Source: Phormidium sp. OSCR (lineage in GTDB: Bacteria > Cyanobacteriota > Cyanobacteriia > Cyanobacteriales > Geitlerinemataceae). Taken from it: a DNA stretch of 64,000 bases. Location: contig LJZT01000002.1 in NCBI GenBank assembly GCA_001314905.1, positions 62,001 to 126,000 on the forward strand. The letters run 5' to 3'. A program made the position numbers and the translations under genes. The notes under the pieces are model-generated. The model did no database searches, was not told the DNA's origin, and saw only the letters and a list, made by a program, of their open reading frames with translations. Below, piece after piece: positions 1 through 64,000 of the stretch (its first letter is position 1; each line of letters opens with the position of its first letter).

Positions 1-1
1 G

Positions 2-364
2 TTCGAGGCAATACAAGAGTTACGCTGTATTATTCCGCCTTATTCACCGGTTCCGGATATTGTGGTTATTGCCAGCGAACGTTTCTCTGATGAGGATGGC
101 CCTTTCCAGGGCGCTCCCGATTGGTTAATTGAAATTCGCTCCCCTGACCAAAGTACGTTAGACTTGCAAACTAAGATTATTCACTGTCTTAGTAATGGCA
201 CAAAATTGGCTTGGTTAATTGATTTTAATCATGAGCAAGTTTGGGTTTGGCAGGGCGATAGCTTACCCATTATTTGCTCGGGAGAGGATGTTTTGCCAAG
301 TTGTAACTTTGGGTTTGAGCTTACAGTTGACTCGGTCGTTGCAATGACTCAAAATAAACGGTAA
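2..364 (+). CDS. Uma2 family (PD-(D/E)XK-like) protein, 5' truncated by window edge
   Basis: Frame 2 is open from base 2 (FEAIQELRCIIPPYSPVPDIVVIASERF...) and continues into the listed ORF. Uma2-like motifs PDWLIEIRSPDQS and KLAWLID. Confidence 0.8.
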   Translation, partial: FEAIQELRCIIPPYSPVPDIVVIASERFSDEDGPFQGAPDWLIEIRSPDQSTLDLQTKIIHCLSNGTKLAWLIDFNHEQVWVWQGDSLPIICSGEDVLPSCNFGFELTVDSVVAMTQNKR

Positions 365-382
365 CAGTAAAAAAAACGAGGT

Positions 383-1204
383 CTAGTCTGTAATTTTTTC
401 TTCAAGGATTTGCGTAGAACTCACCCATTGCCCAGTGGCGTCATAATTGCGTAATAAACGTGCGCGTACTCCCGGCGTGAGTCGCCAGCCAATTTCGAGA
501 AAAAAGGGTTTTTGGCGGGGAATGGTGAGGGGACAGAGACAGGATGCGCCGTCAGGGAGGAGGAGGAGTTGTCGGGGTTCGCTGGTGCGGTTGAAGAGGA
601 TGCGATTATCGCCGTCGATTTCTCCGGTTGAGGACAATTGCCAGTTTGATGTGGTTAATGATTGCTGAAGTTGGTTTCCCTGACGGCTGATGACGAGATG
701 ACTTTCATAGGAGTCAGGGGTGCGTAAATCGGGGTATTCTGTCGTTACAATTCCTCGCCATTTGCCAATCAGTTCTTCGACGGTTAATGGGGCAGATTCT
801 GGGATTTCCACGCCGTTGAGGACTTCGCGAATTAGGGTTCCGCCGCTAAATTCACCGTTTTTAAATAGTTGTACCAGTCGTAGCCGCCGCTGGTTATGGA
901 TAAACCCTTGTTCGGCACCAAAATCGGCAACGGGGGAAAATTGCACGGAACCAAAGGAAAAATATCCTGTTTCAAAAAAGAGGATATTTCGTCCTAGGGT
1001 GCGATAGGTGAGTTGAATTGGCTCAGGTTCGGGTTCTCCTGGAGGATATTTAAAGACCTGTTGTTGAACACAAGTATTGTTCTCGATGCCCTCCAAAGTA
1101 ACTCGGGTTGGGATATCATTCACAATCTTTCCCCTAGATGAAAATTGGCTAAACGAGCCGCGCCAATCACCCAAATTCCCAAGAAATCGCTGCCATTGAT
1201 TCAT
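383..1204 (-). CDS. DUF3598-like cyanobacterial protein
   Basis: 273 aa ORF starting MNQWQRFLGNLGDWRGSFSQFSSRG, a pattern typical of DUF3598 proteins. Confidence 0.6.
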   Translation of the reverse strand: MNQWQRFLGNLGDWRGSFSQFSSRGKIVNDIPTRVTLEGIENNTCVQQQVFKYPPGEPEPEPIQLTYRTLGRNILFFETGYFSFGSVQFSPVADFGAEQGFIHNQRRLRLVQLFKNGEFSGGTLIREVLNGVEIPESAPLTVEELIGKWRGIVTTEYPDLRTPDSYESHLVISRQGNQLQQSLTTSNWQLSSTGEIDGDNRILFNRTSEPRQLLLLPDGASCLCPLTIPRQKPFFLEIGWRLTPGVRARLLRNYDATGQWVSSTQILEEKITD

Positions 1205-1223
1205 CCTAAAACTCCCAAATTTC

Positions 1224-1283
1224 CAACTATTAACTATTCACTATTAACTATTCACTATTAACTATTCACTATTAACTATTAAC
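1224..1283. repeat. Heptanucleotide tandem array, unit AATAGT(G/T) on minus strand
   Basis: aactattaactattcactattaactattcactattaactattcactattaactattaacc; about 8 units of 7 bp. Confidence 0.9.
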
Positions 1284-3199
1284 CGTCGTTCCCCGTAGGC
1301 GAGGAGTTCTTCGATCGCCTGAAGACGATGTTCCCAGGTCTCGACTTGATAGGTATTGTTGACTCGGTGAAGACTCAGCCATTGGGGGAATCCTTGTTGT
1401 AGCTGATCGAGGCGATCGCGCGTCACGGTCACTTGCGCTCGACTCGGTTGTGCGGCAAGCTGTTCCAAGGCTTCAACAAAGGCGCGATCGCTCTCTTGCC
1501 AGAGACGCAATTTCTCGTCATCAATCCACAACTGTTCAGCGGCTAAAATAAATTGCCATTCTGCCTTAAGGGCGCGATGTCGATCGAGGGCCGCTTTGAA
1601 GGGTTGACGATAGGGAATCGGTTGGACAACATTATTTTCCCCGTGGGTTTGTTGCAAAATCTCTTTTAAGTTATCCACCAAGCGTTCGGCGGCAAAAAGA
1701 GCATAACCACTGGTGGGTAAATCACGAATCAATTGCATTTGATCGACGGCAACAATATCCGCTAAATCATGAAGTTTCACCGAAGGAACAATCAATGCCC
1801 CTGGGGGGATGTTCGCCAACATGGGGGTCATCAGTCGTCCGAGACGATTGGTGTCAGCGGCGTAGGTCATGGGAACAATGACGTCGATAATCCCAGCTTC
1901 AATCCAGCTTTCCCAGTCTTGTTGGATTTTGTGGATGCGATCGTGGCGGGATTGGGGAAACACCGCCGCTGAGAGAATTAACTCTGGGTTACGGCGTTGC
2001 AGGAGTTCATGAACCTCGCCGACAAAGGCGGTAACTTGGCTGACTCGGAAATCAGTCCAACGCTGCCAAAGGTCAACTTGACGGGGAGAGATCGTAGTGG
2101 GATCAACCCCAGTTAACTCCTCAAAGCGCGATCGCCCGGCTTCGCCATAGCCATAACTGCGTTCAGCGCTGGGGTCTTGGAAGGGATAGCGGATATAGTC
2201 GAGTTGAATGCCATCGACATCGTAGTTGAGGACAATCTCATCGATGACGCGAATGAGATACCAGCGGGCTTCGAGGTTGGCTGGATCGAGGAAGGTTTTG
2301 CGGGACCCCCGATGCCGCATTTCGCCGCGATGGTCGAGATTGGCCCATTGGGGATGGTCATTGAGAATAGGACCGACGAAGCTGGGAGACTGCCCTAAAA
2401 CGCGATTGTGGGCTTCGTTGCCGACGGCAAAGGTCCACAGCCAAGCATGGAGTTCCATCCCCCGTTCCCGGGCCAATTCTATGGCGGCTTGTAGGGGGTC
2501 CCAGCCTTCGGTGAGGGGATTTTGGGAGTTGGTGATTTGGCTCGGATAAATGGGATAGCCGGCGTTGAAGCTTTCAAAAAACACCGTGTTAATCCCGGCC
2601 CGGGCCAAACGGTCAAATAGGGGTTCGAGGCCGGCTTTGGACCCGGCGGCTACAATAGTGCCGCGATCGAGCCAAATTGAACGCACTTCTGGGGTGCTGT
2701 TGCGGGGGCGATCATTGGGGTAACTGGCCCAGAGTTGCGATCGCGCCTCCAACCACCGCGATCGCGCTTCGCCATACTGCTGTTGCTGCACTAATTCCGG
2801 GAACTCCCGCAACAGGGTTCGGGCCGCCGCCACTCGCGCACCGTCATCTTGGGCCAGGCTAACTACATCTGTACTCGAATCTAATGCTTGCAGGGCAACA
2901 TCGCCTAAGTTTCCCAGAGTTTGGGCTGCAATCAAAGCACTCTCAACTCGTCCAAGGAGTTGTCTGAGTTCCTGCTGCATCCGCAGGGCGATGGTAGCGT
3001 CGATGGGGGCATCTCCGGCTTCGACGACTAAGCCAGGAGGGGCGGTTTCTGAGGCTGGGTCGCGAATTTCGCCGTCGTTGCGGGTACTTTGAACGGTTGT
3101 GGGTTGGCTTTGAACGGGTAGGGGAAGCAGTAGGGGGAGGGCCAGAAACATGAGGGGGAGCGATCGCCGCGACAGCCGCCGCAATAAGGCGTTGACCAT
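1262..3199 (-). CDS. GH10-like glycoside hydrolase (GHL10/DUF4015-type), secreted
   Basis: N-terminal signal; motifs VRSIWLDRGTI, GINTVFFESFNAGYPIYPS, ELHAWLWTFAVGN, VDGIQLDYIRYP. Confidence 0.8.
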   Translation of the reverse strand: MVNALLRRLSRRSLPLMFLALPLLLPLPVQSQPTTVQSTRNDGEIRDPASETAPPGLVVEAGDAPIDATIALRMQQELRQLLGRVESALIAAQTLGNLGDVALQALDSSTDVVSLAQDDGARVAAARTLLREFPELVQQQQYGEARSRWLEARSQLWASYPNDRPRNSTPEVRSIWLDRGTIVAAGSKAGLEPLFDRLARAGINTVFFESFNAGYPIYPSQITNSQNPLTEGWDPLQAAIELARERGMELHAWLWTFAVGNEAHNRVLGQSPSFVGPILNDHPQWANLDHRGEMRHRGSRKTFLDPANLEARWYLIRVIDEIVLNYDVDGIQLDYIRYPFQDPSAERSYGYGEAGRSRFEELTGVDPTTISPRQVDLWQRWTDFRVSQVTAFVGEVHELLQRRNPELILSAAVFPQSRHDRIHKIQQDWESWIEAGIIDVIVPMTYAADTNRLGRLMTPMLANIPPGALIVPSVKLHDLADIVAVDQMQLIRDLPTSGYALFAAERLVDNLKEILQQTHGENNVVQPIPYRQPFKAALDRHRALKAEWQFILAAEQLWIDDEKLRLWQESDRAFVEALEQLAAQPSRAQVTVTRDRLDQLQQGFPQWLSLHRVNNTYQVETWEHRLQAIEELLAYGERRLIVNSE

Positions 3200-3398
3200 A
3201 ATGGTGTTCCTTGGTTGTGTGTGAGGATGGTGGGAACGGAAAAGCTAGCCGAATTTTAACCAATTTTGGTGACTCTGACTCAAATCCGTTTTTTGGGGTT
3301 GAGGTCTGTCTCTTGGTCTGTCTCTTGGTCTTTTTCTTTGGGTCTTTTTCTTTGGGTCTTTTTCTCTAGGTCTTTTCCTTACCTACAATCATCCAGAT

Positions 3399-3590
3399 GC
3401 GTTCTGGCAAGAGCCGGTCAATTCGTTGGCGAGTTGGGGTATCGATGACCGTGTTGGTTGGGTTTTTGATGAACTGACGACCACAGTTGCGGCCTAGATA
3501 CCGTTGCTTGCCAGTGTAGATGTGAGCATTTTTGACGGTTCCCTTAGAATCGCAATCAGGTAGAATCGCAATCAGGGCAGTGAGGCCTGG
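3399..3590 (-). pseudogene. IS1-family InsA (zinc-ribbon) remnant
   Basis: Minus-strand translation gives CPDCDS/KGTVKNAHIYTGKQRYLGRNCGRQFIKNPTNTVIDTPTRQRIDRLLPER, interrupted by a 16-bp tandem duplication (tagaatcgcaatcagg x2). Confidence 0.75.
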
Positions 3591-3672
3591 GTGGTGTTGC
3601 GTCGCTTCATGAGCATCTTAAAAATCCATTATTATCTCTAATGTTCTACCTGGCAAATAATGGTTACGGTAT

Positions 3673-3694
3673 GTTAGGCTGTGGTGGGCATTGC
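3673..3694 (+). repeat. 22-bp direct repeat, left of vapBC-like module
   Basis: GTTAGGCTGTGGTGGGCATTGC, identical to 4485..4506. Confidence 0.95.
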
Positions 3695-3719
3695 GACGGT
3701 AACTAATTGAGGAAAAATA

Positions 3720-3995
3720 ATGATACATATTGAAGAAATTCAAAAAGATATAAATGAATTACCTGAAGAAGCACAGGCTTTACTTTTAGATTTTATTGAT
3801 TTGTTAAAAAAGCGCTATTTAACACCGGACAAACCAACTGTAAACTCGAATGATACTCCAGATTGTCCATTGAGTACCTTAGACATCCTCAACGAATCTG
3901 AGTTAATCGGTTGTATCAGTGCAGAACCAGATCTTTCTACTCATTACAAATCTGTTCTTCAAGAAAAACTAGACTCCAAGTATGATCATCGTTGA
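3720..3995 (+). CDS. DUF2281-like antitoxin
   Basis: Small ORF (IQKDINELPEEAQALLLDFIDLLKKRY) overlapping the start of a downstream PIN protein. Confidence 0.65.
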   Translation: MIHIEEIQKDINELPEEAQALLLDFIDLLKKRYLTPDKPTVNSNDTPDCPLSTLDILNESELIGCISAEPDLSTHYKSVLQEKLDSKYDHR

Positions 3996-4425
3996 TACAG
4001 GATTTTGGCTGGCTTTATTCAATGAGAAAGACCAATATCATCAAAGCGCACAAGAGACTCTAGCCCAATATCCTTATGAACCCTTAATCACAACTTGGTG
4101 TGTTCTCACAGAAACTTCTCATTTACTTTTGCAGCGTTCCTCAAATACCTATCAAGGGGTTCAAAAACAGATTAAGTTAATGAGTATTTTTCAAAAATAT
4201 CCCCAAAGATTTCAACGATTTGATTTGCACGAGACTCATTTTGAGCGAATTATTTTTTTGCTAGAGAAGTATCAAAATTTGCCCATGGATTTAGCGGATG
4301 CTTCCCTCGTTATTTTGGCAGAGGAGTTAGGAGATGGGCGAATCCTCTCCATTGACTATCAAGATTTTAATACCTATCGATGGAAAAATAAAAAACCTTT
4401 TCAGAATCTATTTAAGAGGTTGTAG
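3982..4425 (+). CDS. PIN-domain (VapC-like) toxin
   Basis: MIIVDTGFWLALFNEKDQYH...TTWCVLTETSHLL...DLADASLVILAEELG...ILSIDYQDF: PIN acidic residues. Confidence 0.85.
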   Translation: MIIVDTGFWLALFNEKDQYHQSAQETLAQYPYEPLITTWCVLTETSHLLLQRSSNTYQGVQKQIKLMSIFQKYPQRFQRFDLHETHFERIIFLLEKYQNLPMDLADASLVILAEELGDGRILSIDYQDFNTYRWKNKKPFQNLFKRL

Positions 4426-4484
4426 ACAGTTTTTGGGTTCTAGTAGTAGGGTGGAAATCTCCCAGACAATCCAGGTCGCGCTAC

Positions 4485-4506
4485 GTTAGGCTGTGGTGGG
4501 CATTGC
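4485..4506 (+). repeat. 22-bp direct repeat, right of vapBC-like module
   Basis: GTTAGGCTGTGGTGGGCATTGC, identical to 3673..3694. Confidence 0.95.
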
Positions 4507-4620
4507 CTATCCTACCCGTTAAATTTTTGTCCTATCCAAGCCGAATACGACGAGGTTAAAGCCGATCGCGATCGCAAAGTCCTAGAATTAGAACAGTGAA
4601 TGTCCCGCGATCGCATCCCC

Positions 4621-5340
4621 CTAAAGCCTATCGGGATCAATGCCCAACTCCCGAAGCCTTGCTAACGCTTGTTCGAGCTGAGCCTGAGTGCGATCGCGAT
4701 CGCGCTGGGCCTCATCCCGTTCCCTCTGAGCTTGTTGTTGCGCGAGTTTGGCGCGATCTCGTTCGAGTAAACTCGCTTCAGGTTCGGCAAACGGTTCGCC
4801 ATTGGGATAGAAAATTGCCAATCCATCCTCAAACCGTTCAAATCGAATCTCCAACAACGGCGATGTCCAGGGCAGATATAATGCCGTAATTAGGGTAAAA
4901 ATATCGTCTGGATCATCTCGTACAAACCCCCAAAAATCAGAGCGTTGCGGATCATAATAGTACGCCTCCAACACCCCATATATCTCATAAAACTTCTGTT
5001 TCTCTGCCATTTCCCGGCGAGTATTACTCGGTGAGAGAATTTCAAAAACGACCTGTGGGGCAATATTCTCTTCTTCCCATTGCTTATAGCTGCCACGATA
5101 TCCCGCCGGACGACCCAAAACAACCATGACATCCGGGGCTTGGCGAGGTGCTGGGGGTTCTGTAACTTCCACGGGATACCAGAGTAAATCTCCAGCGACA
5201 AATGCAACTTTGTCTCTGAGTAAATACTTCAGATTTGTAACCAAGCGGACAATCCATTCATACTGTTCCGTATTGTCCGCCATGGGTTTCCCGTCAGAAT
5301 CAGGGTAGAGCGTTTCCAAGTCGTGGCAGGCTTCAACCAT
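4621..5340 (-). CDS. Uma2 family protein with C-terminal coiled-coil
   Basis: PDVMVVLGRPAGYRGSYKQWEEENIAPQVVFEILSPSNTRREMAEKQKFYEIYGVLEAYYYDP, then a QRERDEAQRDRDRTQAQLEQ coil. Confidence 0.85.
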   Translation of the reverse strand: MVEACHDLETLYPDSDGKPMADNTEQYEWIVRLVTNLKYLLRDKVAFVAGDLLWYPVEVTEPPAPRQAPDVMVVLGRPAGYRGSYKQWEEENIAPQVVFEILSPSNTRREMAEKQKFYEIYGVLEAYYYDPQRSDFWGFVRDDPDDIFTLITALYLPWTSPLLEIRFERFEDGLAIFYPNGEPFAEPEASLLERDRAKLAQQQAQRERDEAQRDRDRTQAQLEQALARLRELGIDPDRL

Positions 5341-5429
5341 GAGTCACTCAGTTCTGGGTCAGCGCTAATGTGAATTGTAATTAGAATTGTAATTAGAATT
5401 GTAATCAAATTGCGATCGCAGCGGCCACC

Positions 5430-6047
5430 ATGGTACAAGTTCCCACCCAACTCGAACCCTCAACCCTATCGCTTGAGTTACCCAGACATCTCAACCTGTA
5501 CGTCACTCCCGAACAGTTTACCGCCCTCGCCGCCAGTAACCGAGACTTACAACTCGAACGAACCGCCCAAGGAGAACTCATCGTGAATCCACCCACCGGC
5601 TGGGAAACCGGAAAACGTAACTTTAGCATTATCGGACAGTTATATCGCTGGTATGACGACAATGGCGCGATTGGGGAAGCCTTTGAGTGTTCGACGGGAT
5701 TCACGTTAGCCAATGGTGCCATTCGCTCTCCCGATGCGGGTTGGATTAGTCAAGAACGTTGGGATGCCCTCACAGATGAGCAGAAAGGAACATTTGCCAA
5801 TATCTGCCCGGATTTTGTGGTTGAGCTGCGATCGCACTCCGATACAGTGAAATCGCTACAAGAGAAAATGCAAGAATATATGGACAATGGGGCTAAACTG
5901 GGTTGGTTAATCGATCCTCAAACTCGAACAGTGGCAGTTTATCGAGTGGGTTTAGAGGTCGAGATCTTGTCCAATCCGGTTGAGTTATCCGGGGAGGACA
6001 TTTTACCGGGTTTTGTCTTGAATTTGCAGCGAGTGTGGGAGAATTAG
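5430..6047 (+). CDS. Uma2 family protein, tandem copy 1
   Basis: PDAGWISQERWDAL, CPDFVVELRSHSD, GAKLGWLIDPQTRTVAVYR. Near-copy located 752 bp downstream. Confidence 0.9.
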   Translation: MVQVPTQLEPSTLSLELPRHLNLYVTPEQFTALAASNRDLQLERTAQGELIVNPPTGWETGKRNFSIIGQLYRWYDDNGAIGEAFECSTGFTLANGAIRSPDAGWISQERWDALTDEQKGTFANICPDFVVELRSHSDTVKSLQEKMQEYMDNGAKLGWLIDPQTRTVAVYRVGLEVEILSNPVELSGEDILPGFVLNLQRVWEN

Positions 6048-6181
6048 ACCTCATCCCGAAAGCGTTTCCAAGTCGTGGCAGGCTTCAGCCATGAGTCACG
6101 CAGTTCTGGGTCAGTGCTACTCCAAATTGTAATTAGAATTGTAATCAGAATTGTAATCAGATTGCGATCGCAGCGGCCACC

Positions 6182-6799
6182 ATGGTACAAGTTCCCACAC
6201 AACTCGAACCCTCAACTCTATCGCTTGAGTTACCCAGACATCTCAACCTGTACGTCACTCCCGAACAGTTTACCGCCCTCGCCGCCAGTAACCGAGACTT
6301 ACAACTCGAACGAACTGCCCAAGGAGAACTCATCGTGAATCCGCCCACCGGCTGGGAAACCGGAAAACGCAATAGCCGCATCTCCGGTGAACTCTACCTA
6401 TGGTGGCGTAACGCGGGCGAACCGGGAGACGTCTTTGAATCCTCCACGGGATTTACCCTCCCCAATGGCGCAATCCGATCGCCTGATGCCTCCTGGGTGA
6501 GTCAAGCCCGCTGGGATGCCTTAAGCGAAGCACAGAAAGGAAGATTTGCCAATATATGCCCGGATTTTGTCGTCGAGCTGCGATCGCACTCCGATACAGT
6601 GAAATCGTTGCAAGAGAAAATGCAAGAGTATATGGACAATGGGGCTAAACTGGGTTGGTTAATCGACCCTCAAACTCGAACAGTGGCAGTTTATCGAGTG
6701 GGTTTAGAGGTCGAGATCTTGTCCAATCCGGTTGAGTTATCCGGTGAGAATGTTTTACCGGGTTTTGTCTTGAATTTGCAGCGAGTGTGGGGGAATTAA
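6182..6799 (+). CDS. Uma2 family protein, tandem copy 2
   Basis: N- and C-terminal sequence near-identical to 5430..6047; diverged middle. Confidence 0.9.
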   Translation: MVQVPTQLEPSTLSLELPRHLNLYVTPEQFTALAASNRDLQLERTAQGELIVNPPTGWETGKRNSRISGELYLWWRNAGEPGDVFESSTGFTLPNGAIRSPDASWVSQARWDALSEAQKGRFANICPDFVVELRSHSDTVKSLQEKMQEYMDNGAKLGWLIDPQTRTVAVYRVGLEVEILSNPVELSGENVLPGFVLNLQRVWGN

Positions 6800-9435
6800 A
6801 CCTCATCGCGAACTGGAAAGCGGTTCATCAATTCACTGGCATCCCACGCCAAACGACGCAGTTCTGGGCTGACATGGGGAATATGAGGAATCTGAGAGAG
6901 AAAATCGAGGGTGCGCCGCAAAATGCGGACAATATCTCCTTCGTCTAAACTGGTATTTTCACAAAGTTCTGTCCATTCCACACCGTAGGCCCAATACTCA
7001 ACCAGGCCTAGGGCATCCCATTCCAGCCAAACCGGGAACGCCACCTGATAGCGCCATTGAATCTGTATCACCTTGCGACGTAACCCCCGTAATCCCCCTA
7101 ACGCTTCTTCGACTTCTGGGGTGATGCTGTAGCGTGTCCAGGTATCGGCCCGCACTTCCATGACGAGGGCGGCACAGGCGGCGGCGAATTGTTCGGGGGT
7201 GAGGCGATCGAATTGGCCACTGGTGATGGCTAAGCCTAACCACAGTTCATTGTCTCCCCGTACGGCGGCGATGGACTCTCCTAAAGGGGTGGGTTTCATG
7301 GAAACGCCATCTAAACAGTCAAACTCAATCAGAATATCAATGAGATCGAGAAAGTCCTCCCAGTGACGGGCCAAATTGACACGGATACGTTCTTCTCGTT
7401 CCTGTCGTTGCCGTTGCAGACGGGCCAGACGTTTGGCCCGTTTGATGAGGGTTCCGGGATTGCCAAATTGATTCAGGGGATGCCGTTCGAGTTCGGCGGT
7501 AATCTCGGCGACGCGATCTTGCCATTCTTGCACTTCGGGGGCAATCTCTGGGGCCGGCAGGGGCGGGATTTTGGCGGCGACGGCTTGGGTTTCGGCGTTG
7601 CCGTTGCGGGCTTGTCCGGGTTTGGGCGGCATTTCCGGCGGTGGGGTGAGGGCATCGACGTCTTCTAATCGGGGAATTTCTCCCCGCAGACTGACCACGT
7701 CTTTGGTGGTGATGACGTACCAGCGGTTATTTGCCCCGAGACAGATGAGATAGGGGGCTTTGCCGGGTCCCGGTCGTTTGGTCACTAAGACGGCGTTTAG
7801 CGGCTCGGAGACGGGCACGTTGGCGCCTTTGAGTTGCAGAATACTCCCGGCAACGGCGAATTGTAGGGCAACAGTGAGGGATTTATTCTGAACTTCGCCG
7901 GCTTGTTGTTGTAGGGTTTTGAGGATGCGGCGTTCTTCTTTAAGCCGTTCTTGGAGTTTTTCGTAGCTACTGAGATATTCGGGGTCAACTTGTTCAAATT
8001 TGCTTTGGGCGGCGGTAATTTCGGCGTCGAGGTCTTGGAGGGCCTGTTGTTGGGGTCGTAGGCCCAGGCCGGCGAGATACTGCCCAAAGCTACGTTCGAT
8101 GAGTTCTTTGGCTTCGTCGAGGCTGTGGGTTTGCAGCAGGTTGAGGACCATCCCATAGTTGGGGGTGAATTGACTCACCAGGGGATCGGCTTTGGAGGTG
8201 GCCAGGTTGGCGGCTTCGATGGCCCCTTCAAAGGGGGTGTCTAGGGTGACGACATAGCCCTGTTCGTCCATGCCTCGCCGTCCGGCCCGTCCGGCCATTT
8301 GTAGGAATTCGGAGGCGGTGAGGAGGCGATGGCCGCGATCGGTGCGTTTGGAGAGGCTGGAGATGACGGTGGTGCGGGCGGGCATATTAATGCCGGCGGC
8401 GAGGGTTTCGGTGGCGAAGACGACTTTAATCAGTCCTCGTTGGAAGAGTTGTTCGACGAGGCCTTTCCAGGCGGGTAGGATGCCGGCGTGGTGGGCGGCG
8501 ATGCCTCGATAGAGGGGTTCGACTTGTCCTTCGCGGCCGGCGTCGGGGTTTTGTCGCAGAAATTCGTCGATGGTGGTTTTGAGTTGGGCGGCTTCGTCGT
8601 CGTTGACGAGGCTGAGAGTGCCGATATCGTTGACGGAGCGATCGCAGCCTCGACGACTAAAGATGAAGTAGATGGCCGGCAACATATCCCGTTTGCGTAG
8701 TTGGGAGACGACGTAGCTAATGGCCAGGCCATCGCGACGGCTACGGCGGCGGTTTTGGCTGCCTCGGCGCGGTTTGAGGCGGTTGTTGAGTGTGTTGTCT
8801 GAGTTGAGGAGGGGAAAGACCCCTTTGCGGTTACAGAAGAGGAATTGTAGGGGAACGGGGCGATGTTCGGAATAGATGCGTGCGGTGGGGCCGTGGACTT
8901 GGCTAATCCAATCGGTGAGTTGGTCGCTGTTGGCGACGGTGGCAGATAGGCCCACCAGTTGGATTTCGGGGGGACAGTAGATGATGGATTCTTCCCAGAC
9001 GGTTCCTCGTTGGCGATCGTTCATGTAGTGACATTCGTCGAGGACGACGGTTTGCACGCCCTGGATGGAGGTTCCTACTTCGCCGATGCGGGTTCCGTAG
9101 AGCATATTACGGAAGATCTCGGTGGTCATGACGATGATGGGTGCGTCCCGGTTGAAGGAGAGATCTCCTGTGAGGAGTCCGACGTTGTTCGGCCCGAATT
9201 GCTCTTGGAAGTCTCGTAATTTTTGGTTGGAGAGGGCTTTGAGGGGGGTGGTGTAAAAGACGCGCTTCTGGTTGGTGAGGGCGCGGTAGATGGCGTATTC
9301 GCCGATGAGGGTTTTGCCGGACCCGGTGGGGGCGCAGACGATGGCAGATTTGCCGGCGTTGAGGGCGGCGATCGCCTCCTGTTGAAAGTCGTCGAGGGGA
9401 AAGGGAAAAAGCTGGTTGAGGTCGAGGTCGGACAT
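6796..9435 (-). CDS. DEAD/DEAH-box helicase, Ski2/Mtr4-like
   Basis: Walker A APTGSGKT, DECH box, SATVANS, QMAGRAGRRGMD. Start placed at MSDLDLNQLFPFPLDDFQ rather than the upstream ORF start at 9519. Confidence 0.9.
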   Translation of the reverse strand: MSDLDLNQLFPFPLDDFQQEAIAALNAGKSAIVCAPTGSGKTLIGEYAIYRALTNQKRVFYTTPLKALSNQKLRDFQEQFGPNNVGLLTGDLSFNRDAPIIVMTTEIFRNMLYGTRIGEVGTSIQGVQTVVLDECHYMNDRQRGTVWEESIIYCPPEIQLVGLSATVANSDQLTDWISQVHGPTARIYSEHRPVPLQFLFCNRKGVFPLLNSDNTLNNRLKPRRGSQNRRRSRRDGLAISYVVSQLRKRDMLPAIYFIFSRRGCDRSVNDIGTLSLVNDDEAAQLKTTIDEFLRQNPDAGREGQVEPLYRGIAAHHAGILPAWKGLVEQLFQRGLIKVVFATETLAAGINMPARTTVISSLSKRTDRGHRLLTASEFLQMAGRAGRRGMDEQGYVVTLDTPFEGAIEAANLATSKADPLVSQFTPNYGMVLNLLQTHSLDEAKELIERSFGQYLAGLGLRPQQQALQDLDAEITAAQSKFEQVDPEYLSSYEKLQERLKEERRILKTLQQQAGEVQNKSLTVALQFAVAGSILQLKGANVPVSEPLNAVLVTKRPGPGKAPYLICLGANNRWYVITTKDVVSLRGEIPRLEDVDALTPPPEMPPKPGQARNGNAETQAVAAKIPPLPAPEIAPEVQEWQDRVAEITAELERHPLNQFGNPGTLIKRAKRLARLQRQRQEREERIRVNLARHWEDFLDLIDILIEFDCLDGVSMKPTPLGESIAAVRGDNELWLGLAITSGQFDRLTPEQFAAACAALVMEVRADTWTRYSITPEVEEALGGLRGLRRKVIQIQWRYQVAFPVWLEWDALGLVEYWAYGVEWTELCENTSLDEGDIVRILRRTLDFLSQIPHIPHVSPELRRLAWDASELMNRFPVRDEV

Positions 9436-9810
9436 GGTTGAGGAGTATGGCTCGGAACAGGTGGGGCGAGGGGGGCGTTTGTGGGTTGGGTTGACCGGTT
9501 GGGGCGATCGCCTACCCAAATGATACGGCCCAAATGATACGGCGACCTGTTCGGGTGCGATCGCTTGGGCAGTTGCGTTAGGCTGATTTGGCGGCTTCGT
9601 TGAGGCGATTTAATCTCGGCTAGCCATCGGGGGAAGGCTGCCAATCGGGGTCAGGGACAGACTCTCAGACGCGGCTGGTCTTCTCAAAGGGTCGGCGATC
9701 GCCCAGGAAAACTCCTGAACCTGAGAATTTCCCTTCTCCGAATTCCCGGCCCCGTGAGATAATATTGAGTAAAGTTTTGTATCTTGCCTGACAAGCTTAG
9801 AATTTATACC

Positions 9811-10284
9811 ATGCAAGCCCGTCTGACCGTCAATACCTATTTCAGCGCGGCCCATCGCCTTGCTCGTCCAGACCTGGATTATACGACCAATTGTGGGGTT
9901 TATGGCAAATGCGCTCGTCCTCATGGCCATGGTCATAATTATCATCTGGATGTGACTGTCTGTGGGGAGGTTCATCCCCGCACTGGGATGGTGGTGGAGT
10001 TGGGGGCGTTACGTCACGTGATTCAGGAGGTGGTGATTGAACCGCTCGATCATCGTTTCCTCAATAAAGATATTCCTCATTTTGAGACTCGGGTTCCCAC
10101 GGCTGAAAATATCGCCATTTATATTCGAGATTTGCTCCTAGACCCCTTGCAAGAGCTGGGATTGAGCTTGGAGAAGTTACGGTTGTATGAAAGCCCCAAT
10201 AACTCCTGTGAACTCTATGGAACTATGGGGGGCGATCGCCGGGATACTCCGACTCAGGAGAAAACCAAGCTGCTTCTCGTTTGA
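9811..10284 (+). CDS. queD: 6-carboxytetrahydropterin synthase family (QueD/PTPS)
   Basis: TYFSAAHRL, CARPHGHGHNYHLDVTV, LDHRFLN, PTAENIAIYI, LYESPNNSCEL. Confidence 0.85.
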   Translation: MQARLTVNTYFSAAHRLARPDLDYTTNCGVYGKCARPHGHGHNYHLDVTVCGEVHPRTGMVVELGALRHVIQEVVIEPLDHRFLNKDIPHFETRVPTAENIAIYIRDLLLDPLQELGLSLEKLRLYESPNNSCELYGTMGGDRRDTPTQEKTKLLLV

Positions 10285-10415
10285 GGTCTTACCTCCTGAA
10301 GCAGCGATTCTAGACTCGTGTTCCCGGTTTCAACCTGAGTGTTGCGTTTCCCCGACTCGCTCTTGACCTCTGTTTTTAAGACTTGACCGCCAACAGCATC
10401 CTCAACGACTTGACG

Positions 10416-10889
10416 ATGACGACTCCTCAACTTCCCCCTGAACTCGACAAGATGGTTCGACGCTTCCAGCGAGCCTCTGACCCGAAACGCCGTTATGAGC
10501 AATTGCTCTGGTTAGCCAAAAAGCTGCCTGAGATGCCTGACGCGGAGAAAATCCCTGAAAATAAGGTTCAGGGCTGTGTGTCTCAGGTTTATGTCACCGC
10601 ACGGCTCGATGATGCTGGAAAGGTCTGCTTTAACGGGGATTCGGATGCTCAACTGACGAAGGGACTGCTGGCGTTCCTGATTCGGGGAACTGAAGGACTC
10701 AACCCCGAAGAAATCGTGAAGCTGGCTCCCGATTTTATTCAGGAGACGGGCTTACAGGCGAGTTTAACCCCCTCCCGTGCCAATGGCTTTTATAACATTT
10801 TCAAAACGATGAAACAAAAGGCCTTAGTGTTGGCGGCGGGTGAGAGTGGTCTTGAGGCTGCTGATATTAAAAGTATTGAAGCCACCTAA
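10416..10889 (+). CDS. sufE: SufE family protein
   Basis: RRYEQLLWLAKKLPEMPDAEKIPENKVQGCVSQVYV, with the typical SufE active-site Cys context. Confidence 0.9.
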   Translation: MTTPQLPPELDKMVRRFQRASDPKRRYEQLLWLAKKLPEMPDAEKIPENKVQGCVSQVYVTARLDDAGKVCFNGDSDAQLTKGLLAFLIRGTEGLNPEEIVKLAPDFIQETGLQASLTPSRANGFYNIFKTMKQKALVLAAGESGLEAADIKSIEAT

Positions 10890-11493
10890 GTCTTGGTTGG
10901 TCAGTTGCCTGTGAGTTGTCTGTGAATTTCAGATTGACGAGAAAAATTAAAGATATTCGTCAAAATCCCGGCGATCGCCTGAAAAAGATGTTAGAATCGT
11001 GAAGGTGATTTACGATTCTGTGCGGTTGTCATGGGTTTTCAAAATCGGGTTTTGATGCGCCACGGCAACTTCAGCCAATCTAACCTAAACCCTCGGGAAC
11101 TCTAGCAAAATCGGGACAGCTATTGCCTTTGCCCATGCTTTTAAAACCGTTTCCTTTGTCTGCGATCGCACTCGATTTATTTAAGCAATTTTACCGAGTC
11201 TCACGCGATCGCCTGTCCGATGCGGTATTCAGAGCAAGTGGCATTTTTTCAAGAAACTCAGTTAACAAAAATAGTTGCACTCCTTGTTATGTCAGGGTTG
11301 CGAGCCTCTAACTTGACCATTCATGGTTAATTTTCGTTGCGAATTCACTCGCGTTTTTGGAGAAACATCCATGTTTCCTAGATTCAATAGCAGTTAATCC
11401 ACTGCCCGACTCAGCAATGCTTTTTTTTCGCCGCCTTGCTAAGAGCGAATCTAACGTCCGATTTCCTCACAGATACTGATTTTCAACAGCCTA

Positions 11494-12144
11494 ATGACAC
11501 TATCGAATTCCTCTGAACTCATCGGTACAGATCGACTTGAAAAACAACTCGAAACCAACGGCCATAAAACCGTTTCTGACCAGGAAATGCGTAACTCAAT
11601 CCGCACCCTGCTAACAGAACTCGGAGAAGATCCTGATCGCGAAGGCTTACGAGATACCCCCAAACGAGTCAGCAAAGCCTGGCAATTCCTGACCTCCGGC
11701 TACAACCAATCCCTGGAAGAACTGCTCAACGGTGCCATCTTCAATGAGAACTCTCATGAGATGGTTTTGGTGCGCGACATCACCCTATTTAGCACCTGTG
11801 AACATCATATGTTGCCGATTATTGGCCATGCTCATGTGGCCTACATTCCCAACGGAAAGGTGATTGGCCTGTCTAAAATTGCCCGCATTTGTGAAATGTT
11901 TGCCCGTCGTCTCCAGGTTCAGGAGCGTCTGACGGGACAAATCGCCGACGCCTTACAAGAGGTTCTCAAACCCCAGGGGGTGGCGGTGGTCATCGAAGCC
12001 ACTCATATGTGTATGGTCATGCGTGGCGTGCAAAAACCCGGTTCCTGGACAACCACCAGTGCCATGCGAGGCGTGTTTGTCGATGATGCGCGAACTCGTC
12101 AAGAGTTCATGGGGTTAATTCGTCACAGTCCTCAGTTCCACTAA
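11494..12144 (+). CDS. folE: GTP cyclohydrolase I
   Basis: [72 protein letters not shown]. Confidence 0.97.
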
Positions 12145-12159
12145 ATTTAACCCTGGCCC

Positions 12160-12194
12160 TTCCCCCTTCCCATGCTGTTCTGGGAGAGGGGGAA
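12160..12194. terminator. Hairpin between convergent folE and MORN gene
   Basis: TTCCCCCTTCCCA-tgctgttc-TGGGAGAGGGGGAA stem with one bulge. No strong T-run. Confidence 0.45.
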
Positions 12195-12236
12195 ATTTGC
12201 TCGGCCCGCTTGGCTTAAACGGAAGCCGAAGGGGAA

Positions 12237-13082
12237 TTAGTTATAACCGCTGAAACTGACCGGTTGACCGTTGCGAAACGCTCCCACAACTTGTCGTCCA
12301 TCGGGAAACCTCATCGTACCTGTGCCATGGGGTCGTCCTTGTCGCAATTCTCCGACATAGCGACGACCGTCACCATAGGTACAGGTCGCGTTGTTTGCAT
12401 CAAAATTGTTGGTGTAGAAAAAACCTGTGCAAGTGGTTCCTGTGGAATGGCGAAATGTTCCTCGTCCAAAGGGTTGTCCGGCAAAAAACTCTCCTTCAAA
12501 GCGATTACCATTGGCAAAAACATAGCGGCCATCGCCATCAGGCTGACTGCTAAAAAAGACTCGTTCAACTTGTTCCGTTTCTAAAATAGGTTCCCCTTGT
12601 GCGGTTGTTCTACCTGTATCGATTAGATCCGTCACGTTCTCTGTCCGTGGTACCCCGGAAAAAGAGCCTTCATAGCGATCGCCATTCGTATAAAACGCCG
12701 TTCCTTGACGAATGGCTCCTTCTGCAAATATCCCCTCATAGCGAGAGTCATCAGGGCGAATCAAACGACCCCTGCCATCGGGTAATCCCTCTCTAAACTC
12801 TCCCTCATAGCGAGTACCATCGGTCAGGGTTAGAATACCTCGGCCGTTGGGTAAAAAATCACTAAAGTCACCGATATAACTGCGTCCTTCACCGTAATTA
12901 CAACGACCATAGCCTGAGCCAGTGTCTAGTAAAGAGACGGGATCGCATTGAGGGTCACGAATAGCGTCCTGAGCGTAACTCCTCAATGGAGGCAGGTTGC
13001 TCCATAAACTCAGGCCTAATAGAGACGTTAAAACTGCACTAAGCTTTTTCATAATCGGATGGCTTACTATCAATGCGTCCAC
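12237..13082 (-). CDS. MORN-repeat protein with signal peptide
   Basis: Repeated motifs YIGDFSDFLPNGRG, YEGEFREGLPDGRGRL, FEGEFFAGQPFGRGTF, YVGELRQGRPHGTGTM. Likely start at internal MKKLSAVLTSLLG. Confidence 0.88.
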   Translation of the reverse strand: MDALIVSHPIMKKLSAVLTSLLGLSLWSNLPPLRSYAQDAIRDPQCDPVSLLDTGSGYGRCNYGEGRSYIGDFSDFLPNGRGILTLTDGTRYEGEFREGLPDGRGRLIRPDDSRYEGIFAEGAIRQGTAFYTNGDRYEGSFSGVPRTENVTDLIDTGRTTAQGEPILETEQVERVFFSSQPDGDGRYVFANGNRFEGEFFAGQPFGRGTFRHSTGTTCTGFFYTNNFDANNATCTYGDGRRYVGELRQGRPHGTGTMRFPDGRQVVGAFRNGQPVSFSGYN

Positions 13083-13118
13083 TCAGGGCGATGGCCCTTG
13101 CAAAACCCTTTAACTGTT

Positions 13119-14108
13119 CTAGTGGGAACTGACCCAGTTTGCCATGTCCTCATCCTCTGAACCCATCCCTGGTTCACCAATGCCACGAGCAATTTCTACA
13201 CCGTTCTGTTCCAGAATCACCAATGGCTCTGAGTTCAAGCTTTCGACGCGGACAACTCGAACTTCCCCATTGGCGATCGTATCTCCGACTCGGACATAAC
13301 GACTGAAGGCAGAACCGGGGGTTTGTAAGATGATTTGAATATCTCCGCCAACTTGCATCACTCCAGTTACCTCAGTTCCTTCAGCTAAGTCAGTAGCAGG
13401 AGGAGGAGGCAGTTCTTCAGCTTCAGGTATTGAGCTAGGAGAATCAGCGACGGGCATCTCATCATCCTCTTCAACATCGTCTGCTGAAACCGTACCAGAA
13501 GGACGTAAGGGGGAAATTGCGAAATCTCTAGGATTGATATCCGGCAGGGGTTCCATCGTCTGCCCCGTTAGAGGTGGCAATGGAGGTCCGGCAACAATAC
13601 CATCAGTTTCCGTCCCGTCTCCGGTTTGGGTTGCGGTTCCGTTTCCGGTTCGGGTTGCGGTTCGACCATTTTCAGAGGCTTCAGGAGTTCCAGGTTCCGG
13701 CTCCTCAGTCACCTCTCGGGCGATGGTTTCGGCTTGTCGCTGACTGCGGGAAACTTCCACCGGTAACACCCCAAAAGGGTCAGCCCCGTCTTCACGAGCC
13801 GCATCTAAATTCCGTTGAGCCTGACGGCTACGTTCTTGGGGATTCGTTGAGGAGATTAAACCACTGGGTGCAGCGGTGGCTTCGTCTTCTTCTATCAGTG
13901 GGGATTCAAAGGGTTCGGCTTCAGGGACATCATTCTCCTCATCTGCATCCTCATCTTCATCAGTTGGGGCATCCGCCGGGGCCTGTTCGGCGACAGGGTC
14001 ATCTTCAGAGTCAGGAACACTGAACTCGTCAGGTTCTGAACCACAGGCCCCCAAAACCAATGCTAGAGCCAAACCCAAGGCTGTAAATCGATGTTGACGC
14101 ATGGCCAT
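13119..14108 (-). CDS. Acidic putative lipoprotein
   Basis: Lipobox-like LALVLGACGSE; Asp/Glu/Pro-rich linker; C-terminal small beta domain (VTGVMQVGGDIQIILQTPGSAFSRYVRVGDTI). Confidence 0.65.
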   Translation of the reverse strand: MAMRQHRFTALGLALALVLGACGSEPDEFSVPDSEDDPVAEQAPADAPTDEDEDADEENDVPEAEPFESPLIEEDEATAAPSGLISSTNPQERSRQAQRNLDAAREDGADPFGVLPVEVSRSQRQAETIAREVTEEPEPGTPEASENGRTATRTGNGTATQTGDGTETDGIVAGPPLPPLTGQTMEPLPDINPRDFAISPLRPSGTVSADDVEEDDEMPVADSPSSIPEAEELPPPPATDLAEGTEVTGVMQVGGDIQIILQTPGSAFSRYVRVGDTIANGEVRVVRVESLNSEPLVILEQNGVEIARGIGEPGMGSEDEDMANWVSSH

Positions 14109-14181
14109 CTCCCCAAAATCCTCCTTCTAGGATAACTTGATCAATGGTACTTGTGGTTCTATCCACTGTTGAGCCAAACTC

Positions 14182-15126
14182 ATGGAACGTTGCACCCTCT
14201 CCGCCCCTGCTAAGATTAACCTACATTTAGAGATTATCGGCGATCGCCCCGATGGCTATCACGAGCTGGCCATGGTCATGCAGAGTGTGGCTCTGTGCGA
14301 TCGCCTGGAGTTACGGGCTAACGGACTCGAACAGTTCCGACTCCACTGTAATACGCCAGGGGTTCCGGGCGATCGCACTAACCTAGCGCTACGTGCAGCG
14401 GAGTTGATGGCCGGGCAATACCCCGAGAGCCATCATAACCTCGGCGGCGTGGATATTCGTCTCAAGAAACTGATTCCCATCGCCGCTGGCCTAGCCGGTG
14501 GTTCTGCTGACGCAGCGGCGGTTCTGGTGGGTTTAAACTTACTTTGGAACCTTGGTCTGACCCAACCCGAACTCTGGGATTTAGCGGCGCAGTTAGGCTC
14601 AGATATCCCCTTCTGCATCAGTGGAGGAACGGCTCTAGCCAGTGCTCGTGGCGAGGAAATCACCCCGCTACCGAGTATGGAAGGGATCTCGGTGGTGTTA
14701 GCCAAATATCGCAGTTTGGCTGTGTCTACTCCCTGGGCCTATAAAACCTTCCGGGAACGCTTTTCCCATACCTATGCGATGGGTGAGAGTGAACAGGAAC
14801 AGCGACGTCATTCGCTTCATGCTGGACCGATGATGTCGGCGTTGCTGAACCATGATAAGCGCGAGATTGGTCGTTTGCTCTATAACGACTTAGAAAAGGT
14901 GGTTTTACCGGAGTTTCCTTCGGTGGCTAAATTGCGTCAGGTGATGTCCGATGGTGATGTTCTCGGGGCCATGATGTCGGGATCTGGACCAACGGTGTTT
15001 GCTCTGACGGAAACTCCAGAACAGGCTCAGGCTCTCTGTGACCATGTTAAACAAGAGATTCCGGACGAGGACTTAGGTTTGTGGGTGACAGAATTTTGCC
15101 CGACAGGAATAGTGAATAGTGAATAG
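14182..15126 (+). CDS. ispE: 4-diphosphocytidyl-2-C-methyl-D-erythritol kinase
   Basis: APAKINLHLEIIGDRPDGYHEL, IPIAAGLAGGSADAAAVL, MMSGSGPTVFAL. Confidence 0.96.
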   Translation: MERCTLSAPAKINLHLEIIGDRPDGYHELAMVMQSVALCDRLELRANGLEQFRLHCNTPGVPGDRTNLALRAAELMAGQYPESHHNLGGVDIRLKKLIPIAAGLAGGSADAAAVLVGLNLLWNLGLTQPELWDLAAQLGSDIPFCISGGTALASARGEEITPLPSMEGISVVLAKYRSLAVSTPWAYKTFRERFSHTYAMGESEQEQRRHSLHAGPMMSALLNHDKREIGRLLYNDLEKVVLPEFPSVAKLRQVMSDGDVLGAMMSGSGPTVFALTETPEQAQALCDHVKQEIPDEDLGLWVTEFCPTGIVNSE

Positions 15127-15205
15127 TGAATAGTGAATAGTGAATAGTGAATAGTGAATAGTGAATAGTGAATAGTGAATAGTGAATAGTGAATAGTTGA
15201 TAGTT
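15108..15205. repeat. Heptanucleotide tandem array (AATAGTG)n, about 14 units
   Basis: aatagtgaatagtgaatagtg..., near-perfect 7-bp period, starting inside the ispE C-terminus. Confidence 0.98.
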
Positions 15206-15317
15206 TGATAATCCATCTCTGGCCCCTCCCAAGAGGGGAAGGGAATAGGCAAGAAATCACATAAGGGCGTACCCTTGTGGTCGCCCTTTCTTATGGCTGC
15301 TTTGCCGCGAAAACTGG

Positions 15318-16736
15318 CTATAAAATACCGGCGGATTCGTAGAGTTGGCGGAGAATGGCGAGAATGCGATCGCCGTAGTTGCGGTCAGATGTCCAGCGTC
15401 CTGAGAGTTGTTGAACCAGGGGGGCAATTCCTCGGGAAATAAAGCGAAAACGTGGGTCAACAATTTCTAAGACCAGGGGTTCAACACTGGCATAAGCTTT
15501 CAAATGCTGAATGTGAGCGCGAACCCCCACTCGGGCCGAGGAAAAGGTTGCCCCACCGGAACTTCCGGCGGCATCACCTAAACCGGCAAAATTGTTTTGA
15601 CTGGCACTGACACCACGACCAAAGCGCAAGAAATCGGTTTCTAAACACATTTGGGCGAAGGCAATATCACTGTTGACTCCCTCAATGCTGGCTTCTTCTC
15701 GATAGAGTTTTGCCAAGTCGGGAAATTGGTCGAGCGCTTCGGAATTATCGTTTTTTAGAAACACTTGCATTTGGGTTTCTGTGGTATTTCCCACTCCCAT
15801 AATGCGGTCAATATGTCCGGGGCAAATGGGAATAGCTGACCGTAAAACGACGGCGCGATCGTCATTATTCCAAGTAACGGAGATATTAAACTCGCGCAAA
15901 TCAATGGCTTTGACATAGACGACATTCCGGTAATAGACTCGCCGCACATATTCGGCATTACTTAAATCCACTCCCAAGGCATCGGCTAAGTCAATGGGAA
16001 TATAGGAGTTGCCATGAATAATCAGGCCGGGTTCGCCGTAGCGTTGACCATTGATGCGGATGTTGATGGTAGGGTAGGTGACATCGGGTGGGGGAAGTTC
16101 TGGGGCGCGATTCACCCAAGCCAGGAGTCCGTCGGCGAGGCCGGCGGCGATGGCGGGGCGACGATTTTGGATTAAACTGCGATCGCTCGGGTTAGTGAGA
16201 AAGCCAATCTCGACATAGAGGGAGGGAACGGCTACCGTCCGACAAAACTTGAGGCTTCCTGTTGCTGTCATCGAGTCAGGGCGGGCGCCGCGATTGGCAA
16301 ATTGGGGAACTTGTTGTAGTAAACTACGCAGTAGGCGTTCGGCTTCGAGGCGACGTTCGTTGTTGTTGGTGATGTAATATACCGTTGTGCCTCGGGCCTC
16401 GGGGTTTAGGGCCGCATTGGCATGGAGTTGAATCGCCACGTCGTTAGCTTGGGCGCGATTGTTAATCCAGGCGATGGTTTGGTCTTGGTTAAGGTCATCG
16501 GGAATCGATAGGGCGGTGACTTTGCGGGCCTGGAGGGCGCTGAGGAGGCGATCGCGCAGTAGAATCATCTCCTGGGCTTCGGTTGTGTCACCGGCAATGC
16601 TTCCGGGGTCAAGCTGTCCATCGTCGTAACCTCCATGGCCCGCGGATACAAATACTCGTCTCATGTGATTGCCTCGATTCTTGAACACCACAACTGTTGC
16701 TGTTTTACCATATTTTGGCAACCCACTCCCTCTCAA
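15318..16736 (-). CDS. N-acetylmuramoyl-L-alanine amidase with glucosaminidase-like C-terminal domain
   Basis: VFVSAGHGGYDDGQLDPG, IQLHANAALN, SLYVEIGFLTNPSDRSLI; C-terminal AQMCLETDFLRFGRGVSASQNNFAGLG. Confidence 0.85.
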   Translation of the reverse strand: MRGSGLPKYGKTATVVVFKNRGNHMRRVFVSAGHGGYDDGQLDPGSIAGDTTEAQEMILLRDRLLSALQARKVTALSIPDDLNQDQTIAWINNRAQANDVAIQLHANAALNPEARGTTVYYITNNNERRLEAERLLRSLLQQVPQFANRGARPDSMTATGSLKFCRTVAVPSLYVEIGFLTNPSDRSLIQNRRPAIAAGLADGLLAWVNRAPELPPPDVTYPTINIRINGQRYGEPGLIIHGNSYIPIDLADALGVDLSNAEYVRRVYYRNVVYVKAIDLREFNISVTWNNDDRAVVLRSAIPICPGHIDRIMGVGNTTETQMQVFLKNDNSEALDQFPDLAKLYREEASIEGVNSDIAFAQMCLETDFLRFGRGVSASQNNFAGLGDAAGSSGGATFSSARVGVRAHIQHLKAYASVEPLVLEIVDPRFRFISRGIAPLVQQLSGRWTSDRNYGDRILAILRQLYESAGIL

Positions 16737-16861
16737 GGCCTCGTTTCTTAGAGTATAATCAGGCGATTCTTTGCTTGGACTGGTTAATAAGAACCCCCGT
16801 TTTGGCTCCGATGTTCAACGGTAACTTGTTTTTCCTCCCTAATTTTTAGGGGTATCGTTTA

Positions 16862-18430
16862 GTGTCTGTGGATTTCATGAGTCAACAAAATTATTTTAGT
16901 CAAACGGGTTCTCAAAACGATATGTTCTTTATCGTTGCGATCGCCGTCGTGTCTTTGCTCATTCGTCTGCCCTTCTTTTTCAAGGATGTCATTGACTGGG
17001 ATGAAAGCACATTTATTCTCATGGGACAATCCATCCTAGATGGACATCTTCCCTACACTGAACTTTGGGACTTAAAACCTCCCCTTGCATTTGTGGCCTA
17101 TGCGGGCTTTATTTTGATTCTCGGCAAAAGTGTTATTTCGATTCGCATTGCGGGGACAATTTGTGTTATTTTAACGGCTTTATTGGTGTACGGGTCTGGA
17201 ACAACAATTGCCAACCATTCTAGTGCCTTTCTCGCGGCGATCGCCACTAGCATGGGTATCAGTTTGCTAGACAGTGGTCAAGCAACTATGACTGAACATA
17301 TGGCGATCGTGCCTTTAACGGCTGCTTTGGCTCTATTTTTTTGTTGTAAAACCCCAGATTTAAGGTTTACATTTCTAATTTCAGTTTTACTGACAATCGC
17401 TGCCTTTGTTCGCTTGAATTTAGCCTATACCGTTGTCATACTTGGCTGCTATCTAGTTGTACGACAGGCTCCAAAATGGCGTCAAGTCCTGCATCATGGG
17501 TTAATTTATAGCCTAGGATGTTTGCTGATTATTTTCCTGACTTATTTCCCCTATTTAATGACAGAAAATAGCCAGATCTGGTGGACATCCGTGGTTATTG
17601 CACCGTTGCAGTATTCAAGAGATGACGTAACAAGTATCGAGTCATTCAGGCGTTTAATGACGGGGTTAGTGAATAGTAGTCAACATCAAGCAACCCTCGG
17701 AGCAAGCCTCGTGATCTGGATGGGTGGTTTTTTGGGAATTGCGGCTGCATTTCTGCCGAGAAACCGCCACAATTCAGCGAGTTTGTTTCAGGCGATCGCC
17801 CTAACTCTTATGACGTTCAGTGTGGGTTTATCGATTCTACAAAGTGGCGCAACTTATCAACATTACCTGATTCAAATGCCCCCCTGTTTAGGGCTAGGAA
17901 CGGCAATATTGTGGCAAAAACTATCAAAACCTCGCTTCTTCAAACCCTTGATTTCTGTTGTTGTCCTATTAGCGCTCCTAAGTTCCCTAATGCCGATTCT
18001 AACAGAATATCGAATTGTGGGAGGTCGTCTTGTGGCTGGGGGTCCCCTGCAAACGGGACCATCCTATGACATTGCGGCGTATTTTCGGGACAATCAAGCC
18101 GAAAATGAACCGATTTATATGATGACGGATCATCTGGTGTATTGGTTAATTGATTCTCAACCCCTGACGGCTATAACAACCCATCCATCTAATGTATCAC
18201 GAGACGATATTTTAGAGATTGTCAATGGTCCTGGAAGTTCTCCAGAGTCAGAACTAGCTAAAGTCTTTGCTGCTGAACCAAAGTTTGTGGTCAAACAAAG
18301 GTTTGTTTCTTATCTCTTGTCGGGAAAGATGCAGAATGCAAAAGATTTCTTGAATCAGCAGCTTGCCAATCACTATGAAAAAACAACTCAAATTGGCAAT
18401 CGGTTTATTTATAGGCGTATTCAACCCTAA
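16862..18430 (+). CDS. Multi-TM glycosyltransferase-like protein (GT39/ArnT-like fold)
   Basis: Many hydrophobic segments; N-terminal RLPFFFKDVIDWDESTFILMGQSILDGHLPYTELWDLKPPLAF is typical of ArnT/PMT-like enzymes. Confidence 0.75.
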   Translation: MSVDFMSQQNYFSQTGSQNDMFFIVAIAVVSLLIRLPFFFKDVIDWDESTFILMGQSILDGHLPYTELWDLKPPLAFVAYAGFILILGKSVISIRIAGTICVILTALLVYGSGTTIANHSSAFLAAIATSMGISLLDSGQATMTEHMAIVPLTAALALFFCCKTPDLRFTFLISVLLTIAAFVRLNLAYTVVILGCYLVVRQAPKWRQVLHHGLIYSLGCLLIIFLTYFPYLMTENSQIWWTSVVIAPLQYSRDDVTSIESFRRLMTGLVNSSQHQATLGASLVIWMGGFLGIAAAFLPRNRHNSASLFQAIALTLMTFSVGLSILQSGATYQHYLIQMPPCLGLGTAILWQKLSKPRFFKPLISVVVLLALLSSLMPILTEYRIVGGRLVAGGPLQTGPSYDIAAYFRDNQAENEPIYMMTDHLVYWLIDSQPLTAITTHPSNVSRDDILEIVNGPGSSPESELAKVFAAEPKFVVKQRFVSYLLSGKMQNAKDFLNQQLANHYEKTTQIGNRFIYRRIQP

Positions 18431-18466
18431 CGGCTGCGAGCTTTATGAATAACAATTAGCGTATGG

Positions 18467-18925
18467 TTGGCGCTCCTTTCTCTCCAGCCAATTTTAACTG
18501 AATATGGAGTTGTGGCAGAGCGATTTTTGGCGAGCCAGCCTCTTCGACATGGTTCACCCTATGCGATCGCCGATTATTTAAAAAGCCAAAATGTCGAAAA
18601 TCAACCCGTTTATCTACTCAATCAGCATCTTGTCTATTGGCTCATTGACGCTCAACCCTTAACCAAAGCCACGACTCATCCCTCGACGATCTCAAAACAG
18701 TATTTGTTAGATGCCATTCATGAAGGTGTCAGCTCACCAGAACAGGAAATGCAAAACATTTTTTCCCTCGTCCCCGAGTTTATTGTTAAACATCGAGACG
18801 TCGATTATCTCTCCCGTCCTGAAAGTGCAGCTGCGCGACAGATTCTGGAAACTCAACTGAACATGAATTACCATAAAATTCAAGAAATGTCGGGAATTTT
18901 AATTTATAGACGCATTGACTTGTGA
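18467..18925 (+). pseudogene. Truncated paralogue matching the C-terminal domain of the upstream GT39-like protein
   Basis: QPILTEYGVV...YAIADYLKSQNVENQPVYLLNQHLVYWLIDAQPLTKATTHPSTIS aligns with PILTEYRIV...YDIAAYFRDNQAENEPIYMMTDHLVYWLIDSQPLTAITTHPSNVS. Confidence 0.7.
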
Positions 18926-18944
18926 AGTTGACGTTACCAATCCG

Positions 18945-21743
18945 CTAACGGCAGGAATCAGCCGAAAACAGAGGAGAATTAGGCGTTGGTGCGACCAAAG
19001 ACACCTGGCCATTGGCTGTCATCATCCAAGAGGTTGCCTCAATCAGAGGTACCGTCTCAGATTCAGAGATCTCCTGCCGAGGGGTTCGAGTCCTATTGTG
19101 GTTTATATTCCCATTGAGCGATCGCCAATCTCGACCATCGAGCCAACCGAGAGATAATGGTAAACTGCGGCTGGGGTCTGTTGGCATCCCGCCTCGTCCG
19201 GTGATCGCAAAGCGATTATCCTGTCCCATACAATCTCGGACAATTTCCCTAGCGGGGTCTAGAGTGCCACTGTCGAGTTCCACGAGTCCCGCCGTACTAT
19301 CGACGTCTGGCGTATTAATCTCCACGATGCCACTAAATTCAGGTCCCAGGGCCGAGGTCGCGGTAATATCACTTTGACCCGTCTGAAACTCGCGAAACTC
19401 CGTGCCGAAAATCCCCTCAGCCGTGATGCTAACTTGACCTCCTCGACCTTCGAGGGCATTAGCGGTAATATCACTGTTGTCTAAGGCCACCAACGTAGCC
19501 GTATCGAGGCGGATATTGCCGCCATCACGACTCCCGGCGTTGGTACTGATACTACTACCATTGCGAAGTTGGAGAGTTTGCGATCGCACCTCAATATTTC
19601 CCCCAAGTCCCCCCACCGTGGCAGCATTCAAGCTACCGCCGTCTTGCAAGCGAATCTGACTCGCATCAATGGCTAACAGGCCCGCACTCCCAGTCCCCAA
19701 ACTGCGAACATCCAAGACTGCACCATCGCGAACCGTCAGGCGATCGCTGATAATGCGTAAATCCCCCCCCTCGCCACTGGCGGTTAACGGCAAATCTTCC
19801 CGTCCCGAGGAGGACACTAAAATTGTTGGTAATCCGGTGATGGGCGATCGGCCAAACACCTCAATGTCACTAGCATTGACCGTCAGCGTTCCCGCATCTC
19901 CTGCCCCCACGGTGGCCGTTGAGACAATGGCCCCATCACCCATCACTAAACGGCGGGTATTCAGAGTTAGATTCCCCGAGGGAAAGTCGCCAAAAGCAGT
20001 TGTTCCGGGGCCACTGGTGAGCCGGCCATCAGACGAGACCCCGATAATTTCAATTAAGTCCGTCGCGGTGATGTTGATATTGCCCCCCGGCCCTCCTTGG
20101 GTGACTAATTGAGTGCCGATGGTTCCGCCGGTGTTGGAGGTAATCAAGCCGCCACGATCATTGATGAGATGGCGAGTGGTAATGGTGATATCTCCAGCCG
20201 GCCCAGTTCCAAAGAGGGAGTTATTGAAAATCCCCGTGGGAACAAAGGCATCAGGCCGCGACTCGACCACTTCGACTCGCTCTTGAGTGTGAATCGTGAT
20301 CTGTCCGGCGGGGCCATCCCCTAGGGTCAAATTCGCCAGTCCCGAACCATTGGCGATACGCAAGGATTCAGCGGAGACGGTGATATCGCCGCCAAGACTT
20401 TGACTATCGACCGTGGTTGCATTGACTAAGGCGGATTCCGTGATGTCCAGGACTCCGCCAATGTCAAAACTGAGTTGTCCCCCCTGAGCGGTTCCAAAGA
20501 CCGGCATAAAGATGATACTGCCATTTTCAGCCCGAACGTCTCCGGGAGTGATGAGGCTGACATCGCCACTTTGGCCAGCAGTGGTGACGGAGAAGATGCC
20601 ACCAATGGTGTCGCCGTCGGGTTCTAAGCGGCCGGCGGCGATGGCGGCCAGGAAGCGGTTAAATGGCTCAAAGCCAACGCCACTGAGGGCGATCGCCTCT
20701 CGGGCCTGGATACGAATATCGCCCCCCTGGCCCCCCTCGCTGACTTGATTAACCAGGATGCGGGAGGTATCCTCCAGGCGAAAGTGTCCTGTTTGAATCT
20801 CGATATTGGGACGATTCTGAACCAAAATTTGCGCCCCCCCTTGCAGGTGGACGCTGTCTTGCATCTCGATGGCGATCGCACCGGGACCGATGGGGGTATC
20901 CGTGGAGAGGAGTTGCGCCCCGTCAGCCATCCGTAGGCGATGGCCCAGCAGCCGGATGGCCCCGCCAGCAATTCCCGCCTGTTGCGTCAGTTCAATGGTC
21001 CCCAAGGCCTGGGAATTAACGTGATTGAGGGGTTCGGGGCGATCGAGTTCAGCAAAACTCCCAGGGCCAAAACTGGCTAATTCTACCGAGAGAGGCGATC
21101 GCGCCTGGCCTCCCGGAAACAGCACATCTCCCCCGAGAAAGGAGAGGTGCAACGCCTCCAATCCCACCGGTGTTCCCATGTCATCAACAGCCACTGAACG
21201 ATTGACAATCGCTCCAGGGGTTTGGCCAAACTGTACCCCGACTGGGGCGGATACGGTCAACAAGGCGGGGGTTTCAGAGGCAGAATGACCCCAAACGGTT
21301 CCATCAGCAAATTGGATGTCTTCAGCGGTTGTGGCCAGAAATAGTCCCCCTAGAGACAGTCGTGCTGTTGGGCCAAATTCAATGCCGTGGGGATTGATTA
21401 ACAGAAAGTCTGCCGAACCATTGGCACTGAGATGTCCATCAAGGCGGGAGGGATTGCCCCCGGTAACGCGAGTGATAATTCGTTGAATGCTTGCGGCATT
21501 GTTGAAGTGAATTTGACGATTTTGGGGGATGGAAAAGTCTTGGAAACTGTGGAAGAGATTGCTTCCTGCTTGGGTTCCGCCATCGATTTGAATCCGGTCG
21601 TCTTGGTTGGTGAGTTGGGATGGGTTGGCTAAGGTTTGGTCTGGGACAACTTGGGCGTAGCTTGGGATTTGCGGGAGTGTTGTGATCAGGATTGGCAGGG
21701 CGAGTGTGGGGATTTGTTTAACTATCCATTGATGGGAAAACAT
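18945..21743 (-). CDS. Filamentous haemagglutinin N-terminal (TPS) domain exoprotein
   Basis: Signal peptide, then GTQAGSNLFHSFQDFSIPQNRQIHFNNAASIQRIITRVTGGNPSRLDGHLSANGSADFLLINPHGIEFGPTARLSLGG; beta-helical repeats. Confidence 0.93.
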   Translation of the reverse strand: MFSHQWIVKQIPTLALPILITTLPQIPSYAQVVPDQTLANPSQLTNQDDRIQIDGGTQAGSNLFHSFQDFSIPQNRQIHFNNAASIQRIITRVTGGNPSRLDGHLSANGSADFLLINPHGIEFGPTARLSLGGLFLATTAEDIQFADGTVWGHSASETPALLTVSAPVGVQFGQTPGAIVNRSVAVDDMGTPVGLEALHLSFLGGDVLFPGGQARSPLSVELASFGPGSFAELDRPEPLNHVNSQALGTIELTQQAGIAGGAIRLLGHRLRMADGAQLLSTDTPIGPGAIAIEMQDSVHLQGGAQILVQNRPNIEIQTGHFRLEDTSRILVNQVSEGGQGGDIRIQAREAIALSGVGFEPFNRFLAAIAAGRLEPDGDTIGGIFSVTTAGQSGDVSLITPGDVRAENGSIIFMPVFGTAQGGQLSFDIGGVLDITESALVNATTVDSQSLGGDITVSAESLRIANGSGLANLTLGDGPAGQITIHTQERVEVVESRPDAFVPTGIFNNSLFGTGPAGDITITTRHLINDRGGLITSNTGGTIGTQLVTQGGPGGNINITATDLIEIIGVSSDGRLTSGPGTTAFGDFPSGNLTLNTRRLVMGDGAIVSTATVGAGDAGTLTVNASDIEVFGRSPITGLPTILVSSSGREDLPLTASGEGGDLRIISDRLTVRDGAVLDVRSLGTGSAGLLAIDASQIRLQDGGSLNAATVGGLGGNIEVRSQTLQLRNGSSISTNAGSRDGGNIRLDTATLVALDNSDITANALEGRGGQVSITAEGIFGTEFREFQTGQSDITATSALGPEFSGIVEINTPDVDSTAGLVELDSGTLDPAREIVRDCMGQDNRFAITGRGGMPTDPSRSLPLSLGWLDGRDWRSLNGNINHNRTRTPRQEISESETVPLIEATSWMMTANGQVSLVAPTPNSPLFSADSCR

Positions 21744-21858
21744 GATGGTTGGACTCTGTTACTTAAGTTTATTAAATCCGGGTGATGTAGGTCGAATACC
21801 AGACACCGGGTTTCTTTAAGAAACTCGGTGTCTTAACGGGAACGGGAGTTTCATGAGC

Positions 21859-22015
21859 TATAGCAAAAATTGGTCTGAATAGGACAAAAAAAATTGGGGA
21901 AAAGAAGGCAAGAGGCATAACCCACCCCTAACCCCTCCCAAGAGGGGATGGCAAGAGGCAAGAGGTAGGAGATTCTCTTCCTCAGAGTATCCTAAAGCAA
22001 TCTTCGATTGCTATA
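21859..22015. mobile_element. MITE-like element, copy A
   Basis: Terminal inverted repeats TATAGCAA/TTGCTATA. Internal sequence matches the reverse complement of 61032..61213. Confidence 0.7.
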
Positions 22016-22154
22016 TCTGTGATTTAACGTTTAAGAATTGGGAAAAATTAGTGTAAATCAATTGATGTTTTTTGCGGTTGTTGCTAAACTAAAAACTACG
22101 AGAGATGTTCCCAATCACTCCAGTTTTTTATTTATTCTTTTTCATTTATTAATT

Positions 22155-22298
22155 ATGAACTATCAAGTGTTTAGCGTTTTTCCCACTCTCGCAACCGTGG
22201 ACAGCAGTTTTGTCTTAGACTGGCTGGCTGTATTTGGCTACCTCACCTTACTCATCATCGCCGTATTTGGCGCTCTCTTTGCTGGCTCGAAGCGCTGA
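22155..22298 (+). CDS. Small single-TM protein, 47 aa
   Basis: MNYQVFSVFPTLATVDSSFVLDWLAVFGYLTLLIIAVFGALFAGSKR; overlaps the menE 3' end on the opposite strand. Confidence 0.4.
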   Translation: MNYQVFSVFPTLATVDSSFVLDWLAVFGYLTLLIIAVFGALFAGSKR

Positions 22299-23678
22299 GA
22301 CGAGACGTTGCACCTGCACCTGCTCAAGTTTACCGCGACTGTTGCGAGGAATCCGCTCAGTTGCCAGCCAATGTTTTGGATGTTTATAGGACGCTAACTG
22401 GTGCGCTAGACGCGATCGCCCCTCCATGATAATCTCCTCAGACAACTCGGTGCCGGCCGGAACATACAGGGCTACCACCACCTCACCCCAGTCCTCATCC
22501 GCCATCCCGAACACACAGACATCCTCAATCCCCGGACTTTCTCGTAACACCGCCTCAACTTCACTGGGAAACACCTTCTCCCCGCCGCTAATAATCATCT
22601 GGCTTCCCCGGCCCAAAATATGCAGATAACCCGCCTCATCAAAATAGCCATAATCATCCGTCACCAGTTCCCCGAGACTCGGTTCATCCCACTCAAATTC
22701 GCCGTAATAGCCCCGCATCAAGGATTGACCCCGAATCGTTAATTGTCCGATTTCTCCAGGCTTAACCGGGCAGCCAGAGGCATCAGCGATGATAATTTCA
22801 CTATGGGGCAGAACTCGACCACTGCTGTTGTTGCCAGCGAGGAACTCCCGAGGTTGCAGCGTCGCCACCTGAGAGGCCGTCTCCGTCATACCATAAGTTA
22901 AAGCCAAGGGCAGACCCTGCGATCGCCCCATCTCCAGTAATCCCGGCCAAGCTGGCCCACCGCCGAGTAAAATCCCCTCAAACCGTTGTAACCAGGGAAT
23001 TAACCTGGGATTTTGCAACAGTCGCTGTAACTGAGTCGGAACCAAAGAAATCCAGAACTGTTCCGGCTCAAACGCGGGCAATACTCCAGCCTGTAACGCC
23101 TTGTAAGAACCAAAAACGAGTTGGCCTCGGGTGACGAGCGATCGCACCACCTGCATCAAGCCACTGACATGAAACAGCGGCAAGGTACAGTAACAGTTAA
23201 TCTGTTGGCCCGTCTGTTGGCCCTGGATATGGTCGCGAAACCCCAACGCCGAAGCCGTTAGCCGCTCCCAGGTGTGAACCGCAAAACGAATCCTCCCCGA
23301 CGTTCCCCCAGTGGGAATCATAATTGTCCCGGCTGGGGGGTGAGTTTTGGTATTAGAAGTCTGGGCGTTAGAAGTCTTAGAACTCATGTTCAGTCGAACC
23401 TGGCCCCAAACTAGATTACAGGTCAATAAACCTTGTACCTGTTGCCATTCTCGGTGACGCCATTGGGGATTCCCGAGAACGAGGGGAACTCCCCGTAACT
23501 GAGTCGCCAGGAACCCGGCCAAAAAGGCGATCGCATCCCGTTCAGCCAACAACACCAGCGGCGACTGGGGATGACGATCTAATTGCCCTAGTTTTTGCTC
23601 AAGTTGCGCCTCAAAGGCCGATAACATCTCAGCCTCAGATGCAGCAAACAGTCGAGAATAGTCCAGCAATCGATGCAC
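22248..23678 (-). CDS. menE: 2-succinylbenzoate-CoA ligase (AMP-binding)
   Basis: MIPTGGTSGRIRFAVHTW, LTYGMTETASQVATL, RGYYGEFE, DYGYFDEAGYLHILGRGSQMIISGGEKVFPSEVE, RNSRGKLEQ. Confidence 0.85.
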   Translation of the reverse strand: MHRLLDYSRLFAASEAEMLSAFEAQLEQKLGQLDRHPQSPLVLLAERDAIAFLAGFLATQLRGVPLVLGNPQWRHREWQQVQGLLTCNLVWGQVRLNMSSKTSNAQTSNTKTHPPAGTIMIPTGGTSGRIRFAVHTWERLTASALGFRDHIQGQQTGQQINCYCTLPLFHVSGLMQVVRSLVTRGQLVFGSYKALQAGVLPAFEPEQFWISLVPTQLQRLLQNPRLIPWLQRFEGILLGGGPAWPGLLEMGRSQGLPLALTYGMTETASQVATLQPREFLAGNNSSGRVLPHSEIIIADASGCPVKPGEIGQLTIRGQSLMRGYYGEFEWDEPSLGELVTDDYGYFDEAGYLHILGRGSQMIISGGEKVFPSEVEAVLRESPGIEDVCVFGMADEDWGEVVVALYVPAGTELSEEIIMEGRSRLAHQLASYKHPKHWLATERIPRNSRGKLEQVQVQRLVSALRASKESAKYGDDE

Positions 23679-23686
23679 GTTCCCGG

Positions 23687-24904
23687 CTATCCTTGCTCAT
23701 CACGACCACGCATCCGATTCACCCAAGCCAACTGAGAGAGAAAATACTGGGTGACAAGGGTGGGTTGTTCGGCTTCCATCAAGGCCCGCACCACAGCTAC
23801 CCGCGTTGCACCTGCTTCAAACACTTGTGGGAGTCGGTTCATATCAATCCCCCCAATAGCAAACCAGGGAACCGGACAACGTTCAGCGGCATAGCGGACA
23901 TATTCCAAGCCAGCAGGGGCTTTTCCCTCTTTCGTAGGCGTGGAATAGACGGGGCCAACTCCCACATAGTCGGCTCCTTCGGCTAAGGCGCGGCGCATTT
24001 CTTCGGGGTTCGTGGTTGAACGACCGATAATCCGTTGGGAACCCAACAGTTGACGCGCGAAGGAGATGGGGACATCTTGCTGTCCTAAATGAACCCCATC
24101 AGCTTCAATGGCTAAGGCTAAATCGACGCGATCGTTGAGGATAAATAAGGCCCCATAGTCATGACAGAGATGTTTGAGTTTTTGGGCGGTGTTGAGGCGC
24201 GTCACATCATCGGCATCCTTATCCCGATATTGCACCAGGGTCAGTCCCCCTTGTAGAGCCGCTTCGACAATCTCAAATAGGCGATCGCTCGGAGATGTTA
24301 CCAGATAGAGAGAGGCTTGTTTTAAGGTTTGCTGCCGTTGATAGGCCAGAAAGTAACTTTCTAGGGTATAAACTTGATATCGCATCTGTTTACAAGCATT
24401 GCCCATATCGACGTGGTAGAGCTTGCCGTATTCTTCTAAGACTCGTAAGGCTTCTTCGACGCGACAGAGGTTGGCTTGTAAGACCTGTTCAACGTTCTCT
24501 CGTCGTTCTTCGCGAGGATGTGTTAGGTCAACGCCAGGATCATCAGGGGTATTTCGGGCGGATCTGAGTTTAGCACTATGCCAACGGCCGAGTTCCTGGC
24601 GCATCTGCTTGCAGGTATCGGTTAACTCAGCGTTGTTTAATCCGAAACGACACCATTCTTCGACGATGCGTATGCCTTCGCGAGCGCGATCGAGGTTGGC
24701 ATCGAGGATGCGGCAGACGGAGGGCGGCGTTAAACTGGCTTCGTGGTGGGCTTGTCCTTCGATAGACATTGTTCCCTCAATGACAGTAGGTTCGTGGGTT
24801 TCCCGAGGGTTCATCGGCGGTGTTTTAGGTTGGGATAGGCGGTGGTTGAGGACATCAACCCGTTGTCTGTTGTTCACTGATTTGGTTGTTGCGTTGTCTT
24901 GCAC
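23687..24904 (-). CDS. thiE: Thiamine-phosphate synthase with cyanobacterial N-terminal extension
   Basis: [81 protein letters not shown]. Confidence 0.95.
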
Positions 24905-26164
24905 CTAGGATTTGCGTATATGGGGTTATCACTTATCCAATGGGGCGCGTTGGGGGCGCTCACGCTCACCCTGGCGAATGGTATCACTATTGAGCCGGCG
25001 ATCGCCCAATCGGGACCCAGATTACTCAGTCAAAGGGCATCGTCTTCAGGGTCGTCGGGGCGATCGTCTCAGGCCACGTTAGTCTTTGTCAATCCTACTC
25101 AGGGACGAGATCACCCCGGTGGCGGTAGTGAGGCGCAACCGCTGCGAACGTTAACCTATGCTTTGCGTCGCGCCGAAGCCAATACGGTGATTTTCCTCAG
25201 TCCGGGAACCTACAACCGCGCTAACGGTGAAGTTTTCCCCCTACGGCTGCCCTCTGGGGTTACGCTCTATGGTAATCCGAGAGGGCAGGGCCAGGGAGTG
25301 ATGATTTCCGGTGGTGGGAGCCTCGACAGTGCGTATGGCTCTCAGCATACGGCGATCGCGGCGGCTGATGGTTCGGGCTTGAATGGGGTGACGGTAAGCA
25401 ATCCCCAGGGCCATGGCATTTGGTTAGCGTCGGGCCGCCTCTGGGTTGTCAATAGTACCTTTGAGGGCAATGGCAATCAAGGAGTGGCGATCGCGCCGAC
25501 GGCTGAGGCTTCTTCCCAGGATAATCGTTTTGTTAATAATCGCGGCAATATCGGTCGTCTGGCAACTCGTTCCCGTCTAGGATCGTCGGCTTCAACGCCG
25601 GCCCTAATTCCTACTGAACGAGAGGCCACTGAACGAGAGGCCACTGAAACCGAGTCTACAGAAGGCGTTGAGGTTCTTTCTTGGGGCAATGCCAGTGCGT
25701 TATCGGTGCAGCAGCGATCGCCTTCGGTCTCCTTTGACAAACCTCCCCTAGCCTACCAGCCGCCCCAATCCTCCTATCCGGTGCCGATTTCGACTCGGGG
25801 GGAACTTCCGCCGCTTCGGGTTCCTGATGGTAATGTCCCCATCGGCGATCGCGGTCATTTGCCGTTACCGCCTACCACTGCCCTCTCGAACCGTCCTGGC
25901 GCACCTCCACCACCGCCGAGTTATGCCAGTGTTAATGTGCCACCGACGCGCCTACAATTCCGCATTACCGTTGTTCCTCGCAGCAACAGCGATCGAGAGT
26001 TGGTACAACTGTTGATGCCCGATGCCCTCACCCTACGCCGCCGTGATGGACATATTACCCAGTCGGCCGCCTTCCGCCACCGCGATCGGGCTGAGGCGGT
26101 GTTGGATGCACTGCAACGCCATGGTATTCAGGCTTCGTTGCAATCTTTGGGGAATGGGGAATAG
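24899..26164 (+). CDS. DUF1565-domain secreted protein
   Basis: VFVNPTQGRDHPGGGSEAQPLRTLTYALRRAEANTVIFLSPGTYNRANGEVFPLRLPSGVTLYGN, then a Pro-rich tail. Confidence 0.85.
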   Translation: MHLGFAYMGLSLIQWGALGALTLTLANGITIEPAIAQSGPRLLSQRASSSGSSGRSSQATLVFVNPTQGRDHPGGGSEAQPLRTLTYALRRAEANTVIFLSPGTYNRANGEVFPLRLPSGVTLYGNPRGQGQGVMISGGGSLDSAYGSQHTAIAAADGSGLNGVTVSNPQGHGIWLASGRLWVVNSTFEGNGNQGVAIAPTAEASSQDNRFVNNRGNIGRLATRSRLGSSASTPALIPTEREATEREATETESTEGVEVLSWGNASALSVQQRSPSVSFDKPPLAYQPPQSSYPVPISTRGELPPLRVPDGNVPIGDRGHLPLPPTTALSNRPGAPPPPPSYASVNVPPTRLQFRITVVPRSNSDRELVQLLMPDALTLRRRDGHITQSAAFRHRDRAEAVLDALQRHGIQASLQSLGNGE

Positions 26165-26197
26165 GCAAGAGGCAAGAGGCAAGAGGCAAGAGGCAAG
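26149..26197. repeat. Heptanucleotide array ggggaat x2 then aggcaag x5
   Basis: ggggaat|ggggaat|aggcaag|aggcaag|aggcaag|aggcaag|aggcaag. The stop codon of the DUF1565 gene lies inside. Confidence 0.92.
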
Positions 26198-26237
26198 GCA
26201 GGGAACTTCGGAATTGGGAATAGGGAACAGAAAAGAC

Positions 26238-26325
26238 GTAGGGGCGTACCCTTGTGGTCGCCCGAGGCAAGGGGCATAACCCACCCCTAACCCCTCCCAA
26301 GAGGGGATGGCAAGGGGCAAGGGGC
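26238..26325. repeat. Dispersed intergenic repeat modules
   Basis: gtaggggcgtacccttgtggtcgccc and ggcataacccacccctaacccctcccaagaggggatggcaag. Modules recur at 15260-15295, 21910-21970, 47330-47440 and 61090-61160. Confidence 0.75.
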
Positions 26326-26356
26326 AAGGGGGTTGTGAGATTTTTTGAAAATGGTA

Positions 26357-27517
26357 TTACGATGAACTACCCGCTGCTTGTTCTACGGCCCAGGTGAAGG
26401 TTTGCAAAATCTGCTCTAACATCAAATCATCTTGTAATGCCGAGAGTCGTAGATAGGGAAAACGGGTTTCTGTGGGATTTGTCGGCAGGGCAATCCCGAC
26501 TGAACTGAACTTCGATCGCAGTTCTTGCCAGGGTTCTGTCTGATTAAACGGGGGTTGAGAACCGTAATTTTGTGAGGAGAGTTCTAAACCGCCCCAAATG
26601 CCGATATTGAATAACTCACTGCCAATTTTGCCGCGATTATCTTTGAAATAAACACCAAATCCGCCATAGTTATCGCCTTTGCCCCATTGCACTTCAACAT
26701 GGGGGACTTTTTCTTGCGCCCAGGCATAGATTTTTCGTGCCACTGCTGCCTCTTCTTCGCCCCGGCGACTGGCGAATTCTGGGAAAAATGATGTTTCATC
26801 CCAACGACGACGTTCACGGGTGGCGCTGGACTTTTTCAGGCGAGCTTCGGCGGTTTGTCCGAGGACCCGAGGGACTAATAGACGCAAGGCCTCGGCGGAG
26901 TGATCGGCATATTGTTTGACTTCAAGGGCCAAGACTTCGGCCGGATCGACTTGTTCGTTGAGAAACTCGACCACTCGCCGCAATTCTGGGGCGATGCGAT
27001 CGGCCACAAAGACGAGGCGAATTTTCCCGGCTTGCAGATGGGTTTTGACTTTTTGCCAGAACCGTTCTTCGCTGGCATCTTCTCCCAAAAACTCTTCAAA
27101 GACTTCTTCGGGATCGCGGCCTTGTTCGCGGCAATTGGTCTCAAACTGCGACACAATCGTGTCGATGGGCCAGTAAATGCTGGCATTGGCGGCGTAGTCT
27201 AACATCTGGCCAATGACTTCTTGGCGGATGCGACTGTTATCAATGCGTTTAACTTCAACTAGGGTGGGGATGGCGTTTTGGTCGATGAAGAGGCGATCGA
27301 CGGACCAACGGCCGGCCCCGTCTTCCTCGGTGGGAATTGGGGTCTCTCGGCGAATTAGCAGCCAGTAGCGGGGGAGTGCTGTATCAATCTGATCGCCAGC
27401 CAGGAGGTTGGGATAGGTTTCCAGGAGTTCTTGGAGTTGTTCTTCGGACTCGTAAGCTTGCTCGCTCATTTCGACTAATTGCTCGTCGTCCTGGATTAGA
27501 TAAATGCCTCCACCCAT
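26357..27517 (-). CDS. PD-(D/E)XK nuclease-like hypothetical protein
   Basis: WSVDRLFIDQNAIPTLVEVKRIDNSRIRQEVIGQMLDYAANA resembles a D...ExK core with downstream QxxxY. Confidence 0.6.
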   Translation of the reverse strand: MGGGIYLIQDDEQLVEMSEQAYESEEQLQELLETYPNLLAGDQIDTALPRYWLLIRRETPIPTEEDGAGRWSVDRLFIDQNAIPTLVEVKRIDNSRIRQEVIGQMLDYAANASIYWPIDTIVSQFETNCREQGRDPEEVFEEFLGEDASEERFWQKVKTHLQAGKIRLVFVADRIAPELRRVVEFLNEQVDPAEVLALEVKQYADHSAEALRLLVPRVLGQTAEARLKKSSATRERRRWDETSFFPEFASRRGEEEAAVARKIYAWAQEKVPHVEVQWGKGDNYGGFGVYFKDNRGKIGSELFNIGIWGGLELSSQNYGSQPPFNQTEPWQELRSKFSSVGIALPTNPTETRFPYLRLSALQDDLMLEQILQTFTWAVEQAAGSSS

Positions 27518-27690
27518 GAGTTAACCTCTATACCTTAGTTAGTTTGATGTGACTGATACCGTTGACGCTGACCTGACATCTGTTTCTCCTCAGAGCAGTC
27601 CTCAGAGCAGTCCCTAGAGCCGGTTATGATGGCTCAGTCAGATGATGGGAAACGGACTCTGGGAGATAATTCCGTACAATTACAGGACAA

Positions 27691-28530
27691 TTACAGGTGC
27701 AATGTGCCTGTAAAGACAAAGGTGGCTGGCCCCGTCATATACACAGATCCTTGACTCGACCACTCAATTTCCAAGTTACCACCCGGTAGTTCAACTGTGG
27801 TAACTCGGTCACAGCGTCCGGTCAGGACACCGGCGACTACAGATGCACAAGCCCCTGTGCCACAGGCCAGCGTAGCACCTGCCCCGCGTTCCCACACCCG
27901 CATTTTTACGTAATTGCCCTGAGTCACTTCAAGAAATTCCGTGTTAACCCCTTGGGGGAATTGCGGATGATGCTCGAATTGGGGGCCAATGTCAGCCAGG
28001 GGGATAGCAGAAACGTCATCGACAAAGACGACACAATGGGGATTGCCCATGCTGACGGTGGTGAGGTTCCAGGTGCGATCGCCGACGGTTAGGGGAACAT
28101 CAACCACTTTCTCAGACTCAGGTTTGAGGGTCGTGGGGATTTGCCCAGCTAACAGACGTGGTTCTCCCATATCTACTTTAACCCGTCCGTCGGCCTGGCA
28201 TTGAGGGGTGATGACCCCGGCTAGGGTATGAATGCGATAGGTGGCTGCTTCTTGGCCGTTCAGTTGGGCCGCAAATTGCGCTAGACAGCGGATACCATTG
28301 CCGCACATCTCGGGTTCTGAGCCATCGGAGTTAAAAATCCGCATGGTGTAATCCGTCCCGTCTTGGCCTGGAAGTAAGAAAATCACGCCATCAGCGCCAA
28401 TGCCAAAATTGCGATCGCAGATCTGCTTGGCCTGTTCTGGCGTTAACAGGGGATCGTGGCTGTGGCGGTTGTCGAGCAAGATGAAATCATTGCCCAAACC
28501 GTGATATTTCTGAAAGTCCAGGGTTGTCAT
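27691..28530 (-). CDS. dapF: Diaminopimelate epimerase
   Basis: [50 protein letters not shown]. Confidence 0.97.
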
Positions 28531-28686
28531 TGTGGGTGAGTCCTTTGTCCGTCATTAGGGGGCGTTCGTGCCCTTTCGCTCAAGGTGGTATGGTAGCCAA
28601 TAATAGCAAACACAGTGGCGATCGCCGTGACGCCCACAACCGGCCATTTTATTCGACATTTCTATTATCAGTGAGGAGACGGACCT

Positions 28687-28917
28687 ATGGCGATTGAAAT
28701 GGATACGAGTTTACCGAGCATTCGTTTCCTGCAACAGTACGTCAAAGAACATACCCCCCTTGAACTACAAACCACCACCGGCGATCGCCTGATTGGACGA
28801 ATTGCCTGGCAAGATCCCATCTACTTCTGTTTACTGGATGATGAGGGGCATCAATACCTGGTCAATCGTCAATTGGTGGTCTATGTCAAACCGGTCACGG
28901 CTCCAAATGAGGGTTAG
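28687..28917 (+). CDS. hfq: Cyanobacterial-type Hfq
   Basis: LPSIRFLQQYVKEHTPLELQTTTGDRLIGRIAWQDPIYFCLLDDEGHQYLVNRQLVVYVKP. Confidence 0.85.
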   Translation: MAIEMDTSLPSIRFLQQYVKEHTPLELQTTTGDRLIGRIAWQDPIYFCLLDDEGHQYLVNRQLVVYVKPVTAPNEG

Positions 28918-28988
28918 ACTATGACGGTTAAAATGAGCAGTACCCGGATGATGGGTCGCTCTCCCCGTTTCTAATGGTTAAGTCCTAA

Positions 28989-29882
28989 GTGTTAACTGCT
29001 ATGATGTTCAATCCCCTCACCTCCTCCCTGACTCAGCCCCTGGCGGCTGTGATCGGGACTTGGGTTGTCATGAGCGCTCCGGCCCTGGCCCTGGAGATGC
29101 GAGTCTCACCTGAACGGCCCCGTTTAGGCGAAACCCTTTCGGTTCTGATCGAAACTGAGCTCGAAAGTGAGTCTGAACAAGCCCCCACCGTCACGGCTCG
29201 TGGACGTAGTTATCAGACCTTTTCCGTCGGGGAGAATCGCTATCGGGCCTTTATTCCCACCACTCCCCTCGATACTCCAGGACCATTTTCGATCAGCGCC
29301 AGTTCTGGGGGTCAACAGCAACGTCAAACGGTTTCCTTGGGCGATCGCAGTTTCACCATTCAAGAAATTTGGCTTTCTCCCTCTGTTAACGCCATTCAAG
29401 GCACCGATTACGAGTTTGACCGTATGGATGCCTTCAAAGCCACCGTAACCCCAGAACGGCTTTGGACTGGCTCTTTTCGTCATCCCAGCGATGGCCCCAT
29501 TAGCACTCCCTACGGGGTTCGTCGCTACTATAACGGCGAGTGGGCCGAGAATTATTACCATCGTGGCTTTGATTACGCTGCTCCTATGGGAGCGCCGGTT
29601 GTCGCTACGGCTCGGGGCCGGGTGTCTCTTGTCGGGACTGTCTCCCAAGGCTTTGAACTCCATGGCAATAGTATCGGTCTTGACCATGGCCAAGGGGTAA
29701 CCAGTATTTACATTCACCTGAGTGAGATCAATGTTCGCGAAGGCCAGATGGTCGAAGCCGGAGAGGTCATCGGCCGCATTGGTAGCACCGGTATCTCTAC
29801 CGGTCCTCATTTACATTGGGGACTCTATGTGAATGGGGAATCTGTTGACCCGGATCCCTGGTTAAATTTGGGATTAAAATAA
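28989..29882 (+). CDS. M23 family metallopeptidase
   Basis: HRGFDYAAPMGAPVVATARGRV, GLDHGQGVTSIYIHLSEI, GSTGISTGPHLHWGLYVNG. Confidence 0.94.
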   Translation: MLTAMMFNPLTSSLTQPLAAVIGTWVVMSAPALALEMRVSPERPRLGETLSVLIETELESESEQAPTVTARGRSYQTFSVGENRYRAFIPTTPLDTPGPFSISASSGGQQQRQTVSLGDRSFTIQEIWLSPSVNAIQGTDYEFDRMDAFKATVTPERLWTGSFRHPSDGPISTPYGVRRYYNGEWAENYYHRGFDYAAPMGAPVVATARGRVSLVGTVSQGFELHGNSIGLDHGQGVTSIYIHLSEINVREGQMVEAGEVIGRIGSTGISTGPHLHWGLYVNGESVDPDPWLNLGLK

Positions 29883-30082
29883 TTCCCCAGAACGGTTCAC
29901 TCGCCTCGATGTTTGACCTCGATGGTTGAGGTGAGTGAGAGGGAAATCATGGGAATCTCAGACTTGACCTGAGAAAAAACAGTATAATCTCAGGGTTTCA
30001 GTTAAATTTTCCTGTTTCAGATCTCTGACGGACGGTGTGGTGATCCATTGCATCGATGTAGCAAGACGAACCGATAGCCGCT

Positions 30083-30640
30083 ATGAGCATTGTCAAAATT
30101 GTCGAACAGGCTCTCTCGGACGGGTACTTAACTCCCGTCATGGAAGCCGAAGTGGGACGTATTTGTAATACGGCCTCAGAACTGTCTATTGAAGAATATA
30201 TGTCCCTCGATCGCCTGATGGGGGCGCTGCTTACGGGTGACGTTGTGGTCTTACCCCGTAAGCAGTTTATTAATGTTATGGAGGAGTTGGTCTTATCGGA
30301 GGCAATTACAAAAGTGGCCGAAATTGAGGCCAGTACCGATCGCACCCTGGATGTGGGCGATATCGCCGCTTATGCTCTCAATCGCCTGCCGCCACTGTAT
30401 GCCACAACGGAGGAAGGGGCCAACTTCCAGCGATCGCGCGCCCGAGAACAACTCTCGGACTTGATTAGTAAACAGGTCACGGATGCGATTGACCAAAGTT
30501 TGGCGCATCCTGAGTTTTTCCCGGAACGTCAATTGTTGGGGAAAACCAATCCTAAAGAGGTCTTGTCTCAGGTGAGTATGCTTTTAGAGGCCTATGCTGA
30601 GAACTTTGAGGCGGAAGAACAACAAGCCAAGGACCTCTAG
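30083..30640 (+). CDS. ComFB-family protein
   Basis: VLPRKQFINVMEELVLSEAI...VGDIAAYALNRLPPLYATTEEG. Confidence 0.85.
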   Translation: MSIVKIVEQALSDGYLTPVMEAEVGRICNTASELSIEEYMSLDRLMGALLTGDVVVLPRKQFINVMEELVLSEAITKVAEIEASTDRTLDVGDIAAYALNRLPPLYATTEEGANFQRSRAREQLSDLISKQVTDAIDQSLAHPEFFPERQLLGKTNPKEVLSQVSMLLEAYAENFEAEEQQAKDL

Positions 30641-30706
30641 GGACTGTTGTCAAAGCTAAGTGTCAAAGCCAAGTCTATGAGGCTAAGTCTCTGAGGGGGC
30701 GATCGC

Positions 30707-31597
30707 TCAAGGACGGACAATGACTGGGGTTCCTGGCTCAACAAGCTCATAAAGCTGGCGAATATCCCGGTTAGACAGACGCAAACAGCCATGAGACACG
30801 GCGGCTCCAAGGTCGGACTCATCAGCGGTTCCGTGGAAGCCGATATAGACCTGTCCATCGGTCCAAAAGCCAATCCAGCGATCGCCTAAGGGATTAGTTG
30901 GCCCCGGGGGAATGCTCTCCCCCGTTAGAGGATGCTCCCAGGCCGGATTTTTTCGAGTTTCGATGACCTCAAAGACTCCGGTGGGGGTTTCCCAACCCTC
31001 TTGACCGACGGCGAGGGGATAGTGATGCTGTCGCTCTTGGTCTTGGTAGACTGACAGGGTTCGCTGACTCAGAGACACTTCTAGGTAAAGTTCCTCGGGG
31101 GTGGGTTCCTCAGTTGGCTCTGTGTTAGTTGGCTCTGTTAAGGATCTCGTTGAGGACAGCCAGGATGATGACGATGATGTCTTGGCCATGAAGAGATCGA
31201 GGTTCTCGAGGTTATTGGCCAACGAGACGCTAAACTCAGGAAAGCTTAGGTCTGAGGGGGTGGCGATCGCAGAGGACACGGACGCAACAGGTGCCTGCGC
31301 CGGCTCGTCCGGATTCTCGGGTGACTCATTGGCCGCGAGATCCTCAAACGCAGGACTCGATGGTTGAGTCTCGGGACCAACAAACTCCAATACCAGCAAA
31401 ATTGCAGCGCCTAAAAAACAGAGTAGGGAAAAGGCCTGGGCGATGGAAGGGGGCTGTCGCATGAGGTGACGGGCGTTCCATTGAGGGCTTCGATTAAGGG
31501 CTGAAAAGACCCCCGTTGTTTGGGGTTCACGCTCTGCGGTCCAATAGTTTGAGAACAGGTTGAGGGCTAAGATTAACCATACCGGAGTCGAGAGCAA
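30707..31597 (-). CDS. L,D-transpeptidase (YkuD) with N-terminal TM
   Basis: TPTGVFEVIETRKNPAWEHP, IGFHGTADESDLGAAVSHGCLRLSNRDIRQLYELVEPGTPVIV. Confidence 0.93.
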   Translation of the reverse strand: MLSTPVWLILALNLFSNYWTAEREPQTTGVFSALNRSPQWNARHLMRQPPSIAQAFSLLCFLGAAILLVLEFVGPETQPSSPAFEDLAANESPENPDEPAQAPVASVSSAIATPSDLSFPEFSVSLANNLENLDLFMAKTSSSSSWLSSTRSLTEPTNTEPTEEPTPEELYLEVSLSQRTLSVYQDQERQHHYPLAVGQEGWETPTGVFEVIETRKNPAWEHPLTGESIPPGPTNPLGDRWIGFWTDGQVYIGFHGTADESDLGAAVSHGCLRLSNRDIRQLYELVEPGTPVIVRP

Positions 31598-31687
31598 ACA
31601 GCGACTCGAATGGTTCAGTTAAAGGGCCAGGTCTCAGGCGATTCAAGGACGTAGAGGACAGGACGTAGAGGACAGGACGTAGAGGAT

Positions 31688-34414
31688 GTGAGGCGAATGC
31701 GCATTATCAAAATCCACCATCAGACTCGATTTGAGTTCCTAGAACAGCGCGAGGCGATCGCCGCGACCACTCAGGTCATTTGCGCTCATCAGTCCCTCGC
31801 CACAGCCCTCGATGTTCCCTACTGTTCCCTGGAAATGTTAGCCCGTCAACACTGTCAACACGAAGGTTGGCAGATTCTCTCACCCTGGATGGCTCATCAA
31901 CGGCGCTTAGCCGTAATCCGCGAGCAAGTCCAGGACCAACGGGAAGACCCAACCTGGCCCCACCTCCAGCACAACGGGAGCAGCGAGGGAGACCTGAGCG
32001 CCCTAGAACGCCGCTTAATACCGGGTTTAACCAGTCTGTTGTGGTCTGACCTAGACTTGGCAGCTTTGGCGGCAATAACGCCCCATTCTTCGCCGCTAAC
32101 GTTATTGTTACGGGTGGCCCAAGCCTACTGCGATCGCCTCGAACATGAGAAAAGCGTCGATCCCGCTCAGGTGTATCAACGAGCGGCCCGGCTGCAACCG
32201 ACGCCCCGGCCGCTCTGGGTTTGTGGCTATCCTGAATGGATTGATCGCCAACCCCGGTTACAGTTTTTGAATGCGATCGCCGCCCCAGAAAGTCTCTTAG
32301 TTCTGCCGAGTTTCCCTGAGTTGGATTTGCCCGGACAGCAGCAGGCGATCGCGGCGTTGCAAGCCCTCGGTTGGACCCTAGAGACAAGTGAGGATGAGCC
32401 ATCCGTTTCAGCCACCGCCACCGTGTCGTTGCCCGTTCATCCTCAGCCGGCGACGTCCTATGTGAATCAAGAGGAGGAAGTGCGAGGGGTCTTGCGTCAG
32501 GTGAAACGGCTCTTGCATCAGGGCGTCGCCCCTCAGGAGATGGCCCTGGTCACTTGGGATCTCGAGGGCTATGACCCCATACTGCAAGATATCGCCTGGG
32601 AGTATGAGTTACCTCTGACGTGCGATCGCCCTCGTCCCTTGCTCAAAACCCCCCTAGGGGCTTGGCTGAACCAGGTGGTGGCTACGGTGCGATCGCGCTT
32701 TGACTTTGAGCCGACGGCGGCTCTGTTGCGACATCCGCTGACTCCCACGGCTCCCCAGATCCTGGGCACAATTGACTGGGGGAAGGTCCGCCGTCAGCAT
32801 CCTCACACTGGCCAGGGTTGGCGGGACTGTGGGGCGCGGTTGACGGCCCTAGAGGGATGGAGGCGCGGCGATCGCTCCACCTGGATCGCCCGCCTGCAAG
32901 AACTTCTGGAGTCTTGGCAACTCAAACAGCGCCTTCTGAGCCATCGGAGCGATCGTCTGGCTTGGTCTTCCCTAGAACAAGGGTTACAGCATCTGGCTCA
33001 AGCTAATCCTCAACCTCTGACCCTAGAACAGTTCACTCAGGAACTGCTCGACACTTTATCTTGGCTGCGGGTGACGCCTGAGCCATCTGAGGGGGCGATC
33101 GCCCTGCACTCTCCTGAGACCCTGTTGGGGGCCAAATATGGCTATCTTTGGGTCTTAGGGGTCGCCGATGGGATGATTCCGTCTCCTCTCCCCTGTGATC
33201 CTCTCTTGGACTTGTACCGCCGTAAACAGCTCCGGAACCAGGGATTTGCCATTGAGACGGCTCTGACGTTAACGCAACGACAGTTGTTAGTGTTTCGCGA
33301 GCTCTTCCGGGTGGCTGAGCAGATTTATCTGTCTTATCCTCGGCAAATTAAGGCGACTCCTAGAAGTCCAAGTCCTTATCTGGCTCGCTTTGAGATCCCG
33401 GTGCAGGCGGCTGATGATCAAGGGGCGATCGCCAGTTGGCAGGAATTGCGTCAACGAGCGCTACGACAAGGGGGGTTACGACAAGGGGGGTCACATCAAC
33501 CCATCTCCCGAGAAGACCCAGTCTTGTCTCATGCGGCTCGCAGTTGGGCTATTGAACAGGGTCGTCTACAGGGTCAGGGGGGCGATCGCTTTCAGGGTCT
33601 AACGGACGTTCCCCTCGATCTGCCATCTCGTTGCTTTAGCGCCTCTCAATTGACCCATTTGGGGCAATGTGGGTTTAAATGGTTTGCCGGGGATTTGCTC
33701 AAGATTCGGGAATTGGCTGAAGCGGAGACGGAGTTCTCGGCGCGGCTTCGGGGTAAGCTTTACCACAAAACTCTCGAATTGGCAACGCAAAAGGCATTAG
33801 AGACGCGATCGCCGGATTTGCGTCAGGCTCTGTTGCAGCATTTAGAAGCCGCCTTTGAGGAAGCCGAAGTCCTAGAACAGTTACCGGACTTAGCCGCCTG
33901 GGGAGCGCGACGGAAGGAGCATTTGCAACGATTGCACCGCACGATCTCTCAAGGGTCTTTTCTGGCTGATGACAGTCAAATTTTGGCGACGGAACGGTCG
34001 TTTGAGGGAGAGTGGTATGGGTTTCGGGTACGGGGACAGATCGATCGCCTCGATCTCACCCCCAAAGGTTATGTTGTCATTGAGTATAAAAGCCGCTCAA
34101 GTCGGCCCACCCGAGCCAAGAATGACCAAGGAAAGGCGGATTTAGATGTCCAGCTTCCTCTCTATCAGGATCTCGTCGGACAACAACTTCAAGAGGAGAA
34201 CCCCACTGAGTCAGCCTCGGTTCAGGCCTATTACTATTCCCTGACCAAAGCGAAACGGCTGGGAACAGGCGATAAGGTCGATCGCGCGGCCCTCGAACGC
34301 TTCAGCGATCGCCTGAAAACCCATCTCAAGCAAGGCGACTATCCGGTTGAACCGGATTCTCAGCAGTCTGCGTGTCAGTATTGTCCTCATGATGTCATCT
34401 GTCGCAAGAGTTGA
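31688..34414 (+). CDS. AddB/RecB-like protein with C-terminal PD-(D/E)XK nuclease and Cys cluster
   Basis: GYVVIEYKSRSSRPT nuclease motif, CQYCPHDVICR iron-sulfur-type Cys cluster, helicase-like WVLGVADGMIP and FSASQLTHLGQCGFKWF. Confidence 0.8.
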   Translation: MRRMRIIKIHHQTRFEFLEQREAIAATTQVICAHQSLATALDVPYCSLEMLARQHCQHEGWQILSPWMAHQRRLAVIREQVQDQREDPTWPHLQHNGSSEGDLSALERRLIPGLTSLLWSDLDLAALAAITPHSSPLTLLLRVAQAYCDRLEHEKSVDPAQVYQRAARLQPTPRPLWVCGYPEWIDRQPRLQFLNAIAAPESLLVLPSFPELDLPGQQQAIAALQALGWTLETSEDEPSVSATATVSLPVHPQPATSYVNQEEEVRGVLRQVKRLLHQGVAPQEMALVTWDLEGYDPILQDIAWEYELPLTCDRPRPLLKTPLGAWLNQVVATVRSRFDFEPTAALLRHPLTPTAPQILGTIDWGKVRRQHPHTGQGWRDCGARLTALEGWRRGDRSTWIARLQELLESWQLKQRLLSHRSDRLAWSSLEQGLQHLAQANPQPLTLEQFTQELLDTLSWLRVTPEPSEGAIALHSPETLLGAKYGYLWVLGVADGMIPSPLPCDPLLDLYRRKQLRNQGFAIETALTLTQRQLLVFRELFRVAEQIYLSYPRQIKATPRSPSPYLARFEIPVQAADDQGAIASWQELRQRALRQGGLRQGGSHQPISREDPVLSHAARSWAIEQGRLQGQGGDRFQGLTDVPLDLPSRCFSASQLTHLGQCGFKWFAGDLLKIRELAEAETEFSARLRGKLYHKTLELATQKALETRSPDLRQALLQHLEAAFEEAEVLEQLPDLAAWGARRKEHLQRLHRTISQGSFLADDSQILATERSFEGEWYGFRVRGQIDRLDLTPKGYVVIEYKSRSSRPTRAKNDQGKADLDVQLPLYQDLVGQQLQEENPTESASVQAYYYSLTKAKRLGTGDKVDRAALERFSDRLKTHLKQGDYPVEPDSQQSACQYCPHDVICRKS

Positions 34415-34456
34415 ACTGACAATTGCTAGGTCAGCAGTTATATTTTTGTCGATATC

Positions 34457-34484
34457 TTGTCTTCTCGACTGGCTGCTATATAAT
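34457..34484 (+). promoter_or_regulatory. Candidate sigma70-type promoter for ppk2
   Basis: TTGTCT - 16 nt - TATAAT, 52 nt upstream of the ATG at 34537. Confidence 0.4.
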
Positions 34485-34536
34485 TGAGGCAACCGAGACG
34501 ATTACTGTTGACTACTCTTGTCAACTTTTTGCACCT

Positions 34537-35442
34537 ATGGGTAAGAAAAAGAAAAAAGACAAGGCGAATGAAAGCCCAGTCAATGCCGCTGAGACGAAGA
34601 CTTTGGAGAGCCGAGACAATCCCAATTTCCACGATTCTATGACTTGCGACCCCTCAAAGCCAGCCAAAAAACTTCCTAAGAAAGTTTATGAATCTGAACT
34701 AAAACGACTTCAAATTGAACTGGTTAAATTACAAACTTGGATTAAAGAGAAAGGCTTAAAAGTTGCCATTATTTTTGAAGGCCGTGATGCCGCTGGTAAA
34801 GGGGGGACCATCAAGCGCATTACCGAATCCCTGAACCCCCGTATTTGCCGCGTCGTGGCGTTGGGAACCCCGACAGAGCGAGAAAAGACCCAATGGTATT
34901 TCCAGCGCTATGTCCCCCATTTACCCGCCGCTGGAGAGATGGTGTTGTTCGATCGCAGTTGGTATAACCGAGCTGGAGTCGAACGAGTGATGGGCTTTTG
35001 TAGTGAAGAGGAGTATTGGGAGTTCCTACGCTCTTGTCCCGAGTTTGAATGTATGCTGGTGCGATCGGGAATTATTTTGATTAAATACTGGTTTTCGGTC
35101 AGTGATGATGAGCAAGAGAAGCGATTTCAAGCTCGTATTGACGACCCAACAAAACGCTGGAAACTGAGTCCGATGGACTTAAAAGCTCGGGAAAAATGGG
35201 TTGAGTATTCGATCGCCAAAGATGAAATGTTTGCTCATACCGATATTAAGCGATCGCCGTGGTATGTTGTGGACGCGGATAACAAGAAACGCGCCCGTCT
35301 CAACTGTATCCATCACATCTTGACGATGATTCCTTATGACGACCTGACCCCAGATCCCATTGAACTCCCCGAACGTCAAGAAGATATTGGCTATTTGCGG
35401 CCGCCTAAGAGTAAACAAACCTTTGTTCCGAACTACTATTAA
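34537..35442 (+). CDS. ppk2: Polyphosphate kinase 2 family
   Basis: VAIIFEGRDAAGKGGTIKRITESLNPR, FDRSWYNRAGVERVMGFC, WKLSPMDLKAREKWVEYSIAKDEMFAHTD. Confidence 0.94.
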   Translation: MGKKKKKDKANESPVNAAETKTLESRDNPNFHDSMTCDPSKPAKKLPKKVYESELKRLQIELVKLQTWIKEKGLKVAIIFEGRDAAGKGGTIKRITESLNPRICRVVALGTPTEREKTQWYFQRYVPHLPAAGEMVLFDRSWYNRAGVERVMGFCSEEEYWEFLRSCPEFECMLVRSGIILIKYWFSVSDDEQEKRFQARIDDPTKRWKLSPMDLKAREKWVEYSIAKDEMFAHTDIKRSPWYVVDADNKKRARLNCIHHILTMIPYDDLTPDPIELPERQEDIGYLRPPKSKQTFVPNYY

Positions 35443-35559
35443 CGGACGATTGACAGGACGACAAGGTCAACTCATTCCCCCAGTTGAGTTCCTGAATCTG
35501 GGTACGCCAGGCCCGACTCCTGTCGGCTCCTCTGTCTTGACAGGGGAGCTTGACTTGGG

Positions 35560-35907
35560 TTAACGTTCGTGTTGCTCTTGGACTGTGTGAAAGCTGGCAA
35601 ACATATCAAAGAGGACAGCCACAAAGCTAAAGGCGAAGCCAAGCCAGAGTAGTCCCTGTAGAGGATGTCCCGTACCAAAAACCGCCAGAAACTCAAGCAG
35701 CCAATGTAACCCCACATGACCGAGTTGGGTACACAGCGGGATATAACTCATAACGAACAGGGCTAAAGCTCCTGCTGCAAAAACCAAACCCGGTAACATA
35801 AAGCTGAAGACCGTGGTTAGACACAGAGAGCGGAGTCGGGAGAGGTGAGTTGGGAGACAGAGGTTAGATAACATGGGATGTAACTGCACAACTAGGAAAA
35901 TTGTCAA
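35560..35907 (-). CDS. Small membrane protein, unknown
   Basis: Two to three hydrophobic segments (FSFMLPGLVFAAGALALFVMSYI; LLWLGFAFSFVAVLFDMFASF). Start likely at internal Met near 35874. Confidence 0.45.
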   Translation of the reverse strand: MTIFLVVQLHPMLSNLCLPTHLSRLRSLCLTTVFSFMLPGLVFAAGALALFVMSYIPLCTQLGHVGLHWLLEFLAVFGTGHPLQGLLWLGFAFSFVAVLFDMFASFHTVQEQHER

Positions 35908-36018
35908 GGGCGATCAAGATCGAATGTTCTTACCTTAATCGCGATCGCCGCCAAGATCCCAAAACTGTATAAATCTTAAATAAACCTAAAGAAACTTGGT
36001 ATTTCGTGTAACGTTACC

Positions 36019-36867
36019 TTGCACTGTGTTCGTTGTTGTTATCGTTTTGGCGCAGAACCCTTGTATAAGAAACTCATCCCAAGCAGCCTAGCCAAATGGG
36101 GCCAGCGTCTACTCGCCGCCATCCTCCTCGGTGGACAAGTGGTCATCCATCTCGCCACAGGGCTAGTCAGCGGTAAAATCCACCGCCGTAACACCATCGA
36201 ACAGATGGCCTTCGTGGGTCCTCAATCGTTGCTCATCAATACCATCACCGCTGGGTTCGTGGGGATGGTGTTTACGATTCAGGTGGCGCGGGAATTTCTC
36301 AACTTTGGGGCGGGTTCGGCTGTGGGAGGGGTTCTAGCCGTGGCCCTGGCCCGGGAATTGTCCCCCGTGTTAACCGCTGTGATTGTAGCCGGCCGGGTTG
36401 GTTCGGCGTTTGCAGCTGAAATCGGGACGATGCAGGTGACTGAACAGATTGACGCTCTATATATCTTACGAACCGACCCCATCGACTATCTCGTGATTCC
36501 TCGGGTCATCGCTTGCTGTATCATGGTGCCCATTTTGACCCTATTTTCGCTGATTATCGGCATGACCGGCGGTTTACTCATTGCGACGAGTCAATATAGC
36601 ATCGCTCAGTCGGTTTTCCTCGAATCAGCCCGTAACTTTATGGGGGTGACTGACCTGCTCAATGCCACGATTAAAGGAGGGGTCTTTGGAGGATTGGTGG
36701 CTATTATCGGCTGTAGTTGGGGTCTGACTACCTCTGGAGGGGCGAAAGGGGTCGGAGAATCCACGACGACGGCTGTGGTGACGGCCCTGATGGCTATTTT
36801 TATTACGAACTTCTTCCTCTCTTGGGTCATGTTCCAAGGCATGGGAACCGCCTCGCTGACGTTATAG
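36019..36867 (+). CDS. mlaE: MlaE-family lipid ABC transporter permease
   Basis: FVGMVFTIQVAREFLNFGAGSAVGGVLAVALARELSPVLTAVIVAGRVGSAFAAEIGTMQVTEQIDAL. Confidence 0.93.
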   Translation: MHCVRCCYRFGAEPLYKKLIPSSLAKWGQRLLAAILLGGQVVIHLATGLVSGKIHRRNTIEQMAFVGPQSLLINTITAGFVGMVFTIQVAREFLNFGAGSAVGGVLAVALARELSPVLTAVIVAGRVGSAFAAEIGTMQVTEQIDALYILRTDPIDYLVIPRVIACCIMVPILTLFSLIIGMTGGLLIATSQYSIAQSVFLESARNFMGVTDLLNATIKGGVFGGLVAIIGCSWGLTTSGGAKGVGESTTTAVVTALMAIFITNFFLSWVMFQGMGTASLTL

Positions 36868-37068
36868 TAATGGACAATTCATCGTGGACATCCTTCTTTG
36901 GCCCCCTCGCCCCTCGTGGCCCCTCGTGTCATGGCTGAAGCCAAGTCACGAGGAAACAAAGTCACGAGGAACAACGAGGAACAATGGTTTGATTAGGGTC
37001 TAACCGGATTCCATCTAATTCAAATTATTCATCGCAAATTGTTAATTATTAATTGTTGATTTACACTG

Positions 37069-38850
37069 ATGTCTGTGTCCAAAAAACATCCATTTCAACG
37101 CCTGCTTCAATATACAAATTCCTATCAAACAGATATTTGGAAAGCGGCAAGTTGTTCAGTCCTCAATAAAATTTTTGACCTAGCTCCTCCTGCTTTAATT
37201 GGCTTGGCGGTGGATATTGTTGTGCAGCAAGAAAACTCCTTTTTGGCGAGTTTTGGCATTGAATCCGTTTTGGCGCAACTGGTGGTCTTGTCTCTGTTTA
37301 GCTTTGTGATTTGGGCGTTTGAGTCTCTATTTGAATATGCCTATCAGCGGCTTTGGCGCAATTTAGCTCAATCGATTCAACATGATTTTCGTCTCGATGG
37401 CTATCGTCATTTACAACAGATGGAACTGTCGTTTTTTAAAGAACGTAGTACGGGGGCGTTGATGGCGGTTCTTAATGATGATATTAACCAGTTGGAGCGA
37501 TTTTTAGATCGAGGAGCAAATGAGGTGTTGCAAGTGCTAACAACTGTTATTGTGATTGGTGGAGCATTTGTGATTTTAACCCCGAATGTGGCTCTGTTGG
37601 CGTTACTGCCGATTCCGTTTATTCTTTGGGGGTCGATTAGTTTTCAGAAACGGCTTGCACCTCGATATAATGCTGTTCGTGAAACCGTCAGCGATCTTAA
37701 TTCTCAGTTGTCCAATAATTTGACGGGAATTACGACGATTAAAAGTTTTACAGCAGAAGAGTATGAAGCGGAGCGAATTAACCAACTCAGTCATGAGTAT
37801 TCTCGCACCAATCGGCGGGCGATCGCCCTCAGTGCGGCGTTTGTTCCACTGATTCGCATTATCATTTTAGTGGGGTTCACGGCAATTTTATTACTGGGAG
37901 GGTTAGACGCCGCAGCGGGAAATCTAGCGGTGGGAACCTACAGTACGATGGTGTTTCTCACTCAACGGTTATTGTGGCCTTTAACCCGTTTAGGGGAAAC
38001 TTTAGACTTGTATCAGCGATCGCAGGCCTCAACCCGACGACTGTTCAAACTCCTCGATACTCCCATTACCCGACATCCGGGTTCAACTCCGTTACCAGTT
38101 AAGCAAGTTAAGGGCGATATTTCCCTCGACTCCGTAACCTTTGGCTACCACGATCGCCAACCGGTGATTGAAAATTTCTCCCTCTCCGTTGCGGCGGGAG
38201 AAACGATTGCTATTGTCGGGGCAACGGGTTCAGGAAAAAGCACCATTGTCAAGCTATTATTGCGACTGTATGAAATCAAATCAGGGCGAATTACTCTCGA
38301 TGGCTTAGATATCCAGGAGATTCGCTTAGCTGACTTACGTCGCGCCATTGGTTTAGTCAGTCAAGAGGTATTTTTGTTTCAGGGAACTGTGGCTGAGAAT
38401 ATCCGTTATGGGAGTTTCGAGGCGACGGATGAAGATGTGGTTGCGGCGGCGACGATCGCCGAAGCACATAGCTTTATTGCGGAGTTACCTCAAGGGTATC
38501 AAACTATCATTGGCGAGCGGGGTCAAAAACTCTCAGGAGGACAACGACAACGGTTGGCGATCGCCCGAGCGGTTCTCAAAAATCCCCCGATTTTGATTTT
38601 AGATGAAGCCACCTCAGCGGTGGATAATGAAACCGAAGCGGCGATTCAGCGCTCCCTGGATCATATTACCGAGAATCGCACCACGATCGCGATCGCTCAC
38701 CGACTCAGTACCATTCGCAATGCAGACTGTATTTATGTCATGGATCGCGGCAAACTTGTTGAGCAAGGCTCCCATGAGCAACTGGTGCAACAAGGGGGAA
38801 TTTATGCCAGCTTATGGACGGTACAAATGGGAGAACTCATCCACCACTAA
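37069..38850 (+). CDS. ABC exporter, fused TM and ATPase domains
   Basis: Walker A VGATGSGKSTIVKLL, signature LSGGQRQRLAIARA, Walker B ILILDEATSAVD. Confidence 0.95.
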   Translation: MSVSKKHPFQRLLQYTNSYQTDIWKAASCSVLNKIFDLAPPALIGLAVDIVVQQENSFLASFGIESVLAQLVVLSLFSFVIWAFESLFEYAYQRLWRNLAQSIQHDFRLDGYRHLQQMELSFFKERSTGALMAVLNDDINQLERFLDRGANEVLQVLTTVIVIGGAFVILTPNVALLALLPIPFILWGSISFQKRLAPRYNAVRETVSDLNSQLSNNLTGITTIKSFTAEEYEAERINQLSHEYSRTNRRAIALSAAFVPLIRIIILVGFTAILLLGGLDAAAGNLAVGTYSTMVFLTQRLLWPLTRLGETLDLYQRSQASTRRLFKLLDTPITRHPGSTPLPVKQVKGDISLDSVTFGYHDRQPVIENFSLSVAAGETIAIVGATGSGKSTIVKLLLRLYEIKSGRITLDGLDIQEIRLADLRRAIGLVSQEVFLFQGTVAENIRYGSFEATDEDVVAAATIAEAHSFIAELPQGYQTIIGERGQKLSGGQRQRLAIARAVLKNPPILILDEATSAVDNETEAAIQRSLDHITENRTTIAIAHRLSTIRNADCIYVMDRGKLVEQGSHEQLVQQGGIYASLWTVQMGELIHH

Positions 38851-38930
38851 CTGATCCCGGTTCCCGAGTCCCAAGGCTGAAGTTCCCTTTCGCGCCCCTG
38901 ATACCATAGAGGAAATCCTCTCAACATCCA

Positions 38931-40169
38931 ATGGCTATGAACGTTTTGAGTTTGTCGGCGACCTTTCCCTATCCGCCGAGTCGAGGCGGAACCCAAGTGC
39001 GAACCTTTAATTTATTGAAGTATTTAAATCAGTATCATCCCGTTACGGTCGTGACACAACGTCAGGAGGGAGTGAGCGAGGATGAGATTGAGGCCCTGCG
39101 CGGCTATGTGAGCGAGTTGGTGGTGTTTGAGCGTCCACCGATTGTAGACAAGAGTCTGTTGCGGAAAGTGCGCCGTTTTGGCGGCTTTTTTCTGGGGGGA
39201 ACGCCGCCGAGTGTGTTGTCCTATTACTCGCGGGAGATGCAAACTTGGGTTGATGAGGCGGTGGCGTCAGGAAAATACGACGTGATCACCTGTGAACATA
39301 GTGTTAATGAAACCTTTGTTCGACCCCGTTGGGGCGATCGCCTCAAAACCGTCGTCAATGTCCATAGTTCCATTTTTGGCACCTGTCGCCAACAACTCGA
39401 AACCGAAACCGCCGAACGTCCTCTGCGCGATCGCCTCAATTTACCCTTGTTGTTTCGCTATGAGAATCGCTATTGTCAGAAATTTAGTCATATCGTCGTC
39501 ACAACCCCCGAAGATGGCGCTCAGATGAAACAGTTTAACCCCGACAGTTGCATTATGGTGATTCCCAATGGGGTGGATGTGGGGGTGTTTCCCATGCGAT
39601 CGCGCGATCGTGGCGGTCATCGTTTAACCTTTGTTGGGGCCATGGATAATATCGCTAACATTGACGCAGTGACCTTTTTAGTTGAGGAGATTTATCCCCA
39701 GGTGCGATCGCGTTATCCCGATACTACCCTGACCCTAGTGGGAGCGAATCCCGTCCCCGAAGTGCAACGCTTAGGAGAGGTTCCCGGTGTCACCGTCACT
39801 GGACGAGTTCCCTCCATGGCTGAGTATCTCCATGAGGCGACGGTATGTGTCGTGTCGATGCGGATTGGCTATGGAATTAAAAACAAAACCCTCGAAGCCA
39901 TGGCGGCGGGAACGCCGGTGGTGGGGAGTGATTCGGCCTTAGAAGGCCTACAGGTTGATGGTGAGACAGTTCCTCGACGGGCCTTGCGCGCTAATGACGT
40001 AGAGGAGTATGTGCAGGCGATCGCGCATCTGTTTGACAATGCTAGTTTGCGTCAGGACTTATCTGAGAATGGACGCGCCTATGTACAAGAGCAGTTTACC
40101 TGGGAACGAGCCGGACAGCTTTACGAACGGGCGATCGCCGCCGAGAGAGGGGTTTGCCCAGAGACTTGA
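38931..40169 (+). CDS. Glycosyltransferase family 4-like
   Basis: PYPPSRGGTQVRTFNLLKYL, FVGAMDNIANIDAVTFLVEEIYP, IKNKTLEAMAAGTPVVGSDSALEGL. Confidence 0.92.
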   Translation: MAMNVLSLSATFPYPPSRGGTQVRTFNLLKYLNQYHPVTVVTQRQEGVSEDEIEALRGYVSELVVFERPPIVDKSLLRKVRRFGGFFLGGTPPSVLSYYSREMQTWVDEAVASGKYDVITCEHSVNETFVRPRWGDRLKTVVNVHSSIFGTCRQQLETETAERPLRDRLNLPLLFRYENRYCQKFSHIVVTTPEDGAQMKQFNPDSCIMVIPNGVDVGVFPMRSRDRGGHRLTFVGAMDNIANIDAVTFLVEEIYPQVRSRYPDTTLTLVGANPVPEVQRLGEVPGVTVTGRVPSMAEYLHEATVCVVSMRIGYGIKNKTLEAMAAGTPVVGSDSALEGLQVDGETVPRRALRANDVEEYVQAIAHLFDNASLRQDLSENGRAYVQEQFTWERAGQLYERAIAAERGVCPET

Positions 40170-40449
40170 GGCTCATGGTAGTCTAGGAGGCAGACAGATC
40201 GACGAAATTCAACGATAACCAAAACCATTATGAGCAAGACGACTCGATATCCCCGTCGAGCCGCTAAATGCCCCAATTTGATAGATCAACTAGATAACCC
40301 AACTAGATAACCCAACTAGATAACCCAACTTGCTAACTCAGTCTGAAACCCGTTAGAGCAGATACCCTGAACCGGGAAGAGTTGGGCGGATATGCCCCGG
40401 GACTGCCCAGAACCTGTATGATTTGGACAAAAACGTAACTTAATAAGGA

Positions 40450-43017
40450 GTGCTTATGCGAGCAGTGTTAATGGCTGGAGGATCAGGAACACGCCTACGT
40501 CCCCTGACTTGTGACCTTCCTAAGCCGATGGTGCCAATCCTAAATCGCCCCATCGCCGAGCATATCCTCAATCTTCTCACCCGTCACGATATTACAGAAG
40601 TTATTGCAACGGTTCACTATCTCCCCGATGTGATGCGGGATTATTTCCAAGATGGGAAAGATTTTGGCGTTCAGATGACCTATGCGGTTGAAGAAGAACA
40701 ACCCCTGGGAACCGCTGGCTGTGTCAAGAACGTCGAAGACTTGCTCGATGATACCTTTGTTGTCATCAGCGGTGATGCGATCACAGACTTTGATCTGCAA
40801 GAGGCGATCGCCTTCCACCGAGAAAAAGGCTCTAAAGCCACTCTGGTTCTCAAACACGTCCCCAACCCGATCGAGTTTGGGGTTGTGATTACCGATGAAC
40901 AGCAGCGGATTGTCCGCTTCCTAGAGAAACCTTCGGCTTCTGAGATTTTCTCGGATACCGTCAACACCGGCACTTACATTTTAGAACCCGAAGTTCTTCA
41001 GTATTTGCCCCAAAACCAAGAATGTGACTTCTCGAAAGACTTATTTCCGACGCTTTTAGATAAAGGGGAACCCCTCTATGGTTACATCGCCGAGGGCTAT
41101 TGGTGTGATGTCGGCCATCTCGAAGCCTATCGTGAGGCCCAGTATGATGCCTTACACCGTAAAGTTCAGATGACCTACCCTTACGAGGAACGGGAACCCG
41201 GCGTTTGGGTGGGACAAAACTCCTTCATTGATGACAGTGTCAAGATTAAGGCCCCGGTTCTGATTGGTGAAAATTGCCGCATTGGCCCCCGCACTAATAT
41301 CGAACCAGGAACCGTGATTGGGGATAATGTCACCATTGGCGCTGATGCGGATCTCAAGCGTCCGATTATTTGGAATGGTGCCATTATTGGCGATGAAGTG
41401 CATTTAAGAGCTTGCACGATTTGTCGGGGGACTCGGGTCGATCGCCGGGCGCATATCCTAGAAGGGGCCGTCGTCGGTCCGTTATCTACGATTGGCGAAG
41501 AAGCTCAGATTAGCCCTGGCGTACGCATTTGGCCGAGTAAGAAGGTTGAATCGGGGGCAATTTTGAATATGAACCTGATTTGGGGACAAACGGCGCGGCG
41601 GAATCTCTTTGGCCAGCGGGGGGTGAGTGGTTTGGCCAATATCGATATTACCCCCGAGTTTGCCGTTAAGTTGGGGGCGGCTTATGGATCGAGCCTCAAG
41701 CAAGGGGAACAGGTGGTGGTGTCGCGGGATCAGCGCAGTATTTCGCGCATGGTGTCGCGATCGCTGATTGCGGGCATTATGTCGGTGGGGGTGAATGTGC
41801 AGAACCTAGAAGCCACCGCCATCCCGCTATCCCGTTCCTTTGCTCGCGCGTCTCGTAATGGGATGACCTCTCGGCCGACGATCGCCGGTGGGATTCATGT
41901 GCGGATTCACCCGGATCGCTCGGATTCGATTTTGATTGAGTTTTTTGACGCGAATGGGATTAATATCACGAAATCCAAGGAGAAGAAAATCGAAGGCGGT
42001 TACTTTAAAGAAGACATCAGACGGGCGCAAATTGCCGAAATTGGCGATATGACCTATCCCAGTCAGGTGTTGGATATGTACAGCACCGGCTTTGAGAAAT
42101 TGCTTAATGTTGAGGCGATTCGCCACAGCAACAGTAAAATCGTCATCGACTATGCCTATGCGGTGTCGGGGGCGATTCTACCGATGTTGTTGGCTAAGTT
42201 TGGCAGTGATGCGGTAGTCCTCAATGCTAGTCTCAATCAGATGGCTCTGGCGAATGAGGAACGGGAAACCCTGTTGACGCAGTTGGGCCAGGTAGTCGAA
42301 GCGTTGCGGGCCAATTTCGGCGCTCAGGTGTCGGCGAATGGGGAGCAGTTTATTCTCGTGGATGAGTCGGGACTGCCGATTCGGGCTGAACAACTGACGG
42401 CGTTTATGGTCAATATGATTTTGACGGCTCATCCTCGGGGAACGGTGGTGGTTCCGGTTCATACGTCTAGTGCGGTTGAACAGATTGCTCGTCGTCATGA
42501 TGGCCAGGTGATTCGCACTAAGGCGAATCCGACGGCGTTGATGGAAGCCTGTCATACGAATCCTAATGTGGTGTTGGGGGGAAGTGGGGAAATGGGCTTT
42601 ATTTTCCCCGAGTTACACCCCGGTTTTGATGCCATGTTCTCGATCGCCAAGTTGATTGAGATGGAAACCCTACAGGGGCGATCGCTCGGACAGATTCGCG
42701 CGGAACTCCCCCGGGTGTATCACCGTTGTCAGACGATTCGTTGTCCTTGGACGGCGAAAGGGGCGCTGATGCGCCATATGGTGGAAACTCATTCGGCTGA
42801 TCGCATTGAGTTAACGGATGGGGTGAAGGTTTGTGAGCCTCAGTCGGATAACTGGGTGTTGGTGTTACCGGATGCGGGTGAGCCGGTGGTGCATATTTTT
42901 GCCAATGGGGACGATCGCGATTGGGTCGATCGGATGCTTCTGGATTATCGCGCCCGGATTCAGAAGTTTGTTGAACAGCAACAGGGTGGACAGAATTTAC
43001 CCCTCGATGAGATCTAG
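40450..43017 (+). CDS. NDP-sugar (mannose-1-P guanylyl) transferase / phosphomannomutase-like fusion
   Basis: LMAGGSGTRLRPLTCDLPKPMVPILNRP; left-handed beta-helix hexapeptides; C-terminal PMM-like domain. Confidence 0.93.
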   Translation: MLMRAVLMAGGSGTRLRPLTCDLPKPMVPILNRPIAEHILNLLTRHDITEVIATVHYLPDVMRDYFQDGKDFGVQMTYAVEEEQPLGTAGCVKNVEDLLDDTFVVISGDAITDFDLQEAIAFHREKGSKATLVLKHVPNPIEFGVVITDEQQRIVRFLEKPSASEIFSDTVNTGTYILEPEVLQYLPQNQECDFSKDLFPTLLDKGEPLYGYIAEGYWCDVGHLEAYREAQYDALHRKVQMTYPYEEREPGVWVGQNSFIDDSVKIKAPVLIGENCRIGPRTNIEPGTVIGDNVTIGADADLKRPIIWNGAIIGDEVHLRACTICRGTRVDRRAHILEGAVVGPLSTIGEEAQISPGVRIWPSKKVESGAILNMNLIWGQTARRNLFGQRGVSGLANIDITPEFAVKLGAAYGSSLKQGEQVVVSRDQRSISRMVSRSLIAGIMSVGVNVQNLEATAIPLSRSFARASRNGMTSRPTIAGGIHVRIHPDRSDSILIEFFDANGINITKSKEKKIEGGYFKEDIRRAQIAEIGDMTYPSQVLDMYSTGFEKLLNVEAIRHSNSKIVIDYAYAVSGAILPMLLAKFGSDAVVLNASLNQMALANEERETLLTQLGQVVEALRANFGAQVSANGEQFILVDESGLPIRAEQLTAFMVNMILTAHPRGTVVVPVHTSSAVEQIARRHDGQVIRTKANPTALMEACHTNPNVVLGGSGEMGFIFPELHPGFDAMFSIAKLIEMETLQGRSLGQIRAELPRVYHRCQTIRCPWTAKGALMRHMVETHSADRIELTDGVKVCEPQSDNWVLVLPDAGEPVVHIFANGDDRDWVDRMLLDYRARIQKFVEQQQGGQNLPLDEI

Positions 43018-43150
43018 TGGGGTCTGAGCGTTGGCAAACTGAGGTAAGCTAGTAGGCTGAGGACAACCACGACCTTTGGGGTCAGGGGGTCCTCGCCTCG
43101 CTGCCTTGGGTCGCTCTCGGGATGTCCGCAATTTTGAAGAGTTTAGTGTT

Positions 43151-43609
43151 ATGAATACCTGTGTTTTGATGGCGGAGATTGTCCAAGATCCGCAACTACG
43201 ATATACGAGTGATAATCAAACGGCGATTACGGAGTTGCTGGTGCAGATTGATCCGCTGCGGGATGGTGATCCTCCTGAGACGCTGAAGGTGGTGGCTTGG
43301 CGTAGGCTGGCTGAGGCGGTTCAAGAGAATTTTCATCGCGGCGATCGCGTGGTGATTGAGGGACGTTTGGGAATGGTGGTGTTCGATCGCCCCGAAGGGT
43401 TCCGGGAGAAACGGGCCGAGGTGACGGCGCAACGGATTCATCTTCTCGATCGCGCGGCGGCGGGTTCGGCTCCCCCAGCGGCTCCCACGGCGGCGGTTCC
43501 TTCGTCAGCTCCGGTGACGCCGATGAATGGCCCGGCGAATACGCCGGCTAATGCACCGGCTCCGGTGTCCTCCCCTGATGAACCGTTGTCGGATGATATC
43601 CCGTTTTAG
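43151..43609 (+). CDS. ssb: Single-stranded DNA-binding protein
   Basis: MNTCVLMAEIVQDPQLRYTSDNQTAITELLVQIDP...VVAWRRLAEAVQENFHRGDRVVIEGRL; acidic tip ...DEPLSDDIPF. Confidence 0.93.
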   Translation: MNTCVLMAEIVQDPQLRYTSDNQTAITELLVQIDPLRDGDPPETLKVVAWRRLAEAVQENFHRGDRVVIEGRLGMVVFDRPEGFREKRAEVTAQRIHLLDRAAAGSAPPAAPTAAVPSSAPVTPMNGPANTPANAPAPVSSPDEPLSDDIPF

Positions 43610-43615
43610 GTCTTA

Positions 43616-44326
43616 ATGCTTGAGTTTAATCTCGTTGATGATGATACAACCCCTTCTCTGCCCGTTTCACGGTGGGAGAAGGGGTTGGATGGGTTGGTGA
43701 CGGCGCAGATGCAGTCACAGTTTCAACGCTTTTATGATGGCGTGGTGCAGGGAAATCGTCAGGTGAATCTCACCCGCATTCTGGAACCGCTGGATTTTTG
43801 GGAGAAACATCTCTGGGATTCGTTGCGGGGGGTGGCGCCGTTTTTGCGGGGCGAGTTCTCGTTACCGCCCCGGCCTCAGGTGGTGGATATTGGCTCTGGT
43901 GGCGGCTTTCCGGGGATTCCTTTGGCGATCGCTCGACCCGATTGGTCGTTGACGCTCGTGGATTCGACTCAGAAGAAGGTACGCTTTCTTCAGGCGGCGA
44001 TCGCCCATTTGGGATTGTCTCAGACGGAGGCGATCGCCGGCCGCGCTGAGACGTTGGGGGCGTTACGTCCCTATCGAGGGCGTTATGATTTAGGCCTGTT
44101 GCGAGCCGTCGCCTCTCCCTCGGTTTGTCTGGGTTATGTTCGACCCTGGTTGAAACCTGGCGGCTGGGTGGTGCTGTATCGCGGCCAATGGCGCGATGAG
44201 GAACAGCAGGATTTGCAGCAGGGATTGTCAGGGTTTGAGTTGGTCACGATTGATGGGTTTGTGACTCCTGAAACCCAAGCGATTCGCCATGCTGTGATCT
44301 TACGACGTCGCGAGGGTGCTGGCTAG
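43616..44326 (+). CDS. rsmG: 16S rRNA (guanine527-N7)-methyltransferase
   Basis: VNLTRILEPLDFWEKHLWDSL, VVDIGSGGGFPGIPLAIARPDWSLTLVDSTQKKVRFL. Confidence 0.96.
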   Translation: MLEFNLVDDDTTPSLPVSRWEKGLDGLVTAQMQSQFQRFYDGVVQGNRQVNLTRILEPLDFWEKHLWDSLRGVAPFLRGEFSLPPRPQVVDIGSGGGFPGIPLAIARPDWSLTLVDSTQKKVRFLQAAIAHLGLSQTEAIAGRAETLGALRPYRGRYDLGLLRAVASPSVCLGYVRPWLKPGGWVVLYRGQWRDEEQQDLQQGLSGFELVTIDGFVTPETQAIRHAVILRRREGAG

Positions 44327-44440
44327 TTGATAGTTCGTCGTTGATTCTTGAGAATTGACGAGTTAAGTTGACACTTCATGATAAGCAATAGTAACCTCTA
44401 AAGCAATTATTTTTTGTGAATCTTAGAGATTCACAATGTC

Positions 44441-44656
44441 CTATCTATTGTGACTAATTTTTTGATGATGAGGGTACAGATGTTGTGGGGTTCGCTCGAC
44501 GGGATAGAGCTGGGTTTGCTCTTGCTCAACTTGGGCGATGTCCTGTTTCATTTCTAACCAGGCTCGCAGACATTCTTGCTCCCAGAGGCGACAGGTTTCG
44601 CTGAGGTGCTTCTGGGAGTTGGGAGCGGTGCGCGTGACGGGGGTGGAGGTGACCAT
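44441..44656 (-). CDS. Small hypothetical protein
   Basis: 71 aa ORF in an otherwise non-coding gap (LWEQECLRAWLEMKQDIAQVEQEQTQLYP). Confidence 0.4.
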   Translation of the reverse strand: MVTSTPVTRTAPNSQKHLSETCRLWEQECLRAWLEMKQDIAQVEQEQTQLYPVERTPQHLYPHHQKISHNR

Positions 44657-44907
44657 GGTAACCAGATTCTGTCCGACAGGTGGCGATGGGTGATCCGTAA
44701 ATCTACTTATTTATATCTTCACTCAAGATTGGGCTAAATCCGGATAGCTGACTCTGCTCGCCCGTAAATTGAGATCAATTTTGCGGATCAACCCGGTTCG
44801 GGTTAGGGTTCGCTGCAACCGGTTTCAGGATTTTTTGCTCTCGCTGTCCCTTTTTCCGTGATTTGTAACGGATTGCAACATATAATGAGAATCGGGCAAA
44901 TTGTTAA

Positions 44908-47290
<2,383 letters not shown>

Positions 47291-47451
47291 GGATTCGAGA
47301 ATGGGGAATATACCCGTTCCGGTGTTCCCTCTTGCCTCTTGCCTCGGGCGACCACAAGGGTACGCCCCTACGTCTTTCCCCTCCTGGGAGGGGCAGGGGT
47401 GGGTTCTCCCCTCGGTGGGAGGGGCCAGGGGTGGGTTATCCCTGTTCCGAA

Positions 47452-47508
47452 GTTCCCTGTTCCCTGCCTTGCCTCTTGCCTATTCCCTAGTCCCTATTCC
47501 CCGTTCCC
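47452..47508. repeat. Degenerate heptanucleotide array (GGGAAYN / GGCAAGA units on minus strand)
   Basis: Minus strand reads TGGGAAC GGGGAAT AGGGACT AGGGAAT AGGCAAG AGGCAAG, and contains the uvrD-like stop codon. Confidence 0.85.
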
Positions 47509-49912
47509 AAAGGGCATTAAAGGGAGGGGATGCGGGGAAGGGCTGGGGATTTTGCAGGTTATTCCAGGTAAATGGGGCATTTTTAGCGGCCGAGAGCCAG
47601 AGGAAGCGTTTGGCGCGAGTCATGGCCACATAAAGGAGACGATAGTCTTCGGCTTTTTTGAGTTGTTCGGCCAGTTGCCAATAGTCGTCGTAGCTTTGGC
47701 AGTTTGGCGCGGCTTCGTTGTCGGTGGTGTCGCGATTCCAGAGATGTTGACGGATTTGTCCTCGGGCGACTTCGTCGAGGCTGAAGTGGCCGAGAAACTG
47801 CATTTGCGGTTTGACGTAGAGTTCGCCGGGGATGTTTTTCTCTTGTAGGAAGGGGATAAAGACGAAATCCCAGTCTAGGCCTTTGGCTTTGTGCATGGTC
47901 AGGATGGTGAGTTGTCCGGGTTGGGTATATTTGGACTCGGAGGCGTCGGTTTCGACGCGATCGAAGCGTTCGCTGTTGACAAGGAGGGTCAGGTTGTCGA
48001 GGAGTTCTTCGAGGGAAAGGCGATCGCTGGTTTGTTGAAGGAGGCGTTCGTTGAGTTTGTCGGCGGTGGCGAGTTCGCTGGCGTTGTAGTTGAGGGTCAG
48101 CCCCAGAAAGCCGATGAGATGGGTTTGGGGCAGTTCCAAGCGGGCTTGGAGAAGACAACGGCACAGGTGACGGGCTTGGCGCACGTCTGGGGGTTGGGGG
48201 GCTTCGAGAATGGTGGGATAGAGGAAGTGTTCGGGGCTGCTGGCGAGGCGATCGAGGTCTTGACGGGGGATGAGGTGATGGTTAACGAGGACTTCTAGGG
48301 CGGCTTTGACGGCTTCGCGGGAATGGGGACGATGCAGGAATTGCAGCAGGTTGAGCATCTCTAGGGGAATGCCCGAGAGTCGTTCTTCGGCGTCGACTTC
48401 GTAGAGGTTGAGGTGGTTGTGATATTGATTGAGTTCGCTGGCGACGAAATGCCCTTGGTTTTTCTGGCGGACGAGGACGGCGGCGCTGGCCTGGGGATAC
48501 TGTGCGAAGAGGTCGCTAATTCGTTGCCCGAGGCGATCGACGCTCTCGCTAATATCATGGGGACGATGCAGTTCGAGGCCTGCGGCGATGGGGTCAGGGT
48601 TGGCGTTGGGTTGAGGGTCGTCGGCGGTGACGGGTTCAATCATCTGCTGTTCAAAGGGGGGTGGAGACTTGAGGGCTGGGGAGGGCGGTTTGGTTGTACG
48701 GTCTCGGGAGGAGGGGGTTGAGGTGGGTTTGCTCCATTGTTGGTTAATCCAGTTGAGGGTGAAGTTGGCGGCGTCGATGAGGATGGGGCTACTGCGTCCG
48801 GCCCGCTGTATGGTGGTTCGTTGGTGATGTTGGGCGCAATGGTGGCAAAAGCGGCGGAAGTAAATGGGATCGGCGGGGGTGAAGGTGGAGTTAATGGCTT
48901 GGTTGGGGTCGCCGACTCGGATTAGGTTGGCGCTTCCGTCGGGGTTTTGGGCGAGGGTGTCGAGGAGTTGCTGTTGTAGGGGTGAGGAGTCTTGGGCTTC
49001 GTCTTCAAAGACGGCAAAGGTTTCTTGTTGCCAGAGGTCTCGGATGTTGGGGTTTTGGAGAACGTTGAGGGCGGCGATGATGGCGTCGTCGTAGTCGATC
49101 AGTTGCTGCGATCGCATCTGCTCTTGATAGAGTCGATAGAGGCCGGCGGCGATGGTGAGGATGGCGTAGGGGTCTCCTTGGAGTTGCCCGAGGTGGTGCA
49201 GGTCTTCTGGGGAGAGTCCTGAGGATTTGGCTTCTTGGATGACGGTGTGGGCCAGGTTGGGCAAAACGTCGGTTCTGAGGACGGATTGGCGGCGCAGTCG
49301 TTCGGACTCTTCTCCGTCAAATTCTAGGCCGGTAATGAGCTGTTGATAGGCTTGGGGATGGTCTGTAATCCAGCGTTCGACGCAGTTACGGATGAGGCGG
49401 TGGTTTTGGTTGGGTTGTACTAGGCTTTGTTGGTCGAGATCGAGTTGCGCGAGATCCGGGTGACGGCCGGCGATTTTGAAGGCTAGGCCATGGATGGTTT
49501 GGACGGAAAAGCCCCATTTGGGCAGTTTGAGGAGTTCTAGGTTTTGACGGATTTTGGCTTTGATGTTGGCGGCGGCGGAGCGGGTAAAGGTGACGATGAT
49601 GAGTTGATGGCGCGGATGCAGTCGTTGTCGGGCGATGGTGAGGGCGGCGGCGATCGCCATTCCGGTGGATTTGCCCGAACCAGGAACGGCGGAGACGGCG
49701 AGAAGTCCTCCTTGCCAGTCTCCCATTTCTCGTTGTCCGGGACGCAGGCTATTGCGGAGTTGTTGGATCAGTTGGGGGCGATCGATCGGAGAGGGTTTGG
49801 ATTCGCTTAAGGTCATAGCAATTGGCTCGGAATTGGGGGAAAATGGGCTGTCAGCCGTTATTGGCAGTTTATCGTTTTCCCGATTAACCGGTCTTTGAGG
49901 ATTTATGCGCAA
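47480..49912 (-). CDS. UvrD/Rep-family ATP-dependent helicase
   Basis: Walker A SAVPGSGKSTGMAIA, FEDEAQDSSPLQQQLL, RVGDPNQAINSTFT, LTMHKAKGLDWDFVFIP, YVAMTRAKRFLWLS. Confidence 0.93.
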   Translation of the reverse strand: MRINPQRPVNRENDKLPITADSPFSPNSEPIAMTLSESKPSPIDRPQLIQQLRNSLRPGQREMGDWQGGLLAVSAVPGSGKSTGMAIAAALTIARQRLHPRHQLIIVTFTRSAAANIKAKIRQNLELLKLPKWGFSVQTIHGLAFKIAGRHPDLAQLDLDQQSLVQPNQNHRLIRNCVERWITDHPQAYQQLITGLEFDGEESERLRRQSVLRTDVLPNLAHTVIQEAKSSGLSPEDLHHLGQLQGDPYAILTIAAGLYRLYQEQMRSQQLIDYDDAIIAALNVLQNPNIRDLWQQETFAVFEDEAQDSSPLQQQLLDTLAQNPDGSANLIRVGDPNQAINSTFTPADPIYFRRFCHHCAQHHQRTTIQRAGRSSPILIDAANFTLNWINQQWSKPTSTPSSRDRTTKPPSPALKSPPPFEQQMIEPVTADDPQPNANPDPIAAGLELHRPHDISESVDRLGQRISDLFAQYPQASAAVLVRQKNQGHFVASELNQYHNHLNLYEVDAEERLSGIPLEMLNLLQFLHRPHSREAVKAALEVLVNHHLIPRQDLDRLASSPEHFLYPTILEAPQPPDVRQARHLCRCLLQARLELPQTHLIGFLGLTLNYNASELATADKLNERLLQQTSDRLSLEELLDNLTLLVNSERFDRVETDASESKYTQPGQLTILTMHKAKGLDWDFVFIPFLQEKNIPGELYVKPQMQFLGHFSLDEVARGQIRQHLWNRDTTDNEAAPNCQSYDDYWQLAEQLKKAEDYRLLYVAMTRAKRFLWLSAAKNAPFTWNNLQNPQPFPASPPFNALWERGIGTRE

Positions 49913-50852
49913 TCTTTATCCCCCGATTAGCCCCTATACTACGGGGACGTTACAGGTGTCTGACCTCCATACGCTCTATTATGAGGAGTCCGGCAATCCG
50001 CAGGGGAAACCGGCGGTTTTCCTCCATGGGGGTCCTGGTGGGGGGTGTATTCCCATGTACCGCCAGTTTTTTAATCCCCAGGACTGGCGTTTGATTTTGT
50101 TCGATCAACGCGGTTGTGGCCGTAGTACTCCCCACGCGGAGTTACGGGAGAATACGACTTGGGATTTGGTGGCGGATATTGAATGCTTACGGACTCATCT
50201 GGGGATTGAGCGTTGGTTGGTGTTTGGAGGAAGTTGGGGCAGTACCTTGTCTCTGGCCTACGCGGAAACTCACCCGGAACGCTGTACGGGGTTGATTTTG
50301 CGGGGAATTTTTATGTTACGTTCGCAGGAGTTACGCTGGTTTTATCAGGAGGGGGCCAGTTATATTTTCCCGGAGGCTTGGCAGGAGTATCTCAAACCGA
50401 TTCCTGAAGCGGAACGGGGGGATTTGATGGCCGCGTATCATCGCCGTTTGACCAGTGAGAATCGTCAGGTCCGGCTTGAGGCGGCTCGGGCCTGGGCGAT
50501 TTGGGAGGGCAGTACGAGTAAGTTATTTCCTGATCCTGATGTTCGGTCTAAGTTTGGCCGTGAGGGGTTCGCCGAGGCGTTTGCTCGCATTGAATGTCAC
50601 TATTTTGTGAATGGGGGCTTTTTTGAGCGGGAGAATCAGTTGCTTGAGGATGTGCAGCGGATTCGTCAGATTCCCACGGTGATTGTTCAGGGTCGCTATG
50701 ATGTGGTCTGTCCCCTGCGATCGGCTTGGGAGTTACATCAGGCGTTTCCTGAGTCGGAGTTGATTGTGATTCCTGATGCGGGTCATTCGGTCAGTGAACC
50801 GGGGATTCGCTCGGCGTTGGTGGAGGCGACGGATCGTTTTCGGTGTGGGTAA
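49905..50852 (+). CDS. pip: Prolyl aminopeptidase
   Basis: PAVFLHGGPGGGCIP, FDQRGCGRSTPHAELRENTTWDLVADIE, FGGSWGSTLSLAYAETHP. Confidence 0.96.
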   Translation: MRNLYPPISPYTTGTLQVSDLHTLYYEESGNPQGKPAVFLHGGPGGGCIPMYRQFFNPQDWRLILFDQRGCGRSTPHAELRENTTWDLVADIECLRTHLGIERWLVFGGSWGSTLSLAYAETHPERCTGLILRGIFMLRSQELRWFYQEGASYIFPEAWQEYLKPIPEAERGDLMAAYHRRLTSENRQVRLEAARAWAIWEGSTSKLFPDPDVRSKFGREGFAEAFARIECHYFVNGGFFERENQLLEDVQRIRQIPTVIVQGRYDVVCPLRSAWELHQAFPESELIVIPDAGHSVSEPGIRSALVEATDRFRCG

Positions 50853-50890
50853 ATTCAGCCGGGGTCAATGCTCCCGGTGGGGCGATCGCC

Positions 50891-51250
50891 CTTCAGGTTG
50901 ATGTTTTCTTCAACTTGAGGGGAAAATAAAATTGCGCAGCTTAGATGTTTGGCTTTGCGCCGGCCGCACCGGGCCGGCGAAGCCTCATCCTTCTACCCAG
51001 AAATTCGGTGCATCCTGGAACTAGAAGTTTCAGACTTGGTTGTTTCGATGTCTTCATTGTAGCTTGAGGTTTGGCAAAATGTCAAGCTATATTTTCAAAT
51101 TCAGCAGATAGGTGAATGGAAGGAAAGTCAGTCCCCAGACTGGCTAAGTGATGATGGAGTTTGCCAGAGATGAGCGAGTAAGAAATCTGAAGCGGTGAGG
51201 CTTCCCTATCCACAGGAGACCGCACTTAGGTGGTTGCGGTGTTTTCGCGT
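50891..51250. ncRNA. Candidate structured RNA / RNA-bearing element; family and strand unassigned
   Basis: No convincing ORF. Several strong hairpins: CTTCAGGTTGA/TCAACTTGAGG, GGCTT-tg-CGCCGGCC/GGCCGGCG-AAGCC, TAGCTTGA/TCAAGCTA, GTCAGTC/GACTGGC, ACCGCA/TGCGGT. Confidence 0.45.
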
Positions 51251-51287
51251 TCTGGACAAGACCAAACTATCTTTCGTTTTCCTCTGC

Positions 51288-52841
51288 CTATAACTGGACT
51301 TTGGGGGGCATTCCCACTTCTCGCGGCGTGACAAACTTGCCCTCAAAACTCACAGCACGATTTTCAAATGTCCTGGCCTTAGCTAAATCCAGCCGTAAAT
51401 CAGCAATCTCTTGATTCTCTGACATTCCGCCCAAAACATAAATGAGTAATTTCCGAGCTAAGTCTTTTCCCGAGACACGAATCCGGCGTTTGTTGGGGTC
51501 ATAGAGGACGCCATACCATAAGGATTGAGGCAATTCTATCGACGTAAAGCCGCCGTCATCATCAAACTTCTGGAGACGATTCAAGGCTTCGACGACAGAA
51601 ATCTGACGTTGGAACACGACAACTCCTAAAGCTTGTGCTAAAGCCACTTGTCCGACGGGACGAAAGAGAAGATTTCCCTCGCCTGAACCGCTTTCAAAGC
51701 TAAATCGTCGTAAATACGGAGTTTCGACTCCCAATTCCATGCGTTTGTAACTCGGAAGGGTCGCCAAACCATCCCAGAGACGCATCAATTCGGATAATCC
51801 TTCGGCTAAGTCGTCGGCGGTGGGACGTGGGGGAATGGTTCCGGGGTAGTCGGCTAGCCAATGGGGAAAGCGAGGCGTTAAATAGCCAACGGTCATGTCT
51901 CGCAAGGCCTGGAGGGTGGTGAGGACTAGGGATTTCGCGGAGACACTGGCCCCATCCCAGTTAATGCGGGGGCGACGGCTATCGTCATCTCGGAGGAGGG
52001 GATGGGTGACGGCGATTTGACGGCTGATAATGGCAAATCCATCGTCTTCGTCTAATAGGGTGACTTGACCTTTGCTGAGTTTCACGGCCATGAGGTTGAC
52101 ATGGACGAAAATTGAGCGGATACGCTGTCTGGCGTCTTCTCGGGTTTCTCGGGGTAAGACGGCGGGAATCAACTCAATGCCGAGGGTTTCTTGGGCCAAG
52201 TCTTGCATGGCGGCGGGGGTGGTGTTGTTGGCGGCGGCGAGGTGGTCGAGGTTGAGGGGGGTTCCGGTGGGTTTCTGGCTACGACTGAGGGGTTGCAGGG
52301 TTCCGGTTTGCAGTAGGGTCATCAGGCCTTGGATTCCCATGAGTCGATGTTGTCCGTCTAAGGCGAAGATGGAGATGGATGGGGGGAGGTTGAGATGGCC
52401 GATGTCCCGGATGTCGGTTAGGGGGGTGAAGTCGGCGGCGGATTGTGTGGCCCGTCCGTCGTCTCCCCATTGGCTGGCTTGGGGGTTGTCTACCCAGTCG
52501 GGACTGATGACGGCGAGGAGGGGCGGAAATTTGCGATCGCGCCTTCCGGCAAGATATTCTGTGAGGGGAGCTTGCCGTGACCAGTTGAGGGGACGTTGGT
52601 AAAGGCGGTCGATGGTCTCTGGGTTGATGGAGATGTTGGCGGTTTTGGGGTCTCGTTGCTGGTGGAATAGGGGGAGTTCTGCGGCAAAGCCGACTCGTTC
52701 GGCTAGCCAGGCGAGGCTGACTGAGGCTAGGTAGGCTTCGGTGTTTCCCATCTGGGTCTTCTGCACGAGGACTGTGTTTGGGTTATCTTGGTAGGAGGGT
52801 TCAGCAGTTGAATTTAGGTGCGTTGGTATTATAGGGGTCAT
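51288..52841 (-). CDS. dndB: DGQHR-domain protein, DndB-like
   Basis: ISIFALDGQHRLMGIQGL diagnostic motif; divergent from dndC; start at MTPIIPTHLNS. Confidence 0.85.
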   Translation of the reverse strand: MTPIIPTHLNSTAEPSYQDNPNTVLVQKTQMGNTEAYLASVSLAWLAERVGFAAELPLFHQQRDPKTANISINPETIDRLYQRPLNWSRQAPLTEYLAGRRDRKFPPLLAVISPDWVDNPQASQWGDDGRATQSAADFTPLTDIRDIGHLNLPPSISIFALDGQHRLMGIQGLMTLLQTGTLQPLSRSQKPTGTPLNLDHLAAANNTTPAAMQDLAQETLGIELIPAVLPRETREDARQRIRSIFVHVNLMAVKLSKGQVTLLDEDDGFAIISRQIAVTHPLLRDDDSRRPRINWDGASVSAKSLVLTTLQALRDMTVGYLTPRFPHWLADYPGTIPPRPTADDLAEGLSELMRLWDGLATLPSYKRMELGVETPYLRRFSFESGSGEGNLLFRPVGQVALAQALGVVVFQRQISVVEALNRLQKFDDDGGFTSIELPQSLWYGVLYDPNKRRIRVSGKDLARKLLIYVLGGMSENQEIADLRLDLAKARTFENRAVSFEGKFVTPREVGMPPKVQL

Positions 52842-52858
52842 TTTAACTGTCTCTAACT

Positions 52859-52876
52859 GAATAGATATATCTATTC
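52859..52876. promoter_or_regulatory. 18-bp perfect palindrome in the dndB-dndC intergenic region
   Basis: GAATAGATATATCTATTC equals its own reverse complement. Confidence 0.6.
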
Positions 52877-52935
52877 GCAAGTGTCTTATCATTTTACCAC
52901 TTCAGCAAACTTTTAGAAGTAGGAGATTTTTGAAT

Positions 52936-54489
52936 ATGGTATCAACCCAGAAAACAAAACAACAGTCTAAAAATCGTAGCATTGAAGAATTCACTTCCGA
53001 TATAAAACTACTGACCAAAGAAGTTCAAGATTTATACCGTCTCGATCAGATACCGTGGGTCATTGGTTACTCAGGGGGTAAAGATAGTACGGCAACTCTC
53101 CAGTTGATCTGGAATGCGCTCAAAGAATTACCCAAGGATAAACTCACCAAAACAGTCCATGTAATTACCACAGACACCCTCGTTGAAAATCCTATCGTAT
53201 CGGCTTGGGTGAAGAACTCACTCAAGAAAATAGAGGTAGAAGCTAAGTCTCAAGACTTACCATTCGAGACACATTTGTTGCAGCCTGCTGCTAAAGAAAC
53301 GTTCTGGGTTGGACTAATTGGTAAAGGCTACCCCGCACCGAAGGGTAAATTTCGCTGGTGTACTGAGCGGCTTAAAATTAAGCCATCTAATCATTTTATC
53401 CGAGAAGTCATTAGACAATCGGGTGAAGCGATACTAGTCTTGGGAATTCGTAAAGCTGAAAGTACTAAACGAGCTAATCGGATGGAGCGATATGAGGCTC
53501 ATCGTGTTCGAAAACACTTGAGTCCCAACATGAATTTACCGAATTCTTTGGTTTATAGCCCTATCGAAGATTGGCAAAATGATGAGGTATGGCTTTATCT
53601 GATGCAATGGGATAATCCTTGGGGCTACAGCAATAAAGACTTGTTAACTATGTATCGTGGTGCTAGTGCTGACAATGAATGTCCTCTTGTCGTTGATACC
53701 ACGACTCCGAGTTGCGGAAGTTCTCGGTTTGGTTGTTGGGTTTGTACTCTTGTAAGCCAAGATAAGTCATTATCGGCGATGATTCAGAATGACGAAGAAA
53801 AAGCATGGATGGAACCATTGCTAGATCTTCGTGCTGAACTAGATACACCTGAAAGTCGTAATATGCGCGACTTTCGGCGGCGTAACGGGAAAGTCCAACT
53901 TTATGAACGAAATCTGGAGGGTTCGGTTTCCATTGAACCAATTCCAGGTCCATTTACGAAAGCGGGTCGAGAATATTGGCTACGTCGTCTTCTTGCAACT
54001 CAAGAAACCGTCCGTCGAACCGCTCCCCCCGAAATGCGGGACATCACCCTCATCACAACCGAAGAACTCAGCGAAATCCGGCGGATTTGGCTCGAAGAAC
54101 GTCATGAATTCGACGATCGCCTGCCCACAGTATACCGAGAAATCACCGGCAAACCCTTCAAAGACCCTCGGCCTGGTGCCGACCAATCCCTCCTCGGACT
54201 CGACGAGTGGAACATCCTCGAAGACCTCTCCGACGGAGACGCCATGGAACTTGAACTCATGGCCAAACTCCTCGACACCGAACGCCAGTACCACACCAAA
54301 CTCAACCGCAAAGGCATCTACGACGCCTTAGAAAAATGCTTTGAGACCAGTTCCCGTTCCCCCGAAGAAGCCATCGCCAACGCTCACCGGAAACGGGAAC
54401 TCAAAGAAGCCGCCGCCGCTGGAGATGTGGCCAAAGTTAAACAACTGACTTGGTCAGATCTCAAATTCGGCGACTCCCCAGACTCCTAA
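52936..54489 (+). CDS. dndC: DNA phosphorothioation sulfurtransferase DndC-like
   Basis: WVIGYSGGKDSTATLQLIWNAL PP-loop, RWCTERLKIKPSNHFI, LGIRKAESTKRANRME, CPLVVDTTTPSCGSSRFGCWVCTLVSQDKSLSAMI. ATG taken at 52936. Confidence 0.92.
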   Translation: MVSTQKTKQQSKNRSIEEFTSDIKLLTKEVQDLYRLDQIPWVIGYSGGKDSTATLQLIWNALKELPKDKLTKTVHVITTDTLVENPIVSAWVKNSLKKIEVEAKSQDLPFETHLLQPAAKETFWVGLIGKGYPAPKGKFRWCTERLKIKPSNHFIREVIRQSGEAILVLGIRKAESTKRANRMERYEAHRVRKHLSPNMNLPNSLVYSPIEDWQNDEVWLYLMQWDNPWGYSNKDLLTMYRGASADNECPLVVDTTTPSCGSSRFGCWVCTLVSQDKSLSAMIQNDEEKAWMEPLLDLRAELDTPESRNMRDFRRRNGKVQLYERNLEGSVSIEPIPGPFTKAGREYWLRRLLATQETVRRTAPPEMRDITLITTEELSEIRRIWLEERHEFDDRLPTVYREITGKPFKDPRPGADQSLLGLDEWNILEDLSDGDAMELELMAKLLDTERQYHTKLNRKGIYDALEKCFETSSRSPEEAIANAHRKRELKEAAAAGDVAKVKQLTWSDLKFGDSPDS

Positions 54490-56108
54490 CGGGGAAACCA
54501 ATGTAATAATGAGGTTTGCTTGCGATCGCGCGATCGCAGATACCGCAGCAAATGCTCCCCACTCAACGGAGGTAACAGATAATGCTGTAACTCCAGCGAG
54601 TGCAACATCCAGGGTAGACCATACCCCGCGCGATCGCTTAACCCCAAAATTGGCAAACTCGCAAAACGGGAATCCTCACGTAGCTGACTGGCCCAATTGC
54701 GGCCTTGGGCCTCACTGAGATCTCCCTGAAGCGTCACCATATCAACCGAAGTCCCCAACGACTGACTCAACGCCTCCTGAGGTGTCTCCACAAACTGCAC
54801 CTCATAGCGATTTTGTCGGAACAGCCGCTGAGTTTCTCGCAACTGCGTCGGCGTCTCACCCACCGCCAACACCCGCGTTGTATCACTCCTAGACCCCGAA
54901 TTCTTCCAATTCGTCGGACAGTCATCACATAACGTACATTCCGGGCCATCATAAACACGACCATAACGAGTGGGAATCGGCAGATGACAGCGTTGACATT
55001 CCAACACCGTATAACGTCCCTCCAAGAAATTCTCAAAACAACGCATATCTCCCATCAAATAAAGCTTACGAAAATCCGCTCGCTGTTGCAGTCGCCGCCA
55101 GAAGTTCTCAAACTCAAAGCGATAGCCTTCATAGCCATACACCGCACCCGGAAACCCCAGACGTCCCTGATGAGGACTCATAATCCCCTTACCGCGACTG
55201 AGATAGTACGCCACATAGCTTTTCAGTAACTCATCCGGCGAAACCGTCATCGCCGTAGACGGAGACACCGACTCCCTCGATGTCTCTGGCGGGGGTAACT
55301 CCGGCCGAGGTAGAGGACGCAATAACTGCTCTTGATGAATAAACGCCGTCTCCCGTAAGGCCTCATGAGCCGCTTGTAACTCACAATAGCGGCGATCGCG
55401 CTCCAACGATCGCGCCAACTGTTGCGCCAACAAAAGCGTCGTATCAATCTCCCGCTGCGACCAACTGCGGGCCGTATAACATTGATGGACCGCCAAAAGT
55501 CCCCACAACGACAATCCCTGCATTTCTTGCAAACGCACAGGAACCACCAACTTCGCTGAAACCTCAAAAAAGCACTCTAAAATCTTCGTCGGACAGCGAT
55601 CGAGATCCATCGAATTTAAATCCGCGATCGCCTGGAGTTTCCCCTCCTGAAACTGTAGAATCTCCTCAGCACTAAAAAAGCGACCTAAACGGCATTTAAG
55701 CATCGATGAGCGTCCCGGTGCATGAGACTCCGCCACCACCGTCGCCTCCCACTTCCGAGTCGTTCGGCAAAGAATCACCCGGTCCGCGCGTAAAATTTTT
55801 CGGACCCCATCGACCGTCTCATGTAACAGGGCCGGAAACTGATCCGAAAAACGCTCAGAAATCGGCTTGGCTATCGTCGTCTCCTGGGACTCAACCGGGG
55901 CCAGCACCTGACGACTCGGAGACACCGGTTCCTCACCCACCGGTTGAAGCTGATGATTTTCTACAACAGTTGCATGGGACAAATGCGTCGTTTCCACCGT
56001 TCCATAAGGCATTTCCTGATGACAGCGAGGACAGAACCAGCGCAACGTCCCTTGACGGACATAGCCTAATAAAGGGTAAGAACAACAAGGACAGAGAAAA
56101 TTTGACAT
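54486..56108 (-). CDS. Zinc-ribbon + GAF + receiver-like cyanobacterial regulatory protein
   Basis: N-terminal CPCCSYPLLG...WFCPRCHQEMP; GAF-like region; CQRCHLPIP...CTLCDDCP; C-terminal receiver-like LAVGETPTQLRETQRLFRQNRYEVQFVETPQEAL...LPILGLSDR. Confidence 0.75.
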   Translation of the reverse strand: MSNFLCPCCSYPLLGYVRQGTLRWFCPRCHQEMPYGTVETTHLSHATVVENHQLQPVGEEPVSPSRQVLAPVESQETTIAKPISERFSDQFPALLHETVDGVRKILRADRVILCRTTRKWEATVVAESHAPGRSSMLKCRLGRFFSAEEILQFQEGKLQAIADLNSMDLDRCPTKILECFFEVSAKLVVPVRLQEMQGLSLWGLLAVHQCYTARSWSQREIDTTLLLAQQLARSLERDRRYCELQAAHEALRETAFIHQEQLLRPLPRPELPPPETSRESVSPSTAMTVSPDELLKSYVAYYLSRGKGIMSPHQGRLGFPGAVYGYEGYRFEFENFWRRLQQRADFRKLYLMGDMRCFENFLEGRYTVLECQRCHLPIPTRYGRVYDGPECTLCDDCPTNWKNSGSRSDTTRVLAVGETPTQLRETQRLFRQNRYEVQFVETPQEALSQSLGTSVDMVTLQGDLSEAQGRNWASQLREDSRFASLPILGLSDRAGYGLPWMLHSLELQHYLLPPLSGEHLLRYLRSRDRKQTSLLHWFPR

Positions 56109-56579
56109 CAGCTTCACCTCAATAGGACGTTTAAAAACATTGCGATCGCAACCCATCCTCACCCTGAAACCATCGTTTTGCCGCAACGTATTATGATAAG
56201 TTATCTTCTAAAATTCTAAATCACCGCCCTAACCGATTTCCGGAATTTCGGGCATCTTGTATCAAGAATTAATATTCAGTGACGTACCGCCTCCCCAGAC
56301 CCATTTTCTCCCCAGACTCCCTTGACAAAATGACCAAAACTCCCCTCAATAAAACAACACAGCTATTGTTTAACTCCTCCTTGCGTCCCCCAGACCCGCC
56401 ATTTTCCTAAACAAATGTAACGAAATGTTGCAAATTTTCTATCAAATTGTTTCAGAACCCTGATTTTGCTAAAGGCCCCCTAACATTATTTGGTAAAAAC
56501 ACCTATATAGCTAAATTCCACAAGCCCATCCCAGACCAGGTTTAGTAAAATCACGAATCGCGTAAGGAGTAACCCATTC

Positions 56580-59500
56580 ATGTTCACCCACGTCAAGCCC
56601 ACCGTTCGCCACATTCAGGCACCCGACGACCTCAACGGTCGCACCCTAATCAAGGTGGTCTATGTCGTGCTCGAATCGCAATATCAGAGTGCCTTGTCCG
56701 CCGCCGCCCAAGCCATCAACGCCAACAACCCCAACCTGGCCATCGAACTGAGCGGCTACCTCATCGAAGAACTGCGCGACCCTGAAAACTGCGAAGACCT
56801 GAAACGGGATGTCGCCCAAGCCAACATCTTCATCGGCTCCCTCATCTTCATCGAAGACCTAGCCGAAAAAGTCATCGAAGCCGTCCAACCCGCTCGCGAC
56901 ACCCTCGACGCCGCCATCGTCTTCCCCTCCATGCCCGACGTCATGCGGCTCAACAAACTCGGCAGCTTCTCCATGGCGCAACTTGGACAATCCAAGAGTG
57001 CCATCGCCCAGTTCATGAGAAAGCGCAAAGAGCAATCCGGCGCCTCCTTCCAAGACGGAATGCTCAAACTGCTGCGCACCCTGCCCAAAGTCCTCAAATA
57101 TATGCCCGTGGACAAAGCCCAGGACGCGCGCAACTTCATGCTTAGCTTCCAATACTGGCTTGGCGGTTCCCCCGACAACCTGGAAAACTTCCTACTGATG
57201 CTGGCCGACAAATACGTCCTGCCCGAAGGAAACCGGGGCGTCACCTACAACGACCCCGTCGTCTACCCCGACATGGGCATCTGGCATCCCCTCGCCCCCC
57301 AGATGTTCGAAGACGTCAAAGAATACCTCAACTGGTATAACTCCCGTCGGGACATCAGCGACGACCACAAAGACCCCCTCGCCCCCACCGTTGGGTTAGT
57401 CTTACAACGCACCCACCTCGTTACCGGAGACGACGCCCACTACGTCGCCATGGTGCAAGAATTTGAATCCCTCGGCGCCCGCGTCATCCCCATCTTTTCC
57501 GGTGGCTTAGACTTCTCCCAACCCGTCAACAAATTCTTCTGGGAACAAGGAGAAACCGATAACCCCAACAACAAAGCCTTCGTCGATGTCGTCGTCTCCC
57601 TAACCGGCTTCGCCCTCGTTGGCGGTCCCGCCCGTCAAGACCATCCCAAAGCCATCGACTCCCTCAAGCGGCTCAACTGCCCCTACATGGTCGCCCTACC
57701 CCTGGTCTTCCAAACCACCGAAGAATGGGAAGATAGCGACCTAGGACTGCACCCGATTCAAGTCGCCCTACAAATCGCCATCCCCGAACTCGACGGGGCC
57801 ATCGAACCCATCGTTCTCTCGGGACGCGATGGGGCAACCGGCAAGGCCCACGCCATGCAAGACCGCATCGAAGCGGTTGCAACCCGGGCCATGAAATGGG
57901 CTAACCTGCGGCGTAAACCCAAACTGCACAAAAAAGTTGCCATCACCATCTTCAGCTTCCCCCCCGACAAAGGCAACGTGGGAACCGCCGCCTATCTCGA
58001 TGTCTTCGGCAGCATTCACGAAGTCGCCACCGCCCTGCAACGCAACGGCTACCGCATCGAAGACCTGCCCGAGAATCCCCAGGAGTTGATGAACGCGGTC
58101 ATCCATGATGCCACCGCCCAATATGCCAGCCCCGAACTCAACGTGGCCTATCGGATGCCCGTTGACGAATACGAAAACCTCACCCCCTACGCCAAACGCC
58201 TAGAGGAAAACTGGGGGTCGGCACCGGGAACCCTCAACAGCGACGGGCAAAACCTGTTGGTCTACGGTAAACAGTTCGGCAACCTGTTCATCGGCGTCCA
58301 ACCCACCTTTGGCTACGAAGGCGACCCAATGCGGTTGTTGTTCAGCCGGTCTGCCAGTCCTCACCACGGTTTCGCCGCCTACTACACCTATCTCGAACAG
58401 ATTTGGCAAGCCGACGCCGTTCTCCACTTTGGCACCCATGGGTCCCTGGAGTTCATGCCCGGTAAACAAATGGGAATGTCGGGAACCTGCTACCCCGATA
58501 GTTTGATTGGCAACATTCCCAACCTTTACTACTACGCTGCCAACAACCCCAGCGAAGCCACCATCGCCAAACGCCGCAGCTACGCTGAAACCATTTCCTA
58601 CCTCACGCCACCAGCGGAAAATGCCGGCCTTTATAAAGGTCTCAAAGAACTCGGCGAACTGGTGGGGTCCTACCAAACCCTCAAAGATGGCGGACGGGGC
58701 ATTCCCATCGTCAACACCATCGTTGAGAAAGCCCGCATGGTCAATCTCGACAAAGATATCGACTTCCCCGAAGCTGATGCCAAAGACCTCAGTCAAGATG
58801 AACGGGATACTATCGTTGGCTTGGTCTACAAGCAACTAATGGAAATTGAGTCGCGGTTACTGCCCTGTGGCTTACACGTTATCGGCAAACCGCCTACCGC
58901 CGAAGAAGCCGTTGCCACTCTGGTCAGTATCGCCAGCATTGACCGGGAAGAAGAAGGCATTGTCGGACTTCCCAGCCTCTTGGCCCAAAGTCTCGACCGC
59001 AACATCCAAGACATTTACAGCAACAACGATAAAGGGGTTCTCGCCGATGTGGAGTTGAACCAGAAAATCGTTGAGGCGACTCGTGAATGTGTTGGGGCCA
59101 TGGTAGCCCAGAAAACCGACAGCGATGGTCGGGTGCGTCTCGAGAATCTGGGCAACTGGCTGCAACGGATGATTAAGGATGAACCCTGGTATGAGGTTCT
59201 TAAGGCGGCTGGCTTCCATCGGGTGGATAAAGAGGCTTTAGATAAGCTGATTGAGTATCTCAACTTCTGTCTCAAGCAGGTTTGTGCGGACAACGAACTG
59301 GGGTCTCTGTTGCGGGCCTTGGAAGGGGAATATGTGCTACCGGGTCCCGGTGGTGACCCCATCCGCAACCCCGATGTCTTGCCCACGGGTAAAAATATCC
59401 ATGCCCTCGACCCCCAAGCGATTCCCACGGCGGCAGCGGTTCAAGCGGCTAAGATTGTGGTTGACCGCTTGGTGGAACGGCAACGCCAGGAAAACGGCAA

Positions 59501-60575
59501 TGAGTATCCTGAAACCATCGCCTGTGTGCTTTGGGGAACGGACAACATCAAGACCTATGGGGAATCCTTGGCCCAAATCATGTGGATGGTTGGGGTGAAA
59601 CCGGTTCCTGATGCGTTGGGACGGGTGAACAAGTTAGACTTGATTCCCTTAGAAGAGTTGGGCCGGCCTCGGATTGATGTGGTGGTCAACTGTTCTGGGG
59701 TCTTCCGTGACTTGTTTGTGAATCAGATGGCCTTGTTGGATAAGGCGATTAAGATGGCTGCCGAAGCGGATGAACCGGTGGAGATGAACTTTGTTCGCAA
59801 ACACGCGATTAAACAAGCCGAGGAGATGGGGATTAACCTGCGTCAAGCGGCGACTCGGGTGTTCTCCAATGCGTCAGGGTCCTATGCGGCGAACATCAAC
59901 CTGGCGGTGGAAAACAGCACTTGGGAGGAGGAGTCGGAGTTACAAGAGATGTATCTGACTCGTAAGTCCTTCGCCTTCAATGCGGATAATCCCGGCATGA
60001 TGGAACAAGACCGCAAGGTGTTTGAGTCGGCCCTATCCACGGCAGATGCGACGTTCCAAAACTTGGATTCTTCGGAAATCAGTTTGACGGATGTGTCCCA
60101 TTACTTCGACTCTGACCCCACGAAGGTGGTCTCGAAGTTACGTAAGGATGGCAAGAAACCCAATTCTTATATTGCTGATACGACGACGGCGAATGCCCAG
60201 GTTCGCAGTCTCTCGGAAACGGTGCGTCTGGATTCGCGGACGAAGATGCTGAACCCGAAATGGTATGAGGGAATGTTGTCTCATGGCTATGAGGGGGTTC
60301 GGGAACTCTCGAAACGCCTGGTGAACACCATGGGTTGGTCGGCGACGGCGGACGCGGTGGATAACTGGGTTTATGAGGAAGCCAATGACACCTTTATTAA
60401 GGATAAGGAGATGCAGGAACGCCTGATGAATCTCAATCCTCATTCGTTCCGCAAGATGGTGGGAACGTTGCTGGAGGTCCATGGCCGTGGTTATTGGGAA
60501 ACCAGTGATGAGAACTTGGAACGTCTGATGGAGTTGTATCAACAGGTTGAGGACCGGATTGAGGGGGTTGAGTAG
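56580..60575 (+). CDS. chlH: Magnesium chelatase subunit H
   Basis: 1331 aa; [121 protein letters not shown]. Confidence 0.98.
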
Positions 60576-60615
60576 GCCCTGAGGCTGACGGGTTTTCCCT
60601 CTGAGATTTGGTTTG

Positions 60616-60645
60616 GCCCCCTTCTGAAATGGAGGGGGCTTTTTT
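60616..60645 (+). terminator. Rho-independent terminator of chlH
   Basis: GCCCCCT-tctgaaatgg-AGGGGGC-TTTTTT. Confidence 0.9.
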
Positions 60646-60780
60646 GGGGTAATTTGTGAAACTCTAGTGAACCTGAGTTCAGCTTAAGTAGGGTTTGCTG
60701 AAAAAGTTACCAAAAGCTAGGGGGAAAATGCACAAGAAGCCGGCCTTCTTAATCCACTCATTCACGTCATAACTCAAATT

Positions 60781-61068
60781 TCAAGTTTTCCGTACCAGTC
60801 GTTCAACACGCTGCCGTAGGGTGTTATTCAAACATTCAATACGGCTCGTTTTCCCTGAATCCTTGCTCACGGCTTGATGCCGTTGATTAGGAATCACCGG
60901 GATGGGCTGTCGAGTTGGGTTTTCAACAAACTGTCGTCCACAGTCCCGGCCACGAAATCGAGGTTTACCATCATGAATGTGTCCGTATTTGATGATGTTT
61001 GTAGATTGGCACTTGGGACAGTTTATTAATCTATAGCAATCGAAGATTGCCTGATTGACACTCAGCAA
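60781..61068 (-). pseudogene. IS1-family transposase remnant, InsA N-terminus joined to InsB C-terminal motif
   Basis: CPKCQSTNIIKYGHIHDGKPRFRGRDCGRQFVENPT followed directly by IECLNNTLRQRVERLVRKT, with the intervening transposase core missing. Confidence 0.8.
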
Positions 61069-61213
61069 GGATACTCTGAGTTGGAAGAGAATCTCCTACC
61101 TCTTGCCTCTTGCCATCCCCTCCTGGGAGGGGTGCCCGGAGGGCGGGGTGGGTTATGCCTTTTGCCTTCTTGTCCCCTGTTTTTTGTCCCATTCAGACCA
61201 ACTTTTGCTATAA
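61032..61213. mobile_element. MITE-like element, copy B
   Basis: TATAGCAA ... TTGCTATA ends. Reverse complement matches 21859..22015 over its ends and internal blocks. Confidence 0.7.
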
Positions 61214-61300
61214 CGGTGTACCATCTCTATGATATCCGAACACGATTACCATTCCGGATTACCGGAAATTTATGGCAGATTAAACCCGTTGCCGTAGGAG

Positions 61301-61333
61301 AAAAAGTCGGGGCAAAAAATATTTCGCCCCGAC
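61301..61333 (-). terminator. Rho-independent terminator of obgE
   Basis: Minus strand GTCGGGGC-gaaatatttttt-GCCCCGAC-TTTTT. Confidence 0.85.
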
Positions 61334-61348
61334 AAGTTTGTATCTAAC

Positions 61349-62362
61349 TCAAACAAATTCTGGTTCCCCTTGGTCGAGGACTTCCCAGACAGTGTTGAGG
61401 AGTTCATCTAACCCTTGCTGGGCTACGGCGGAAATTTGGAGGATGGGATAGTCGGAATCGGGTTCTAAGGCGGTGCTGAGGTCTTGGATTTCTTCGGGAG
61501 TACGATCGCAGGCATCCAATTTACTCAAGGCGATAATCTGAGGACGCTCCGGTAAGCCCCGGTCATAGGCCACTAACTCCTCGCGAATCACGCGATAATC
61601 CTCTAGGGGATTCTCCGCCGTCACATCCACGAGATGCAATAAGACCCGCGTCCGCTCAATATGACGCAAAAACTCATGACCTAAGCCTAACCCCTCATGA
61701 GCACCAGCAATCAATCCGGGAATATCGGCAAATACGGTCCCATCGCCTGTGGGTTTACGCACCACGCCCAAGTTGGGAACGAGGGTGGTAAAGGGATAAT
61801 CGGCAATTTTGGGACGGGCCGCCGAGAGGACGGAAATGAGGGTCGATTTCCCGGCGTTGGGCAGGCCAATAATCCCCACTTCCGCCAGCAATTTTAACTC
61901 TAAGCGTAACTGACGAATGCGCCCCGGTCGTCCTTCCTGAGCCAGTTCTGGGGCGCGGTTGCGGTTGCTGAGATAGTGGCGGTTTCCATGACCTCCCTTT
62001 CCGCCTTCAGCGACACAAACTTGTTGGCCGGGTTCAACTAAATCGCCGACAATTTCTCCGGTTTCGAGGTCATAGGCCACGGTTCCACAGGGGACTTCCA
62101 GGATGCGATCGCCCCCCGAAGCCCCGGTACAATTATTATTCCCCCCCCGTTTACCATCCTCAGCCCGGAAGCGATGGGCGTAACGGAAATCCAACAAGGT
62201 TTGCAGATTATCCGTGGCCAGCAGATAGATAGACCCCCCCCGTCCTCCATCGCCGCCAGCGGGACCCCCAGCGGGGACATACTTCTCGCGACGGAAGGCC
62301 ACTAAGCCATCGCCACCGGTTCCGCCTTCGACTTCAATTTCAACGCGATCAATAAACTGCAT
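61349..62362 (-). CDS. obgE: GTPase Obg
   Basis: [77 protein letters not shown]. Confidence 0.97.
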
Positions 62363-62462
62363 AATTACGTCACCTAGGAGAGTTTAGAGTTAAGGGATTA
62401 AAACAGGATTGCGATAGAATGATCGCCCGTCACAGAGCGTATCAACAAACCTTAAAATAGAA

Positions 62463-62596
62463 CACTATTAACCATTCACTATCAACTATCAACTATCAAC
62501 TATCAACTATTAACTATTAACTATTAACCATTCACTATTAACTATTAACTATTAACTATTCACTATTAACTATTAACTATTCACTATTAACTATCA
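62463..62596. repeat. Heptanucleotide tandem array, about 19 units of (A/G)ATAGT(T/G) on minus strand
   Basis: aactattaacca/ttcactatcaactatcaactatcaac...; 7-bp period. Confidence 0.95.
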
Positions 62597-63298
62597 AAGA
62601 TAGGGGCTGACATCTTCGCCGCATTTGTCGGCAAGATAGGACAAGGCCCGGAATCTCAAGCCCACCAACTGCTCATAGAGAGGGTTAAGTTCACACATGG
62701 CGGGAATATGGACGATTTTCTTGCCAAACAGCTTGATATCCCGTTCAAAAGGACAATTGGCGGGAATCATGCGACAGAGGAACCGGGCCACTTTGGGGTC
62801 ATGGACCTCAACATGGTCTAGCCATTGTCGCACAGGAGCGAGAACATCGCCCTTGTGTTTCTCCTCCTCAGACCGGTACTCCGTCACCTCGGGCGAGGGG
62901 AGCGTCACCCGATCTTCTCCCTCGTCTAAATCTTCGAGGGTGTGACGTAGGTTTTTTAGGGCTTCAGGACAGTTCCCCAGGGCTTGACAAAACTCTTGTA
63001 GAAGTTGATCTTCCCCTAGGGTATAGACTCCATCGGCGATCGCCACCATCACCGCAGTTCTCAGGAAGTTCTCCGCCACATCAGGATCATCGCCGAGGGA
63101 CGCGGCCAGTTCCTCGGGGGAAATGCCATCCTCGCGGCTATCCTGTTGAGCCAGTTCAGCGTTATTGTGGGTAATCTCGGCGATCGCCTCTCGTTCTCGT
63201 TCATCAAAATCACCATCAGCCCAGGCGATGGCCAAAAGGCCCCGTAACCAGGCCTGACTTTGCTGTTGATTTTGCGGCGATGCAGTTGTCTGAGTCAT
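62594..63298 (-). CDS. TerB-like N-terminus + 'Mo-dependent nitrogenase C-terminal' domain protein
   Basis: N-terminal LLAIAWADGDFDEREREAIAEI; C-terminal WLDHVEVHDPKVARFLCRMIPANCPFERDIKLFGKKIVHIPAMCELNPLYEQLVGLRFRALSYL. Confidence 0.85.
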   Translation of the reverse strand: MTQTTASPQNQQQSQAWLRGLLAIAWADGDFDEREREAIAEITHNNAELAQQDSREDGISPEELAASLGDDPDVAENFLRTAVMVAIADGVYTLGEDQLLQEFCQALGNCPEALKNLRHTLEDLDEGEDRVTLPSPEVTEYRSEEEKHKGDVLAPVRQWLDHVEVHDPKVARFLCRMIPANCPFERDIKLFGKKIVHIPAMCELNPLYEQLVGLRFRALSYLADKCGEDVSPYL

Positions 63299-63360
63299 GA
63301 GTATCGCGTAGGTTAAAGTCTCTACTGTTGTTTCGTCCCAACCAATCGGGAAATCTTGTG

Positions 63361-63726
63361 ACGCTACAAGAGTTTGTGCTATTTCTGGTCTCGATTTTAA
63401 CCAATTCTCTGGGGCAATTCCTGCTCAAAGCCGGGGCCATCAAACTGGGGGCCACCGCTCCCCAGGGGGCGATCGCCTTCCTGCTCGGAGTTCTCTCAAC
63501 CCCAGAACGGCTGCTAGGATTGATGGGTTACGCCGCCGGAGCCATGGCCTACATCCTACTGCTAACCCGAGTCAACCTCAGCGTCGCCGGCCCCGCCACA
63601 GCCCTAGCCTACGTCATCGCCGTTCTCATCGGCCATTTCGGCTTCGGCGAGGCCATTCCCCCCCTACGCCTAGTGGGGTTAGGCTTGATCCTAACCGGGG
63701 TAATTCTGGTCATCAGCCGCTCCTAA
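63361..63726 (+). CDS. EamA/SMR-like small multi-TM transporter
   Basis: Four hydrophobic helices: LVSILTNSLGQFLLKAGAI...LMGYAAGAMAYILLLTRVNLSVAGPATALAYVIAVLIGHFGFGEAIPPLRLVGLGLILTGVILV. Start uncertain within the 63328 ORF. Confidence 0.8.
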   Translation, partial: TLQEFVLFLVSILTNSLGQFLLKAGAIKLGATAPQGAIAFLLGVLSTPERLLGLMGYAAGAMAYILLLTRVNLSVAGPATALAYVIAVLIGHFGFGEAIPPLRLVGLGLILTGVILVISRS

Positions 63727-63743
63727 ACCCGCCCACCCTGACC

Positions 63744-63995
63744 CTAAAGAGCCTCCCAAGCCTGACGTACAATACCACTGAGCCAATGGCGTTGCTCAGC
63801 ATCGAGGAATTGGTCTTCCTCCAAGACTTCCGAGAGTAAGTCCTCCAAACTGCGGCCCTGGCGGCGGGTCATCTGGACCACCCCCGCGATCGCCGCCGCC
63901 ACCACCTCCGGGCTAACCGGTTGTCGCCCCAACTCCATCGTATCCTGTACAGTCTCTGGGATAGAATAATCCATACTTAAGCACATACAACCCAA
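63744..63995 (-). CDS. Hypothetical protein
   Basis: Short acidic ORF (MDYSIPETVQDTMELGRQPVSPEVVAAAIAGVVQMTRRQGRSLEDLLSEVLEEDQFLD) near window end. Confidence 0.55.
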   Translation of the reverse strand: MGCMCLSMDYSIPETVQDTMELGRQPVSPEVVAAAIAGVVQMTRRQGRSLEDLLSEVLEEDQFLDAEQRHWLSGIVRQAWEAL

Positions 63996-64000
63996 ATAAC

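Follow-up and report, generated by a model that had tools for sequence, protein, structure and literature searches.

Several described systems bear on the locus analysed here. Disordered dnd clusters in Cyanobacteria were already described by Jian et al. 2021 (PMC8569181). In the available part of that paper, the cyanobacterial dndBCDE genes share with ours the DndB, DndC, DndD and DndE families, disordered operons, a place in Cyanobacteriales and the lack of any reported DndFGH, and the DndC and DndD phylogenies show a similar pattern, with no intragenic DndC exchange described. Rakesh et al. 2024 (PMC10853773) stated that the DndD-DndE dyad is always linked, and argued for DndE rather than DndC as the determinant of the target. 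Fu et al. 2025 (PMC12193691) proposed, from predicted complexes and mutants, that the DndC loop GYPAPxxxFRW reads the motif, with TRS corresponding to GpsAAC/GpsTTC, R-x-K/R to GpsGCC, and TQN or NQT to GpsATC. The same work, which is mostly structure prediction with limited mutant tests, docks DndD on E. coli DndC residues 433-482 plus the C-terminal helix; mutation of the loop abolished modification and gave no retargeting. Exchange of target-recognition domains (TRDs) was described for Type I HsdS and other methyltransferases by Furuta et al. 2011, 2014 (PMC3077401, PMC3983042).

The window, a 64,000-nucleotide stretch of the 4.69 Mb genome of Phormidium sp. OSCR (G000), shares its GTDB genus with G004, whose dndC contig belongs to Phormidium willei BDU 130791. 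The following features were assigned in the window:

51288..52892, minus strand: dndB, DGQHR/ParB-like regulator; PF14072 47.6 bits (cut-off 29.1) and TIGR03187 DGQHR 148 bits (cut-off 58.9) by profile search
52771..54010, no strand assigned: exchanged block comprising the dndB end, the dndB-dndC spacer and DndC residues 1 to ~358, delimited by the DNA identity drop against sister G001
52930..54489, plus strand: dndC, PP-loop sulfurtransferase; TIGR03183 697 bits (cut-off 290), match spanning residues 29-473
53071..53088, plus strand: PP-loop motif SGGKDS, DndC residues 48-53, invariant in the alignment
53326..53358, plus strand: proposed specificity loop GYPAPKGKFRW, DndC residues 133-143, aligned with E. 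coli GYPAPTRSFRW (PMC12193691)
53359-53361, plus strand: cysteine C144 of DndC, invariant column, presumed Fe-S ligand
53713..53745, plus strand: cysteines C262, C269 and C272, invariant alignment columns, presumed Fe-S ligands
54010..54486, plus strand: resident DndC C-terminal part, residues 361-519, 99.3% identical to G001, with a tree that follows taxonomy
54193-54342, plus strand: DndD-docking segment, DndC residues 422-471, mapping to E. coli 433-482
54486..56186, minus strand: neighbour with GAF, REC-like and Cys-rich (zinc-ribbon) regions; PF01590 above cut-off, PF00072 below

Open reading frames and family profiles above cut-off confirmed the divergent dndB-dndC pair of the preliminary description, and the overlap it had reported between the dndC 3' end and the convergent GAF/zinc-ribbon gene was found to be 4 bp (stop at 54489 against 54486). 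The likely start of dndB is an internal ATG at about 52841, because its homologs align only from residue ~18-39; for dndC, an ATG at 52936 is more likely than the TTG at 52930 that opens the reading frame. The two genes also adjoin each other in G001, G002, G004 and G005, all of the same genus as the window. The convergent gene, which lies beside dndC elsewhere in the genus too, is no Dnd component. It sits between dndC and bchH; these two genes are ~2 to 6 kb apart in g1, g3 and g4 and on different contigs in the genera g2 and g6. A UvrD/RecB-like helicase at 47480-49912 of the window gave weak GajB-like PADLOC matches. A sequence search of the PDB returned no relative of DndC or DndB. A fold search returned PP-loop enzymes (TtuA, NcsA, TilS/MesJ and PAPS/APS reductases) with modest TM-scores, 0.25 over the query.

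Comparison of the window with its genus revealed a mosaic dndC, an unexpected feature that lay beyond what the preliminary description could reach from the window alone. DNA identity between G000 and the sister species G001 was mostly 92-100% from 51271 to 52770, 47-74% within the exchanged block, and again 93-100% past ~54030. In the protein the breakpoint fell at residue 358, and the two species were 66.5% identical over the N-part of DndC and 99.3% over the C-part, with DndB at 94.2%, DndD at 96.0% and DndE at 92.2%. Within the genus as a whole, identity to the window was 86-94% for DndB, 92-96% for DndD and 88-92% for DndE, and just 75-76% for DndC. Sliding windows along DndC gave 95-100% past residue ~360 and 40-95% (mean 65-68%) before it. 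A third type of N-half, whose breakpoint lies around residue 260-280, was carried by G005 and brings the unrelated DndC N-halves within the genus to three.

Phylogenies of the two parts were compared, taking residues 16-355 as the N-part and 361-505 as the C-part. In the C-part tree, the five species of the genus formed a clade (SH-aLRT 99) within their own family. The N-part tree placed the window with Baaleninema simplex PCC 7105 (G008; SH-aLRT 100), a member of the same family as the window, and nested this pair among other families; G005 was paired with G009, and G001, G002 and G004 were placed elsewhere. AU tests on the N-part rejected a single genus clade (p=2e-5) and the grouping of G000 with G001 (p=1e-39); a grouping of G000 with G008 was not rejected for the C-part, which is short (p=0.38). 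From the N-part trees and AU tests it follows, at the level of sequence, that at least two N-half replacements must have occurred inside this one genus. A silent store of dndC cassettes was considered as well and rejected, G000 having one DndC match only. The dndC of G009 (L185, G009:C101:36147-37697) has an in-frame TAA in its N-half (IYSPI*DWTT), which marks either a pseudogene or a sequencing error; its dndB, dndD and dndE look intact.

The position of the breakpoint was then set against the DndC features of Fu et al. (PMC12193691), whose loop and docking region occupy the same positions in the DndC of the window. This mapping places the reader and the catalytic centre in the exchanged block and the dock in the retained part. 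A structure prediction (mean pLDDT 75) puts the breakpoint between helix 344-364 and helix 377-390. The sharp intragenic mosaic is confined to the putative DNA-reading part of DndC, the reading role being taken from PMC12193691. The variable loop residues are KGK in the window and RNK in G001, G002, G004 and G005; both being basic, the motif of the window may equal that of its RNK relatives. Baaleninema simplex PCC 7105 has KGK, like the window. KGK fits none of the three patterns in PMC12193691, and the same holds for several further cyanobacterial loops outside R-x-K/R: RNQ, RNG, RQG, THQ (G035) and KHT (G040). These last five loops may mark new phosphorothioate (PT) motifs.

Recurrence of the mosaic was investigated in same-genus pairs from 20 genera, in which the N-part, the C-part and DndD were compared; 111 pairs had DndD identities of at least 85%. 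N-part identity in these pairs was bimodal: 73 pairs lay at 64-84%, 38 at 88-100%, and none fell in the gap. C-part identity formed a single peak from 76 to 100%. Discordant pairs were found in 14 of the 20 genera and in 6 families, a count in which same-genus pairs are non-independent and many genera were added after the two-peaked identities had been seen; among the 59 relatives chosen before the pattern was known, three genera (g1, g7 and g17) of four with data were discordant. The loop residues were identical in 37 of 38 concordant pairs and in 4 of 71 discordant pairs. Examples of loops that differ within one genus are RGK and RNR in Nostoc, and RGK and RNK in g76. The lowest 120-residue window of DndC was at 66% in discordant against 89% in concordant pairs; for DndD the corresponding values were 82% and 84%, so that no swapped segment was seen in DndD. 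At 82% linkage the N-parts fell into 21 classes, several of them common to different genera. Changes of genus label numbered 27 on the N tree, 19 on the C tree and 17 on the D tree (minimum 15), and changes of loop type 18, 26 and 32, respectively (minimum 13). In most genera the right breakpoints fell within residues 358-379. Some genera keep similar DNA immediately before dndC (75-99% in g89, 94% in g99), and the left crossover therefore lies near the gene start there; in other genera it lies further upstream, as in the window. Two dndC alleles with different loops were present in one assembly in G036 (C77 and C447; KSK and RIR) and G119 (C55 and C10), and may represent either intermediates of cassette exchange or a mixture of strains in the assembly. 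No earlier report of intragenic DndC exchange was found among the open-access papers searched.

The main rival to a change of target is neutral exchange between same-target versions, in which N-halves recombine via the two flanking conserved blocks, the motif is the same for all, and the loop differences hitchhike. We think this unlikely, if worth keeping in view. The right breakpoints do adjoin the highly conserved residues ~375-402, as homologous crossover predicts, and the majority of cyanobacterial loops follow R-x-K/R, which PMC12193691 links to GpsGCC. However, DndB, DndD, DndE and the C-part of DndC remain unexchanged in the same strains, the loop differs in 67 of the 71 discordant pairs, with RNQ, RNG, RQG, THQ and KHT outside R-x-K/R among them, and the five E. 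coli alleles compared are without such replacement. Fast or diversifying evolution in place, which could produce two N-half identity peaks with no exchange since diversifying selection can hit DNA-contact surfaces, was rejected as very improbable: the gap from 84 to 88% is empty and in 38 pairs the N-halves are almost the same, different genera share identical N classes, DNA identity changes stepwise, and N-half divergence was not seen to rise continuously in proportion to that of DndD.

The contrast with E. coli was drawn from five chosen dnd alleles out of the 204 E. coli genomes carrying dndC. In these five alleles the loop was always TRS and the N-part was 95-99% identical even with DndD at 84-90%. 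An N-half swap was not seen among them, and exchange is therefore not a general property of dndC. DndFGH restriction is known in E. coli. A matching DndFGH would punish a change of motif, which is one possible reason for the lack of a swap there. For Cyanobacteria, Jian et al. 2021 (PMC8569181) report DndFGH as absent. Our own search with the DptF-type profile TIGR03238 gave no match in 59 genomes, with a control that was equally silent and a single family tried.

The preliminary description had noted that the pair stands without dndD and dndE and had left three readings: the rest is elsewhere, the locus is a remnant, or it is a minimal system with another function. It had proposed a genome-wide profile search and a comparison of gene order. 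The absence of dndD and dndE held at the locus, where neither adjoins the pair, and failed genome-wide, as both were found on other contigs of G000. A single dndD above cut-off was recovered full-length at C25:348-2384 (TIGR03185 646.5 bits, cut-off 245.9), with Walker A and LSAGE, and a single dndE at C14:19041-19430 (TIGR03184 124.7 bits, cut-off 71.9). Four cysteine desulfurases were present, the best at 427 bits and all under the DndA cut-off of 480. In other bacteria, IscS is known to stand in for DndA. A second DndD-like ABC ATPase (G000:C54:15139-17085; 155 bits, cut-off 246) lies away from the dnd genes.

G000 has no clustered dndBCDE operon, with dndBC, dndD and dndE on separate contigs. 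In the closed genomes of the genus the three also lie far apart, ~0.6 Mb to several Mb: at 0.63, 3.03 and 3.97 Mb in G001, 2.13, 4.13 and 3.50 Mb in G002, and 2.92, 4.35 and 0.38 Mb in G005, respectively. An assembly artefact is out, as both the dispersal and the N-part differences also occur in the closed G001 and G005. Both genes of the dyad of Rakesh et al. (PMC10853773) are present here, but dndD and dndE are ~0.6 to 4 Mb apart in closed G001, G002 and G005 and in contig C4 of G008. In many families of Cyanobacteriales the four genes B, C, D and E are kept together; clustering is a trait of the usual arrangement, separate from the chemistry. Dispersal here is mostly ordinary, disordered cyanobacterial loci having already been reported. 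Relative to the available part of Jian et al. (PMC8569181), the gene-by-gene dispersal in the genus and the cassette exchange are new.

A shared operator upstream of dndBC, dndD and dndE was looked for in the genus and none was found. dndD is preceded by a GC-rich repeated coding end, dndE follows closely behind another small gene, and the spacer between dndB and dndC belongs to the exchanged block itself. That g5 has lost every dnd gene was considered as proof that the unlinked genes are functionally coupled; this argument was dropped because g5 lies outside the clade with dispersed genes, BchH identity being 84% to g5 against 90-91% to g3 and g4. In G028, dndB (L235, G028:C1:682000-699000, minus strand) is split over ~9 kb in a locus with four group II intron matches (RF00029), and appears to be interrupted by about three introns.

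Decay of dndC in the window, or a separate function for the dndBC pair, is suggested by a locus without dndD or dndE and has almost nothing left in its favour: the dndC reading frame is intact and has no internal stop, SGGKDS and C144, C262, C269 and C272 are kept, 339 of the 391 Cyanobacteriales genomes carry DndC relatives, C, D and E coexist in the genomes of nearly all relatives even when unlinked, and the intact dndD and dndE of the same genome already refute it. The dndC of G041:C6 (L229), which lacks its N-half and lies with a 63-residue scrap of dndD on a plasmid-sized replicon of 264,782 bp, is a true remnant, unlike the dndC of the window.

A complete, dispersed PT modification system, with a target-reading DndC module exchanged by recombination, is the explanation we hold to be probable. 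The window would contain two genes of this system, dndB and dndC, with dndD and dndE at separate sites. Sulfur would probably come from a housekeeping cysteine desulfurase, DndCDE would insert it at a short DNA motif, and DndB probably regulates; we infer that the organism modifies its DNA. The system looks like a stably kept chromosomal modification without DndFGH restriction. The N-terminal ~358 residues of DndC, which hold the PP-loop ATPase, the Fe-S site and the putative DNA-reading loop, would derive from another lineage and have entered by homologous recombination; the C-terminal ~160 residues, predicted to dock on DndD, would be retained alongside the resident DndD and DndE. Following the example of TRD exchange in HsdS and Mod proteins, we propose that such a replacement would change the sulfur-modified sequence. 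Possible drivers are the lack of a matching restriction enzyme that fixes the motif, and escape from PT-dependent restriction or motif-specific phages. As in HsdS-type exchange, alleles would trade a DNA-reading segment and keep the remaining gene and its partners; in DndC, however, the catalytic PP-loop/Fe-S domain travels with that segment, the backbone is what is modified, and the single dndC of G000 gives no sign of a silent cassette.

The wider reading, on which we are evenly divided, is that DndC of Cyanobacteriales consists of two modules. The N-module, which is catalytic and reads DNA, would circulate freely as a specificity cassette and be recombined, between species and between genera, onto resident C-modules that dock on DndD; close strains would then sulfur-mark different motifs. 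The choice of target by Dnd systems is debated between the DndC loop (PMC12193691) and DndE (PMC10853773), and natural replacements of the N-half, with DndD, DndE, DndB and the C-part of DndC unchanged, provide strain pairs suited to decide the question. They also offer natural, already tested junctions for chimeric DndC enzymes. The pattern suggests that a widespread backbone modification, kept without DndFGH in most Cyanobacteriales, diversifies its target like type I methyltransferases. If the cassette reading is true, backbone modification patterns would change far more quickly than the genes responsible for them.
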